Shown here in pieces: positions 1 through 64,000 of a stretch of DNA of 64,000 nucleotides. The notes below the pieces were generated by a model, which saw nothing but the letters and a program-made list of their open reading frames with translations, was not told the origin of the DNA and made no database searches. Positions within the stretch are counted from its first letter, which is position 1; each line of letters begins with the position of its first letter. The position numbers and the translations under genes were made by a program. This DNA is from Heterobilharzia americana (taxonomy: Eukaryota > Platyhelminthes > Trematoda > Strigeidida > Schistosomatidae): assembly GCA_944470555.2 (NCBI GenBank), contig OX104134.1:110292701-110356700 (forward strand). The letters are read 5' to 3'.

Positions 1-1060
1 CGTCTCCAGTGAACTCTGTTCTCTGAGATCTTTTGAACCTGGTCCCACGACAGCCCACAAGCTCTCATTTCCTCCTCGCACGACCTCCTCCATGTCACCC
101 TCAACTGGGACGCCCAACTCGTCGCTTCCCATGGGGATTCCACTCGAGGGCACGGCCTGACGCGTGATGTCCTCAGTCGGCCTTCTCAGTGCATGGCCAA
201 TCCATCTCCACTTCCTCCTGCATATTTGTTGCGTGATAGGTTCTTGGTTGGTTCGTTCTCAGAGTTCCTTGTTGCTTATTCTTATTGTTCTGGCCATCTG
301 ACCTTCAGTAGCGAGCGTAAGCAATTGTTGATGAATGTCTGTAGTTTATTGGAAATGCCTTTCGTGACGCGCCAAGTCTCTCAACCATACAGAAGCACTG
401 ACTTGACGTTGGTGTTGAAAATCCGGATCTTGCTCCGCATGTTGAGTGCAGAAGATCTCCACACTGGTTTCAGGTTAATGAACACCTGTCTTGCTTTTCC
501 GATTCTGACATTGACATCCTCGTCTGTCCCACCTGTAGTTGAAACAGTGCTGCCTAGATAGGTGAAGGAGGTTACTTCCCTTAAGTTTCTCCCGTTCATG
601 GTGATTGGAGTTTGTTGTTGATGGTGGTGGTGCGGTATCTTCATCACTTCTGTCTTCTCTATATTCACTTGAAGTCCCGTCTCCCTTCGATGCTACGCCT
701 CTTCTGTCAACTTGTTAGTTTTTGCCTGCAGATCTTCAAGTTTATGTGACATCAGGCACAAGTTATCGGTGAAACCCAAGTCTTCTAGGTTCTTTTCCGC
801 AGTCCAGCCAGCGTATCCCCCTCTTCTCGCTGCCCACTGTTTGCTGCATGATCCAGTCTAGTCGACCACAATCACGAATATCATGGGGGATAGTAGGCAA
901 CCTTGTTTCACTCCTGTCTTCACTTCAAAAGCATCACTGAGCTTCCCATTGTGAATTACTTGGCTGGCATGTGGCATCTTCATATAGTTGTTGAATGAGG
1001 CGGATAAAGGTTTGCGGTACTCCGTAGTAGTGAAGCTTAATATTAATACTGACAGAGGAG
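1..1060 (-). mobile_element. RTE-clade non-LTR retrotransposon, 5'-truncated, cut by window edge
   Basis: Read on the minus strand, broken frames give a non-LTR reverse transcriptase. Around 880-1000 is the peptide VIHNGKLSDAFEVKTGVKQG followed by CLLSPMIF, the motif block just upstream of the catalytic palm. At 381-668 is the C-terminal region, with YLGSTVSTTGGTDEDV and KIRIFNTNVKSVLLYG. From 250 down to 1 the frame continues into RRKWRWIGH-type and NPHGKRRVGRPS-like sequence that ends this protein family. The peptides match the SR2/Perere-3-like RTE group of schistosomes by my recollection of the family. Stops and frameshifts make it non-functional. The 3' UTR lies outside the window to the left. 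Confidence 0.85.
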
Positions 1061-1556
1061 GAGATCTGTAGGATGGTTCCGTTTTTTGAAGCGAACTATG
1101 TGAGATTCTTGCCATTAATATTGTCACTCATTTATTTCAACTGATTGATAACTTAGTGTTAGAAAGAGTCAAATGTGATTTTTTATGGAGTTCAATGGTA
1201 AATAATCGTTGGTGTTTTAATAACTGCATTATGGCTACTATCCTCAATAGTACTGTTTCTTTATTTTTACAGAATTCCTAATATTTTAAAGAATATCTTC
1301 TTTGAACATGAGGTAAGACACCCTGTCGAGAATCTATTTTCAGTTAGGTGTGTAATACCGGAAAGTTTTTTAATCTTAAGATAGCAACAAGATCATCCCG
1401 ACCTTATCTAACTTTAAGAAAAAGAACCCAACATAGCATGAAAAACCTCGAATAGGCAACTTCTCATTGCCATAACAGCCAGATACAAATCATGGTGACT
1501 TAAGTGAAACTGGAGAATAATCAGCAACTACACTTTCTTATTTGATCAGTTCAACA
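1061..1556. other. No recognisable feature
   Basis: AT-rich spacer between two RTE fragments of opposite orientation. I see no exon, repeat family or promoter in it. Confidence 0.5.
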
Positions 1557-2911
1557 TCGCCTGGCTAACTAGTTCACTAGTTACTAGACTTTCCGAAACC
1601 CAGATAAACAGGGAACGTTGGGTATACACAGATAGCAACCCTATCACCGAAAACCAATTCAATCGCTAAAAAAACTTCTAACCACATAAAAAATATGTAA
1701 ATTAAAAATAAACTTATTCCTCCCTGGAATCGGGGAGACGAAATGACGCGGGTTCCATAAAGCCTTCGCAAAGCCAATTGATTCATGTGTCTTCTCTCCT
1801 CTCGATTAAAGCAAAAGTAAGAATGGGGACATGGAATGCCCGCACAATGTTTGAAGTTGCTTGGCAAGGCTGTCCAGATTGCAAAAGAGATGAAAAGGTA
1901 TGGATGGCATGGAAGTGCTAGGAATATGCGAGACTAGACAGAATAGAAGTAGACTCTCTAAACTGTCAACTTCAGAGTCAATAATCTACTCCGATTTTGT
2001 CACACAGACGACAACCACCAGCACACTGAGTTTTCGAGTGGCTATCATGATGTCACCAACAGCATCGAAGGCTCTCTCTCTCTCTCTCTCATGCAGTGGC
2101 AACCAATCTCCTCCTCCAAAATCAGGATCATGACAGCTAGCTTCAAATCAAAAGGAAGCAAAGTCACAACACTACACTACACTACGCTACATTACACTAC
2201 GCTACGCCACGCACCTATAAATGATGCAGATGAAGAGAAGAAGGAGGAATTCTATACACAACTGCAATCAGTACGCGACAAGACTCCACCCCAGTTGGCC
2301 ACATCAAAATTCATTATAATGGGTAAGATGACATGAATGCCAAACACCGTGCGGACAACACAGAAAGAGAACTATCTGGGCAGCATTACTTCAACTAAAA
2401 GCGGCACAGGCACAGATGAGGATATCAAAGCCGGCATCAGAAAAACAGCAGGACAAGCCTTCATTAGTCTGAAATCAGTGTGGAGATCGACTGCACTCAG
2501 CATAAAGCGTGAACAAGATCCGAATTTTCAACACCAACGCAAGTCAGCGCTTCTATATGGTTCAGAGACTTGGTGCGTTACGAAAAGCATTTCCAACAAA
2601 CTACAGATATTCATCAACAACAGCATACGCTCGTTACTGAAGATCAGATGGCCAGAACGAATACGCAACAGGGAACTCTGGCTGACTGGTTGGCAACGAA
2701 TCAACCAGGAACCTATCGCTCAACAAATATGTAGAAGAAAATAGAAATGCATTTGATTGGAGATACACTATTCGGAGACATCACGTGCCAGGCCAGGCCC
2801 TCTAGTGGAACCAAGATGGTCAACGGCGAGTTGAGCGTCCGAGGCAGGGATGCTATGGAGGAGATCATGTGAGTAAGAAATGAGAGCTTGTGGGCAGTCG
2901 TGGAGCCAGGT
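1557..2911 (+). mobile_element. RTE-type retrotransposon with a large internal deletion
   Basis: The 5' part matches the 47.5 kb copy from its first bases. A 5' UTR is followed near 1830 by RMGTWNARTMFE, the usual start of the apurinic-endonuclease-like domain of RTE ORFs, then MEVLGICETRQNRS. At about 2371 the sequence jumps from endonuclease (CAACACAGAAAGAGA) to the C-terminal part of the reverse transcriptase (YLGSITSTKSGTGTDEDIK at 2370-2430). About 1 kb present in the 47.5 kb copy (roughly 48305-49300) is missing. The C-terminal frame runs to about 2740 (NKLQIFINNSIRSLL, then RTNQEPIAQQICRRK after a shift). The copy stops at 2911 without the normal RTE 3' end, where the Penelope-containing duplicated block begins. 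Confidence 0.8.
2166..2213. repeat. CACTA/CGCTA pentamer microsatellite inside the RTE
   Basis: Imperfect tandem pentamers (cacta, cgcta, catta) expanded within the endonuclease region of the RTE copy. The 47.5 kb copy has only a short stretch at the same place (near 48135), so the expansion arose in this copy. A short (TC)n run at 2076-2090 lies just upstream. Confidence 0.8.
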
Positions 2912-2914
2912 TAA

Positions 2915-4427
2915 AAAGTGGTGGCATCATAGAATATACACAGAGTCTGTAAATGAATTATGAGTGTAGTGAACGATGGAATACATACATAGGTTTCAAC
3001 TTTCTGATATCGATGGCCCCAGTATAATAAAAACCATTAGGGTGGTTCTGTTTTCGATCTTCCTGAGAGATTTAAAGGTATCTATTTAGAGATCACACTG
3101 ATTACATTTCAGGATCCCCTTTTCCGAAGACTTTTGGATAATATACAAAGAATCTGTGGTAGACAACTTTTTTCGTCTTTCGGATGCATTAACTTTGGAA
3201 GATGTATGCGAACTCTTATATAAGATCAGGATTAGGTTTAGAAATAATCCTGTAGGTTTTTGATTGTACTCATGTACAAACTATTTGAGATGTGTGAACT
3301 AACTTATTCGCGGTATACTTTCCAGCTAATGATTCGTTTGCTGTTTCTGCAAAAGCACCACTGAAATCAAAGTGAATATAGATTAGCTTCCCGGTAATTG
3401 TGAACTTCTGTGGCTTCTAATATTCACTTTCATCACATTTCTCAGCAAATCTCCTGATTATCACTACCTCATCTTCTAAATCATCCTTTGGACATATTCA
3501 TTTTACTCTGTACAACAATGCTCTTACAAGTGCCAATTTATGTTTGACTAGATTGAAGCTATTGAAAATTCAAATTAGTATTATATTATTTGCCCCTTGG
3601 GTTCCTAGTGGAACATAAGGCTTCAGTAACATTTCACAATTTCACTCTCTTCTCTGTAGTCCTTTCAACCTGGCTCCACGACTGCCACAAGTTTTCATTT
3701 CTTCCTCACACAATCTCCTCCATGTCACCCTCAGCTGGGACACCCAACTTGTCGCTTTGCCTTAGGGTTCCACTAGAAGGCTTGGACTGGCATCTGATGT
3801 CTCCGAATAGTCTTCTCAGTGTATCTCCAATCAAATCCATTTCCACTTTCTTCTGCAAAACTGTTGAGTGATAGGTACCTGGTTGGTTCGTTGCAAACCA
3901 GCAAGAGGTCCTTGTTGTTTATTCTTATTATTCTGGCCATCCGAGCTTCAGCATTGAGTGAGCGTAGGTGGCAGCTGATGACGATCATCTGTATTTTGTT
4001 GGAAATGCTTTTCATGACGCGCCAAGTTTGTGAACTATAAAGAAGCACTGACTTGCGTTGGTGTTGAAAATTCGGATCTTGTTCACGCTTTATGCTGAGT
4101 GCAGTCGATCTCCACACTGATTTCAGATTAATGAAGGCTTGTCCTGCTGTTTTTCCGATGCCGGCTTTGACATCCTCATCTATTCCTGTACCACCTGTAT
4201 CTGAAAAGATGTTCCCTAGGTGGTAGGTGAAAGAGACGACTTCCTTTAGGTTTCACTCGTTGATAGTCATTGTGATTGTCGTTGATGCTGTTGTCGGTTG
4301 GTTATCTTTACTACCTCTGTCTTCTCTACATTCACCTGAAGTCCCGTCCTGGCTGCTCTGCCTTTTCTGTCAACTTGTTGGCTTTTGCTTGTAGACCATC
4401 GAGTTTGTGCGATAGTAGACACAAATC
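2915..4427. repeat. Composite 1.5-kb repeat, copy A (second copy at 22206-23715)
   Basis: The sequence from AAAGTGGTGGCATCATAG to about 4427 recurs in the same orientation at 22206-23715 with only scattered differences. The block holds a Penelope-like thumb fragment (about 2990-3560) joined to the 3' end of an RTE element (from 3583), both on the minus strand. The left breakpoint is shared by both copies. To the right, copy A continues further into RTE sequence than copy B, after a small deletion near 4427. Confidence 0.9.
2990..3560 (-). mobile_element. Penelope-like element relic (thumb region)
   Basis: Minus-strand translation of 3430-3560 gives FNLVKHKLALVRALLYRVK, a stop, then ICPKDDLEDEVVIIRRFAEK. 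After another stop comes GKLIYIHFDFSGAFAETANE. This order (helical segment with an R-V-x-x-I-C-like motif, then a hydrophobic strand and G-A/D-x-x-x-E) is the region between the reverse transcriptase palm and the GIY-YIG domain of Penelope-like elements, and it resembles the 50 kb copy. The GIY-YIG domain itself is not seen here. Two in-frame stops show that it is dead. Confidence 0.65.
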
Positions 4428-4645
4428 CAAATGTTTTAAGGTCTTTTCATTGGACCAGCCAGTGTATGCACCTCTTCTCGCTCCCCACGGTTTGTTGCAT
4501 GATCCAGTCCACCACAGTCAGGAAGATCATCGGTGATAGTAAGCAGCCCTGTCTTACTTTTGTCTTCTGTCTTCACTTCAAGGGAATCACTGAACTTTCT
4601 TTTGATATGATTCACAATCTGGTTTTACAGTGTGAGAGTAAATCG
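3583..4645 (-). mobile_element. RTE-type retrotransposon 3' fragment
   Basis: The 3' end, with CCACTAGGAACCCAAGGGGC then an A/T tail, lies at about 3583-3612 and matches the 3' end of the 47.5 kb copy near 49905-49930. Upstream on the minus strand are the C-terminal peptides (MWRSTALSIKREQDPNFQHQ and related) and the palm region to about 4640 (KVRQGCLLSPMIFLTVVDW-like after frame correction). The element is 5'-truncated and carries frameshifts. Confidence 0.85.
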
Positions 4646-4679
4646 GCTAGAAGTCTTGTGACCAGGTTTTGAGGTTGTT

Positions 4680-4835
4680 GAAACACATCAAGAAAGCATA
4701 CCTGCAACCATGGGTAAACTGCTGTCATCTCAGTGGTTCGGACCAGCATCGTTCAGCCCTGAAGTTTAAGACTTGAATACTGAGATGTTCAGTCCATCTG
4801 CATTTGTAAACCTATATTTAGTCTTCTGAATTATT
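4680..4835 (-). mobile_element. tRNA-headed SINE relic
   Basis: On the minus strand the order is a B-box-like motif (GGTCCGAACCACTGAG), then AGCAGTTTACCC, then TTGCAGGTATGC. The same order, with similar spacing, occurs at 10310-10475. The A-box is poorly kept and the hammerhead segment present in the sister copy is not recognisable. Confidence 0.5.
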
Positions 4836-6797
4836 TTCTATGTACTAAAGGATCACAGTATTATGATCGATTTGCAAATGGTATACAAAGCTCACTGTCC
4901 ACGTTGACATTTCTCACAGCTGAGTAGTTTTTCAACTGCCCAACTGTAATACTAATAGGGTGTTTAGATCATTCTGATCCAGCTGTCGAAATCTATCGGA
5001 CAGCCTGAGTGACTTCTAACTACTCAGTTTGTTTAGTGATAAAGAATCACAATGTTAAGCAATATTTGTATCTCAAAGCAGAGGATGTCTTGCTAAAATT
5101 CGCAATTTGTATTTTTTTTAATGAGTGAATTCTCACTATGGAGACTTTGTAATTTAATAAGAAACAAGAATAAATCTGTTAAAACCTTAAGGAAGTATAA
5201 TAATTTCACTTCATGAAAAGATTTGTATCGCCGTTAATGTACACTTGTCGTTAATTAGTAGGTTATAATCTTTCTGCTTGTTTTTATCTAGAAAGAAATA
5301 TGCCAAAATAGCATATGTAGACTACTGAAAGTATAGAATTAGGGCGCTGTGGTAGAGCGCAGTTTTAGATTAGATTAGTCGGTTTGATACAGTTCACGCT
5401 CATAGATCATTGTTTACTAGATGACATTTATTGTTGATATTCATACCAAGGTAGCTTTGATAATACTACTAATAATAGCAATACAGGATCGCTGTGTGCT
5501 GTATCGAATAAACTAGTCTAATTTGGAAATAGATGCAAATGACGACTCTTGTATGACTAGATGTGTTGGAATATATAATCCTACTCTACTCCTTATCATT
5601 AAACTGAATGCATAGCGAAGCATTGAAAGCACTGCATGAAAAATGTCCCTTTAGATGCTTGTACGTAATGGAATATCCCGTTGAGGCAGCAAAGGTTAAT
5701 AAACTTTCGACTGTGAGTGAGCAAAGTAGACCAATTCAAGTCTCTGAGATATAAGACTAAATGATCTCTGTCAGAGGATTCTTTTACATCACGAAACCAA
5801 GACTTTCATATTACAACTGAAAAAATGCTTAAGTCCATGAGTATGTTGTTGATAGTGTACTTAGAGGTTATACAGACTGTTAGCTACTGAGTATTTTATT
5901 CATTTAGAAGAATATGTAAGAGGTTTAAGAATTACTGTTAAGTATCTACTAGATGTACTGTTTGTTAATCAGCAACAGATTACATGACGCGTTGATACCT
6001 CCCACAACTGGCCAGATACAAGTGATCTGCACTTAACTAACAGCATTGGCCTTAACCGAACAAAATAAGTATAATTAGACTATTCAAACATGGCTTGATA
6101 GTTGAATTGTAAAGTTTCTCACGTCATCTTGTAGTATGGTGCTGCAGCTCAGATTTTAGGAAGGAGAATGAAATTTAAAAAATAGTAACTGGTATTGTGT
6201 GATCTCCTTTAGTTTACAGAAAAGTAAGAAGAATGGTTCAGACTTTTGTTCATGGTAGCATAAATAACGACAATTTTGTTGGTAATTTGTGCTTCGTTTT
6301 CATCAAATGCCTTTCCCAGATAGTTCTCTCTGTGTATTACATCGTAAAGATAAATAACCTGATATTTATTTATTATGTTTCCATGGAGCTTTATGAATAA
6401 AACTTCGAGATTTTATTCAAGCTATTTGGCAACATATGAAGCTTCGATTTATTTAGTTTTCATTAAATACCATGACAATGCACTTTTCTTCAATTATACG
6501 GTGAAATAAAGAATAATACTTGTTGAGTTCTATGCATCCACAGTTTACTCTGCTTAATCTGCTTATCAAAGTTATTCAACTGACTCATATAACTATTTAA
6601 TTATCAGGAGAATTATTCTGCAGAATTTAATATAAGGGTTTGTTATACGTTACCAGCGATAATGATTTTGTGAGGACGTGACAAAAAGTTTAAAATTTTT
6701 TTCAAGGTGTGCAATATCACAAACATTTTCTATGATTTATATAACTTATGATGCATACATGAAGGTATTATTAACGATTGATAATATTCCTAATTAC
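4836..6797. other. AT-rich intron or 3' flank, no exon recognised
   Basis: Lies downstream (minus-strand sense) of the last FARP-like exon found. I searched by eye for a continuation encoding a Dbl-homology domain and saw none. A GGGCGCTGTGGTAGAGCGCA stretch near 5343 resembles a tRNA A-box, but no convincing B-box follows. Confidence 0.4.
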
Positions 6798-7566
6798 CTC
6801 ATCCAAGAATAAACATCCATAGGTTTCATTTTCACTGGATTTTATTACGGATTTAACCAAATCTATAGGTTCATTTGAACTGCTTGTTAATCCAAATGTT
6901 TGCAGAAAGTCACTCAACTGTATTCTGCTCGATTCAGCTTCTGATTTAGGTAGTTGTGTATCCACTGTCCTTGTATCACTTGACTCAGTTGATTTTAGTA
7001 TTGTAATATCATTTAAATTAATTGAGAATGGATCTTCATGTGGTAAGAAATCATATAATATCGAGTGATTTGGTGATAATAATTGATCATTGGCTATTTG
7101 ACTCTGTGACGGCTTAGTACTTGGCACATTTGTTGCATGCATGGTTGATGTTGAAGACGAAGACACAAGGGAAAGTGCTGTTGTAAACGGTGGTATTGTT
7201 ATGGACGAAGCAATAGTTTGTGGCCTGATAGACAAATTGGGCAATACAGACAGAGTCATTGTTGCAGTCGTATTGTCAGCTGTAGATGAGGTTGCACCTA
7301 TTGAGGTTATACCCCAGGTACTGATGAGGAACCAGTTATAGTATTTGTAGCAGTTGAAAATATTGAAGTAGTATACGTGAAAGATAAATCTCTGTCTAGA
7401 CTAATATCTAAGCTAAGCTGAGTTGCAGTCGGTAAGATTAATGCTGCACCATATGGACGTGAGTCTAGAAGGCTAGCAGTTGTTGCGTTTGGTGAATATG
7501 CAATACCATAGTTATTGTTCTCATTGGCACTTTGAGTTATCCCAGGTGAATCAGTTCGCTGAGAGG
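6798..7566 (-). CDS. Ser/Thr-rich linker exon of the FARP-like gene
   Basis: A minus-strand exon of about 256 codons. The acceptor is strong: a T-rich tract, then AATATCAG at 7567-7568. The donor is GATGAG/GTAATT (GT at 6797-6796). The 5' half reads SQRTDSPGITQSANENNYG onward. After a one-base frameshift at the CCCC run (plus-strand 7312-7315) the 3' half reads GITSIGATSSTADNTT and ends YGCLFLDE. It starts with two bases of a split codon, which fits the exon at 14181-14283 exactly. No domain is recognised; the composition is Ser/Thr-rich, with a hydrophobic-acidic patch LSDFLQTFGL near the end. In FARP proteins such a linker lies between the FERM and DH domains. Membership of this gene rests on strand, order and phase, not on homology. 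Confidence 0.75.
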
Positions 7567-7619
7567 CTGATATTAAAGTGAAAAAAGAAATTCAACAAAG
7601 ACTACTCTCATTTTAAGAA

Positions 7620-7985
7620 CATCTCTTGAGTTATTAACAAACCATTACAAAACTTAGTTATTGGCTGGAGAACTATTGAAAACCTTGGGGCACTGGACAG
7701 CTGTTTCTTTCTAGTATTGGACTTCTCAGTAGCACGCACCCATGACTCTGCCAAAGAATTGAACTCAGAACCCTCAGTTTCATAGCGAATGGGCTAACCA
7801 TTCAGTCACTGGGTCAGAGTTCAATGGTCTACACTGTCTTGCTTCTGTCAGTTTGTGATGCAGCGCGACTACGCATCAAGGCTTTCTCTTGGGATCCGCT
7901 TCAGTTCCGATTGATAGGCCCCACTGGTCACAGCTTTTCATTAGAACTTCGGGATTTCCAACCTGAAGCATGTCACCAGTACAGT
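7620..7985 (-). mobile_element. tRNA-derived SINE with hammerhead-like 3' segment (family 3)
   Basis: On the minus strand an A-box-like GTGACTGAATGGTTAGC and a B-box-like GAGTTCAATTC (both about 7758-7805) give a tRNA-type internal promoter. A hammerhead-like segment follows (7691-7735), then CCCCAAGGTTTTCAATAG. I recall a common schistosome repeat in which a hammerhead is followed by a very similar tail. The 5' boundary near 7985 is uncertain. Confidence 0.65.
7691..7735 (-). ncRNA. Degenerate hammerhead ribozyme
   Basis: Minus-strand order: CTGAGAA at 7723-7729 (consensus CUGANGA, one change), AGTCC opening stem II, GAAAC (7703-7707), the palindrome CAGCTG (7698-7703) in the stem III position, then the GTC/CAGTG cleavage context (7691-7698). 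The 3' strand of stem I (CAGTG) is intact but the 5' strand (GTGCTA) pairs only partly. Loss of A9 and of the closing side of stem II suggests it is inactive. Confidence 0.55.
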
Positions 7986-10305
7986 AATGTGTTTTGAGGT
8001 TAACAGGGATTTTATTCTAAATTGCAGACTGTCTTATTTTCATCAGCAGATAGAAATATATTTACCTGGAGCTTCGGTTATTAGTTGTTTTCAGCAAACT
8101 GCCTTAGGGAATTCGAAAGCGCTTATATTTCCAGCCATCGTACTAAATGCATACGTTCTAGTAAAAGTAAATATTTTTGCAAAGAAAAAGTGTTGCTTTC
8201 AGAAAATCAAAACATGCTTAGTTTGACTTTTATTCAATGTCAAGGTAAACAGAGGAATAAACGAATACTGGATAGTTTAGTTCACAAAGTTTATATTAAA
8301 AGTAACTTGGCTTTTTAGCATATTTGAAACATATGTTATTCTCACCAGTTTTAATTAAAGCTGATAAATTAGGAGTTCCTACAGTATTGTCAAAATTTAC
8401 TAAAGTGGACTAATTGTTTTAAAAGTTGACCTTTTTTGTACATCTCAACCACGCATAGTATAAAATATGCTTCGGTAGAAAGATACTTTGATCTGGAGCT
8501 GTTAATGATAATTGTTTCAGTGATTTACTGATCACTACTGTCAGTGAATATTGATTGAAAACTCCAACCAATGTTATCTTGAAAAAGTATTCCCTGAAGA
8601 AGACCGATTCTCTTTGAATCTGTTTCTCTGTAGAAACTACCCATATCTACGCAAATATATACGTTTATCAAAAATTCTGACACATTATCACGTAAAATGA
8701 CACGTAACATATAAGTAGAAAATGAGCAAGAGTTGGAACAAAACAGCCATACCGAGTCTTTCAAAAACGAGGAAGTTTCATCCAAACATGTAAAGCTTAC
8801 CAATCTATAAACTTGTAAAAATGTACCGTATGGGTAGATATGGACGTTCATGAAATTTTCTTGTGCTCAGTTTTCGCTCATCCAAGAAAACCAGTGTTTA
8901 TTCAGTTTTTAATTTCTCTACAGTTTTCATTTCATAAAAGTGTTTGAAAACAAAAATATCTACCAGATAAAATAGTAAGAGGATTTATTATAATTCTTAG
9001 ACTCCGAAAACACTGTGCTGAGTTAATGTTGCGAACTGTAACCAATTCCGCCAGCAGTGACTGATTATAAACAGCATAAAAAGGCTGTAGAGTAGGCAAA
9101 TGTATTCGATGCCGTTTATTTTTTGTGAAATTCACCATCAAGTTTTTCAGTAATACCACAGTGATTAATTTTATTGGAAAGCTACGTGTTTAACTTTACA
9201 GAACCCAAAAAAGATAATATTTGCAAACTTAAAAATGTTTTTTTCTCATTTCACAAGTCTCTAGTAATAAATTTATGCACAAAAGTAATTTAAAATCTTG
9301 GAAAAGACGTTCATTTTTTCTCACGGCATAAAGTGAAAGTGTCTTGGATATGTAACGTTTTGTAAGTTGGTATGATGTCTATATTTATTCGCCATCAGCA
9401 AAAAAAGATTCGAAAACAAATCATTAAACAAAACAAGCAAACCGATTTATTATGCAATTTCCACAATAATGGCTCTTGGGAATTTTTAGGCTTTACACAT
9501 ATGAAAGCCACATTGACTGTGTTGTAGGCGTTAGACGGCTATTTTTTGAGCTTACAAAAGATTTGCAGCTGAGGATAAGGATGATACTTGTTACGTGTTC
9601 TCCAGGTTTTGAAGTTTGTTTTCGTCACCAAACTAGATGACTTTGTTAGCACTTAGTTGATACAGAATTCTTCATTATCTTGTATAACAAAAATTTAGTA
9701 CAATAAATAAACTGGTATCAAACTAGGTGATTATGTTTCAGCGATGAAGTTTGGTCGACAGAAGTTAATCGGTAAACCGAGAAACAGAGATATCTCAAGG
9801 TTTGTAAATTCGGATAAAATGTCTTTAATGTACGTTTCATTGAAGGCTTTCACATATGCAAGCATAAATATTGGAAATGATAACCAAACATAAGTCTGTT
9901 GATTGAAAATAAACTTTGATGTAAGTGAAATGATGAAATACTAACCACAGGAACTCAGCACAGTGACTGACTGGTAACTTAACAGTACTGGAGTCATTCC
10001 CTCACTGGATTATAAATGTGAATTGTTGCTTAACTTTTTCCTCAAAGCTGAGAAGGTAAACACAGATTTTTCCTTGCCACATAGTCTTACTGCATAATGC
10101 CGCACAGCGTCTAGTGGAAACTGAATCTGATCTGCCACAGATAAGCTACTGACTTTAAGAAATATAACAAATCCTTGTATTGTTATGATCTGGTGGCTCG
10201 ATATTCCAAGATTTTTTGTTTAAGTAAGACTCTACATCATAAACAAAAGTAAAGTGTTTTGGATTGTGAAACAAATATGAACTTTATTGTTAGATGGGAA
10301 GAACC
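7986..10305. other. Intron sequence, nothing recognised
   Basis: AT-rich sequence within the long intron between exons 14181-14283 and 6798-7566. Short ORFs occur on both strands without splice signals or recognisable peptides. Confidence 0.5.
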
Positions 10306-10309
10306 AATA

Positions 10310-10475
10310 GGAAAGAAACTCTGAACTTAGTTTTCGGGCTTAATGGAACCCATCAGCAGCATATACCTGCAGCTATGAGGAAACTGGTGCTCTCCCGGTG
10401 ATCTGAACCTAAATCACCTAATGCTGAAGCCGGAGATTTAACCATTAGTCTATTCATGCCCCGACTGACTTATTA
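10310..10475 (-). mobile_element. tRNA-derived SINE with hammerhead-like end (family 2)
   Basis: On the minus strand: A-box-like GACTAATGGTTAAATCTCCGG, B-box-like GGTTCAGATCACC, then GGGAGAGCACCAGTTTCC and a hammerhead-like end at 10318-10362. The same order is seen at 12655-12845 and 21225-21490. Confidence 0.65.
10318..10362 (-). ncRNA. Degenerate hammerhead ribozyme (family 2)
   Basis: CTGATGG at 10350-10356 (A9 to G), a partial stem II of GGG and CCC, GAAA at 10332-10335, and the near-palindrome AACTAAGTT at stem III before CAGAG. Stem I pairs over only about three bases. Probably inactive. Confidence 0.45.
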
Positions 10476-10479
10476 TAAG

Positions 10480-12650
10480 ACTGGACTATATACATGATTA
10501 GACAACCAGCAGAAAAAGTTGTAGCATAAACATCGAAACGTTCAGAAAAATCTTTTTTCACTTCCCAAACACGTTAGAATCAAACTAAAACTAACTCATG
10601 TACTGCAGCTAATTCTTATTATGAGTTGTCATCCGCTTTTTATACCTCATTCAACTTGATTCTAGAGGTCTTAGTTTGCGGACTACAGCAAGTCTAGGCA
10701 TTTAGATAGTTTTGACTCCCATGAAGGGTATTTAAAGCACCCAGCAGTAAAAGGAAATCCTGAACCTAGTCGGCACTTGAGCACTATCCCTTCAGGGGTA
10801 TCGGAAATTGGAAGCCAATATCGTAATATCTCTGCCTATTAGTTATCGATTTAATTTACTGCAATTCACACCAGGACAGGAAACAGTTAAGTAATAAGGG
10901 TGACTCACATAGAAGTGAAAATAACAGTACCAGCAATTGTAAAACAAAACATATTCAGAGACTTGAGCAGAACAAGTGAAATAGAAGAATGTCTATGAGT
11001 GTCAGGTATTGAACGTTTGGATGAAAATAGCATTTAACATGGCCTTGAATTTCTTACAAATTCCACAATAAATTATTAAGATATGGATTTATATCCAATG
11101 TATGCAAGGAAAAAACCTAGAGAATTTTTGTAAGCAATCAACTTGTGTGTCTGTCAGTACAGACATTTGTGCAGAAGATAACATACAATTTCTCCTACTG
11201 AAACATATTTTTGTTATACAATGCATAGTTTACGGTACCTAAATTTTATCAGTAACCTGACTGTCAAGCAACATAAAAGTTTGTTGAACACAAAACCAAA
11301 AAGGATAAAACAATGAAGAGAGTTAAGTACTGGGCGTCAAACGAAAAGACTCTTTATAATATATATGATAGATTCTCTTGGGATAAGCAACGTTTCTGAC
11401 AACAAAGAAGACAACCGCAGACAACAAGAATACATTTCAGTGCTGTTTATCATTTTTTTTCTGATATGTTTTATGAAGATGAATTCACAGAATTCGAAAT
11501 ATGGCAGCTGTATGCGCATGTTTTGTCCCGAAGAAAATACACAAACTATCGATCAGTCTGCCTCGAGCTATATACAACTGAGATCTAGCAGAGCTTTCCT
11601 ACTTTTACCTCAAGCAAATATTTATTGACTATCGTCTAAAGTCTTAAAATCATATGAGCTCAATGCAACAGAAATGAATTTCTAAAGTAGCCATTTAGCA
11701 CAATAGATTTACGAATGTTGATATATCACATTTAACTAGTGGTTTGAAGAAGAAAAATGCCTGAAGCTACTGTCAAATGTTAGTTAAAAATAACTATAAA
11801 TAAATCACATACACAACAGGGAAAAGTATAGTGAAGTATTAGGCTAACTAGACATAATATTTGCCATAGATTAGTTACGTTGTTATTTCTCCTCTTAAGG
11901 AATGAAACAAGCCAGTGCAGAACTTTTTTACACGGTGGAAGATCTACTTAACACGATTAAAATGACAAACTGATCTTCTGTTCCATGTTTGCAACACTTT
12001 TCAGTTGACGTCACGAGTGAGATAAGGTTGAATAGTTTGTTGAAGTGAATTCTCGAAGCAATTTGTAGTATAGGCATTTTCTTTTCTGACTGCTAAGCCT
12101 CAAAAGTAATTTACAAATATCCGCGAAAAAGTAACAAAAGAAAATGCTATCAAGATTAGTCTCTTACAATATAAACCACAGTCTTATTACTACATTAACT
12201 CATATTACCTTGTATTCGTGATCACATAGTGGAATTTGTGTGAAGTATGCGGTAAGTGGTGCTGGTTAGAACAAGTAATAGGTGTCACCTTATTCATTCA
12301 GTAGCACCTGCTGGTCTGCTTGCCTAGCGTGACGCTAAGTTAACTCAGTGCTTGGAAGACTAGAACAAAAGGAACGGATAAGTTTGAACTAACTCAATCC
12401 CGGCAGGTTTCCCAGATGGTACGATGATCTGGCCTTTTGTCACACCTGACAGTTTATGTCTTGCATTTTATTTGCTGTATAGTGAAAATTTTAAGGTGGG
12501 TGAATTTTATTTATGTGGCAATTAACATATTATTGATTGCCCTCTGGAAGGTGAACAATTTCATGTTTTCTAGTCCAAAGTGCTGATCGAATTCTATCGA
12601 TCGTTCTGCAATACGGTCACCAAACTACGAGGCTCACCATCACGATTCCT
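10480..12650. other. Intron sequence, nothing recognised
   Basis: AT-rich. The overlapping ORFs on both strands around 11337-11628 look like chance shadows of each other; no splice-bounded exon or repeat family was identified. Confidence 0.5.
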
Positions 12651-12654
12651 TTTG

Positions 12655-12845
12655 GGGGATGCTACTTGGTTGGAGGTAAACGCAAGGGAGCCTTGAACCT
12701 AGGTTTCGTGCTTCATGACACCCGTCAGCAAGGTATGTTTGTAACCTCGAGGGAACTGATATCCCCTTTATGACTCAAGCCCATATCAACCACTGTCATA
12801 ATCAGAGACGTTATCACTGGGCTGTTCGGCCTGAGCAATCCACCT
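12655..12845 (-). mobile_element. tRNA-derived SINE, left arm of an inverted pair (family 2)
   Basis: On the minus strand from the centre outward: A-box-like GCCCAGTGATAACGTCTC, B-box-like GGGCTTGAGTC, GATATCAGTTCCCTCGAGG, ACCTTG, then a well kept hammerhead-like segment. It lies head to head with the copy at 12850-13025. Confidence 0.7.
12691..12733 (-). ncRNA. Hammerhead ribozyme-like sequence, best-kept family 2 copy
   Basis: A 43-base unit. Stem I is CCTTG (12729-12733) against CAAGG (12691-12695), five perfect pairs. The core is CTGACGG (12722-12728; consensus CUGANGA, so A9 is G). Stem II is GTGT against GCAC, three Watson-Crick pairs plus one G-U. GAAA is at 12704-12707. Stem III is the palindrome ACCTAGGT (12697-12704), followed by T and the cleavage position before CAAGG. 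A palindrome at stem III cannot close on itself stably, but two such RNAs, or two tandem units, could pair, as known for dimeric hammerheads. The A9 change probably lowers or abolishes activity in this copy. Confidence 0.6.
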
Positions 12846-12849
12846 AATT

Positions 12850-13025
12850 CAGTCCTGCAAGAGGTCAGTCGTGGTTTTAATAGCTTAGTGGTAGAGTCTC
12901 CGGCTGCAGTAGCAGGCATTGTGGATTCGAATCCTACAGGGGAAATCACTTCCCTCGAAGTTGTAGGTACACCTTGCTGACAAGTGTCGAGAAGCATGAA
13001 AGTAGGCCAAACAGGACTCCTCTCG
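12850..13025 (+). mobile_element. tRNA-derived SINE, right arm of the inverted pair (family 2)
   Basis: Clear pol III boxes on the plus strand: A-box TAGCTTAGTGGTAGAGTC (about 12880-12897) and B-box GGATTCGAATCC (about 12922-12933). GGGGAAATCACTTCCCTCGAAG, ACACCTTG and a decayed hammerhead (CTGACAAGTGTC, GAAGCATGAAAG; about 12970-13015) follow. This is the best tRNA-like promoter in the window. Confidence 0.75.
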
Positions 13026-13034
13026 ACTGACTGC

Positions 13035-14180
13035 AATCAACTAACAATTAACTCTTTATTATGTTGATCTTTTTAAAATGAATGGTAGGTCGAATATGAA
13101 AGCAAACTAGGAGCTTTGTAAACCCCTCAGTTTTATAAAGCAAACAGTAATGACTTTGCAGAGTTTCGTTTTGAAAAACTCGGAAACAATATGCAAACTG
13201 TTTTGCAGAAACTTCCTTATTCATATTCAAAAGATTTAGACGGGAATCTGCGAATTACAAATTTTCACCATAATAGCAACAGTTCATTTGAAGAAATTTA
13301 GGTTATCACGATTTTAGCGGGGAAAGTAGTTCATCAACAGCGCATCTAGAATTTTTCATTGGAAGCTCATTTGGATTTGCATCTTGAAACTTATTCTTTG
13401 ACACCACTGTTCTTTTTGTCTACACTAATAGCATTCCGACCATCAGCAGCCTGGCATGAACAAATTTTAGTGTTTCTTTGTTTTTGCGCACACTTATCAC
13501 TTCATCCTATCTTGTATGTAGAGCTGGATATACAAAATGCCACCAACAGGTTTTTCATATCGTCAGTCAGATCAAATGGTTAGAATCAGTAAACATATGA
13601 CCAGGCAATAAAATACATGGCAATTTCACCTTCAGTCTCATATTTATTACAGCGTACATTCTGAGGAATAAAACTTTATCTTCCGAAAAATGTATAAGTC
13701 CACAGTTTATAAGTCAATAACTCTTCTCGTTGTTCAGAAACAATAATTTAAACTGTATTCACTTATCCACTCCTATGATGCTTACGAGATAATTAGCATA
13801 TTAATTTTTAACAAGTTAATAGGATTTTGAAGTCAAATACATTTCTAAGGCAGTTACCAGTTTTTCATCGATTTCATCACCAGTGGCAGTTATATGACCT
13901 TATAAATAAAGCTTATCTCATAAATGAAAAATTATAATGACTGATGATAACGGTAAGTTTCACTTAGTCATTCCTTCACTCAGTAGGCATATTCAAGCAT
14001 TTCCTGTCTAGCAATTATCCCATTTGAAAATGTATAACTATGAGATTCAAAATCACATCAGAGAAGAAAACAGCAAGAAAATGTAGCTATTCAAAAATAC
14101 CGAAAGAATTTACATCAGCACAAGCAGAAATCTACGCTAGTAACACAAATAGCATATTGAAGTAAAACTTGGACACTTAC
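13035..14180. other. Intron sequence, nothing recognised
   Basis: AT-rich intron flanking the 14181-14283 exon; no repeat family or exon seen. Confidence 0.5.
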
Positions 14181-14283
14181 AAATTGATGTTATCGGATTA
14201 AGAATATTAGCTGAATCCATGTGCATTTGAATTATTTCGCCTAGTGACGGTTTCATGAGCTCATTTCTTTCGAATTGAATTGG
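14181..14283 (-). CDS. Small internal exon of the FARP-like gene (linker)
   Basis: A 103-base exon that reads PIQFERNELMKPSLGEIIQM, then HMDSANILNPITSI plus one base. The acceptor is a T-rich tract ending AAAG (AG at 14285-14284). The donor is TTT/GTAAGTG (GT at 14180-14179). It begins in phase 0, matching the phase-0 end of exon 16929-17935. It ends with a single T that completes a Ser codon with the CC opening exon 6798-7566. No domain is recognised. The double phase agreement is the main support. Confidence 0.75.
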
Positions 14284-14409
14284 CTTTAAAAGGTCATGAA
14301 AAGAATTTCAGAAAGATTCTTAAGCAGTGCAATTAGTTTTTATAAAATGACTGACAAATACAAGTTCCCATCACTAATATAAATTACATGCATCGTTGAA
14401 ACTATAGTT

Positions 14410-14600
14410 TATTTTATATTAATGATGGATAATGGCTAACAATGAAATCAAGAATATGCGTTTCGTCCATCGGGGACTCGTCAGCTGGACGTACTTGGCG
14501 CCCAGTGTGCGATGTTGTTCCCACTATGTCTCGAACCCAGGACCGATTGCTTCAAACGCCAGTTCATTATCCACTTGGCCATGGAGTCATGACAGGCACT
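14410..14600 (-). mobile_element. Sm-alpha-like SINE with tRNA head and hammerhead
   Basis: On the minus strand: A-box-like TGGCCAAGTGGAT (about 14569-14581), B-box-like GGGTTCGAGAC (about 14527-14537), GTGGGAACAACATCGC, a hammerhead core, then a tail TTAGCCATTATCCATCATT. This order matches the schistosome Sm-alpha repeat as I know it. Confidence 0.8.
14440..14492 (-). ncRNA. Sm-alpha hammerhead ribozyme with intact core motifs
   Basis: The core CTGACGA (14478-14484) is intact. Stem II is GTCC/GGAC with a short loop, followed by GAAAC (14460-14464). The cleavage side is eroded: the usual CGTC/CTGGATTCC reads CATATTCTTGATTTC here, so stem I (GTCCAG against CTTGAT) and the cleavage triplet are weak. 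Sm-alpha hammerheads are known self-cleaving RNAs of schistosome repeats; this copy probably has impaired cleavage. Confidence 0.75.
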
Positions 14601-14924
14601 TCTTATGCGACGGGTATAGTATATATAGTAATACAAATAACAATATTATAATTCATTTTCTTGGGTGTAAAAGCCTTCGTATGACTAGTTCTTTTCAGTA
14701 AAGCGAAAACTTTAGTCGTTCGAGTAAGATCGATTAACTTTATTTAACCATCTTTTCTTCAGCTAAATACATGAATGATAGTTTAAGGAGAATCACCAAG
14801 GATGCTTTGAAATAGGGTTCATTTTCGTTGAATACGCTTAGCTCCAAACGTTCACAGGATCAGATGAATTGATATGCACCCTAGTATTTTCATCATCCTT
14901 CACTGCTTTTGTAGGCATTAACAC

Positions 14925-15015
14925 TGAGCTGTTTGGGTCAGGACCGATCTACTGTAAGACTGCATTAGATATAGTGGTTGGTCACTGGGGCGAAGTCAGG
15001 GGTATTTCGTCTTAT
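14925..15015 (-). mobile_element. SINE head relic (family 2)
   Basis: The stretch with TACTGTAAGACTGCATTAGA and TGGTTGGTCACTGGGGCGAA resembles GTAGGACTGGATTAGATACA and TTGGTCGCTGAAGGG at 21424-21460, the 5' head of the family 2 SINE. The rest of the element is absent. Confidence 0.45.
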
Positions 15016-15019
15016 TTCC

Positions 15020-16190
15020 GAAGATATAATTCGAAATTTCTTGTTCTAATGTTTGTTTTTTGATAAAAACGTTAACTGATTTAGGTGACTATCTATTTCT
15101 GTGTGGACAAATGACCAGGATTATTCGTATAGTGAACAAATATATGAGACAAAACTACTTCACCTGAAGTTAAACGCTGTTTTTGATAATTACATAAGAT
15201 TTCCACACAATTTTTTAGATGCCGCTATTTGACTTCAGAAATTCACTTTAAAGTGTCTGCATCAGTTTCAGTTAAAGTATAGCATACTTGATTGGGATAA
15301 AACACTTTAGGCTTCCTCGTACATCAATTTTTCTCACTTGAAGATTAGCTGTCAATATTTTTATATTAGATGAACTATAACGAAAAAAGGTAATAATTTG
15401 TAGAGACAATGTCACTATCTCCAAATATCTGGTGTCATCAACATCTATACATTCTATTCTCGACTGGAAATATAATGATCGTATAAAGACGTTATCAAAT
15501 TTTACCCCGCAAACTTTGATGAATACTCAACTTGAATGCTTTCCTATCCGCAAAATACACTTTGAAGTTTATACAGTGAAGGATTGAGTAGGATTTCCTA
15601 ATGAACATCAGGATACTGAAAAAGCAAATAGGAATGAAAGAATTTTCTTATACGTATATTGTCGGAAATAGATTTTACTTCTTTCAAGACATATAACTGA
15701 CAGACAGACTTTTCTCAGTCTTTACCCATAAAATTCTTATCGTCCCAAGTTATTGTGAATCCTAAATAAAGGTCAAGGTATACAAATAAAATATAGTTTT
15801 GAAAATGGAATGCAACATATTTGTATCTAAACAGATCTGAGGCACTGGTTATTGGTTAAAGCATTCGAAAATCGACCACTGGGTTGTTTGAATTTAAGTG
15901 CTGAATTTAAATGTTGACTAGATCTTGTCGACAAACAGAAAAAATCAACGTAGAACCTTGAACAGAAATGTAGCGGTTCAGGTTGTCACACTTCACAATA
16001 GTAGGCTTAAAGTAAGTGAACAGAAAAATAGTGTCATCAAAAGAGACAAAGATCTGTAGGGGAAGAAGAATTAAAAAAGCAAGGTTAGTGAGTATGTTCC
16101 AGCCTAATAGGACATAAGAGAAGGAATATATGTGCACTATAGTGACCGATTTTCAGCCATTTCACTAAGGATCTTCAACCATTGATTTAT
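15020..16190. other. Intron sequence, nothing recognised
   Basis: AT-rich; no exon or repeat identified. Confidence 0.5.
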
Positions 16191-16191
16191 A

Positions 16192-16660
16192 TTAACTCGT
16201 ACACCCGAAACTTGTGGTCAATGCATCCCTACACGGTTCACAGCAAGGGTCGGAGATTTTGTAAACTGGTGTCACTTCTTCATCTGACCACCCTGTCTTC
16301 TTGCAACCTAATATGACTTCGGGCAACATTGCACTTTGAGGTAGGTGGTGACCTGGCATGCGAAATACATGTCCAATCCACCTCAGTCGCTGAAGGTTTA
16401 AAGTCTCAATTACCGACTTTCCTTCCTTGTCTAATATCTTTCGCTTAACCTCGACATTGTTCATACGGTGATTCCATCATACACGAGCAATGCAATGAAG
16501 AGACCTACGGTCAAAAATCTGTAGTCTCTTCGTACATTCTACTTTAAACAACAATACCACATAGATGCATAACAGGACAGGATGAACTGCAGTAAAGTAT
16601 GCTCATCCTCTAATAGGTACTCGGACAACTCATCACTGCAAGAGATGACACAAGTCATTA
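16192..16660 (-). mobile_element. Non-LTR retrotransposon C-terminal relic (second family)
   Basis: On the minus strand, frames give VLLFKVECTKRLQIFDRRSL, then NHRMNNVEVKRKILDKEGKS and LQRLRWIGHVFRMPGHHLP, followed by GCKKTGWSDEEVTPVYK. This is the region after the reverse transcriptase palm in a schistosome non-LTR family (consensus-like RLRWLGHVLRMP and GWKKTRGGQ), distinct from the SR2-like copies at 1-5 kb. At least one frame break is present. Confidence 0.75.
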
Positions 16661-16928
16661 GGCTGTGAGTTACTAACTAGGTACATCATGATCGGTTAAA
16701 GATTAATGAAAGCCGTTTAGATCAGATATGTGAACAAATTACTGAATGATGCAACTAACTCAATGCTAATGAAACTGAAGGTATATAGTCTTGATGAGTC
16801 AAAAGGTTACAGGAAATCTGAGTTGAGGCGTCCTACTGATTATCTGTATATGCCTAACCTATTCGTAAAAGTTTATTTAATGTTAGAAATCACAGCATTT
16901 AACAGTTTCATATCTAGTGTTAACTTAC

Positions 16929-17935
16929 TTCAGGTGTCAGCCTTACAGTGTCTTCTTCACGTGTGGTTAGAACTTGAGATGTCCGACGGGGCTTAGGAGG
17001 TGGCTGTGAGAATTCAGAATGGCATAGTGCGTCAGGCTGACTGGCATCATTCTTGGACGAAAATGAAAGAGACCAGCTGGGTTGGCTATCTGAATCAAAA
17101 ATCGATGTGTGAATCAAACTGAATGAGCGAGATGCGTTCTGATCACCTAAATGATGTTCACTTGGTTTAAAACTGCTGAGGTCTGGAAGTCTATCGCTAC
17201 CTTGATCGAATGAAGGAGATGATGAAAACAAGTATCCTCTAATAGTACCATCCTGTAGTAGATCAACTAAATGGGTAGATGTTTTAGTCAGTTGCACATT
17301 TCCAACATTTTCATTCATATCACCTGAATCATTTTGATTCTGAGGATCAGATAAAGATATCTGGTCATCACGAGAGGTGAGAAAGGCATCTAGTTCTAAA
17401 TTAAGGCGAGATAATGAAGCAACAGCGCTTTCACCTGGAGAACCTTCCTCAGATTTCCATGCACGATTTGAAATATCTTCATCTGGCTCTCTATTCTCAT
17501 TATCACCACTCCAGTCGCCAGTCATCCTACGTCTTGATTCATTTTGAAGGTCTAGCTGTGGCTTTTCCGAATCACTTTCTTCCAAATCTTCAATGTTTCT
17601 CGGATGACTACTACGTCCACTACCAGTAGCACTTCCAGACATAGAAGCATAACCACTGGTAGGTAGCGTAGTTGTTGGTATGTGGACATTTGTTGAGGAT
17701 CCATCTGTAATTTGCTGATTGAGACTTATCGCGTTAACACCCATACTTTGTGCTCTTTTTAATGCTGGCAGTTTACTTAGGGTACCAGCAAGGCTCCCAC
17801 TCACATTCCCTGAAGTAAAAACAGCGTCTGTCTGCTGAACTGGAACGTAATGTAAGTGATGCAGAATTCAGTCGACGTTTGGAATAAGTAGGTCCAGTTG
17901 TTCTAATTGAGTTGACCTGTCGAGCAGCTGATGGC
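16929..17935 (-). CDS. Large Ser-rich linker exon of the FARP-like gene, with FERM-adjacent motif
   Basis: The acceptor is GTTCACTTGTAG (AG at 17937-17936). The donor is CCTGAA/GTAAGT (GT at 16928-16927). Its first base completes the Arg codon left open by exon 34821-34969. The joined peptide reads SSGSSYR then PSAARQVNS, which resembles the FERM-adjacent motif (GSSFRYSGRTQKQ in vertebrate FARP). A one-base frameshift lies at the T5 run (plus-strand 17817-17821). After it the frame is open for about 300 codons: SLAGTLSKLPALKRAQSMG, acidic and Ser-rich stretches, RLNLELDAFLTSRDDQ, HLVDLLQDGTIRGYLF and a proline-basic motif QPPPKPRRTS that could bind an SH3 domain. No folded domain is recognised; it is probably a disordered regulatory linker. 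Confidence 0.85.
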
Positions 17936-18184
17936 CTACAAGTGAACATAAAATCCGGAAAATCCCTAAACTTTTTTTATCAGCGAATAGGTAAATGTAA
18001 ATCGTTTAGGCATTTTGAAACATTGAACATCTGGTTTACTGCATACAAATATGTAATATTGTTAAGCTCATTATTATACGACCAAAAGGACGCGATTCAA
18101 TAAGTCGCTTGTAAAGGTAGATAACTTTCGAGGTAGTTTTCATCATACAGTAATACCAATTGGAAATCAATCGTAAATCTGAGA

Positions 18185-18300
18185 GCGTTAAATGGCTGTT
18201 ACGCTTGGGTGTAGGAATCAGCTAAGTACATCTACGACCCAGGACCCCCAGGTCGCATAGTGAACATGTTACCATTCAATCAATGTGACAGAATCTGACG
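18185..18300 (-). mobile_element. Possible tRNA-like SINE relic
   Basis: On the minus strand TTGATTGAATGGTAACATG and GGTCCTGGGTCGTAGATG are spaced like A- and B-boxes. No hammerhead segment is seen. Confidence 0.35.
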
Positions 18301-21220
18301 GTCTAAATTTTGCTTCTTCTGTTACTTCATGATACAACATGACTGTTATTCAGTGATATCAGCGAGTTTTATTCCTTACACCTGGCTCGGTTGACTCTAG
18401 AAGTCACAATCTGTCAAAAAAGCAGTTTTATTTGTTAGCACTAGTAGAAAAAAAAAGTTGTAAAACATGATATACTTCTTTGCTATTAATATTACAGTTA
18501 GATCAAGTAACGCGATACAAGTGGATCATGAATGTCCGCCTCAAAAGTAGTTTTCTCACACAACTGGATTTACTGATGCGAACTAATATTCTGTAATATT
18601 TTCTCAGGTGGAAATTACACCAGAAAACTCAAGTGTCACTATTAACTGAACAAGCAAGTCTGTTCACAAAAATTACAACAATTATACGCTTGCCGGTTTA
18701 ACTTGATTTAGAGGGACTCTGGTGAATGAAAACAAGTGAGTTTAGTAATTCCCATTTTTAGTGTTTGCAATGATAGCGTTGATAAGCTATGGTAATTTTA
18801 ATCTTAGGTTAGTTTGTTCTGTGTTGTGTTTGCAACGAGATCACTTCATGTCAACTTTATTCAGTGAAAAATCAATCAACTTACTCAAATCCTACAAAGT
18901 AGGAAAGAGAATATTAAACATTGATTGGGACTTTAAAAGCAACTTGTATTGTGCGGGATTTAAACCAGTTACAACAAGTTAGAATGGATAGTAAGCACTT
19001 GTTTAGAAAAGCATGAGAAACTTTAAAAAATGAATTTCATTAACCAGTTGACATATATATGTCACTGATGAAAGCATATTTTAAATTTAACTATTGCAGC
19101 TGTTAACGATAAATACTCATCTTTGAGTTTGTAAAAGTTGCTAATCTAAGAACACAAGAAGGATAGCATTTCCCTGTATTCTTGCAATTCCTGTTGAGTA
19201 CGTCCCATATACCTGGGAGAAACATAATGATAACGGAAAATTAGTCACATGAGATTAAGGTTATGAACAGTTGGGAAATATGGTGAGCTTTTCACGCATA
19301 CTGCACAATAGCTCAAACTAAAAGGTGACCTAGTTTATTATTCGTAGGAATCATAAGAGATAACTGACCTTATTTATGTAAAATAGTATTTAATCATGTG
19401 CAGAAATGTTTTACGTCGAAGGACAACTGTTCCATACTCATTCTTCCTACAAGAAATTATGATGTAAAGAAGATACCAACCTTAATGGTTCCACTCGAAG
19501 CACTCACCCAAAAAAGTGTGAAAACTCCGGAATTAGAGGAAGAAAATGGATAAAACACCTTTAGTTCAACAACACATAGGTGGTTTAAAGGAAATATTAA
19601 AAAGTAAACATAAGAGTTCAACTAAATCCATACCTTTCACATAGTTATGGTAAGAAAGTACTTTGAAAGAAAATCAATTAGACATGCTACTTGAATAAAA
19701 TATATTGTCAGGCATAAAACCATTTGATTACATGAGCTCAAAGAACAATAACTGATCAAAAGTGAGACACTGATTTTGTGAGGTATGGTTTAGACGCCTA
19801 ACAAGAAAGCTATGCCATGATTAGTCGATTCATTATTGAATGGGATTTATGATTGTGGGCATAAATGAAAGAATTTTCATACTTAGTAGTCTTCATTTCT
19901 CATTAATGCTGACGACTGGAACACCACTGAAAACTTACCTACAAATTAATTCAAACCACATAATTCTACTACAGGATCGTCCACATATTGAATTACGAAT
20001 ATTATCTACTGGCTTACAATCATTTGAGACAGAATTCGGTTGGAAGTCGATTGCAGAGTTGCTGTAGAATTGAACTTCGAGTGTTTAGCCAATATTTACT
20101 GTGATCGTATGCTCAAACATATACAGTTTCTTGGAAATTTAATTAGTGTCAAGCAGATCCTTTTTTGACCTGAAAATTTCGGATTCCAATGAAAAACCAC
20201 ACTCGAATCAAACAGCTGGTCCTACTTAATTGTGTCGACCCCAGCATACACTGAGAATCATTGACCCACTTGCTTTTACTATAAGTAAATAAATATATGA
20301 CCGTGGCGTTATTCTTCAGTCATTGGTACTTTGATCCTGATTATCTTCCTTATGAAGCCATGACTAGGCTTCTTGATGAAAGTTTGAAGATAATTTATTT
20401 CCAACATGTTAACACTCATAAAAATATAATTTATATTCAACTTCGTTGGAAAAGAAGAATTTCACAGTGAATCACAAACTGAATCAAAACATTAGTAGAA
20501 AAAAGCTTTCGCAACTATACACGAATGACCTGGGTCAAAAAGGAAAAATTTCTATGCCTAGTTTATTCGAGTATGATCTATGTTGTCTCTACAGTTCAAA
20601 GTAATATACACTTAATTTTAATGCTTATTGCATTTTATTGCCCAATAAAAGCCAACAGTCACAACTTATTACAACAATGTTGATTGAAAACGCTATTAAA
20701 ATCACTCTGCTACCTTTTGTTTTACCAGTTTCAATGTCACTAAAGTGAAGTGCATTTTTAAAGGCAGGAATTTTAACAATGGAAATTCCGTTTAACATCG
20801 ATGAAAACGATAATTCATTTTTTATAAGAGTTGACTTCATTCTAATAAAGAAACAAACAACGTCATATTCTTCAATTTGCTTTTTTGGATCCATTATCAA
20901 GACATTGAAAATGTTATTTATTTGATAAGAAGAATCATCGTTCCGAGTGAAAAACAACAGCAGATGTTGCTAATGATGAGTTGTAATAAGTAACGTACAC
21001 AAATTACCAAACAAAATCTCCTTTCAGCAATTAGATAATGGAATCTTTCCGGAATAAAATAACAACCGAAATCTATACAGAGAAGAAGAGAGGGATCGCA
21101 ACAGATGATAAAATGCCTGCTAACTCAACAAATGTACTTGGACGACCTGGAGATACATAGGAAAAACCAAATGAACATCTCTCGGATCACTAAAAGGTCA
21201 GTTTTTTTGAAAACTATGGG
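18301..21220. other. Intron sequence, nothing recognised
   Basis: AT-rich part of the 16.9-kb intron between exons 34821-34969 and 16929-17935. The minus-strand ORF at 20625-20957 has no recognisable domain or splice signals. Confidence 0.45.
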
Positions 21221-21224
21221 CGCA

Positions 21225-21490
21225 AGTCAGTCTTAGTTAGACGAAGGGAATCGACAGGAGTCCCTAGATCTAGGTTTCTTGCTTGTTGTCACTCGTCAGC
21301 AAGGCTTATCTGCAAATTTGACGGAACTCATGTCCCATCTGAGTTGCAAACCTGCTTCACCCAGTACTGCAGTCAGAGAGAAAAACATGATAACTAAAAT
21401 ACTCGGGCTGCAACTGACCCCCCGTAGGACTGGATTAGATACACTGATTGGTCGCTGAAGGGTAACCAACTTCATGGTGTCTAGTTCTAC
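21225..21490 (-). mobile_element. tRNA-derived SINE with hammerhead-like end (family 2)
   Basis: From 21490 downward: head ACCCTTCAGCGACCAATCAG and TCTAATCCAGTCCTACGG, a degraded A-box near 21385, a B-box-like GGTTTGCAACTC near 21350, GACATGAGTTCCGTC, GCCTTG and the hammerhead at 21260-21304. This copy shows the full order head, pol III boxes, ribozyme. Confidence 0.7.
21260..21304 (-). ncRNA. Hammerhead ribozyme-like sequence with intact CTGACGA core (family 2)
   Basis: The core CTGACGA (21293-21299) fits the consensus. CCTTG (21300-21304) forms the 5' side of stem I. GAAA is at 21275-21278, followed by CCTAGATCTAGGG, a perfect 12-base palindrome at the stem III position. Stem II is weak (GTG against CAA) and the 3' strand of stem I reads CTAGG rather than CAAGG. 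Confidence 0.55.
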
Positions 21491-21494
21491 GTTT

Positions 21495-22205
21495 CACAGT
21501 GCTTTGTGTTGTGTACAGGTCTCACCATCACTGATGTTTGCGTGACATTAACATCAATGGATTGTTAAGTACTTTGTGAAGCATTTACTGAAAAGATTAA
21601 AATTTAATTTAATTAGATACTGTCTATAACTGACCAGGCCAGTTTTGGATTTTTCTTACTATCGACTCAAGTCAAGGAGATATATGGACGGAAGAGTGAA
21701 AATGCTGTATATATTAACTTAAAAGGTGAATAATTTCTGCATTTACGTTTTTTGTGAACTTGATAAAAGCAAGAAAGAAAATTTTAAGTAAATAACGATA
21801 TCACCTTATTGATGAGCTGTTCTTAAACGGCTTACAATCTATATTATTTAAATATCATATCAAAACAGAAATTCATCATGCATGAATTCAATGGTACAAA
21901 GTTAGTTAGTGGGTAGTTCCAATATACACAGATACAAAACGATCCGAAGTTAAACGAATGGAAATAAAATTGATAAGGCATGTTATGACTTTACATTTAT
22001 TTGCTTCATCAAGTGGAACATTTTTGTCAAGTAAAAGTTGTCGAATTGGGGAAAGAGATTACAAAAATTAATTCAGCAGACGAATGAGTAAATGACTAAG
22101 AGTTTGGAAACAAAATAATTAGGGCATGATAAGTTCAGATCAGGAGAATAAAGTCGAAGTTTAGTGGGAGTTACGGAGTTTACCACTATTTAGAAAAACA
22201 CCCAA
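21495..22205. other. Intron sequence, nothing recognised
   Basis: AT-rich; ends at the sharp left boundary of the duplicated block. Confidence 0.5.
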
Positions 22206-23715
22206 AAGTGGTGGCATCATAGAATATACACAGAGTCTGTAAATGAATTATGAGTGTAGTGAACGATGGAATACATACATAGGTTTCAACTTTCTGATAT
22301 CGATGGCCCCAGTATAATAAAAACCATTAGGGTGGTTCTGTTTTCGATCTTCCTAAGAGATTTAAAGGTATCTATTTAGAGATCACACTGATTACATTTC
22401 AGGATCCCCTTTTTCGAAGACTTTGGATAATATACAAAGAATCTGTGGTAGACAACTTTTTTCGTCTTTCGGATGCATTAACTTTGGAAGATGTATGCGA
22501 ACTCTTATATAAGATCAGGATTAGGTTTAGAAATAATCCTGTAGGTTTTTGATTGTACTCATGTACAAGCTATTTGAGATGTGTGAACTAACTTATTCGC
22601 GGTATACTTTCCAGCTAATGATTCGTTTGCTGTTTCTGCAAAAGCACCACTGAAATCAAAGTGAATATAGACTAGCTTCCCGGTAATTGTGAACTTCTGT
22701 GGCTTCTAATATTCACTTTCATCACATTTCTCAGCAAATCTCCTGATTATCACTACCTCATCTTCTAAATCATCCTTTGGACATATTCATTTTACTCTGT
22801 ACAACAATGCTCTTACAAGTGCCAATTTATGTTTGACTAGATTGAAGCTATTGAAAATTCAAATTAGTATTATATTATTTGCCCCTTGGGTTCCTAGTGG
22901 AACATAAGGCTTCAGTAACATTTCACAATTTCACTCTCTTCTCTGTAGTCTTTTCAACCTGGCTCCACGACTGCCACAAGTTTTCATTTCTTCCTCACAC
23001 AATCTCCTCCATGTCACCCTCAGCTGGGACACCCAACTTGTCGCTTTGCCTTAGGGTTCCACTAGAAGGCTTGGCCTGGCACTGATGTCTTCGAATAGTC
23101 TTCTCAGTGTATCTCCAATCAAATCCATTTCCACTTTCTTCTGCAAAACTGTTGAGTGATAGGTTCTTGGTTGGTTCGTTGCAAGCCAGCAAGAGTCCTT
23201 GTTGTTTATTCTTATTATTCTGGCCATCCGAGCTTCAGCATTGAGTGAGCATAGGTGGCAGCTGATGACGATCATCTGTATTTTGTTGGAAATGCTTTTC
23301 ATGACGCGCCAAGTTTGTGAACTATAAAGAAGCACTGACTTGCGTTGGTGTTGAAAATTCGGATCTTGTTCACGCTTTATGCTGAGTGCAGTCGATTTCC
23401 ACACTGATTTCAGATTAATGAAGGCTTGTCCTGATGTTTTTCCGATGCCGGCTTTGACATCCTCATCTATTCCTGTACCACCTGTATCTGAAAAGATGTT
23501 CCCTAGGTGGTAGGTGAAAGAGACGACTTCCTTTAGGTTTCACTCGTTGATAGTCATTGTGATTGTCGTTGATGCTGTTGTCGGTTGGTTATCTTTACTA
23601 CCTCTGTCTTCTCTACATTCACCTGAAGTCCCGTCCTGGCTGCTCGGCCTTTTCTGTCAACTTGTTGGCTTTTGCTTGTAGACCATCGAGTTTGTGCGAT
23701 ATTAGACACAAATCA
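22206..23715. repeat. Composite 1.5-kb repeat, copy B
   Basis: Near-identical, same-orientation copy of 2915-4427. It contains the Penelope-like thumb relic (about 22281-22850, minus) and the RTE 3' end (from about 22873, minus). Differences are scattered substitutions and short indels, so the two share a recent common source. Confidence 0.9.
22281..22850 (-). mobile_element. Penelope-like element relic (thumb), copy B
   Basis: Same peptides and the same stops as at 2990-3560 (KHKLALVRALLYRVK, stop, ICPKDDLEDEVV). Shared stops show it was already dead before the two copies separated. Confidence 0.65.
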
Positions 23716-23755
23716 TCATCGGCGGCGAAACCCAAATCTTCTGGGTTGACAATTC
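22873..23755 (-). mobile_element. RTE-type retrotransposon 3' fragment, copy B
   Basis: 3' end CCACTAGGAACCCAAGGGGC near 22873-22902. C-terminal peptides STALSIKREQDPNFQHQRKS lie on the minus strand at 23051-23404. It is 5'-truncated at about 23755 after AAATCTTCTGGGT, a sequence deleted from copy A. Confidence 0.85.
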
Positions 23756-23759
23756 AAAT

Positions 23760-25290
23760 GGTAAATTCAAATAATAAACTACTTATCTGTTTTCGTTGAA
23801 ATGGAGAAAAAACAAGTTTCCCATTCAATTTCATCCAGCAAATTATGAATGAATTTTCGAAATAAAACAAAACTGTAAGGTTGTTGTTTGAATCATCAAA
23901 GCGCTTGGATAATAGAAACAAAAACGTTTACAGAAATATCACATAAGAATCCGGAAAATACAGTCAAAGTAGTTACCTTTATTCTTATGAAAATTAGTAT
24001 GTGAAAATCCTGATTTGTATATGTTTATATGTATCTCAGAATTTCAAATGGAAGCAAAAAATTCTTCAAATGTCTATACATTTATTGGTTCTAAACTTCC
24101 TCTTCTAAATATTCAGTTGTCAAAAGGAAATTAGAAAACCCAAACAAATAGGCGAAATATCAAAACCCATTGATCAACTCTGAATCAATTTTTTGCTTAT
24201 TTCAGATATTTGACCTAAACCATACACCCACATGAGGTTGATTGTGAATAAAAACTAACACAGCTGATAGATTTTCCTATGTTGCTTAGTTGATCGGATG
24301 GAGAATTTAAGCTGAATGTATGTTCTAAAGGTTCAATTGAAAAGATGGTCAAAAGTGATAATGATAGACGGTCGGGCTTCAAATGGCCTAACATAGTTCA
24401 CCTACTTTGATATACACTAAAAAATTTATCTTATATATGACCACCACAATACGACCGATCATTAGCAAAAATACTGTCTAGCATATAGTCAAAGTGAGCA
24501 GTCTAACATACTGTAAAGATGATGTACAGACGAAATTTACATCACAAATGAAGTTATTCAAAACATTTGTAAAATAAACACAATTTCTCAGGCTGCATAA
24601 ACTGACTACGCTAAACAATGAGTAAAAATTATATGATCATAAAAATCAAGGTCAGACAGTTATTAAAAGCTTCACGACACTATCCATGATTAATTCGTAT
24701 AACTCTTCCTAACATATCGAAATACTTGAAATAATTTTATTCCATGAATGTCATATTGACAGTCATCTTATCTGGAGAAAAAGCATCTGTATTTTATGCA
24801 GATTTCATTAATATTATATGAGGTTAATAACTAATCCCTCACTGAGATGATTTCTATGACATTAAGAAAGAATGAGAAATTCTTACATTACGCAATTAAA
24901 CAAAGATATGACGGTGAGAATTTTTTTATTTTGGGTTATTTCATCTACTAAAGCTGTACAATTGTATTTAAAGTGAATGGAAACAAATGATAGTCTCTTG
25001 TTAATGAATAACAAAGCTTGGTCACCATAATATTCAAAACTAGAATAAAAACTTTCTCAAGAGAGAAGAAAATCACTACTTTGATCATGATAAGACTAAT
25101 AAGTGCAGGTAATGTTTTTGAATACAAGGATCAGGTTTAATGGTTTTGAAGTACCACTGATTTGGTTATACATAGGTGACGCAGTCAAAGACCTTTGGAA
25201 TTCTGGAGAAGCATTCTTCAAATTGCCTTGAAAAAAATACTAGGAGGAAACAGGTTTTCAAAGATGATGAGATGTTCAGGTATAGAATTG
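23760..25290. other. Intron sequence, nothing recognised
   Basis: Strongly AT-rich; no exon or repeat identified. Confidence 0.5.
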
Positions 25291-25294
25291 TTGC

Positions 25295-26440
25295 TATTTC
25301 TTTTCTCTTCTGAGAAACCAAGCTAAATAAAATACGTTTACGGGTTTGACACTGTGTACAACCAATATAAGTTGCGCCACAGGAACAAGTAAACTGACAG
25401 ATTCACACAGAGGTGACTTAAAGAGTTAGTCTGTCCTAAACACACATACAGACTAATTATCTACTGGAAAATGTGATTCTCAGTCTGGTAAAATTTCTTC
25501 GTCAAAAATTTTGAAAGGTGATTTTTGAGTATTTCAGCTGCATATCGCCTTCGAATTCCACGTTCATGTAGTATTTCTTTTAACATGGTCGACACCTTTT
25601 GTAGTTGTATCTTTTATTTCATGTTAAAGTTGACGAATCTATGCGGGTAACTGTTTCGTAGTTGTATGCTAAGTAAAAAATCGTAGCTCAGTAGATAGTT
25701 TATCTTCAGATCAGATTTTCCAACTCCTTGTTCGTAACGAACGTACAAGGTTCTGTTTACTAATGAGAGGGACATATAACATATGAGCGGATAAACCGTT
25801 CAGTTCACGCTGATCTTCTGTAGACTGATCTCTGGAGATAATTATCTGATCTTCTTGTAAGTAACACACCCAGGAATAGGAACATCGAGAGTGAATTTTA
25901 CGTATGAATGGGCAACATTAAAAATTTTCAGGAGGTTGGTCAAATGAAATTCTTCATCGCTTATCATAAAAATGTCATCGGCGTGCTTTTTGTAAAAGTA
26001 TAGTTGGCTGAATAATGAAATTAGGACACCGTTTACAAGACAGAGCATGAAGAAATCAGCTAGGAGTGAACCAAGAGAAGACGTCGTTGCTACACAATCC
26101 TTCCGTACATAGAAGTTTTCGTTCAAACTTAGACTGTATGTTGAAGGTGTATATGATGAGCAGTTCCTTCCAGGAGTTGATATGCATGGTAACATCTTAG
26201 TTCTTGGACTCAATATAGTCAAATATGATGAAGCAGGTAGTCTCAACTATGAATACGTTTGTAAGGAGAAAAGTTACATCCGGAGAAAGCATTTGTTTCT
26301 TGACCACACTGACATTTTCCCCCGACTAAATGACAAGTAATGTGTAATAATTCAGGGAGTGATCTGTTGAATCGCTGCGTTTTACCACCAAAATGGCAAC
26401 GTTTTCCCATTCGAAGTTCAGTTGACTGGTACAAGTCCAA
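25295..26440 (-). mobile_element. Penelope-like element: reverse transcriptase and GIY-YIG, degraded
   Basis: Minus-strand translation in broken frames, in order: PDVTFLLTNVFIVETTCF (palm motif A, D-V-T-x-L-F-T-N-V-type; about 26250-26300); DCVATTSSLGSLLADFFM (motif B, SSLGSLLAD); YFYKKHADDIFMI (motif C with the catalytic pair DD); LLKIFNVAHSYVKFTLDVP; and at 25350-25420 CQFTCSCGATYIGCTQ, the GIY-YIG core. The order RT then GIY-YIG is diagnostic for Penelope-like elements. Stops and frameshifts show that it is dead. The 5' part is missing. Confidence 0.85.
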
Positions 26441-26444
26441 CATT

Positions 26445-29045
26445 CATAGGTGACGGTACATATTCTATAAATTCTAATGGACAGTCCATTTAAAGTTGGC
26501 TACTATAATGTATTATTTCAAATCACTTTTCCCTACAATTGAATAACGAATGAAAAGATGTTGCACATGGAAAATAACTTCCAGTGTTTCTCAACAGTAA
26601 GTACTCGTGACACTTCTAATAAGTGAGTTAGGATTGTCAAATACCCAGTATTTGCCTCAGAATTCGAACCCTTTGATCCGACAGAAATGTTGAAAGCCAT
26701 CTTTCCATGTTCAAAGTAGGATACACTGTATTCGTTCAATCAGTACATTACATTTACATGTAACGTATGAGATTTCAAAAATTAGTAGCGGCTTCCAAAT
26801 CAAATTAGTTGTTGCAGAAACAGATCACCAAGAATAACTTTGTAAGATAAATCACCCTGAACGTTGAGGTGATCAAGACTCGAAATAAAAGCACTTGAAA
26901 TAAATATCAGTAACGAGGTAGAATTACACGTTATTCTTAGAGACCATGGAAAAGCTGATGTGACGAATCAATTATGTAGAATTCTGAGAAGATTCCGCTT
27001 AAAAGACATGAACAGTATTCATCAATGTGGCTGATATCAGTTAGTTAAGAAAAGTAGTTTCATATAGTAGAACTTGCCTATTGAATTTAAGCGTGAAACT
27101 TTATCCAGTGAATCAATTTTCCAATGAAACATTACTTTGGTTGTGCACCTAAAACCTTTGCTTCACATCAGTATGCGTATTTAGATGAATCAATAAGCAG
27201 AAATAAAATACAGGCAGGTGGTAATGAAATGGTGCACTCCACTTATATCGTTTAGTACCTTATCTGTCAACACATGTAAAGTACAATGAACAAAAATATT
27301 TTGTTTTTCAGGAGGAATAACTATATGCCTATTTAAGGCAAGCATTCATTAGAATGTAGGTAACATGGTACTATCAAAACTTATGATGAATAACAAAATG
27401 TTACAAGTAGGGCTAATTTATTGAAAAAATTATCCGTTCTATATTTTACTCGCTCAACTGGAAAACGCGTTACAACCATGCATAACTTCAACTAGAAAAA
27501 GAATAATGATTTTGACAGCCTATTCATTCTCGATGATTTATCATTGCAGAGCACCTGATTCAACATTTCTAACTGTAAACACCTAACAGTAAATCATATT
27601 TCGAACACACAAAGAAGATTAATATGAAATATAGTTTAAGCAGCCTAGATACTATACTCATCAGCAATAAACAACAATAAAGTTAAGATGTTAGTCAGTA
27701 TGGGCGAATGAATGAATGATTTTTCAAATATATTGCGTGAATAAAGTTTATTATTCAAGATTCGATTAAATGACTTCAGGTTTCATGATCAATACAAGAT
27801 CGTTACAGGATTCTTGTGATCGTAAAAAAAAGCTCAGATCAATTCAGCGAAAAGGTCGTTCACAGACTTGAAATAGACAAAAGGAAGATGGAATTAGAAA
27901 TTACATCATTAGTGGCATTATTATTGACAAAAATACTAACAACAAGGGCATACTTACAAAGATCACTGCTGATATGTAGGTTCCAAATGTCAAACAAAAT
28001 CCGTGTAACTATGCATGAACTACATAACTTATAAATACTCCACTTCAGTTTATCTTACCTTAACAGTCCCAACTAATAATTGTGCACGAACCAATATTTT
28101 TCAGAATAATTCCCTTTGTTGTAATTTTACTTTCAAAGAAATTTTATGACTAATCGTATTTGTAATAAACTTTTTCAAATGAATAAACATACTTCACATT
28201 CATAATCTGCTTAAAAACATCATCTAATCTGATTCAAAGAAGTAATCAAGATAGAAGTGTAGTACTTCTTATCTTATCTTATCGGTTAGTGGGTTTCCAA
28301 AACAGTCTTAGTCTAACAAAAAGTGCATCAGTGAGACTACATTCTTCTCTCCATATAATAAGATTATATTTGTTCTCCTTCTTGTACAACTTGAATGCCT
28401 TCCTAGATAGAGTCAATTCACTGAATGTCACAAAGTATGGCACACTAGTTCTAGTTTCTGAACCATGAATCTACACACATGTATATTAGGTCCAATGCTT
28501 CTTCACGGCACTAATAGGTCAGTTTCAAGGGAGTGAGTCAATATTGTCTAAAATTCATGCACATGGCGATTTCAAGGAGACAAGTAACGATCACATTTCC
28601 AGAAATCATTTGTCGTTGCATTGCTAAACGTTTTGAAGAGAAAGGATTTTTAATATTTCTGAAACAACTACTGTCTGAAACTTTAGAATCACTTAACCAA
28701 TTTGTAGCACTACTCTACATAATTATGAGCGATACAATGGGAATCCATTGTGAAGGGGAATGCATGAAGAATAGCCCGTATCCTAAACGACTTGTTAAGT
28801 TTCTTTGAACCTCCAAGTTACCCTCCATACCAAACAATCTACGACTCGTCAAGAAATCTCACAGAGAATCTAAGGAAAACTCTATTCCGTATCTACGAAC
28901 AACTGTTCGGCATTATGATAAACTGATTTACCAGCTGAATGTTGCATTTTAGGTAAAATTCATACAGAATCTAAAAAACAAAAGGATTTCAGTCAAAGTC
29001 AAAAATGTTAAGCATTTCGCTGATGAACGAGATTTTTAAATAAAG
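26445..29045. other. Intron sequence, nothing firm recognised
   Basis: AT-rich. The plus-strand ORF at 28533-28808 lies upstream of the Penelope fragment at 29050 and could belong to its N-terminal region, but I see no motif to support that. Confidence 0.4.
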
Positions 29046-29049
29046 GTCC

Positions 29050-29500
29050 TGAAAAATACATGTTTAATTTGTCCAGCATAAAACTCAACAAACTTCAAAA
29101 TGAAGCTTTGTCACTTGTTTTCAAATTTCACCCACGGGATGAATCAGTAACGTCTGTATCAACAGTTATCAGAACGTGTACTGGTGTGCGAAAATAAACA
29201 TGGTTAGCTGAACCCCAGAGTAATCGATATAGCTAATCAGTATCATACATCACCATCAACTAAATCGGAAATCATGACCTAAAATCACTTTAAAGCTTTA
29301 AAATGTAATCAAAGAAATGAACGAGCGGTATTTATTAAACTAGATAGGGCCACTGGCATAGTACTGATAAACATGTCTGAGTATGTTCAAAACATGGAAT
29401 CTATCATGAATGACAAGTCTGGATGCATGCTTGAGGATTCAGACAAAGAAGTTATCGAAGAAACTTATGGATAGTCAGAAACGTTAAGAACTGAAAACTC
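29050..29500 (+). mobile_element. Penelope-like element N-terminal RT relic
   Basis: Plus strand. LSSIKLNKLQNEALSLVFKF (about 29070-29130) is the leading segment before the fingers of Penelope-like reverse transcriptases. IKLDRATGIVLINMSEYVQN then MESIMNDKSGC (29337-29430) matches the D-K-G-x-G-V-V-x-M-N-x-x-x-Y block. The catalytic palm is absent or unrecognisable. It is opposite in orientation to the 25 kb copy. Confidence 0.7.
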
Positions 29501-31130
29501 TAGGATCATGCTTAGCAACCACGTACGCAATTAAAAAGAATGCTGGGAAATAACGTGGATTCATCGTATTCGGCAAACTTTGTTGCAGCTGTTTTAATAA
29601 AATTAACTTTAAAAGCCTTTTCCTAGGTACCTCCCCCTGACTGGTTTACATCGAGTTAAGGGGATAGCTGTCGAAGTTCATGTTTCATAGTCTTCCACTG
29701 TGACAAAAGTGACAGCTTTTCCGTTTGTTTTGTCTGCTCGATCGGGCAACATGAAAGAGAGTAGAATGTACAAATACCATTGGTGTAAAAAAGTGATGAT
29801 AAAAATTGAGAATAAGCAGAAATGAAATTGGAAATGAATTGTGATTTTTTTGGAGTGTACAAAGTCGGTGAATCGTAAATCATACAGATGTCATTTTCTG
29901 TCACGGAAGGGTTCAAAAAATCTATAACCTTATAGATTTATTTTTTCATAGGTGAAAGCGTAACAAAACCTATTTTTCATTTGAAATCTGTAATAATTTC
30001 AGACGCTTAAATTTAGTCAAAAAGCTTATACGTGAGAAACAGGGAAACATATATAAACTTTAATAAGAGACTGAAGGAAATTGGTTCATCAGGATAAGTG
30101 GCATCTTGGTGAATAGTAGTCTACTTTACGATTTTCTGTAACTACTAAGGAAATAATGCCACACAACAACTCGCTTGCTAGACGATGTACCACATCATCG
30201 TGATACTTTTCGATTTCTTGTCTTGTTTCGGGTGGAATACAGTTATTAATCATGAACACTAGTTGTCCGAACCACGAATAATTTTCTTATGTATACCTTA
30301 AGCTGTAAGAACCAATACAAGAACATCTGATCTATGTACTCAAAGGAAATATGTGTATCAGCTTTGTGTACTCTGGTGCATAACAGGGTCCACACGGTCT
30401 TTATGAACTTTTCTAAATTTAACGTTTTAACCTCTTAGCTCATCTCATTCTTTTACTATGCCTAGCTCATTTCATGGATAAACATTTATTTTCGCATGTT
30501 ACTAGATTTCTAAACTTGTTTATTTATACTGTTATCAGTATTCATTTTCAACCTTTAGGTAACCCATGATACTTGTTGTTCAGTTCTTTCGTCATCGTGT
30601 GCACACGATTTTTCACCCCTTCTTGAGCATAACTCATCACTATATAACCATTATTTGAACCTGAGTAAACGAACTCAATTCAAACCCCACCCTGATAAAT
30701 ACTAGTGAATCATTTTCGTTGGATTTTGTTTCCTCAAATATGGTGATCGTCATGTTCCTATGGACTTAATAATACATCGAACATTAGACTGACTACTATT
30801 CTAGCGAAGACGATGCTTGCATTTCTTTGGTTTAATCTTCATTTACCTACAATACTGTCTATTTCAATTTCGAAATAATTTTAGGTTATACTTTACATTG
30901 GCTATTGTTTTTCTCCTATTCTCAAGCAATTATAACTTTCCAAGAGGAAGTTATTAAAAACAACTGTCTGTTTAAATTATTTTATAGAGGTCGGTAAACT
31001 GCATACATTTCGTGTTGAAAACCAACGAAGAAATCAGTCGTTAATCTTTAAAAAAGAAAACTAAGTTCGTTCTAAAATATATTTTTAGTAAGTCATTCAT
31101 ATCAGTTGTTGTAACAGTGTACATCTAATT
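29501..31130. other. Intron sequence, nothing recognised
   Basis: AT-rich. Possible further decay of the Penelope copy to about 29650, but no motif is clear. Confidence 0.4.
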
Positions 31131-31134
31131 TACG

Positions 31135-31370
31135 TGAGGTGGTTTAAGGTAACCAACAAAAAGTCTTGGAATTGGCTTTCGCAACGGTTTCCATCTATTG
31201 GCAGCACATAACCTTGCCGCAGAGAAACCGATATGCTTACAAGTATCCAAACTAGTATCACCCAGCCTTGCAGACACAGGAATTAGTATCGAGGTACTTA
31301 GGCAATGATCAATTTTAAATAGGAGCGGACTGAGCACATTGGTTGGGATGTGGAAAGAAATCAATGTCAG
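31135..31370 (-). mobile_element. SINE relic (family 2)
   Basis: Plus-strand landmarks GGTGGTTTAAGGTAACCAAC, CACCCAGCCTTGCAGACACA and ACTGAGCACATTGGTTGGGA occur in the order found in the family 2 SINE read on the minus strand. The ribozyme segment is eroded beyond recognition. A 79-codon ORF here is a by-product. Confidence 0.55.
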
Positions 31371-32737
31371 TATTTTGCGTCAAAGGTTTTGGCCGACTTA
31401 TCTTGATGAAGCCTGTAGCATAAAGATAAGAAAATCACTGTCTTATCTGGATCAGAAGTCACCACAACAGTAAGACTCCAAGCTTCGAGACTAAACTGTA
31501 AATACAATCAAGAGGATCAACCCAAACAATATATAATTGGTTACCAGTCAGTTTGTATGTCATTTATCTCGAAGTGATAGTACTTTCAAAGACTCCTAAT
31601 CTTTTCTGAGACTGATAAGTATTAGACAGCCATATCACATAGAAAAATTTTATTCTAAACGATGCGATTAGTTCATAGTTAATAATTTAGATTGCTTCAT
31701 TTGGGGCTTCTAGATATTGAGAGTGGAATGGGTGAATACAAGACCACATTTTTTGGATTTAAAACTACGTATCAATCTGTTGACCATAGGAGGATATCAC
31801 TAGATAAATGTGTGAAAGAAGACATAAAATTCACAATAAAAAAGGTAGAAATCAAAATTGTTCTGCTCCGAAAGCCAACTTCAGGTGTTTATTTTGTGTC
31901 TTTTCTTAGGGATGTTTATAAATGTGAACAGTCTAAAATACCTCTTATTAAGTGCAAATATTTTTTTTATCAATATAGTGCCAGTTCACCACCTTATAAT
32001 TTACTTATGAAGAAAATTGGGCATATAGACGTTCTTTCAAAGGAGAAAAAAGGAGTGGCAACTAGTAATATCTATATAGGATTCATTCAACCCAGGTGGA
32101 CTGATTTGTTTTGAATGTTCTTTTTGCACTAAGAAACCATTTTTAACTCCAAGTAGATTATCTTTCTCTTATCAATGTTAAAATGACAGGCTTTGTTCCA
32201 GAACTTGAGAACTAGTGCTTTGTTATCAGTAAAAAAAATATAAAAAACAGTTAGTGTGAAGTGTAGTAAAATCAGGAACTTTCCATCTCAAATGAATATA
32301 CATTTAACTCTATTCTTTCAAAAGTCATGCTGATAGCATTTTTCTAAATAAGTGAGCGAGTTGCTTACTTAGAATTTGAAAGAAAGAAATTAAAATACTT
32401 TTTATTTTTGTTGTTGTCACATCAGTTAGATACTTTAATATTATCGCATAACAGCCATCTCTAAACAGTCACACTGTCTGCTAACTTCACCAGTGAGTAT
32501 TGGTTACCGATATCTATAGTCCTAAAAACTTTTTTATGAGGCTATTTTAAATGACCCGTATGCTGTACCGAATAACAATATTCAGGCAAAGATGTAATTT
32601 TTTTAAAATGGCGATCCCCTTGTTTTTCGTCATTGAATCCTATCTGCACGCCACAATGAGTGTATGTATATAATTGTATCACTTGTCATGATAACATAAA
32701 GAAAGTGGTAACGCCAACTTTCTAGAACACCCTTTAC

Positions 32738-32813
<76 letters not shown>

Positions 32814-33300
32814 TTCGGAAAACAGGCATTTCAGATGTAATATAATGTACCCACAGAAATAATGACAATGACCGGATGTGACAAGATGCATTCAAAATAC
32901 CATACCTGTTCAATAATTACTATCTGCTTAAGAAACAGAATTTACAAGATAGTGGGAATATCACTGTACACTATTTCCAGTAATAAAGTCGAATGTAAGT
33001 CTTTATTACAAAGTCTCACTTCCTTATAACGCTACAAGCTGATGAAAATACAGATACGAATTTAACCGATTGGGTATACAAAGACAAAGCGAATATGTAA
33101 GGATCGGCATATGTGCATACAAGTAGCAGGTGGTGTAGGCTAATAATTCATATTAGTGAATTCGAACCACAGACAGATACTGGTTGAAGCTAAGTAAATT
33201 CACTGCTAGTTCAAATCGTTCAACAGACATAACTGTAACCCTAAATGTTTTCTTTTCAACATTTTCATGTTACTGCTTGTAATTTCTTGTCGTTGACTGG
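31371..33300. other. Intron with one open frame of unknown nature
   Basis: Holds a 140-codon plus-strand ORF (31692-32114) without recognisable domain or splice signals and, at 32741-32810, a TA microsatellite. Nothing else is identified. Confidence 0.4.
32741..32810. repeat. (TA)35 microsatellite
   Basis: Seventy bases of uninterrupted TA. Any ORF reading through it (IYIYIY) is an artefact. Confidence 0.98.
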
Positions 33301-33309
33301 ACCGAACTA

Positions 33310-33475
33310 ATCTCTACTGGCATTTGAGCATATGTTAGATTGGTCCTGGGTCCGAGCCCTAGTGAGAACAACATCACTCACTGGAAGATAGACAAATCCG
33401 GAAGAAGAGCCTCAAATAGAATTAAGCGTGTGTCTCGGATTCTAGTTACAGCCGCTATCCATCATTGATAGTGTA
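33310..33475 (+). mobile_element. Sm-alpha-like SINE, degraded
   Basis: Plus strand: B-box-like GGTCCTGGGTCCGAGCCC, GTGAGAACAACATCACTCAC, a decayed hammerhead (CGGAAGAAGAGCC, CAAATAG, AAGCGTGTGTCTCGGATTC), then AGCCGCTATCCATCATTGAT. The CTGANGA and GAAA motifs are both lost; the cleavage context GTGTC and the tail remain. Confidence 0.65.
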
Positions 33476-33779
33476 TTTAATGTACATGAAGTATGACGCA
33501 GATTTAAACAAATAATACAAATATTGCATGCCAAGTAGAAAGATGACATTAGATATAGTTTAAATTTGTGTAGTTCTAATATATTTACTTGTATGTACAG
33601 TTTGGCAAGAAGAGAACACCATATATGGTAATAACAACCAATGTCAGGTTATATATAAAACTATCAGTAACCTACTTCTTGATGAGACCAGATAACTGTT
33701 CCAGAAACTGAAATTAATTCAGATGAAGCAAGACAGTTTTATTTATGCCATAGATAGTAAGGACATTTAAAGGAAGTAA

Positions 33780-34440
33780 AGGGGGTCAACGCGAGTTCAG
33801 TGGATAGGGAAAAAGCAGTTTGGCGTAAACAATATCAAAACTTTTGGAAGAAACGAATTTATAACGACACTGAAAAATCTCAAGCACATGTGTACCGTAT
33901 AAGTTTTTCAGCTGTATCACATCAACAAAGTTATTAATACTTACAACCCGAGTGATCGAAAGCGGCCCAAATAGAAATCGACATTTTTTGTAATCAGCGG
34001 CTAAGATAGGAGTTTCGGATTTCAATTTTAATTTCGTATCACTGTAATCAGGAAAAACCTTAGTGGACGAATTATAACGTAGTTCACTAATCAAAATAAT
34101 TCATTTAACTTTTGATCTAGTGGTTTATCTGTTCATAAAACTGTATATAAATGATGTACTTTTGTTGAATAAAGTGACCTCTTAACAGTCACAGGTCGGC
34201 CATTGTGTTCTGATTTTTGCAGCTCAGTGAAGTACAAGATTCTGGAGGAGAAACGTTCCTACTCACATCCGGTTCAGGTGTCTCACTGCGTTTTTATCGT
34301 TGGTGTATTTATTATTTACTCCGTCATCTCACTGAGCCTCAGTGTTACGGTTACCAGAACCCTTGACAATAAACGAAGTGAATACACTGACCTTAGTCTC
34401 TTAGGTCATTTATATCTATAGTTCTAATGTCAAAATGTAT
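33780..34440. mobile_element. Possible LTR-retrotransposon relic
   Basis: A 102-codon minus-strand ORF (33786-34094) contains CRFLFGPLSITRVVSINNF and VIQLKNLYGTHVLEI, reminiscent of the small C-terminal barrel of Ty3/Gypsy integrases. Next to it the plus strand shows TGTATATAAATGATG, GAATAAAGTGACC and CAATAAACGAAGTG, which look like TATA and polyadenylation signals of an LTR. I could not define terminal repeats, so this is weak. Confidence 0.3.
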
Positions 34441-34820
34441 GGTGTTGGGAATACTAAACTACCAACAACTCTATAGACAATCAAATCGCGAAGGAAGATA
34501 GAAATTGTAATTCAACAAAAGCTTAGAAACTTACCAGTGATGAATATTTCAAAGTTATTAGGGCCTCGGCAATTAAACTACTTACTTCTACAACTCTTAA
34601 AATAAACTGTAAAAGAAGTAAAGAACCAATCGACTGGGCACGAGTTTCAAACTTGGCATTTTGACACAATGTTTCAAAAATGAGTTGTGTTACATCACTG
34701 TATCTATTATCAAGTAAACTTATTCAGCGTGTAATTATACTTCATCTGAGTGTCTGAATCCTACTCTTACTCAGTTATGTTAAGTCTTAGTGAGTGCTTA
34801 TCCAGAAGGTATTGACTTAC

Positions 34821-34969
34821 CTATATGATGATCCACTCGATGTTAGGCGTGAACGTCTTTGTAATGAACGATCAGGATAGGTACACCGGAAAAATGTATG
34901 ATGTTCAATTGATTTTTTCCAGAATTGTTTGCACTCGTCACGCGAATCGAAAATAAATTCAATTGTATC
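34821..34969 (-). CDS. FARP: FARP-like gene: end of FERM F3 and start of FERM-adjacent region
   Basis: A 149-base exon. The acceptor is CATATACGATGACAG (AG at 34971-34970) and the donor TATAG/GTAAGT (GT at 34820-34819). It reads DTIEFIFDSR, then DECKQFWKKSIEHHTFF, then RCTYPDRSLQRRSRLTSSG. The W-K-x-x-x-E-H-H-x-F-F-R block is the last helix of the FERM F3 (PTB-like) lobe; S-R-D-E-C-K is closest to FARP1 as I remember it. It starts in phase 0, as does the end of exon 37225-37380. It ends with AG, completed by the G that opens exon 16929-17935. The FERM domain binds phosphoinositides and membrane-protein tails at the cell cortex. Confidence 0.93.
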
Positions 34970-36390
34970 CTGTCATCGTATATGATAAAGTGTTGAGCAT
35001 TATATTTATATACAAGTAATGATTAGGAATAAATTCTAGGGTAATAAATTATACGCTGCTATCTAGTCAGAATTATCAATAGTTATAATAATTCTAGGGA
35101 ATTAATTGGTTCAACATATTAACTGAAGGAACTGGGAACGACAAACTTTGAAGGCAACTTATTATTAAGGGCTAGCGTCAGTCATGGGGTTATTGAAAAT
35201 CATTATCAGATGGTTCGACATCGAATTGTAACTCGCTACATAACAGCCTGCCATGCAGTCACCATAGAAGATCTTATTCATGAATCAAGTTTTCAGTCGG
35301 TCACTCATACTTACTTCCTTCCCTGATTATATTTGGAGACTAATGTAAACCTATCTTATAGAAAGTTGCAGACAAACTTTGTACAAACTACGTAAGGATA
35401 CGTAACTCAAAGCAACTACACAATGTGTCATGCATGAAAACAATGCTGAGTTGCATCCTGTAGACACGTCTCGAGGTTCTACATCCAGAAAAAGCAATTT
35501 AAAGGAAAGTTCGAGGAATCATTGAGTGAAAATTCTAAGGGACAAAAGTTAATGCTTATCGTAATTCATTTAGTTCTTTGATTTCCCACCAACGTTTGTG
35601 CTCACTAATTCTGATAGTAACGAAGTCGAATGCTTAATACACATGATTTATGATAATGGCAACAGGGCTAGTCATTAAAATGTGTTACTTGTGAAAATGT
35701 CGAGATGATAAATCACGGTCTGTGTTGTTACATCTTTGAAGAGTATCCACAAGTTTTTTAAAAGTTTCGCTTCATTGAAGGCTTTCCTCTAGGAGTTGGC
35801 TAATAATAGCAGAAAAATGATTCTTGCTAATAAGAATATGCAAACTTCATACTTTTATATTCGGACTAATCTTAAAAGTTTACAAACCACTTTCCAAACT
35901 GCCTATCATTATCAAAAAGTAAATAACTCTGAAAGATCCACAAACTTTTTAAAGGAATTCATGTGTTTCATTCCGTATTTTTTGCAGTTGTGTAAAGCCT
36001 ACACAGAATTTAATGCATAGTTGCCATCTTTTTATAACAACTACCTGTTTATCTTTTCGGTTTATCATATCTCATGAATGTATGTAACATTAGTTTTGCA
36101 CACTGTCCCAGAAAGATAACAAGTGAAATGGAGTACTGCAGTCCTGCTCGCATAGTTTAAGGGGTAACAAATATTCTCAGATCAGATTTCTTTAGGACAG
36201 TATGAAAATCCAAAGTCTACTTAAAAAGAATCCTCAAATTTCGCAGCCTGTTCATCATCTTGCTTACGACTTTCTCAGTATAACCAGTTCGCAAGTATAC
36301 CTAGCCTTTAAAAGTAGATATATTTTACTCGATTCTTAACGGTGATTTAGCACGATTAAATCCTAAAAGTAGTGTGTGAATATTAGTGAC
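34970..36390. other. Intron sequence, nothing recognised
   Basis: AT-rich; the plus-strand ORF at 35796-36020 has no recognisable content. Confidence 0.5.
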
Positions 36391-36394
36391 GGAT

Positions 36395-36565
36395 AGTGGC
36401 TTGCAACGGAATCCAGGACACGCATTCCGTCTAATTTGGGACTCGCCAGCTAGATGTAGCTGTCTCCCAACAAACAATGTTGTTCCCACTAAGACTTAAA
36501 CCCTGGGTCGTTCGTTTCACATGCCGAAGCGTTATTTCCTCAAGCACCAAGTCACTACAGCAACT
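36395..36565 (-). mobile_element. Sm-alpha-like SINE with hammerhead
   Basis: Minus strand from 36565: A-box-like region GCTTGAGGAAATAACGC, B-box-like CCCAGGGTTTAAGTC, GTGGGAACAACATTG, then the hammerhead (36395-36456). In the ribozyme the core is CTGGCGAG (A6 to G), followed by TCCCAAATTAGAC and GGAA (from GAAA). The cleavage context GTGTC/CTGGATTCC is intact. Two core changes suggest it is inactive. Confidence 0.75.
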
Positions 36566-36699
36566 TTTGTGCAGCCAGTTTAGTTTAAATGATGTTACTT
36601 GCATTATCCCATCTTCGATTGGGTCGAAGTGATAAGTCTCTATCGAGATATGGGTTTCTGCACGGATGCCTCTGTTTCAGTTTTATATTAACAACCAAG

Positions 36700-37020
36700 T
36701 CAGTTATATTGAGGTATCCACATAGAAGCCCATATGCGAGCAGGTCGATCAATTCGATCCAGTATAACAAGGATGAATTACAAGTACCAGGAAGTAATAA
36801 TAACACCACTCCTTGGTAAGCAGGTACATCTAGTTGACGAGTCCCGAACTAGATGAAACACGCGACTTGGATTCTACTGCCAGTGCACTATCCATCATTC
36901 ATATAAAATTAATACATAGGCAATACTGAGGCATGCATGTAGGAGCCCATATGCCAATGGACACCCATCAATTCGATTCAGCCAATGATAGGATAATACA
37001 AGTAACAGCACAGTGTGTGA
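36700..37020 (+). mobile_element. Tandem hammerhead repeat: tail, ribozyme, tail
   Basis: The tail (GAGGTATCCACATAGAAGCC ... TCAATTCGATCCAGTATAAC, from 36711) recurs about 218 bases downstream (GAGGCATGCATGTAGGAGCC ... TCAATTCGATTCAGCC, from 36929), both on the plus strand, with a hammerhead (36826-36875) between them. The upstream copy has no tRNA head. It lies next to a minus-strand Sm-alpha copy (36395-36565). Similar tails follow the hammerheads at 43.4 and 60.8 kb. Confidence 0.7.
36826..36875 (+). ncRNA. Sm-alpha hammerhead ribozyme, degenerate
   Basis: ACATCTAG before TTGACGA (36834-36840; C3 to T), GTCCCGAACTAGAT in place of a closed stem II, GAAA at 36855-36858, then ACACGCGA and CTTGGATTCTACTGCC. 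The cleavage triplet GTC is GA. Recognisable but probably inactive. Confidence 0.7.
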
Positions 37021-37224
37021 ATAAACAATAAATTGGGAATGTAAACAAATCGAAAGTGATATCCATTTACGCTTGGGCTGATACTGAAATGTAACAGTTC
37101 CTAAATTGGACACTGTCATTTTCCATAGTAAACTTCTGTTAAATACTTCACTCGATGGAATATACACCAAAATAGAGAAATTCACAAAGGGGAAACATAT
37201 CCAACAATAAGAATATTAACTCAC

Positions 37225-37380
37225 ATAAGTATCTGCATGCAATTTGACGAGAAATTTTTTCCGTTTGAAACTTAATTTACGTATTTTCGCCCAAGAAAAT
37301 GTATTCACCTTTATCAAATTTTGAAACACTAGTAAGCCAAGGTGTGTAACCGCGAGATTTAGTGCTAAACCTTCATGATC
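37225..37380 (-). CDS. FARP: FARP-like gene: FERM F3 lobe exon
   Basis: A 156-base (52-codon) exon, phase 0 at both ends. The acceptor is TTTTTACTCACTTCTCCTAG (AG at 37382-37381) and the donor ACTTAT/GTGAGT (GT at 37224-37223). It reads [52 protein letters not shown]. This is the F3 (PTB/PH-like) lobe; the [18 protein letters not shown] pattern is typical of the FARP/FRMD7 subgroup. No frame break. It continues the R that ends exon 39072-39159. Confidence 0.95.
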
Positions 37381-38639
37381 CTAGGAGAAGTGAGTAAAAA
37401 CAAGTAAATTAACTATTCAAATTTAGTTATTTAAGTGAGTACAGCTTGAAAGCTATTAGTTACTCGGTATAATTACCGTTTATAACTAGTTTAATTGTCT
37501 AGCTTTTATTGTTGAACAACAATCAATAAAAAACTGTCAACAAAAACAGTTAATGAAAGTTAAACTTGATGTCTCGTTATTCCTTATTTCATATGATTTT
37601 TTAATAAAACATTTGTGATCGAAAGTTCAAGCGATTATTTTAGTGGAAGCTTTTGCAAGAAGTAGTTTTTTCCTGTTCACGATAACAGGTCATTTCATCT
37701 TTATTCAGAAAAAAAAGAACTAAATTAATTTAACTGAATAGCAGTTTACTGATACACATATTTTAGAAACTTATTTTTTCATGTGTCTTGATCTGAAAGA
37801 AACGTATTCTATATTTTTGGTAGCATAAGAATGACTGGAAGGATCCATTTTGTTGATAGAAACATCATGTTATACAGCATCAACAGAATTCTTAGTCGTA
37901 GTTTCAAACTCGTTTCAAGAAGACCTTAAAAATAACTTTAGATATCTGTTTCTATTCAATTATTTAAGCATTGCCAATTAAATTATTTTTATTAATATCA
38001 CAACGCAGATAAACATGGTAGTAGTCTAAGTGAAAGATTCTATATCTGCAGTACAGCTTTGTAAGCTCACCTTTACCAATAATCAGTTATTGTGATATTC
38101 ACTAAGTCCTAAAGTAAGCTTAAGTTCTACAGTGAAAAAAATTCGATAGCCTTACAGATCAAAGGTTAGGCACAGTAACACGTTAGCAAAAAGCGATGAA
38201 TAGGACTATCGAGAGACAGCATCTATTTGAAGTTAATTTCTCTAAGCATCAGCATTGTCATCACGCAAATGCAATACCATGGATTTACTTTTTTACGAAA
38301 GATTCGTATCAGAATAATGATAGCAAAATGTCCATTTGGAAATCCATTGCTTAGAGACGATTGATGATAAGTGAAACACACTTAAAAGTAACTGATACTA
38401 TTGGGCATTCTATCATAATAGTAAATATGACTTGGTATTTTTGTGGCATAAATCCTTTGCTGCATAACCGTCAAATGGATGGATATATTAGTTACCACTT
38501 TGAGATCATGGTAAATAAAATAGTTTGGGAGTGCTCAAGCTTCCTGGAACTACTGATCAAGAGAAACCTGTTCATAGAAAAGTTAGGTCTTTTAGATCAG
38601 TGTCAAACTACGTAGTCACTGACTAATTGTTTAAACCAT

Positions 38640-38760
38640 ACGTGAACTTGTGAGTTTGCTGAAACACCTTATATTGGGAAAACCTCATTGCTTATCTTGC
38701 GCTTGGACCCAGGTGGTCTAATAACAAGGCATATTTTCGTAGATCCTCGTAATAAACTTT
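38640..38760 (+). mobile_element. Possible GIY-YIG fragment of a Penelope-like element
   Basis: Plus-strand TCEFAETPYIGKTSLLILR aligns by eye to the GIY-YIG core of the 50 kb copy (TCSCGAGYIGHKERILSKR). Only about 20 codons are convincing and the neighbourhood gives no other Penelope motif. Confidence 0.4.
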
Positions 38761-39071
38761 GTTGATTTTCTTTTTGTTGGCCGCCTTAGTATCTAGTAAA
38801 CAGGACGAAAGAGGGAAGGCGAAGCATCACGTACTGCTTTGTTCACTCACTGAAGTCAATCTATCAGCTTCAGTACAAGGAGTAGTATAAATCAAACCTT
38901 CAAATACTCTACACGTAATCTCCAGCTAATATAAAATTAATAAGCTTTTAGTGTGAACAAAACTGACAGATCATTACTAAAAAGATTAGAGTTGCACGTT
39001 TGAAGTAAACGGTTTGACGGATGGCTAAAATGATTGAAATACTGACTTGCTGCCAAAATGGCTCTGCTTAC

Positions 39072-39159
39072 CCGAGCAAAATGTAAGCGAACACCATAGA
39101 ATTCAATTTTTCTTGCTGTATCCAGTAAAGCGAAATCTGCCTCTGTTGGCGTTAATCCA
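39072..39159 (-). CDS. FARP: FARP-like gene: exon joining FERM F2 and F3
   Basis: An 88-base exon. The acceptor is TTTATTTTTTCGTTTACAG (AG at 39161-39160) and the donor CGG/GTAAGC (GT at 39071-39070). It reads GLTPTEADFALLDTARKIEF then YGVRLHFAR, the conserved last part of F2 (T-P-A-E-x-D-x-x-L-L-x-x-A-R-x-x-E-x-Y-G-x-x-x-H). The first base T completes a Val codon with the GT ending exon 41741-41865. The exon ends in phase 0. The match S/A-D-F-x-L-L-x-x-A-R is closest to FARP rather than to protein 4.1 or PTPN4. Confidence 0.95.
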
Positions 39160-41740
39160 CTGTAAACGAAAAAATAAAGCAATGTCAAAGTTATACCGCA
39201 ACGGTCAATGATCAAAAAAGTTAATTAAGACAAATATCATCCTGTTACCCTTAGGACAATCTACTGACAACTACTGTATCCACGTCAAGCTAGGTAACGT
39301 CATCGGAAATAGCACTGTATGGTGTTAAAAGGGACATTTTAAAAATTCAGGTTTAACAACAGTAACCTTTGAACAATCTCATTTATATATTACTTCTATT
39401 CAAGCAAATCCACTGCTTTAACTTTGAAACAGGTGTGATTACCACCACTTGCGCACGAAGAAATAGAAGTTTTTCTTGGTTGATCTTTAAGATAACTGCA
39501 CTCGTCAATGAAGGGGAAATAGCCTAGGCCAATTAACTGCCGTTTATATCGCTTTGTTCAGCTTCTTAGACGCTGAGTGAGATATCATATTGATCTTCCA
39601 CTAGATGTTATTTATTGCATACTGATATGAAATCCACCTTACTATTGAAAATACTGGAAGGACATCAGAAAAACAAAAGATCAAACATATCGAACCTCAT
39701 TTCAGTTTGGACGAAATCTACCAAAGCATGATAAGTAGATAACTTTACTGTTGTGGTACCCTGGTAGGCTACTGCTAGAATATTCTTTTGCAATTTTATT
39801 CAAGATAAGGCCACACTATATTCCTCAGGATGTCAGATGAAAACCTAACTGAAGAGTCTTCTATTACAAAATGAGCTAATTCCGTCCAGCTGAAACGAAA
39901 ATGATAGTCAAACATCTGTCTGTTTTTAATGCTAACCTTGAATACAATATAGAGATTCGTTCTTCTAGGCCCTATCTTGCCTTTCGTTCAAATCTGGAAT
40001 TATACTACAGTGGGTATGTACAAGCACTGAGACACACATTTTGAATGCACTCCACTTAAAATAAAATAAAAATGCAGTTAGGAAGTTCAACATGTACAAG
40101 TGTATGTGATTCTAGCAAAACTTCCCTTTAGATTGGAAGATAGTAAAACTATCAGGCAGATGATGGTTTTATATACTCAAGAAATATAACTAATTGATTA
40201 TAACGCTAAATATTATTAGATTGAAATTCCGATGCTTTTCGAAAATAAGGTTTTTAAGTAGGAAATACTTCGGCATACTTGTTATCCACATCTTTGGTTT
40301 CAAATACAATAAATCACCATACTTTACAGAAGAATATAGGATTCAGGTGAAAATAGCTATCACATTTTCGAATGGTCCACAATTCGGTAACCTACAGCAA
40401 ATTGCCATTACTATCAGACAAAGTTATGATGTCTCAAGTGTACTTAAAAGGAGTAGCTTCTGAATAAGAGACAGAGCTACAAACATGAATGGATTTGAAG
40501 TATCGATGCTTTTAAGTTACTGAAAATAAAGATAACTGTCGTCAGAATGTTATGCTGCATTTAGAAGATTCACACAGAAATTTTGACAGTAACGTTGAAT
40601 CCCACGACAATAAGATTCAGCTATAATTGACTTTTCCAAATAACTAGATTTATTAGTGTGATTTGTGTTGGTCAAAATTCAAGTTTATGAATAAATTGAT
40701 CAAATGGAAGGAAAATAAAAACATGGCAAAAACTGACATAAATCCTTGTCACTGAGAAACAAAAGCGCTTATTAAAAGCACTTCGAGTATCGAAACAATC
40801 CCATCTGAACAGTTGAAGAAATAAAAGACGATTGCAACAAAGAAAAAATTTTCTTTTAGACAAAATCATTCTGTTTACTGTATATTGTTGAATATATAGT
40901 AAAAAAAACATTCCAGAGTAATTTACTGTCAAAGGTCGAAATAAATTGCGTCACAAAGGCAAGTTAAGTAATGTGGAAATAAACAAAATGATTAAAAAAA
41001 ACAATAATAGTTGCGTCGTATGTGGAGTATCATGAGTGATCGACAATCTACAGTGGCCATGGCAAAGAATGAGGTTGTACATATTTCTTTTGAAAGCATA
41101 ATGATGATTTGAACTTTCGAATATCTAATGCTTGAGATATGCATAGATGCCTTGGCCTCACTCCTTTGACCAGAAATTACTCTGGGATGTTCTATCTTTT
41201 TTACTGCATATTCACGAATGTACAGCTAAAAGAATGATTTCATTGAAAAGATAATTCTTTCTTTGCTTCAATCGTCTTCTGCACTTCGAATTGTAAGAAG
41301 AGGATAGTAAGAAAAGAAAAAGCAGAAACAGAAATAAACGTTCATTACTCATTACGATATCATATATCTGAGGTGTATGCAAACAATTACATCACTTCTG
41401 AAGATTGCAGTAGCGAGTGAGGTAAATTAATAGGATTTCTGCAGGTCTGTAGATCTCTTCACTGTTGCCAGTTCCGAAAAATGAAAAGGAAGGTTATAGT
41501 TTACAAGGAATTTGTGGATGACAAGTATTTAAAAATCTAGTCCGCATAGTATTCACGACTCCAAATTTTCTAAATGAGACTACTTGATACCGTTTTGGTT
41601 AACGAAATACTGCATGATAAATAAAGCTGAGAAAAAGACTCAAACTGGAGGCCAACAATTTGTTAAACCCTAATTTATACGTGTAAGGAAAAAAAGATCT
41701 AAGTAATAATGCTTTCAGATATAAAATTAATAAATCTTAC
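39160..41740. other. Intron sequence, nothing recognised
   Basis: AT-rich intron; no repeat family or exon identified. Confidence 0.5.
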
Positions 41741-41865
41741 ACATGAGCTTTGTGAAAATCTCTAACTCGACGTAGGCGCTCATCATTCGGTTCATGAAGT
41801 AATCTTAATGGTTTTAAATAGGCAATGGTTTCTGTATTCTTCATGTATAAAATCACCGATTTCAG
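41741..41865 (-). CDS. FARP: FARP-like gene: FERM F2 exon with a one-base frameshift
   Basis: A 125-base exon. The acceptor is TGTTTTTTACTTTGTTCATTG then AAATATCTAG (AG at 41867-41866). The donor is CATGT/GTAAGA (GT at 41740-41739). With the G from the previous exon it opens AEIGD, a highly conserved F2 block. After a +1 shift it reads YLKPLRLLHEPNDERLRRVR and DFHKAHV, leading into GLTPTEADF. The phases of both neighbours require 124 bases, one fewer than present. The likeliest site is the AAAA run at plus-strand 41849-41852. Confidence 0.9.
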
Positions 41866-42835
41866 CTAGATATTTCAATGAACAAAGTAAAAAACAGGTG
41901 TGATTAGCTTGGCGAATGTTTCAGCATGTCAAAAGCTGACAGAACCATGGATGATAATAAAATCTTAAATCTTTACATGAGCTTTGAAATGAAAATGGAA
42001 TTACGGTAGTGTCACTTTCATTACTGTAGCAATCACTATGAAAAAAATAGGAAGTTATGTACAGCTTAACTGATACTCAGTTGACAGTTTAAGTTTCTTG
42101 CAGCCAGTGACTTATAAGGGACTACTGCTTTGGTACCATTTTTATTTCTATGTCTTTCTTAAGCCAGAGGTGCGCACGATTTGTTGGATCAAGTATAAGT
42201 AACATTGAACTCGCTAAATATTGTCTGGAAGTAGGACCTAATCAACACAAATCGCATAGCTGCAACACTTTTTTAATCACGGCAACGCAGTTAATTTTGT
42301 TTAATAATAGCTGGCTACTTATAAGTAGCATAAATATTATACCGAAGAAAGACATTGGACGTTCATGCCTTTGTGCATTCGGATGGGTTCTGTTAGTCTT
42401 GGAAATACATATGGATCTCGGCACAATATTGTTCAGAAAAAAATTGTTAAACCATGGCAGTGTGATGTGTTCTTTTTTCGTATGCCTTCTTCAGCTCACT
42501 TCAATTAGAGATAGAAGCTGTCTTCAAACCAAAGTGTTAAATTTAAAACCACGATCTTTTTAACCTTGATATATATTATAGTTATATTCCTACAGAGAAA
42601 TTGTTAACACAAGTATATACTGTCATCGGTCTTCAGAGGTATACAAAAGATAATAATACACAGTTGGCCTTCCTTCTACAGACCGTGTCTCACTTATTTC
42701 ATGCAGATTGGTGAGTTTCTCGCAGATTTCATGACGAATAAAACGGAGGCAGTTTTTGTCGTTATGTAACTTCAAGGAATATTGTCACAAAACTATAAAT
42801 CTGACAATGCGTTTTCTCAAGTTAAAGATTAAGAG

Positions 42836-42836
<1 letters not shown>

Positions 42837-42917
<81 letters not shown>
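42837..42917. repeat. (TA)40 microsatellite
   Basis: About 81 bases of TA in the FARP-like intron, about 140 bases from the exon at 43055. A 108-codon minus-strand ORF spans both and wrongly merges exon and repeat. Confidence 0.98.
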
Positions 42918-42919
<2 letters not shown>

Positions 42920-43054
42920 AGGAATAATATACTGAGTCAAGAAAGTAGAATACGTTAATAATTGTTTTAGGGACGTTCAGTAACCGGGAAGAAGACATTG
43001 ATACATTTTTGTGCTGGAAAGAATCAATTTCAACATAAACAGTATGAATATTAC

Positions 43055-43152
43055 CTTGGACAATGTATGAAGCTAGTAGTGCAGCCGTATTCTCACTGCA
43101 CAGTAAAGTGCCCGTAACCAAGTCACGTTTTATTTGCAAAGCGAACAAGTAT
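43055..43152 (-). CDS. FARP: FARP-like gene: start of FERM F2 lobe
   Basis: A 98-base exon. The acceptor is TTTTTTTTAATCG then TTAATACTTCCAG (AG at 43154-43153). The donor is TCCAAG/GTAATA (GT at 43054-43053). It reads YLFALQIKRDLVTGTLLCSE then NTAALLASYIVQ, the acyl-CoA-binding-protein-like F2 lobe (R-Y-L-F-A-L-Q-x-K-R-D-L). The first base A completes the Arg codon left open by exon 47060-47181; the last G begins the Ala of AEIGD. No frame break. Confidence 0.95.
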
Positions 43153-43364
43153 CTGGAAGTATTAACGATTAAAAAAAACTAATAAATTCGTAAGAAAGGG
43201 AAGTAACTCAAATACAGAGCTATACAAACAATACGTAATCACACGCATCATTAGTTCAATAATGAGCGTTAAAGCATGTGAATTAGACTGGTGAAAATAG
43301 AAATCTTTCTTACGGGAAGCTCAGATACTTGTTGATAATTGTCCCGTTTTTATTTCCGGCGTTT

Positions 43365-43680
43365 GAAGCGACAGCTACTGGGTTTGAGTCTCAGTGGAAA
43401 CATCATCACTCGCCGGAGTTCAAGTACATCCAACTACATCCAAAGAAATGCGCGTCTTAGATTCCAGTGCTCATCACCAACATGAATACAATATCATGGA
43501 AATTCGGCGGTATCCAGACATCCGTATAGGAGTCAAATTGCCAACAGTGGTAGAGTAATTCAACCCGGTATAGCAACAGGAAATTACAAATATAAAACAC
43601 ACTGATACAGTATTGTTTACTGGATAATGTTTCAAGCATAAATTACTTCCCATAATCTTATCAATGCAATCAAAACGCTT
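43365..43680 (+). mobile_element. Sm-alpha-like SINE with long tail
   Basis: Plus strand: B-box-like GGGTTTGAGTCTCAG, TGGAAACATCATCACTCGCC, hammerhead remnant ACATCCAAAGAAATGCGCGTC then TTAGATTCCAGTGC (the CTGANGA and stem II are deleted; GAAA and GTC kept), then a tail GGCGGTATCCAGACATCCG ... CAACAGGAAATTAC and GTTTACTGGATAATGTTTCA. The tail is shared with 36.7-37.0, 58.05 and 60.9 kb. Confidence 0.7.
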
Positions 43681-43984
43681 CAGACATCAGATTTTTATAA
43701 TCCTGTCACTTCATATTCTTTGTTGTAGTGGTAGTAAAGTTTCTCATTTCTCTCGTACAGGCGCTGCATAATTTCTGTTGCATGTGTTGTCCGTAGATTT
43801 GATGGACAGAGATTCAATAATCAATCCCTCTCTCAACCTAATTATACTAAACTTTGGTACAGCGGTTTTTATTCCACCCAGCCTATTATGTGGTTGCATG
43901 TTAATGGATGAATTGAAACAGCTTATTTTTTCCCAAATTATTGGTCTTATTCGGGTCTATCATTCTACATTTAGCTAAATTCAT

Positions 43985-44690
43985 ATGTCCTCAATCAGCT
44001 AATCTGCCCTATGTAGTTGACCTCAAAGTCACTGAATGGAATTCGATGGACTAGATCATTTTGCTTGTTTATATCTATCAAGGCCTTAGGTCAATAAAGC
44101 TAATCCCTGCGTGAGTTTGTGGGTTTAAATGCCACCTTAATCTCAGCCCTGACGAAAATCCTACGTAAAGTTTCTGATTTATATGATGGCACAGTAGAGG
44201 CTTTGAACTTATTTCTACTTGCGTCATCGTTATTATTTGTACTCGTGTTACTGTTATTATTTCGTTTCTAATGTTTCTGATGTGTTCTTACGAATTTATT
44301 AATAAACGGTAGAGGATTATTATTAATTAGTAACGCTTCTTTTATGTTTCAATTACTTGTTTAAGTCCTTGCATTAATGACAGAGTTTTCTATCTCTATT
44401 ATTTAGACATTTGATTAAACCCACCTTAACTGATATTCCAGGAGAAGACACGAAGGCTAGATTTCTATTAGAATGTGCCCGTTTCCTGTAGACGGTAGTA
44501 TCTAAGCCATCGTCTATTCTTTGTTTTACTCCACAATTCAGCAAATCGAATTCTCCTTGTTCATTTCCTACCTCACAAGTGAATTCGGCTGCGGCTTCTA
44601 CTACTGGAATTAGGTTGACATTTATACTTACAAACTCACTCAGAGATAAAATCAGCTGTCGGAAGTTTTGTGATTGCATTAGTGTGATTA
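43985..44690 (-). mobile_element. Penelope-like element, second lineage: RT C-terminus and GIY-YIG
   Basis: Minus strand in broken frames: EFTCEVGNEQGEFDLLNCGV, DTTVYRKRAHSNRNLAF, SVKVGLIKCLNNRDRKLC (44374-44620). Then YKSETLRRIF and EIKVAFKPTNSRRD (about 44090-44190), and VHRIPFSDFEVNYIGQIS at about 44010-44065, a GIY-YIG core. The order matches Penelope-like elements from the RT tail to the endonuclease. The V-Y-R-x-x-C-x-x-C-x-x-x-Y-I-G-Q type differs from the C-S-C-G-A-x-Y-I-G type of the other copies, so it is a different lineage. Confidence 0.8.
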
Positions 44691-44699
44691 TGGAAAGTA

Positions 44700-47059
44700 A
44701 TATATGCTCGAAACGTTATCAAGTAAGTATTACTGTATCACGGTGTGCTGTATAACAAATAAACAAATCTGATGTGGAATTGCATCCTACCAGTGTCCAA
44801 GTTTTTCCCTTATATTGCTGATCAATAAAACCTATGCTTTTTTAGACACTACTCAGCTCCAGTTTTATTGCAAATTCTTTCTTGACTGCTGTAATTCAGT
44901 TATCTATGAGGATGACTGGATATGTAAGTCTTTTTTGTCATCCAAATAAGTAAAGATTATGTCGGCACATATGTTATTTGCTAGTATTCAGTTTCTTTCA
45001 TCACTTGAGGTCTGACTACATTTAATATGGTAGCATACATCACTCAAGCGATTTCAGTTAGATATTATTTAATATTATTAGTTCTAAACAGTGCTTGCCA
45101 AAAGGAAATCGACTCTGCTTAGTACCAATTGTTAACTATTTCCACTATAAGATCTATGCAGAAAACTGAAAGCTATTGATAATAAGCAATTTAAATTCTT
45201 ATGAAGTTGGGATTTAAAAAACAATGTAGCAACAGAAGTGGTTACCTCAACATTACCAGTATCGATCACTTTGAAGATTCTTGTGCTAAAATCCTACTGT
45301 TTGTTGGTCATGAGATGATCAGTTGAACTCAACGGAACTAAATTTGTATACTCATACTATTTATGAGTAGTTAAACGCAGTCAAGAAAATAAACTTTACA
45401 AACCTCTAAAAAATAGACAGCGATGTCTTTATACGAAAGTAAAAATTGTTAATATCAGTTTTATAAACGTTTTTCACTAAGATATGATGCTGAAAAGAAA
45501 CTAATTTGGCAGCTGAAAATACCTACCTGGATGATCTTTTAAAAATTGGGCATATGAACTAACTGGTTCCTGCCCCAAATATCTTGTCCGTAAAAAAGGA
45601 TTATGTATACAAATTCATCAGATATCTTTCAGCAAAACACAAAGCATCTATTTAGTATCCACTAATTATCGAGAACTTTCCGACTGACATTAACTTGTTA
45701 CCAACTCAAAGACTACAACTAATCCATAGTCCATCCACCTTATTTGAAGATTCTTTAAATAAAGTGAAATACTCAATCACAGAGGAAGACTAATGATAAA
45801 CTAGAGTTCATCTTTTCTTCTTCCCTGTACTTAACTACTAGCTGCCGTTGCAAATGATTAGATGGGGAAGTTTTGACTTTTCCTACTATGACACCAAAAC
45901 TGCATATAAAATTAGGTTTCCAATTTCTGTGTACAGACCTGATTTTTTTCTCCATCTTTAAAGTGGTAGTAAAGTTACAACCAACTCTTACAAAGAAATA
46001 ATTTACTGCATCAACGGGTTTTGCTTTAGTCATTCATTAATCTAATGATCTTAGATTATATAATCAAAGATCTCTTTTCCATCAAAAAGTATTTCCCAAA
46101 GGTAATATTTTGATCAATACGACTTTTACATTATAAAAAGAAGTCAACGAAACCTAGTTTCGAGCACAAAAGTTCTTTAGGGTTATAATAATACTTGATA
46201 TTGTCCCCTTAAAATATACTAATATGTAACTAAAGGCAGCTGGTTCGAATCCTGCGGAAGATCAGATTTTCACTTCAGCTTGAATCATCACTCAGTATCA
46301 ATCCAAGTCTGTCGAATTACAGCTATCGAAGATAGTCAAACTGAAATCATTTTGAATATCCGAAACTGAACAAAGATTGAGAGTAATTATTGCCCATTAA
46401 CGTGTGTCAGATGTGTGTCTGATCAGAACCCATATTTGTTTGCATGAACGAAACAATATGCGAGTTAACATGATAATTTTGCAATCAAGGGGAATAGAGA
46501 ATTTTCGAGAACCTTAGTGAACAAGAGGTCAGCTGTTATTGAAGAGAAGTTTAGTGATTCAGCTGAGTTATTCACATTGAAAATGCAAAGGATAATGGCA
46601 AAAATACGAAACTGAACAACAAACTATCTATCTTCAAATGATCTTTTGTTCTTCATATCATCCCATACAGTTCTTGCACTTTATGTTCCCGTCCAGTATT
46701 GTACATTCTTCCTGCCTCATTACTCACTAAGCAATTTCTATCAATTTCGGGATCGTTATACATCCCATCTATATTCATACTTATCGATGGCGTTCACTAC
46801 AGTTTGACTCAATTGAATATACCTCAGATCACCTTCATTATTCATCCGCTTCTGCTAAAACGCAAAACCAAGTTGTATGACAGTTTAACAGTTCCCAAAT
46901 TCATATTAGTCAACACAAATGTTTAACTTCAAGTCAAACTCAAGCTGAAAGCTTTATTGCTTGAATTAACTGTCAGTGCTACTAATATCTTTCAGAAAAC
47001 TATCCCTCGAGTAACAAAGCATAATAAATATCATCTATCAATCAGGCATCATCACTAAC
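44700..47059. other. Intron, little recognised
   Basis: AT-rich. A single B-box-like GGTTCGAATCC on the plus strand at about 46232-46242 suggests a SINE scrap. The 86-codon minus-strand ORF at 45773-46033 has no recognised domain. Nothing else is seen. Confidence 0.4.
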
Positions 47060-47181
47060 CGTGTGTATGCTTCTTCCAGTAAATTAGGATGAGGCGTATA
47101 GAATTTAACACTGAATCGGTAAATAAAATCTTGACTTGGAGAATATTGTCGTAAAACCGTTTTATCATGATCCAACCAGCA
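47060..47181 (-). CDS. FARP: FARP-like gene: end of FERM F1 lobe
   Basis: A 122-base exon. The acceptor is TTTTTGTTTTTACCCG then TGTTTTCTAG (AG at 47183-47182). The donor is ACACG/GTTAGTG (GT at 47059-47058). It reads CWLDHDKTVLRQYSPSQDFI, YRFSVKFYTPHPNLLEEAYT plus CG. W-L-D-x-x-K-x-x-x-x-Q and F-x-V-K-F-Y-x-P-x-P-x-x-L-x-E-E-x-T-R are the signature of the ubiquitin-like F1 lobe. It starts in phase 0. The exon(s) coding the first half of F1 and the start codon should lie at higher coordinates, but I did not find them. Confidence 0.93.
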
Positions 47182-47539
47182 CTAGAAAACACGGGTAAAA
47201 ACAAAAACAAAAGTTTACCTGTATTGTGATACAGGGTACATAAATTCATGGAACAGAAATAGCAGGGCTGAAACTCTGAATCATGAAATTATAAACAAAC
47301 AAATGCAAAGAAAGAATTAATAATTCATCGACTACAATGAAAATATTTTTTGCTGACAAAATTGATTGAAAAACCACTGGCACTAAGCAACTATCCGAAA
47401 TCTACTTTATGCAACTTAAGGTTTACTTATGAATCTAAAGATTTTCTCTCCTACTGGGATACAGCTCTCCACTGTTTTTAATGTTGTCGCCTACTTTCGA
47501 AATCAGAATTCGAAAATCAGTGACTTTAGAACCTATGAA

Positions 47540-49935
47540 CCGCGCCTAGTTAACTGATTCTCTAGTTTACTAGGAGGTCCGAAACGCGTATAAAGAGAGA
47601 AGGATAGACATAGGGCTAGCGACCCTACCACCGAAAAAAAGTACAATCCCTAAAGAAACTTCAAAGCACAAAGAAAATGCAAAACATAAAAACAAACTTA
47701 TTCCTTGCTGGAATCGGGGAGACGAAAAAACGCCGGTTGGTGAAAGCCCTCAGGAAGCCAACTGGCTGATGTGTGTTCGCCTTTCTAGATGAAAGCGAAA
47801 AAAAGAATGGGGACATAGAATCTCTGCACTATGTTTAAACCTAGCAAGGCTGCCCAGGTTGCAAAAGAGATTAGGAAGTATGGCATGGAAGTGCTAGGAA
47901 TCTGAGAAAGTCGATGGAATGGAAGTGAACTCTCTAAACTGTCAACTGCAGAGTCAATAATCTACTCCGATTTTATTACCCAGACAACAACCACAATCAC
48001 ACTGAGTTACGGAGTGGTTATCATGATGTCCCCAAGAGCATCGATGGCTCTCATGCAGTGCAAACCAATCTTCTCCTCCAGGATCATGACAGCAACATTC
48101 AACTCAAAAAGAAAGGAAAGTCATAATCACACAATGCTACGCTACGCACCTACAAATAATGCAGATCAAGAGAAGAAGGAGGAGTTCTATACAGAACTGC
48201 AATCAGTACTCGACAAGACCTCACCCCAGTTGGTGACATCAAAATTCATTATAATGGGTGGGATGACATGAATGCCAAACTCGGAGCAGACAACACAGGA
48301 AGAGAAGTGATCATGGGTCGAGAAGCACTCAGTGAAATGAAGAATGAGAATGGAGAACTGTTCGCAGACATCTGCGCACTCAACGATTTGGTGACTGGAG
48401 GTGACGCAGTGTGTACAAACACAAGGATATTCACAAGGCAGTGACATCCATTTGATTTCACCAGACACCACGACACACTACACTAAACATCAGGTCCACT
48501 TCATCTCAATCTCGATAAAGTGGAGACGCAGCCAACTGGGCACAAAATCAGATCAAGAAGGGGAGCAGACGTAGAAGGTTCACATCACTCACTATCTAGT
48601 GCAAGGAACCTACCTTCAAAATCAAGTTGAAAGCCTTCGATTCAAGGAAGTTGGTGATGGACCACAGTTCAAGTTCAACACCCGAAACAGGAACTGAAGG
48701 ATGAAAGTAAAAAGGACATCTTTACGTCAGTCAGTCAGTCATCAGGAGAAAATAAGAGACATAAAGCAACATCTCCGAAGGAACCTGCGTGGAAGAACAC
48801 TGGAACTCTTTGAGAGAGCCGTGGAATGAAACCTGCGTTGTTGTGTTTGACAAGCAGCTGCTGCAACATTACAGACGTACCACGAACCTTTATCAATCTC
48901 AGTCAACAATTATATGACGACGCTCAGAGACCCCTCTAAAGTGAAGAAAGGAGTAAGATAATGTGACCTACTGTCACCAATGATCTTCCTTATTGTGGTC
49001 GACTGCATCATGCAGCAAACTGTGAGGAGCGAGAAGATGGGCATACGCTAGGTGGACCAATGAAAAGACCCCATAAGAAGATTTGAATTTCGCCGAGGAT
49101 GGTTTTTGTCCAATATTTTGTCGCACAAACTCGAAGATCTACAGCCAAAAACCAACAAGTTGACAGAAGAGTTAGCGAAGACTGGACTTCAGGTCAACAT
49201 GGAGCAGATAAAGGTGATTAAGATACCCAACCAACAACAACAAGCACTAGTCACCACCAACGAGAGAAACCTAAAAGGAGTTGTCTCTTTCACCCAGCCA
49301 CCTAGGCAGCATCGTTTCAACTACAGGCGGCACAGGCACAGATGAGGATATTAAAGCCAGGATCGGAAAGACAGCAAGCAGACCTTCATTAACCTGAAGT
49401 CAGGGTGAAGATCTACCGCACTCAACATAAAGAACAAGATTCGGATTTTCAACACTAATTCAGTCAAGTCAGTGCTTCTATGTGGTTCAGAAACTTGGCA
49501 CTTTAAGAAAAGCATTCCCAACAAATTACAGACATACATCATCAACACCTGCCACCTGCGCCCACTCAATGCTGAAGAACAGATTAGATGGTCAGAATAA
49601 TAAGAATAAGAGACAAGCAACTCTGGCTGGTAACGAACCAACCAAGTACCTATCGTCCAATAAATGTGTCGAAGAAAGTGGAGATGGATTGGGCATACAC
49701 TAAGAAAACCACTCGGGGACATCAAGTGCCAAGCCGGGGCCTCGAGTAGAACCCTAAGAGAGAACGACGAGCTGTGCGTCCGATGTGAAGGTGATATGGA
49801 GATCATGTGAGGAAGAAATGAAAGCTTCGGAGGAGTCGTGGAGCGAGGTTCAGAAGATTTCACAGAACAGAGGGAAATGGAGACGTGCTACTGAAGCCCT
49901 ATGTTGCACTAGGAGCCCAAAGGACAAATAATAAT
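47540..49935 (+). mobile_element. RTE-type retrotransposon, longest copy, degraded
   Basis: The 5' end matches that of the 1.56 kb copy. Endonuclease domain: MEVLGI near 47885, then SIIYSDFITQTTTTITLSYG after frame correction, YAPTNNADQEKKEEFYTEL and LGDINAKLGADNTGRE-like near 48265. The region 48480-48950 is strongly decayed. RT: LLSPMIFLIVVDCIMQQTVR at 48970-49030, LQVNMEQIKVIKIPNQQQQ at 49186-49245, then LGSIVSTTGGTGTDEDIKAR-like and C-terminal sequence to about 49860. The 3' UTR CTGAAGCCCTATGTTGCACT, AGGAGCCCAAAGGACAAATA ends near 49930. Many stops and frameshifts; no intact ORF. The order endonuclease then RT is typical of RTE. Confidence 0.85.
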
Positions 49936-50049
49936 CATAGTTAGAACCCAAAGGATAATGACCATTTTCAGCACCTTTCGGTCGGCATTACAACGTGATT
50001 CATCAAATGTATCACAGCTACACATAGTGAGTAACAATTAATAAGCATT

Positions 50050-51760
50050 TGAAGGCTTTAGACAGCCATACAGGATAGTGTTTGAAGATACGTTTGGACA
50101 GAATACGCTCTTTATGGCCTATGTAACCAGCTCCACAAGAGCAAGTGAATTGGTAAACATACACGGAGGTGGCCCAAAGCGGTGATTTATCCTTTACAGA
50201 CCCTCCAATCAGTTGCTGACTGTATAAAGAAATGCGAAGCTTGACAGAAAAGAAGGTCTTCTCCAGTACTTTTCACAGTCGATTCTTCATCACCTCTGCC
50301 AATGAATCTCCCTTGAATACAATATTCATAAATAGTGTCTTCTTTGGAAACGTAGGAGCTTCTTCCTTGAATTTCTTAGGCCTTACGTTCCTCTCAACAA
50401 ATCTTGAAGGACAATCACTCTCGATTAACATTCTTCGAAGTATTTCCAGCTCTTCAATTACTGCATCATCCGTGCAAATTCTTGTAATTCCTGTGCATGG
50501 TGAGTGAGTTAGACTTCCTTCTCTGACCAGGGGAAACTAGCTTTGAAAATGAGTACATTAGCCATTTCGGGTTTCAAGTTGGTATTCATCGTAAGTTTAC
50601 CGTAAATGGATCTCCTATCATGTCTTCTCAAAAGAACCTCCAGGAATTGGAATTTTGAGTTATTTTCAGTTTGCACGGTAAATTTAATTGATCATGACGT
50701 TCATTGAACTTTCCTAGTATTTCTTCAACGTTACTACCTTCCTCACCAATGATGAAAGTGTCATTCATGAATATCTTATATGGATGGAACTCGTTGATCA
50801 ATGGACGTAGTTTACGGTTATCCAGATTGGCTATGAAGCAATCACCTAGGAAAGAACCCAGTGGTGAACTCATTGTTACCCCATCCCTTTATCGACGAAG
50901 TTCATTAATGAATCCAAACTGTATATTAAAGGCACATCCTAAGAGAAATTTCTTCAGATAATGTTTAGAAATCCCATTTTTAAGCTTGTCAATCTCGATA
51001 TAATCCCACAGAAAGCAGATTGTTTTAGTCAAAGGGACATTTTTGAAAAGTGATGCGACGTCCAGTGATGACAGACACTTACCACACACGTTGACATCTC
51101 TCATCCTGCTAGTGAAATCGAAGAAGTCAGGATAGCAATCTTCGGCTTACATATGACCGATAAGCTGCTCAGTGTGGACAAAACTGAATTATGACCATTA
51201 TTGAAAAAAAATTAGAACTACACGTTTGATTGATTCATCTTTCATCACCATCAAACTTTTTGTCAGCTTTTGTTCTGTTTGTTCGGTTGTATATTTCTCG
51301 AGAATTTACTTTTATCTGGTACTACAGACCACACTTTATCAACATAGCCTTTGGAATTCATGAGAAGTATGCCCGAGCCCACGTCGAGACGATCTAACAA
51401 CAGTTTCTTGTTTTTCGAAAGTTCATTTAGCTGGGCTTTGTGTTCTTTGGACAATAGCCTCCCAGTACTTGGTTTTGCTTTCATATAATGAAGGCAGCAT
51501 TTCGAAGTCGTCTATTTAAATTGGTTGAAACCCTTGTTGGAGACTGGAATCAGATCGTTTGTCTGATTCGTGAAACTTTCAAACTGAGCGTTTGTGTCAA
51601 GCTCTTTCAGAGAAGTAGAAATACCACAAAAGTTGGATCCTTACGAAAGTACTTGCAATTCGATTGTCGATAAATTTATATTAGAATAGTTAAACACATA
51701 TTTTTCAAGATTTTCAGGAAGACGGGATGGGAAATCTGTTGCTTTAAGACAATTCGTTCA
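50050..51760 (-). mobile_element. Penelope-like element, most complete copy, degraded
   Basis: Minus strand, in order: a poorly kept N-terminal part (to about 51760); LLDRLDVGSGILLMNSKGY, VDKVWSVVPDKSKF (fingers); CLSSLDVASLFKNVPLTKT (motif A); SSPLGSFLGDCFIANL (motif B); FMNDTFIIGEE (motif C, with M-N-D in place of Y-x-D-D, so one catalytic Asp is changed to Asn); LGKFNERHDQLNLPCKL; a thumb with VFKGDSLAEVMKNRL; and YQFTCSCGAGYIGHKERIL (GIY-YIG; about 50085-50150). Active elements need intact YxDD-type residues and one frame; this copy has neither. It lies immediately downstream of the RTE. Confidence 0.88.
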
Positions 51761-51764
51761 TGGT

Positions 51765-52875
51765 CTTTGTTTATGGTCTGGTAATTCATATAAGGCATGC
51801 TGTCTTAATGAGATATTGCTGTGTTTCGGGGCAATTCGGATTTTATTTCATCGATATAGTCAGAGTGAGACGTTTCAGAGTACCATGATTTGGATGGGTG
51901 TGATTGTGATGCAGAATCTTCCAGAAAGGTTTTGGATATTTATGTTTCTCTATAGAAATTTCAAAAAAATTGATTCTAATATTCGCTGTAGCAAGCTTCA
52001 AAGAAAACACCAGAAACCCACTGAGCTCCTTAGCTGTGACGAGATCATTCCTAAAGAAGACAGATCAGCGAGGTAAATTTTCTTTTCGATGAACCATTTT
52101 CAAAACCCGTACCAGATATACTAACAATTTAAAGGTAACTGCATTGAACTGACGTTGACTAAATTCGAGAAGCAAAAGGCCACGTTATTTGGTTGTGAAG
52201 CGGTGATAGGCACTGAAAGTCAACTAAATCCACAAACTCTATTATTGGTGATAATTAACCAAGACAGTTAGAAGCAAATAATTTATTTAACAATTACGCA
52301 AAAAAGCTATTTAAACTGTCCGTAAAATGGTGTTTTGTGATCTCTCATGTTTACTGTACAAAATGTATTTCTTCTGCTTGCTTGAGTGTTGTTCGCACAT
52401 TAGTTGAAAGAACGAGTGCAATCAGTTCATGTTCTTGAAACTTACTTATGTAATAACAGTACACGTTTGTCAAAAAAAAGTGTTTTTGATTTTTTCAGTA
52501 CCTAGCAAACGTTTTCAGCTCTGCACTAATGGATCATACTGAAAATAACATTTATAAACGCTAATAAGTTCACTGTAAACTAATCTGTAACAATCGAATA
52601 TAAAAAGAATATGAAGTGATCATTAAGACTCATTGTAATACACTTTCATTTAGGATGTGGTTATACAAACTCATACTAGTTACACAAATAAACTTCCAGT
52701 TCAGATTGAATTTCAATGCAGGCAAATGTGTCTCAGTTTACTTGTGCATTTATATAATTTATGAAATTTCGTCACTAAATGCAATAACAAGCTTTTCCAT
52801 ATGTCTTCATGTTTAAAAAACATTAGATTCAAGATTATGACTGAAGGCGAAATGAAAGCTTAGATCATGGTGGGA
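51765..52875. other. No feature recognised
   Basis: Possibly the worn 5' part of the Penelope copy up to about 52080, but without identifiable motifs; the rest is plain AT-rich sequence. Confidence 0.4.
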
Positions 52876-52884
52876 TTTGAGTGA

Positions 52885-52955
52885 GCGGACCTCTGATTAG
52901 CATCTCAGCATCCTACCAACTGATCTGTGGGACCGAGCTACTGATCAGCTCTTCA
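52885..52955 (-). tRNA. tRNA-like pseudogene or SINE head
   Basis: Minus-strand GGTCCCACAGATCAGTTGGT, AGGATGCTGAGATGCTAATC, then CAAATCCCACC. An A-box-like ATCAGTTGGTAGG and a four-pair arm CTGA/TCAG in the anticodon position are visible. The T-arm (GGTTCAA-type) is damaged (TCACTCAAATC) and the acceptor stem does not close well. Probably a pseudogene. Confidence 0.4.
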
Positions 52956-52959
52956 TTCA

Positions 52960-55710
52960 GCAAGCATCTTTGCTCCACTTTCAATCAACACTGAATGTCA
53001 ACGATGCCACTCTAGTAAACCATGGCTACCAATAACAGCTTTTATCAATAGACAGTACTTTTTTCAATAACAGTTACGGAAAAGTAGTGTATAATATGAT
53101 ATATAACCTGTAGTAGGTACAAAAACTATGAAAGCAGGTTCCTCCAGTTAAGATTAAAAAGGTTTCATATTTGAGGTTGTGTGGAGTTACCCGTTCCTTA
53201 CCTCGCACCAAACTTACACATGGTATTTAAAACAAATGACACAATATCACAGCACACACAGTCAACTGACATTGTATTACAAAATCTCCCCAATTACGTT
53301 TAATGAACAGTCGACGGCAACAAGATTTGCAAATTCTGATGATTTCCATTCCTAACAACATAAAATTGCACTAGTAATCTGAACAATACTAGTCCTAGTA
53401 GTTTTTTCAATGATCATCTATTCCACCACATTTTACTGACTTTAATTCTTTGTTCATATTTACATCTTGTATACAACTATTATGTTTGTATAAATGAAAT
53501 TATTCATTCCATTCATTAGGATTTTACATTTTATTAAATAAATGTTAATAGTGTTTGCTTTACGATCCACAATTTTACTTTCCTGGTTTGTTATTATTCA
53601 GTCTACCACAGTATTTTCAGTGCTATCAGTCTAATACATTCAGTCACAGTAGGTTGTTTAATAATTATATTTCAATAACTAATTTAAAGAGTGGGTGTGA
53701 GCATTGAAAGATAAGAAAACAAAAGAATACGCTTGGTTGTGTGAGTATTGTTGTAGTAGTTTTGATGAGATCTCTCAACAGAACCGAATCTATGAAATGA
53801 AAAATCTACTTGACTATTGGTAAACCAATGCTGTAGAAAACCTCATATCTAGACTCAGTCAAATTACGCTACAAGAGAAAGTTATTGAAAAGATGTACTA
53901 AGGAACTATGCAAAAATTGGACGCTTAAAAACAACAGAAATTAGACATTAAGCTAGATGGTGACCATGTGACAAATAAGAATAAAGGAAAACAACTTTTT
54001 TGATTTTCGAGTATGTATTGATTTTTTCTAAATTTTCACCATATATATGCAAGCGAATAATTTAAAAAGCATGGAATTGTAGAAAGTAGTTTGAAATTAT
54101 TCAGCATACACCACTCTTAGGCTCAACAGAGTAGTACAAGTAATTTGTTCAGTCAATAATGATTTCACCTCCGTCGGCAAATATAAGTAGTGGTAACAAC
54201 CGGCTACTGAATTTTATGATGTGAATTGGTCAAACATTGGGCCTAATCATTTCACCAGAATTAAAAAACACTTAATCGCTAAAACAAGTTTGAGGTGGAT
54301 AATGATTGGCGAAATTCTCGTTACACTAGTTGTCTTTGTATGAAGGACAGCAAGTTCAATAGTCTTCCACCGTAATTCTTTGTGATTCTATCCGAAAGTT
54401 TTACTACTCGTGAGTTTTAAGTAGACTAGACTAGTAGTCTAGGAAATTGATTACTTGCGTTATAATTTCATTTCACCTTCATTTACTATGCTATAAAATA
54501 AACTACCTTACCAGTAAGTCATGGAGCAAATTGAATTAAGTGAAGTAGTATTAAAATAAGTCCCATTGTTGAAATAACTAGTTCTTAAGAAATCTAGCGT
54601 TTTGACTCAACCACAGCTCCTTCCTACGGTTGGTTACCAAGCCTACCTATCTAAATGCTTCATACAGTTTAAACTGGTTAAAACACTTATTTCTTGATAT
54701 CCTAACAGGTAGGAAGAAAATATGAAGAACAGTAGGACTAAAAGTAGTTCGGTTCGACTTCATAGTTTCATAATTTAAATAATATAAAATACTGATCATA
54801 GAAGTATATTTTAATAAAATCCCAGTATGTTTTGAAAATACTCACATACTCACATACATACTGGCTGTGTGGGATGTGAAGAGAGTAAGGTTTCCTAGAG
54901 GCCAACCAGCATTCTTGGACAAGGTTTCCATTTTATAGGGAGGAGGGATTTCAGAACGTTGACAATGAATATAAGGCTCCCCACTATTGCCTTATGGATT
55001 TCCGATTCCTGTGATTAGTTGTTTTTAAAGACGAACCCTAAGTAATTTAATACGGATCAAAAAGTTCCAGAAGGGTTGTGTCGGGCTGGCCTAAAGTAGT
55101 AGTACTTTCGCTTAAGCAGTAATGCTTTTAGATTATCAAAACCAATAGTATATTTGCACACAATATGTTATGTGTTAACTAAAACTCTGTAATTTCGGAC
55201 CATAGGCGTAGAGTACTTCTGAAACACATGTATACTATCTTAGTGTATTAACCTACTTGAAATCTCTTGGGAGATGTGAACCTACAAAATTCCTCCCTTC
55301 CGATCAATCGACCGTCCTTGGACCGATTCTCGGATTCTTAGAACGGGCAGCTGTGCTAATCTAAAGAAAGTACTCCTTTAAACCTATCAAGAAAACTGGG
55401 GAGATAAAGTTTGCCGTAAGAAAGATATATTTGAAGTTTACTCACAGTGGATATGTCTCAAACGATGGATGCAACGCTCTGAATGATAATTGAAAAGGCC
55501 TCCAGTTACTCATCAAATGTCCACTATGCAGAACTAGTTGTAAAGAGATAGTGATAGAAAACATTCATGTCTTGCGTAAATCGTAAAAGTTTCAAACAAC
55601 TTAAAACATAGAATGACAGCCAGCTCAAACAGACCATAACTAGAGGTACTAGACTATAACCAAAAATTATTATTTAAACTGGCTGAAACATAAGCTTCAT
55701 TAAAAGAGTC
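52960..55710. other. No feature recognised
   Basis: AT-rich sequence on the 5' side of the FARP-like exons. A scan of the minus strand for the missing F1 exon (D-Y-F-G-L type) gave nothing. Confidence 0.4.
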
Positions 55711-55719
55711 AAATATGCT

Positions 55720-55800
55720 CCCATCTGATTGGTGTCAGTCATTGATCAACCCAGTCTTCAAGACTTCTATACAAAGCAACTGTTGATGAATTCACCTAGC
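55720..55800 (+). mobile_element. Possible non-LTR reverse transcriptase scrap
   Basis: Plus-strand DWCQSLINPVFKTSIQSNC resembles the W-x-x-S-L-I-x-P-V-F-K-K-G-x-x-x-x-x-x-N block at the start of non-LTR reverse transcriptases. Only this block is convincing. Confidence 0.4.
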
Positions 55801-55804
55801 TTGG

Positions 55805-58035
55805 TGATGCAATGTCCAAGAACAAACTTCAAAGGTCGGGGAATGCCAATCAATTATCACCATCCTGAGCTATAAATCTTCTCTCCTATCTCAAACGGAA
55901 ATTGACTACATGAAGATTCTAGGTTCTACAATAAATTGATGCTGAACTAAGGGTCATGAAGAGTAGAACCTATAAAAGCAAGCAGGTGCCCGAAAGTCAA
56001 AACATGTGGATAGACACTTTAAGTGATGTGACATAAATGCATCCATATTTTGTTCTTATTTTAGCCGCGGTATTGCAGTTGTTTAGCTCATCTGGCCTTA
56101 TTTTTCTTGATATCTTCCTCCGAATTCTGATCATATTATTTGCACTTTCCTTCATCTTGTTGGTCTTTACCTTGATCTGATGAGATGAACTCGTATAACC
56201 GGGAATATCACGCAGTAATTCCTAATCCTATGCTGCTAATGAAGTTCGATCTGACTGATTTGAAGGTAGCTTTGATTCATAGATTGAAATGAACCATGGA
56301 AAATCTGAAAGTGAGAAGCATTTGGCAACTGAAATGCTTAGCCTTGAGATTTAGGACTGTACGATGACAGCTCTACATAAAATCAGTCTAAGCACCTTCA
56401 GTACATATGACATGTATACTACCATCACTAGATTAGAAACTAATGTTCTGAACTTCCAAACTTTAGCCGATTCGGAGCATACACTATTGGCATCATTTTT
56501 CGCCTTCTGGATATTAGTAGTTGCCTCAATAATGTCAATTCGTGATCCAAAATGTCTGTAAAAACAATCTGAATCCTTAAAATGGCTCTTTGTTAACAGA
56601 AAAATTTAGTAATTTAAAGATACATGCTTGTGCGTAACGTTCCAAGCTATAAAGTTTTAACCTGAATATCAGCAAAAGCAGCAATAATTGCCCTCATTGG
56701 CTTCAACCTATTAACATTCATCAAAGTTCATGGTAATGGTATGCCTCCTAGCTTAGTGGACACATAACAAGATGACCGACAGAGCTTGGTCAACATTTAG
56801 GACTATATAACATGAAAACTGTATTGGTTGTGTTGTGTTCTCTGAGCGGGGTGACTTCATATTATTGACGATGTTATCTAGGAAGATAATGAAAACTTCA
56901 CGAGTAAACCACCCAGCTCAGAAAACGCAACAAAACCAAGATCATCCACCTGACCTACAAATATTCTCCACCATTTAAACAGGAAATATGGTTGATCTTC
57001 AGTTAAAAATCAACGATCAACTTTTTGAAGCAGAGATCATGATTCAAATTTTTTCAACTCAATATACCTAAACAGAATCCTTTTGCTCAAATGATATTGT
57101 GAATTTTTTTACAAGTTAGTGGACCTTAATATTCCAAATTTAAAGAGGCACTTCATGCAGATGCTGACTGAACAACTAAAAAGAAGCCGGTGTTTTTGAC
57201 TTAACATTCCTAAGGAGACAATTTGAAAGTAATGCATACAGCATAAATCAAACTTTGTCATGATTAGCCTCGTTATATTCTAGCAATTTAAGCTTTCATG
57301 ATTGATTGGGATCAAAAAAAAATAAAATCGACTTCAAGAAGATAGTTGATTTCAGCGTATTTGTATTTCGGTTGAAATCTCATTGAACTGAACTTTTAAA
57401 TCTGAATTTCTAATATTAACATAACATACATTCTACCATTATTTCAACAATTGATTTGTATTATAATAATTTAGGTTTGGGATTTACTTTGCGTCATGAG
57501 GTATTTAGAGGTGGGGTAGAGTAACATGGAAACCAATGAAACACGTGATTAAACAATTAAACATATATGTTCAGTTGAAATGAATGAAATGGTTATGTGT
57601 CAAAGCAGATCAGCAAAGAATAAATTAAGGTTTCAACTTCAGTTCATTCTTTATCATCATCATTCATTTAGTGCATCTGAAGTCAATAGATAAGTCACAC
57701 AGAAAATGTCGTAGTGCAGTGCTCACCTGGTTTATTTTTGTGAGAGATAAAAGGATTTTTCGCTTATTGAAAGGTTTTTGATAGCTGACCTATATTCTTC
57801 TATTAGAGTGTTCAACTCTAACAAAAAGAAAAAACCGTTGATACATAAAAAGAAAAAGTTGGCTGGTTTCATGTTTCTTTGAATTAACTGTGACCATGAT
57901 ATCTGAATTGTGTCAGATAGAAGCCTGAACTGAAAACAGTATACACTGCTCATTTAACGGAAACAGAGAAGACTAAATTTGTGTAAAAAAGAATTCGGAA
58001 AAATTGGAGTTTGAGGTTTATTTGTTTACTTTAAT
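55805..58035. other. No feature recognised
   Basis: AT-rich. The 73-codon minus-strand ORF at 57732-57953 ends in a stop just before a donor-like CCAG/GTGAGC, which argues against it being an exon in that frame. Confidence 0.4.
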
Positions 58036-58044
58036 ATACGGTGA

Positions 58045-58110
58045 TACAGTTTTGTTTACTGGATAAAGTTTCGGCGGCAAACTATTACTCATAGTTTTAG
58101 CAAGACAGTT
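58045..58110 (+). mobile_element. Tail fragment of a hammerhead-bearing SINE
   Basis: GTGATACAGTTTTGTTTACT, GGATAAAGTTTC and CTATTACTCATAG match the tail at 43600-43660. Neither ribozyme nor head is attached. Confidence 0.5.
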
Positions 58111-58379
58111 AAATAACTTTCAAACCTCAATATATGTAGCAAACACTAGTCTGATATGGAGTGTCACTCTACTATGATGTGAAGGAATACTAGGCAAGAT
58201 CTATTGAAGACTGACACATAACAGAACTCAGTATAAAAAGAAAGACAACCTCTAATGACATTCAGTCGATACCTTACTGAAAATGTTCATCAGACAAACT
58301 TTGATGAAAAATAGGCCCTTCCGCACATACGACTAACTGAAAATAGATAATGACATCTAATGCTTCATTCTAAACTCCG

Positions 58380-58905
58380 GGTACAGAGCCTTCAATACAG
58401 TGATGTACTTACTCGACATATCCATCTCATTGGGATACACTATCATAAGAACCTCTTGACAGACGGAATCGAATGCGGCCTTCAAGTGTAGAAATACAGC
58501 CAGTGTCAGGAGTTAGCACGTGTGTTTTCCAGAATCTGGCAGAGTCAATATCTGGTTGACTCACCTCGCAACCAGGTTTGAAACCTGACTGGTTTTTAAG
58601 GTTTATTAATCCCAATTTCTGTTCAGACATCTGATAATAATAGAGCCTAGAATCTTAGACACTATGTTCGTCAGGCTGATTTCCCTGTGATTATCATGAG
58701 AGGATTTCCCCCCTTTTCTGAAGACTGGGGCAATCAGTGATCGAGTCCAGGGAGAGGGTAGAATATCTCACTTAAACAAACTAGGTAACACTTCAGTTAA
58801 CCTAACCAATAGTCCTTCATCATTGCTCTTAAATACCTCCCATACTAGTCCATCTGATCCTGCTGTCCTTCCTCGTTTTAGAGTACATAGGTTTTACTTC
58901 TTCAT
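58380..58905 (-). mobile_element. Non-LTR reverse transcriptase relic (second family)
   Basis: Minus strand, broken frames: GGSDGLVWEVFKSNDEGLLV, LPSPWTRSLIAPVFRKGG, NQSGFKPGCEVSQPDIDSA, RFWKTHV, then LSRGSYDSVSQ-like. These are the fingers and first palm motifs (G-x-D-G-x-x-x-E, S-L-I-x-P-V-F-K-K-G, N-Q-x-G-F-x-P-G, A-F-D-S). It may be the same family as 16192-16660. Confidence 0.75.
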
Positions 58906-59009
58906 CTCATTTTGTATGAGTTAACCTGTGAAATTCATGGCAATGTCAAGTTACCAGAAAATGTTTACAAACTATATTTTTTCCTTAACATTCTATAAAA
59001 TATGTTGTT

Positions 59010-59065
59010 ACTTACAGGAAGAAACGCGAGTCCTGGATTCCACTGCTAGCAACTATGCATCATTA
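59010..59065 (+). mobile_element. Truncated Sm-alpha hammerhead repeat
   Basis: Plus strand GGAAGAAACGCGAGTCCTGG, ATTCCACTGCTAGC, then TATGCATCATT. GAAAC, the short stem III and the cleavage context GAGTC/CTGGATTCC are well kept. The upstream half (CTGANGA, stem II 5' strand, tRNA head) is absent, as in a 5'-truncated copy. Confidence 0.65.
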
Positions 59066-59668
59066 TCATTTTTTTAAAATAGTTTGATCGTTTTTAAACC
59101 TTCATTACATTACTCCGGCATTTAACGATTAGTTGTATAACTGTTTACTTTATTGAACACTGGAGCTACAGCTATGTGCCAAAAAGTCATTTTACTAATA
59201 GACAATTCCACAGAAATAAATATATAATTAGATTAAAACCTTTTCATACTGAAGTACCTTTTTGAGAGGCGTTAATAGTTTACATGTTTGTACATCACAA
59301 AAATTCCATTGTTATTACATAGATGACTAAAATAAGAAATACTTTTAGACAGTGTACAGATGGAATGTGTGCCGCTGAGCAAACTTTTATCAGAACTATA
59401 CTCCATCGAGTAGCTATCAAAGCTTTGAATACGCGTCAAATACATATTATTGTATTCAGATATTCAAAATTTTAAACACTTTAAACTTGACCATCATAAT
59501 TACTAGTTAAACATAAGATCTTTATCAGTTATTACATTAATTGACTGACTTTAATGAAAATTGGTCTAATCAGTTGACACAAAGCTGTCTGAATGATGTA
59601 GTAATATTAGTATCAAAATTAAACACTGAGTCGTGCATATTTGAATTTCGACAGAATATAGTTCTTAC

Positions 59669-59752
59669 CAAGTATTTAGATAAGTCTCTCCGATGAGTGT
59701 CAAAATGTGTGAAACCTAAATCTGGTTTTTTCTGTTCACTGAATTCAGACAT
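59669..59752 (-). CDS. Candidate initiator exon of unknown gene
   Basis: ATG at 59752 followed by 28 codons (MSEFSEQKKPDLGFTHFDTH, RRDLSKYL), then a donor TACTTG/GTAAGA (GT at 59668-59667), phase 0. It is on the same strand as the FARP-like gene and about 12.5 kb upstream of its first recognised exon, so it could be its first coding exon. It cannot join directly to 47060-47181, because half of F1 would be missing. No homology is recognised. Confidence 0.4.
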
Positions 59753-59759
59753 CTTACTT

Positions 59760-60810
59760 CAAAATAACATGATTATACTCATTTTCCCCCGTAACTTAAT
59801 TATGTCCTGCTGCCTCAGATTAACTCAGAATTCATCGGAGAATTAGGTAAATGTGTAGTCACTACAGTAGGCAGCCTTAGCTATTGGACAGTGAGGAAAA
59901 GTGAAGCTGATAACTGAAGTTTAAAAGAAAACAAGTGGTGAAAGAACTTATTAGCAAAGAGAGGAAAGTTGTTAACTACATTGGCAATAATGGTCTTAGT
60001 GTTGTTTGGCTGATCTCATCGCAGATCAGCTCTGTTCAACTTCTGCGTTTTAGTTTATTTTTCTAAAATTCTAACAATTATTAGGCAGAGTATTTATCCA
60101 TAATTACGATAATGTAATTTGAAACATTTTCCTGGATTACTTTCATCAAATACTCCAATTTCCCATGAATTTAGATCCAGAAAACGCAAATTGACACAGA
60201 TACACAAGTGAAACGTGGGTGCTAGGAAGAATTCTGCTCTGATCGTTACTATTTGTGTGGCGCTGTCTTTTCACCTCATAACCTCTTACAGTTTCGTAGC
60301 ATAATAAACTACAGGGAGAAAGATGCCATTGTGACCAATAATAGGATGCAATGAAAAATAAAGGATCGATTCTGGTATCTACCAAACATCAATAAAATGT
60401 TGGTTTGTATGAAAAACTAAGAATAATGGAAAACAGTTTATCTGTATATTTTTGTGGCTACCTGAAGAGTAGATGGAATCTCGAAACTTGTTCACCTACC
60501 TACACCTCTCTAACAAGTTATCATCTAATTAAGAGACCAACACAAAGAATTCATGGAAGGGATCTCCTAACAAAGAATTTATCTCGAACTTTAATGGAGC
60601 CCTCAAGTTACACTCCAGAGCATGTTCTAGTATCGTCTAAAAGCAAAATGAAAGACTGATGATATTCTCACTAAGACTTGACCTCAGAAGCAGTTGCTTT
60701 CATCGTCAGAGCGTTGCCGTTAGGCCTTTGAGTCATCATCGCCACTGTTTGTGCAACAATTATAACTTTGATGTTATTGCTTGAGGTTTCCAGTCACTGA
60801 CCGAACCGAA
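59760..60810. other. No feature recognised
   Basis: AT-rich; short ORFs on both strands without supporting signals. Confidence 0.4.
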
Positions 60811-60814
60811 TATG

Positions 60815-60970
60815 ATGGAAGACAAATACCAGATTCTACTGCTAGCCACTGCCCATCATCACTATCAAACAAAAATTACTGGTAAAGTCTAGGAATCCGT
60901 ACACGAGCATATATGGCAGTAGTAACTGGTCAATCCGGTCTATTCAACGGCAGGAAATTACTTATATCTT
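60815..60970 (+). mobile_element. Sm-alpha-like repeat, 3' half with tail
   Basis: ACCAGATTCTACTGCTAGCC, ACTGCCCATCATC, then the shared tail (ATATATGGCAGTAG, CTGGTCAATCCGGTC, GGCAGGAAATTAC). The ribozyme core is lost. Confidence 0.55.
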
Positions 60971-61149
60971 TTTTCGGTCATAAAATCAAATTTTGAAATT
61001 TTCCTAGTGCAAGAAAATTTACCATGTTTTTCATCATCTCCAAAGATAACAGCTTCAAGTTTTATTTCACTTAAATATCCTGACAATTTTAGCTGTGAAG
61101 ATGGCCATTCACTTTATTTCAATAAACGTGGTTATTAACTTCACATAAT

Positions 61150-61400
61150 TATGTTTTTTGGCTGGTATTGACCACCAGAGAACCCTGGACAATGACTGGA
61201 TGTCTGCTTGCACTCGTGACCAGAGCCTTTTTGCAGTGTCAGTAGGGCCGGTAGCCCTACAAGATTTAGACCGATTCAACCTTGTGATTCAGACAGAGAA
61301 GCTGCCGCCGAGCTATTCTAGGGGAAATAAATCTCATGTAGGACTGGATCTCATATACTTGTTGACAAATTAAGGGTAGTCACTATCATACTTTTCAGCC
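61150..61400 (-). mobile_element. SINE relic (family 2)
   Basis: Plus-strand landmarks ACCAGAGAACCCTGGACAAT, TGCACTCGTGACCAGAG and ATGTAGGACTGGATCTCATA correspond, in order, to the family 2 SINE on the minus strand. Pol III boxes and ribozyme are eroded. Confidence 0.5.
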
Positions 61401-61489
61401 CAACTTGCTGACCAAACTTCATAGGTAAGTTCAAAATGTGTTCATTTCCAATGCAGTGGATTTTGATTAGTGTCAAGTAAGTAACTAAA

Positions 61490-61545
61490 AGCGACTTGAA
61501 GGAAACCTTGAGCCTGTGTTTCCTACTTGTTGGCAGTAGCTGTTT
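61490..61545 (-). mobile_element. Ribozyme-end scrap of a family 2 SINE
   Basis: Minus strand CCAACAAGTAGGAAACACAG then GCTCAAGGTTTCC. ACAAGTA, GAAAC and CTCAAGG recall the 3' half of the family 2 hammerhead (compare 21260-21304). Confidence 0.4.
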
Positions 61546-61559
61546 AAGAAAATCTGGGA

Positions 61560-63640
61560 CAAATATTATATGCAACTACTGTTATCACCACTTTGAATAT
61601 CCTTATTAATATCATCCATTATTTGGATGAGTTAGTAAGCAGGATAGTTACCTCGAGTCAAGAGATTATAAAGTACTTCACAATACCCGTTGAAGTGTAT
61701 ATATGTACCTTCTCCTGGTTATAAATAATTGAGAATAGTTGACTTATATGTGTGTATAGAGGGTTGTACTGAAACCGATGGACCCAAAACGACAGTCAGA
61801 AAAGATGCTTAATGTCAACCCAAGTCTTCGCTTACATCATGATATCCGTAAAGATGTAAATTATTTAGTTTCTGGAGTATCGATGCGATAATTTCTACTC
61901 TTTCTCTTGAGTGAATAGTTCACTGAACAGATTGATGACAGATATTTGAAAGTTATCCGCATTATCATTTCAAAATTTACACTTGGGTATGAATATTATG
62001 TGATGAATATTAAGACCAAATGACATCACTGATTTATGTAAGACAATTGTTATTAAATTGCTGAAGTTCCATTACTGTATCAGCTTAGTAAGCTTTTCTG
62101 AGTCTTACGCACACTATAACAATGGTTTCCATGGGGAGCTATAGATCGTAGAACCAAAATGATACACAAGATGCAGAGAGTGGAGTAGTGTGCAAAATGC
62201 CATCTTGCGATTCATTACAGACACATTAGGTCAATCAGTAGTGCTACGTTGTGATTACTACTGGTCAGGTTGCAGATATCATATGACTAAAACGTTATTG
62301 ATGGTCCACTGATTATATGTCGCAAGTTTCGTTCGTTTGAGAAAATTAAGGTAAAAGCTGCAGAAGTATAAGCTTTAAACTGTGAATCATTCTTCCGTCA
62401 GTTTCCGATGCGTTATCCTAGAATGTTATGTGTTGTAGACCGTAGTTCGGCAATACGATTATAATTATTTCTACATATATATTGACATGTGAAAAACAGA
62501 AAAATTTATTCATACTTTCAATCAAGTTTTCCTTACTATACTACTCTCTTAGTAATTATTTTACATGTCTTTACGTATCATTTCGCTATCCTTGCATATG
62601 CATAAAACAAGACAACACGACAACACACAACGCTTTTAAATGCTTCTTCTTTTTTACTCACTCGAAGAAACAAGAAAATGAAATCAAATTGATAAGTATA
62701 AAATTTTTCTCACATCATATTTTGCAAAATGTGTCCGTATATTCGACTAGTTGTGTGTGAGCATACAACGACTTGATATTTAGCTTACAAGCATGTGAAT
62801 CGTTACGTATATTTTTCAGTGCAGTTACGTAACACTGATAATAGATACCGTCATTGGATAGCCTGTAAGAGCAAGCAGATATAGTTCAGCCTATCAAACC
62901 TTTACCATCATGAGTAGTAAATGAACTACATTCAATTCGAAAACATATATTTCACGGGATACTGGTCTATTACATTTATTTCACGGAATGTCTCTTACAT
63001 TTCACTATGAAACAAAGGGGAAATCAAATGAAAGAAACTTTCATTTACTTATTCCGCCCCATTATCGCGTATGGCAACAATGCTACTATGGACTGACATT
63101 TTGTGTGTTTGTCTGCAGAAAGCCAGGCAGAGAGGGATTTTTTTTCTCCAGAAAAATCTATCATAAATAATTTAGGTGAAATGACTTTCAGTAGGGAAAA
63201 ACTGAGAATGAAGAAGAAACAGTAATAATTTGTTAGTTGGGTAAAAAATCATTTTAACAGAAACAATGAAAAATATTCTGTAGAAATAGGTAAAAGCCAT
63301 GAAAAATTACTAATCACTGATAGTGACAAGAATGAGTTGATTGTGATCAAAATATTACAATACAGAGTAATTAAGCCGAATTTGTAATCTTATTTGGGAG
63401 TTGATTCTCTCATTTCGTAGTTTATCTATACGGAGTGTAAATGAATACTGACAAAACAACTCATGCAAAGCTCTACTCTATTATACGTGTGTTACTGACA
63501 TTTAATTGAATATTACTCTGTGTGGACACAGGCTACTTGTACTAATCTCCAAAACGTTTTCAATGTGTAAAACTAGTTTGTGATTAGGCATGATATTCTT
63601 ACACTAAAGCCTTGATTTTCCATTTTCCTCGTGTTACCAG
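61560..63640. other. No feature recognised
   Basis: AT-rich; no exon or repeat identified. Confidence 0.4.
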
Positions 63641-63728
63641 CAGGTTCACCCAGAGATCAAAATGTTGGTCGTCGTATAAACAGGATACTTGCTGAAACTA
63701 AACATAGCAGTAAACTCCATTTGCCAAG
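63641..63728 (+). CDS. Candidate internal exon of an unidentified plus-strand gene
   Basis: An 88-base stretch bounded by a good acceptor (TTTTCCATTTTCCTCGTG then TTACCAG) and donor (CCAAG/GTAACT). One frame is open: GSPRDQNVGRRINRILAETK then HSSKLHLPR. The other two frames have stops. The base composition is less AT-rich than the flanks. No family is recognised. If real, a second gene enters the window on the opposite strand to the FARP-like gene. Confidence 0.5.
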
Positions 63729-64000
63729 GTAACTACTTCTTACAGCTTATCACTGAGACAAAGTAAATCAGGGACTTTGTTTGTATTTGTTTCTGAAATT
63801 TTGATACTATCTACAAGGACAGTGATGTATAAATATCTTGACCTGAAGACGAGCGAAGGTTAAAACTGAGGACTGTCAGCTTTTTTTGCAGCTAATCATC
63901 TTATGAAGAAAACTTCAAGATAACGCTACACTGATATGCTGGTGGATACCTTTAGTAGCTGAATACTATTTACATAAGTCAGTAAGAAACATCTCCAGAC

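Follow-up and report, generated by a model that had tools for sequence, protein, structure and literature searches.

A hammerhead SINE family of Heterobilharzia americana with a ribozyme likely related to that of Sm-alpha, probably copied by Penelope-type machinery

The classical hammerhead-bearing repeat of schistosomes is Sm-alpha, whose head derives from tRNA-Gln-TTG, as stated in the accessible part of PMC2770079. The available text of PMC8490949 attributes type I hammerheads to four W-element families of S. mansoni, of which three bear a weak resemblance to SMalpha, and reports that copies of W25.2 and W36.2 cleave. Palindromic stem III and dimers are known from hammerheads elsewhere, according to the available sections of PMC3088659 and PMC6155905. 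The accessible portions of two papers on animal retrozymes name Penelope-like elements (PLEs) as a strong candidate for the mobilising enzyme (PMC7229834) and state that no conserved motif helps to deduce the partner (PMC7761336). PLEs themselves insert as head-to-head inverted pLTRs with a 31-bp tail on one of the two and a target-site duplication of 8-10 bp (PMC3846280, from its available text), and purified PLE protein cuts and extends both target strands, with an internal cDNA start in an AC-rich stem-loop (PMC11167929). In the same study hammerhead mutants left PLE insertion in vitro unaffected (PMC11167929), and the ribozyme may therefore be dispensable for mobility. At the level of titles and abstract openings, with little subscription literature covered, our literature searches listed no report of head-to-head hammerhead SINEs and none that ties such SINEs to PLE integration.

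Our analysis of a 64,000-nucleotide stretch of the Heterobilharzia americana genome (the window; C8:110292701-110356700) and of its repeats genome-wide leads us to read one family, F2, as a hammerhead SINE of the retrozyme sort, with a ribozyme sister to that of Sm-alpha and with RNA that, circular or uncleaved, would be copied by machinery of the PLE type. We place the probability of this reading at roughly 0.7.

The ribozyme copy in the window and its family

The initial annotation of the window proposed a 43-nt hammerhead with all of its parts at 12691-12733, and this is borne out by a complete type I fold. On the minus strand, 5' to 3', the motif reads CCTTG-CTGACGG-GTGT-CATGAA-GCAC-GAA-ACCTAGGT-T-CAAGG, with the following elements.

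12691..12733, minus: F2 hammerhead ribozyme, decayed copy (descriptor scan and sequence)
12733-12729/12695-12691, minus: stem I
12728-12722, minus: core CTGACGG, with G at position 9
12721-12718/12711-12708, minus: stem II
12717-12712, minus: loop II
12707-12705, minus: GAA
12704-12697, minus: stem III palindrome
12696, minus: H17, with predicted cleavage between 12696 and 12695

A descriptor of the fold, requiring a stem I of 5 bp or more, CTGANGR, a stem II of 4 or more, GAA, an A..T stem III of 3 or more, and H17, matched at this place alone when both strands of the window were scanned; one strand of 20 Mb of simulated order-1 Markov sequence gave 0 matches. Rfam searches of the window left the motif unreported even at E<=10, and the one match above cut-off and three below it were all of Sm-alpha type. 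A chance fold in AT-rich repeat DNA could appeal to the shortness of the motif and to the missing Rfam match, and is refuted by the simulation, the thousands of genomic copies, the canonical consensus and the covariation described below; we give it virtually no credence. At core position 9 the window copy has G where A is canonical, and with U at H17 its cleavage triplet is GUU, as opposed to GUC in the consensus. Mutation of A9 in the core has known effects in hammerheads. By its sequence, the window copy is a decayed member of F2.

The family was assembled from the whole genome (665 Mb, 337 contigs), with consensus loci anchored on the tRNA-like head, outside the ribozyme (1,219 candidates, 40 scored, 30 fetched). 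The consensus of these 30 loci reads GCAG-ATAC-GCCTTG-CTGACGA-GTGC-CAAAAA-GCAC-GAA-ACCTAGGT-C-CAGGGC-TTC-CTGC; its core CTGACGA/GAAA is canonical, H17 is C, A15.1-U16.1 is present, and cleavage is predicted after GUC. The annotation had held that a genome consensus with a broken core would speak against a hammerhead, and this objection falls because the consensus built from genome copies restores the core. Two details were revised: stem I, described as five pairs, comprises six pairs, an internal loop and then four pairs, and the proposed cleavage between T and CAAGG applies to the GUU of the window copy, the consensus being predicted to cleave after GUC. Numbered from the cleavage site, the F2 unit is 336 nt long, tRNA-headed and non-coding, with the hammerhead at its 3' end and the junction GTC/CAGGGC across the cleavage site (longer form ...CCTAGGTC/CAGGGCTTCC). 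Its sole stop-free frame of at least 60 aa is a 111-aa antisense frame, so that neither a reverse transcriptase nor a GIY-YIG frame is present, and the 3' end has no poly-A. In the consensus ARAGORN recognised only a low-threshold tRNA-Val-like fold, and in the window no tRNA.

F2 is abundant and its individual copies are eroded. The 32-base ribozyme string has 2,039 near-matches in the genome (at most 3 mismatches) and the 20-mer upstream of it 1,643 matches (at most 1 mismatch), with 0 genome matches for the reversed control of either. The exact 32-base string occurs at at least 100 places (all listed matches have 0 mismatches), and the ribozyme of one fetched locus, L037, is the exact consensus. 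Under a strict test the ribozyme was intact in 8 of 84 stretches; 29 of the 84 differ in length from the consensus, 11 of these being 70 nt long, and the 55 indel-free stretches match the consensus at 0.94 in the core and 0.90 elsewhere, a difference for which we claim no significance. Since single copies decay, the fold looks like a property of source lineages. F2 copies at two loci (L078 and L073) scored 35 bits to HH9, whose cut-off is 52, and so stay below the Rfam gathering score. Taken together, the consensus and its copies make it very likely that the F2 family carries a type I hammerhead fold. As a separate observation, GTCAAGCA or GTGAAGCA is inserted just after the cleavage triplet in 6 of the 84 stretches (L004, L005, L011, L019, L032 and others), which should disturb stem I. 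Exact patterns searched in viral contigs gave nothing.

The annotation also held that traces of the motif recur at several places, each time at the same end of a repeat with a tRNA head. An nhmmer profile was built from four window copies, 12844-13031 (plus), 21438-21247 (minus), 10489-10304 (minus) and 12859-12679 (minus), and it placed the motifs at 12960-13015, 21260-21304 and 10318-10362 at the ends of full-length tRNA-headed copies with E-values of 7e-53, 4e-52 and 2e-50, which are inflated because these copies were profile seeds. With the 336-nt consensus of 37 loci, the copies at 12960, 21260 and 10318 gave 6e-25, 5e-51 and 2e-11; the 12960 copy is itself among the 37 (L007/L008), and the other two are not. 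Twenty shuffled units gave 0 matches. The placement at one end of a tRNA-headed repeat therefore stands for four of the five places. The fifth, 61490-61545, lacks the CTGA core and reaches only E 0.002, and a head-like match on the same strand (61349-61210) lies on its wrong side. The copies of F2 outside the 12531-13046 insertion, together with the other repeats mentioned below, are as follows.

21233..21488 (profile 21438-21247), minus: second F2 copy, decayed hammerhead (profile and BLAST)
10288..10484 (profile 10489-10304), minus: third F2 copy, decayed hammerhead (profile and BLAST)
4640..4796, minus: diverged F2 copy, hammerhead core broken (profile E 1e-17; missed by consensus BLAST)
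14868..14988, minus: F2 head fragment without ribozyme (profile and BLAST)
56696..56817, plus: F2 fragment, unit 16-139 (consensus BLAST E 4e-8)
61498..61535, minus: doubtful F2 tail remnant, no CTGA core (profile E 0.002; missed by the genome consensus)
36411..36455, minus: Sm-alpha-type hammerhead, left partner of a head-to-head pair (Rfam)
36828..36872, plus: Sm-alpha-type hammerhead, right partner of that pair (Rfam)
25842..26246, minus: PLE-like reverse transcriptase remnant (by eye), the seed of the genome search for long PLE-like frames

The two Sm-alpha hammerheads within 36380-36904 are arranged head-to-head. Elsewhere in the window, 16920-17867 (minus) is probably a coding exon; it is 100% identical to an unnamed protein of H. 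americana across 86% of the query.

Translated antisense, the F2 ribozyme yields peptides that occur in annotated proteins from three species, S. margrebowiei, S. curassoni and S. mattheei, and the family is therefore not confined to Heterobilharzia. The Schistosoma entries concerned (P0002, P0004-P0008) are probably annotation artefacts. These peptides also bear on whether F2 is simply W25.2, W26.2 or W27.2 of S. mansoni, a question of naming and priority that is compatible with a PLE mechanism. The W families resemble F2 in weak SMalpha similarity and extremely short stem III, and three of the four hammerhead families have orthologs in other schistosomes, as the available text of PMC8490949 has it. 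The same available text mentions neither a tRNA head nor head-to-head compounds for the W families, and we regard the identity as a serious possibility that falls somewhat short of even odds.

Three hammerhead families

The ribozyme had been presented as a second hammerhead type, different from Sm-alpha in every stem. Its paired stems are indeed distinct, but the idea of a separate design does not hold, as the outer stem I GCAG/CTGC is common to F2 and the Sm-alpha copy at 36828, the internal loop of stem I is ATAC/TTC in F2 and GTAC/TCTA in that copy, and loop II is CAAAAA in F2 and CAAATA in Sm-alpha. Because loops and outer stem I match, we regard the F2 ribozyme as a diverged sister of the Sm-alpha ribozyme with compensated stems, a relationship that the sequences make likely. 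The F2 profile matches Sm-alpha from the B box to the ribozyme at E 2e-4. The Sm-alpha stems are absent from F2, which by its stems falls outside Sm-alpha.

A third family, F3, was identified at L070:833-878, adjoining a PLE, with the ribozyme GCACTG-CTGAGGA-GTCC-CATACTA-GGAC-GAA-ACAGCTGT-C-CAGTGC and a tRNA-like head recognised by eye. Its score to Rfam Hammerhead_1 is 47.8 bits, and 12,526 near-matches occur in the genome, where the Sm-alpha ribozyme string has 15,498 matches. Among 100 listed F3 matches of the 12,526, four pairs of same-strand neighbours lie 386-403 nt apart, which suggests that the unit measures about 400 nt and that some copies are in tandem. Beyond the cleavage site, Sm-alpha copies (L089-L100) carry either of two tails, ACTATCCATCATTAATAT or ACAACCAA..AATTATCATAATTAA, perhaps the mark of two subfamilies.

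Alignment of the three families (Sm-alpha being F1) provides a test of the fold. All 14 pairs form in every family, and 7 of the 14 are changed on both sides: 4 of 6 in inner stem I, 1 of 4 in stem II and 2 of 4 in stem III. None of 500 shuffles reached the observed pairing, and all slid registers failed. The test rests on three sequences, one of them the Rfam consensus; the compensatory changes found lie between families, and differences among copies within F2 look like plain decay. Stems compensated across three families indicate selection on the fold in source lineages. This schistosomatid has at least three hammerhead SINE families in which the stems were altered by compensation and the core and much of the loops were kept; together they amount to a set of natural mutants of a hammerhead that has been studied extensively.

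A tertiary contact between stem I and loop II is known from the crystal structure of the S. mansoni hammerhead. The palindromic stem III, which the annotation had taken as the mark of ribozymes acting as dimers, is present in F2, and also in Sm-alpha and F3. The co-fold of two F2 consensus molecules is 7.4 kcal/mol better than two monomers, which permits dimers and does not show them. A ribozyme active only as a dimer was rejected because the consensus keeps the extended stem I of the Sm-alpha design.

Head-to-head compounds of F2 and of Penelope-like elements

The reported ribozyme lies in one arm of a compound insertion whose parts are as follows.

12531..13046, both orientations: F2 insertion, head-to-head compound of two arms (BLAST of unit, inverted repeat)
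12531..12829, minus: left arm, covering unit 203-336 followed by 1-167, with an outer end of type b; holds the reported ribozyme
12836..13046, plus: right arm, covering unit 163-336 followed by 1-36; its outer end, of type a, lies about 36 nt beyond the cleavage site
12874..12946, plus: tRNA-like head of the right arm (sequence)
12972..13015, plus: right-arm F2 hammerhead, decayed, with stem III and the core broken
12519..12526, no strand: left target-site duplication CAATTAAC
13045..13052, no strand: right target-site duplication CAATTAAC, overlapping the last two bases of the right arm

Within the head of the right arm, we take 12881-12896 to be A-box-like and 12923-12934 to be B-box-like.

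This arrangement is common in the family. Arms were mapped by BLAST of the 336-nt unit at 63 loci with 108 arms; L001-L007 had been chosen through a ribozyme string, L008-L037 for their resemblance to the head (40 of 1,219 scored, 30 fetched) and L038-L067 by taking the first 30 entries from 1,643 matches, all on contig C1, with L008, L040, L044 and L052 dropped as overlaps before counting. A head-to-head joint was found in 34 of the 63 loci, the remaining 29 being without such a joint, and a tail-to-tail joint in one (L009). Arm ends are concentrated: 54 lie at unit 28-50 (type a), 42 at 154-182 (type b) and 12 elsewhere, so that 96 of 108 arms end in two windows covering 15% of the unit, with the two sites about 130 nt apart. 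In every compound with both outer ends assigned (29 of 29), one end is of type a and the other of type b, for which random pairing gives p ~1e-9; in these compounds the a ends fall 30-47 nt beyond the cleavage site and the b ends at unit 156-177. The first 37 loci served to define the end windows. Among the 27 loci read later, 40 of 50 arms fall within them (10 of the 12 outlying arms coming from these loci), the joints are 14 head-to-head and 0 tail-to-tail, and the pairs are a plus b in 10 of 10.

Target duplications, defined as exact matches of at least 8 bases between the two flanks, bracket 16 of the 34 compounds (range 8-15 bp), compared with 15 of 1,122 mispaired flanks; in 18 of 34 compounds no duplication of at least 8 bp was seen. 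As duplications flank whole compounds and assigned end types always differ, two independent insertions were rejected as the origin of a compound. A tandem satellite was rejected as well, same-strand F2 neighbours being few among the matches listed (1 pair per 100 in each of two lists, of 1,643 and of 2,039). F2 inserts as two-ended compounds at 34 of 63 loci. The ends carry information on the template: with the a end situated beyond the cleavage site, the RNA that was copied extended through the ribozyme and was not a linear self-cleaved monomer, and 23 of 108 arms are longer than the 336-nt unit (up to 493 nt), which requires circular or multimeric RNA as template. A circular template is, in our judgment, somewhat favoured.

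The other hammerhead families share the layout. F3 neighbours are 12 head-to-head and 0 tail-to-tail (100 listed of 12,526), and Sm-alpha is head-to-head in at least 6 of 12 loci (the first 12 places of the match list, read from the table); Sm-alpha matches inspected by eye gave one head-to-head pair at a distance of 304 nt and one tail-to-tail pair at 1,104 nt.

Two kinds of remnant in the window, which by eye we take to be a Penelope-like reverse transcriptase and an RTE-like LINE, permitted a comparison with autonomous elements. Pfam assigned no family to the remnant at 25842..26246; as a query it gave 3,921 genome candidates, with several frames above 800 aa among the best 150 scored. Within 6 kb, PLE neighbours (best 150 of 3,921) were 10 head-to-head, 0 tail-to-tail and 1 same-strand, and LINE neighbours (best 150 of 83,967) were 2, 1 and 1, respectively, or 2, 3 and 2 within 10 kb. 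The head-to-head layout is common to the three hammerhead families and PLEs, and as an excess it is absent from the LINE sample.

In one PLE compound, L088:1085-7497, two 844-aa frames stand head-to-head in a 6.4-kb palindrome with arms of about 3.2 kb each, 99.6% identical, a 26-nt tail on one arm only and a 12-bp duplication. Its end sites are spaced by 26 nt, compared with about 130 nt in F2, and its start region, at 0.42, is not AC-rich. A hammerhead was sought in L088 and none found, and Rfam miRNA matches there were all below cut-offs. Wherever other PLE loci carry a hammerhead, the sequence belongs to F2 or F3, and comparison of the F2 unit with the ends of 19 PLE loci and L088 revealed no shared tail beyond nested or neighbouring F2 copies. 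At L078:2670-3089 an F2 copy lies inside a PLE, whose alignment to L070 resumes with an overlap of about 12 bp.

These comparisons bear on whether F2 is instead a SINE mobilised by a LINE with twin priming, its inverted arms being 5' inversions as in L1. RTE-like LINE sequences, so named by eye, are very abundant (83,967 first-look candidates, 150 scored), and duplications of 8-15 bp fit target-primed insertion. Twin priming also places 5' ends inward, in favour of this reading. An inversion of the L1 type, however, divides a single RNA and duplicates none of it. The arms of F2 share as much as whole units and stop at two fixed sites, one arm at each, for which reasons an L1-like 5' inversion was rejected; moreover, the best 150 LINE matches lack a head-to-head excess where PLE matches give 10 to 0, and the F2 unit has no poly-A 3' end. 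We therefore consider LINE mobilisation unlikely. That a PLE is the enzyme moving F2 is, on the shared architecture, the reading we lean towards. Against a PLE stand the absence of a shared tail and, in L088, of an AC-rich start and of a hammerhead; the wider spacing of the F2 sites, the 12 outlying arms, the tail-to-tail joint, the loci lacking a head-to-head joint, the compounds lacking a duplication and the eroded ribozyme copies likewise weigh against the overall reading.

Proposed life cycle and relation to described systems

In the PLE-based reading, F2 would be transcribed from its tRNA-like head, and as the unit has no TTTT stop, RNA of several units is possible. The hammerhead would cleave after GUC, acting either as a monomer, with contacts between stem I and loop II, or as a dimer paired through its palindromic stem III, and circles could form when the cleaved RNA is ligated. 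A reverse transcriptase, presumably of PLE type, would then cut both target strands, and cDNA would start at site a or site b on each strand. The cDNA from site a would run back through the ribozyme, on a template other than a linear self-cleaved monomer, and the two starts would produce a compound that is head-to-head and ends once at a and once at b, in many cases within a target duplication of 8-15 bp. Individual copies would decay after insertion.

Alternatively, the hammerhead could be a fossil without function, inherited with the repeat, and the compounds could come from snap-back DNA synthesis. Near-even decay (core 0.94 and elsewhere 0.90 in 55 stretches, 8 of 84 intact) would fit a fossil, as would the finding that PLE insertion in vitro does not need the ribozyme (PMC11167929); the available text of PMC3846280 also proposes self-priming for PLE inverted repeats. 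Compensated stems in three families nevertheless point to selection on the fold in source lineages, the exact 32-base ribozyme string persists at at least 100 places, and snap-back leaves the pairing of one a end with one b end unexplained, which together make this alternative improbable. Extending the PLE-based reading, schistosome hammerhead SINEs including Sm-alpha might all parasitise PLEs through two internal start sites on circular RNA, a generalisation for which we see the odds as even. If true, the two-site compound would be a sequence footprint that ties animal retrozymes to their enzyme, where no motif had allowed this as far as the available text of PMC7761336 states. As PLEs share the footprint of two sites, head-to-head copies and one longer arm, the partnership is testable in vitro.

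Among described systems, F2 is closest to the Sm-alpha/Sj-alpha SINE-like elements (RF00163). Both have a tRNA-like head followed by a type I hammerhead at an equal B box-to-ribozyme register, and both have the outer stem I, a similar internal loop, a similar loop II and a palindromic stem III; F2 differs in head and tail sequence and scores below Rfam thresholds. In unit length F2 (336 nt) is close to W36.2_W001 (335 bp), and with W25.2, W26.2 and W27.2, compared by description only, it shares a type I hammerhead, weak SMalpha similarity and a very short stem III, so far as the accessible text of PMC8490949 describes them. PLE mini-hammerheads resemble F2 in their type I fold and minimal stem III, with dimer action proposed for them in the available sections of PMC7229834 and PMC7761336, and lack the extended stem I with internal loop that F2 has.

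With PLEs themselves F2 shares head-to-head copies, one longer arm, a short target-site duplication and internal starts, to judge from the available text of PMC3846280 and PMC11167929; unlike them, it encodes no reverse transcriptase, and it has no sequence in common with the sampled PLE ends. From the metazoan non-LTR retrozymes, as the accessible part of PMC7229834 presents them, F2 is set apart by its tRNA-like head, by head-to-head compounds at about half of its loci and by few same-strand neighbours among those listed. It shares with those retrozymes a small non-coding unit (~170-400 nt) carrying a type I hammerhead, and F2 arms that exceed one unit likewise imply a multimeric or circular template (PMC7229834, available part).
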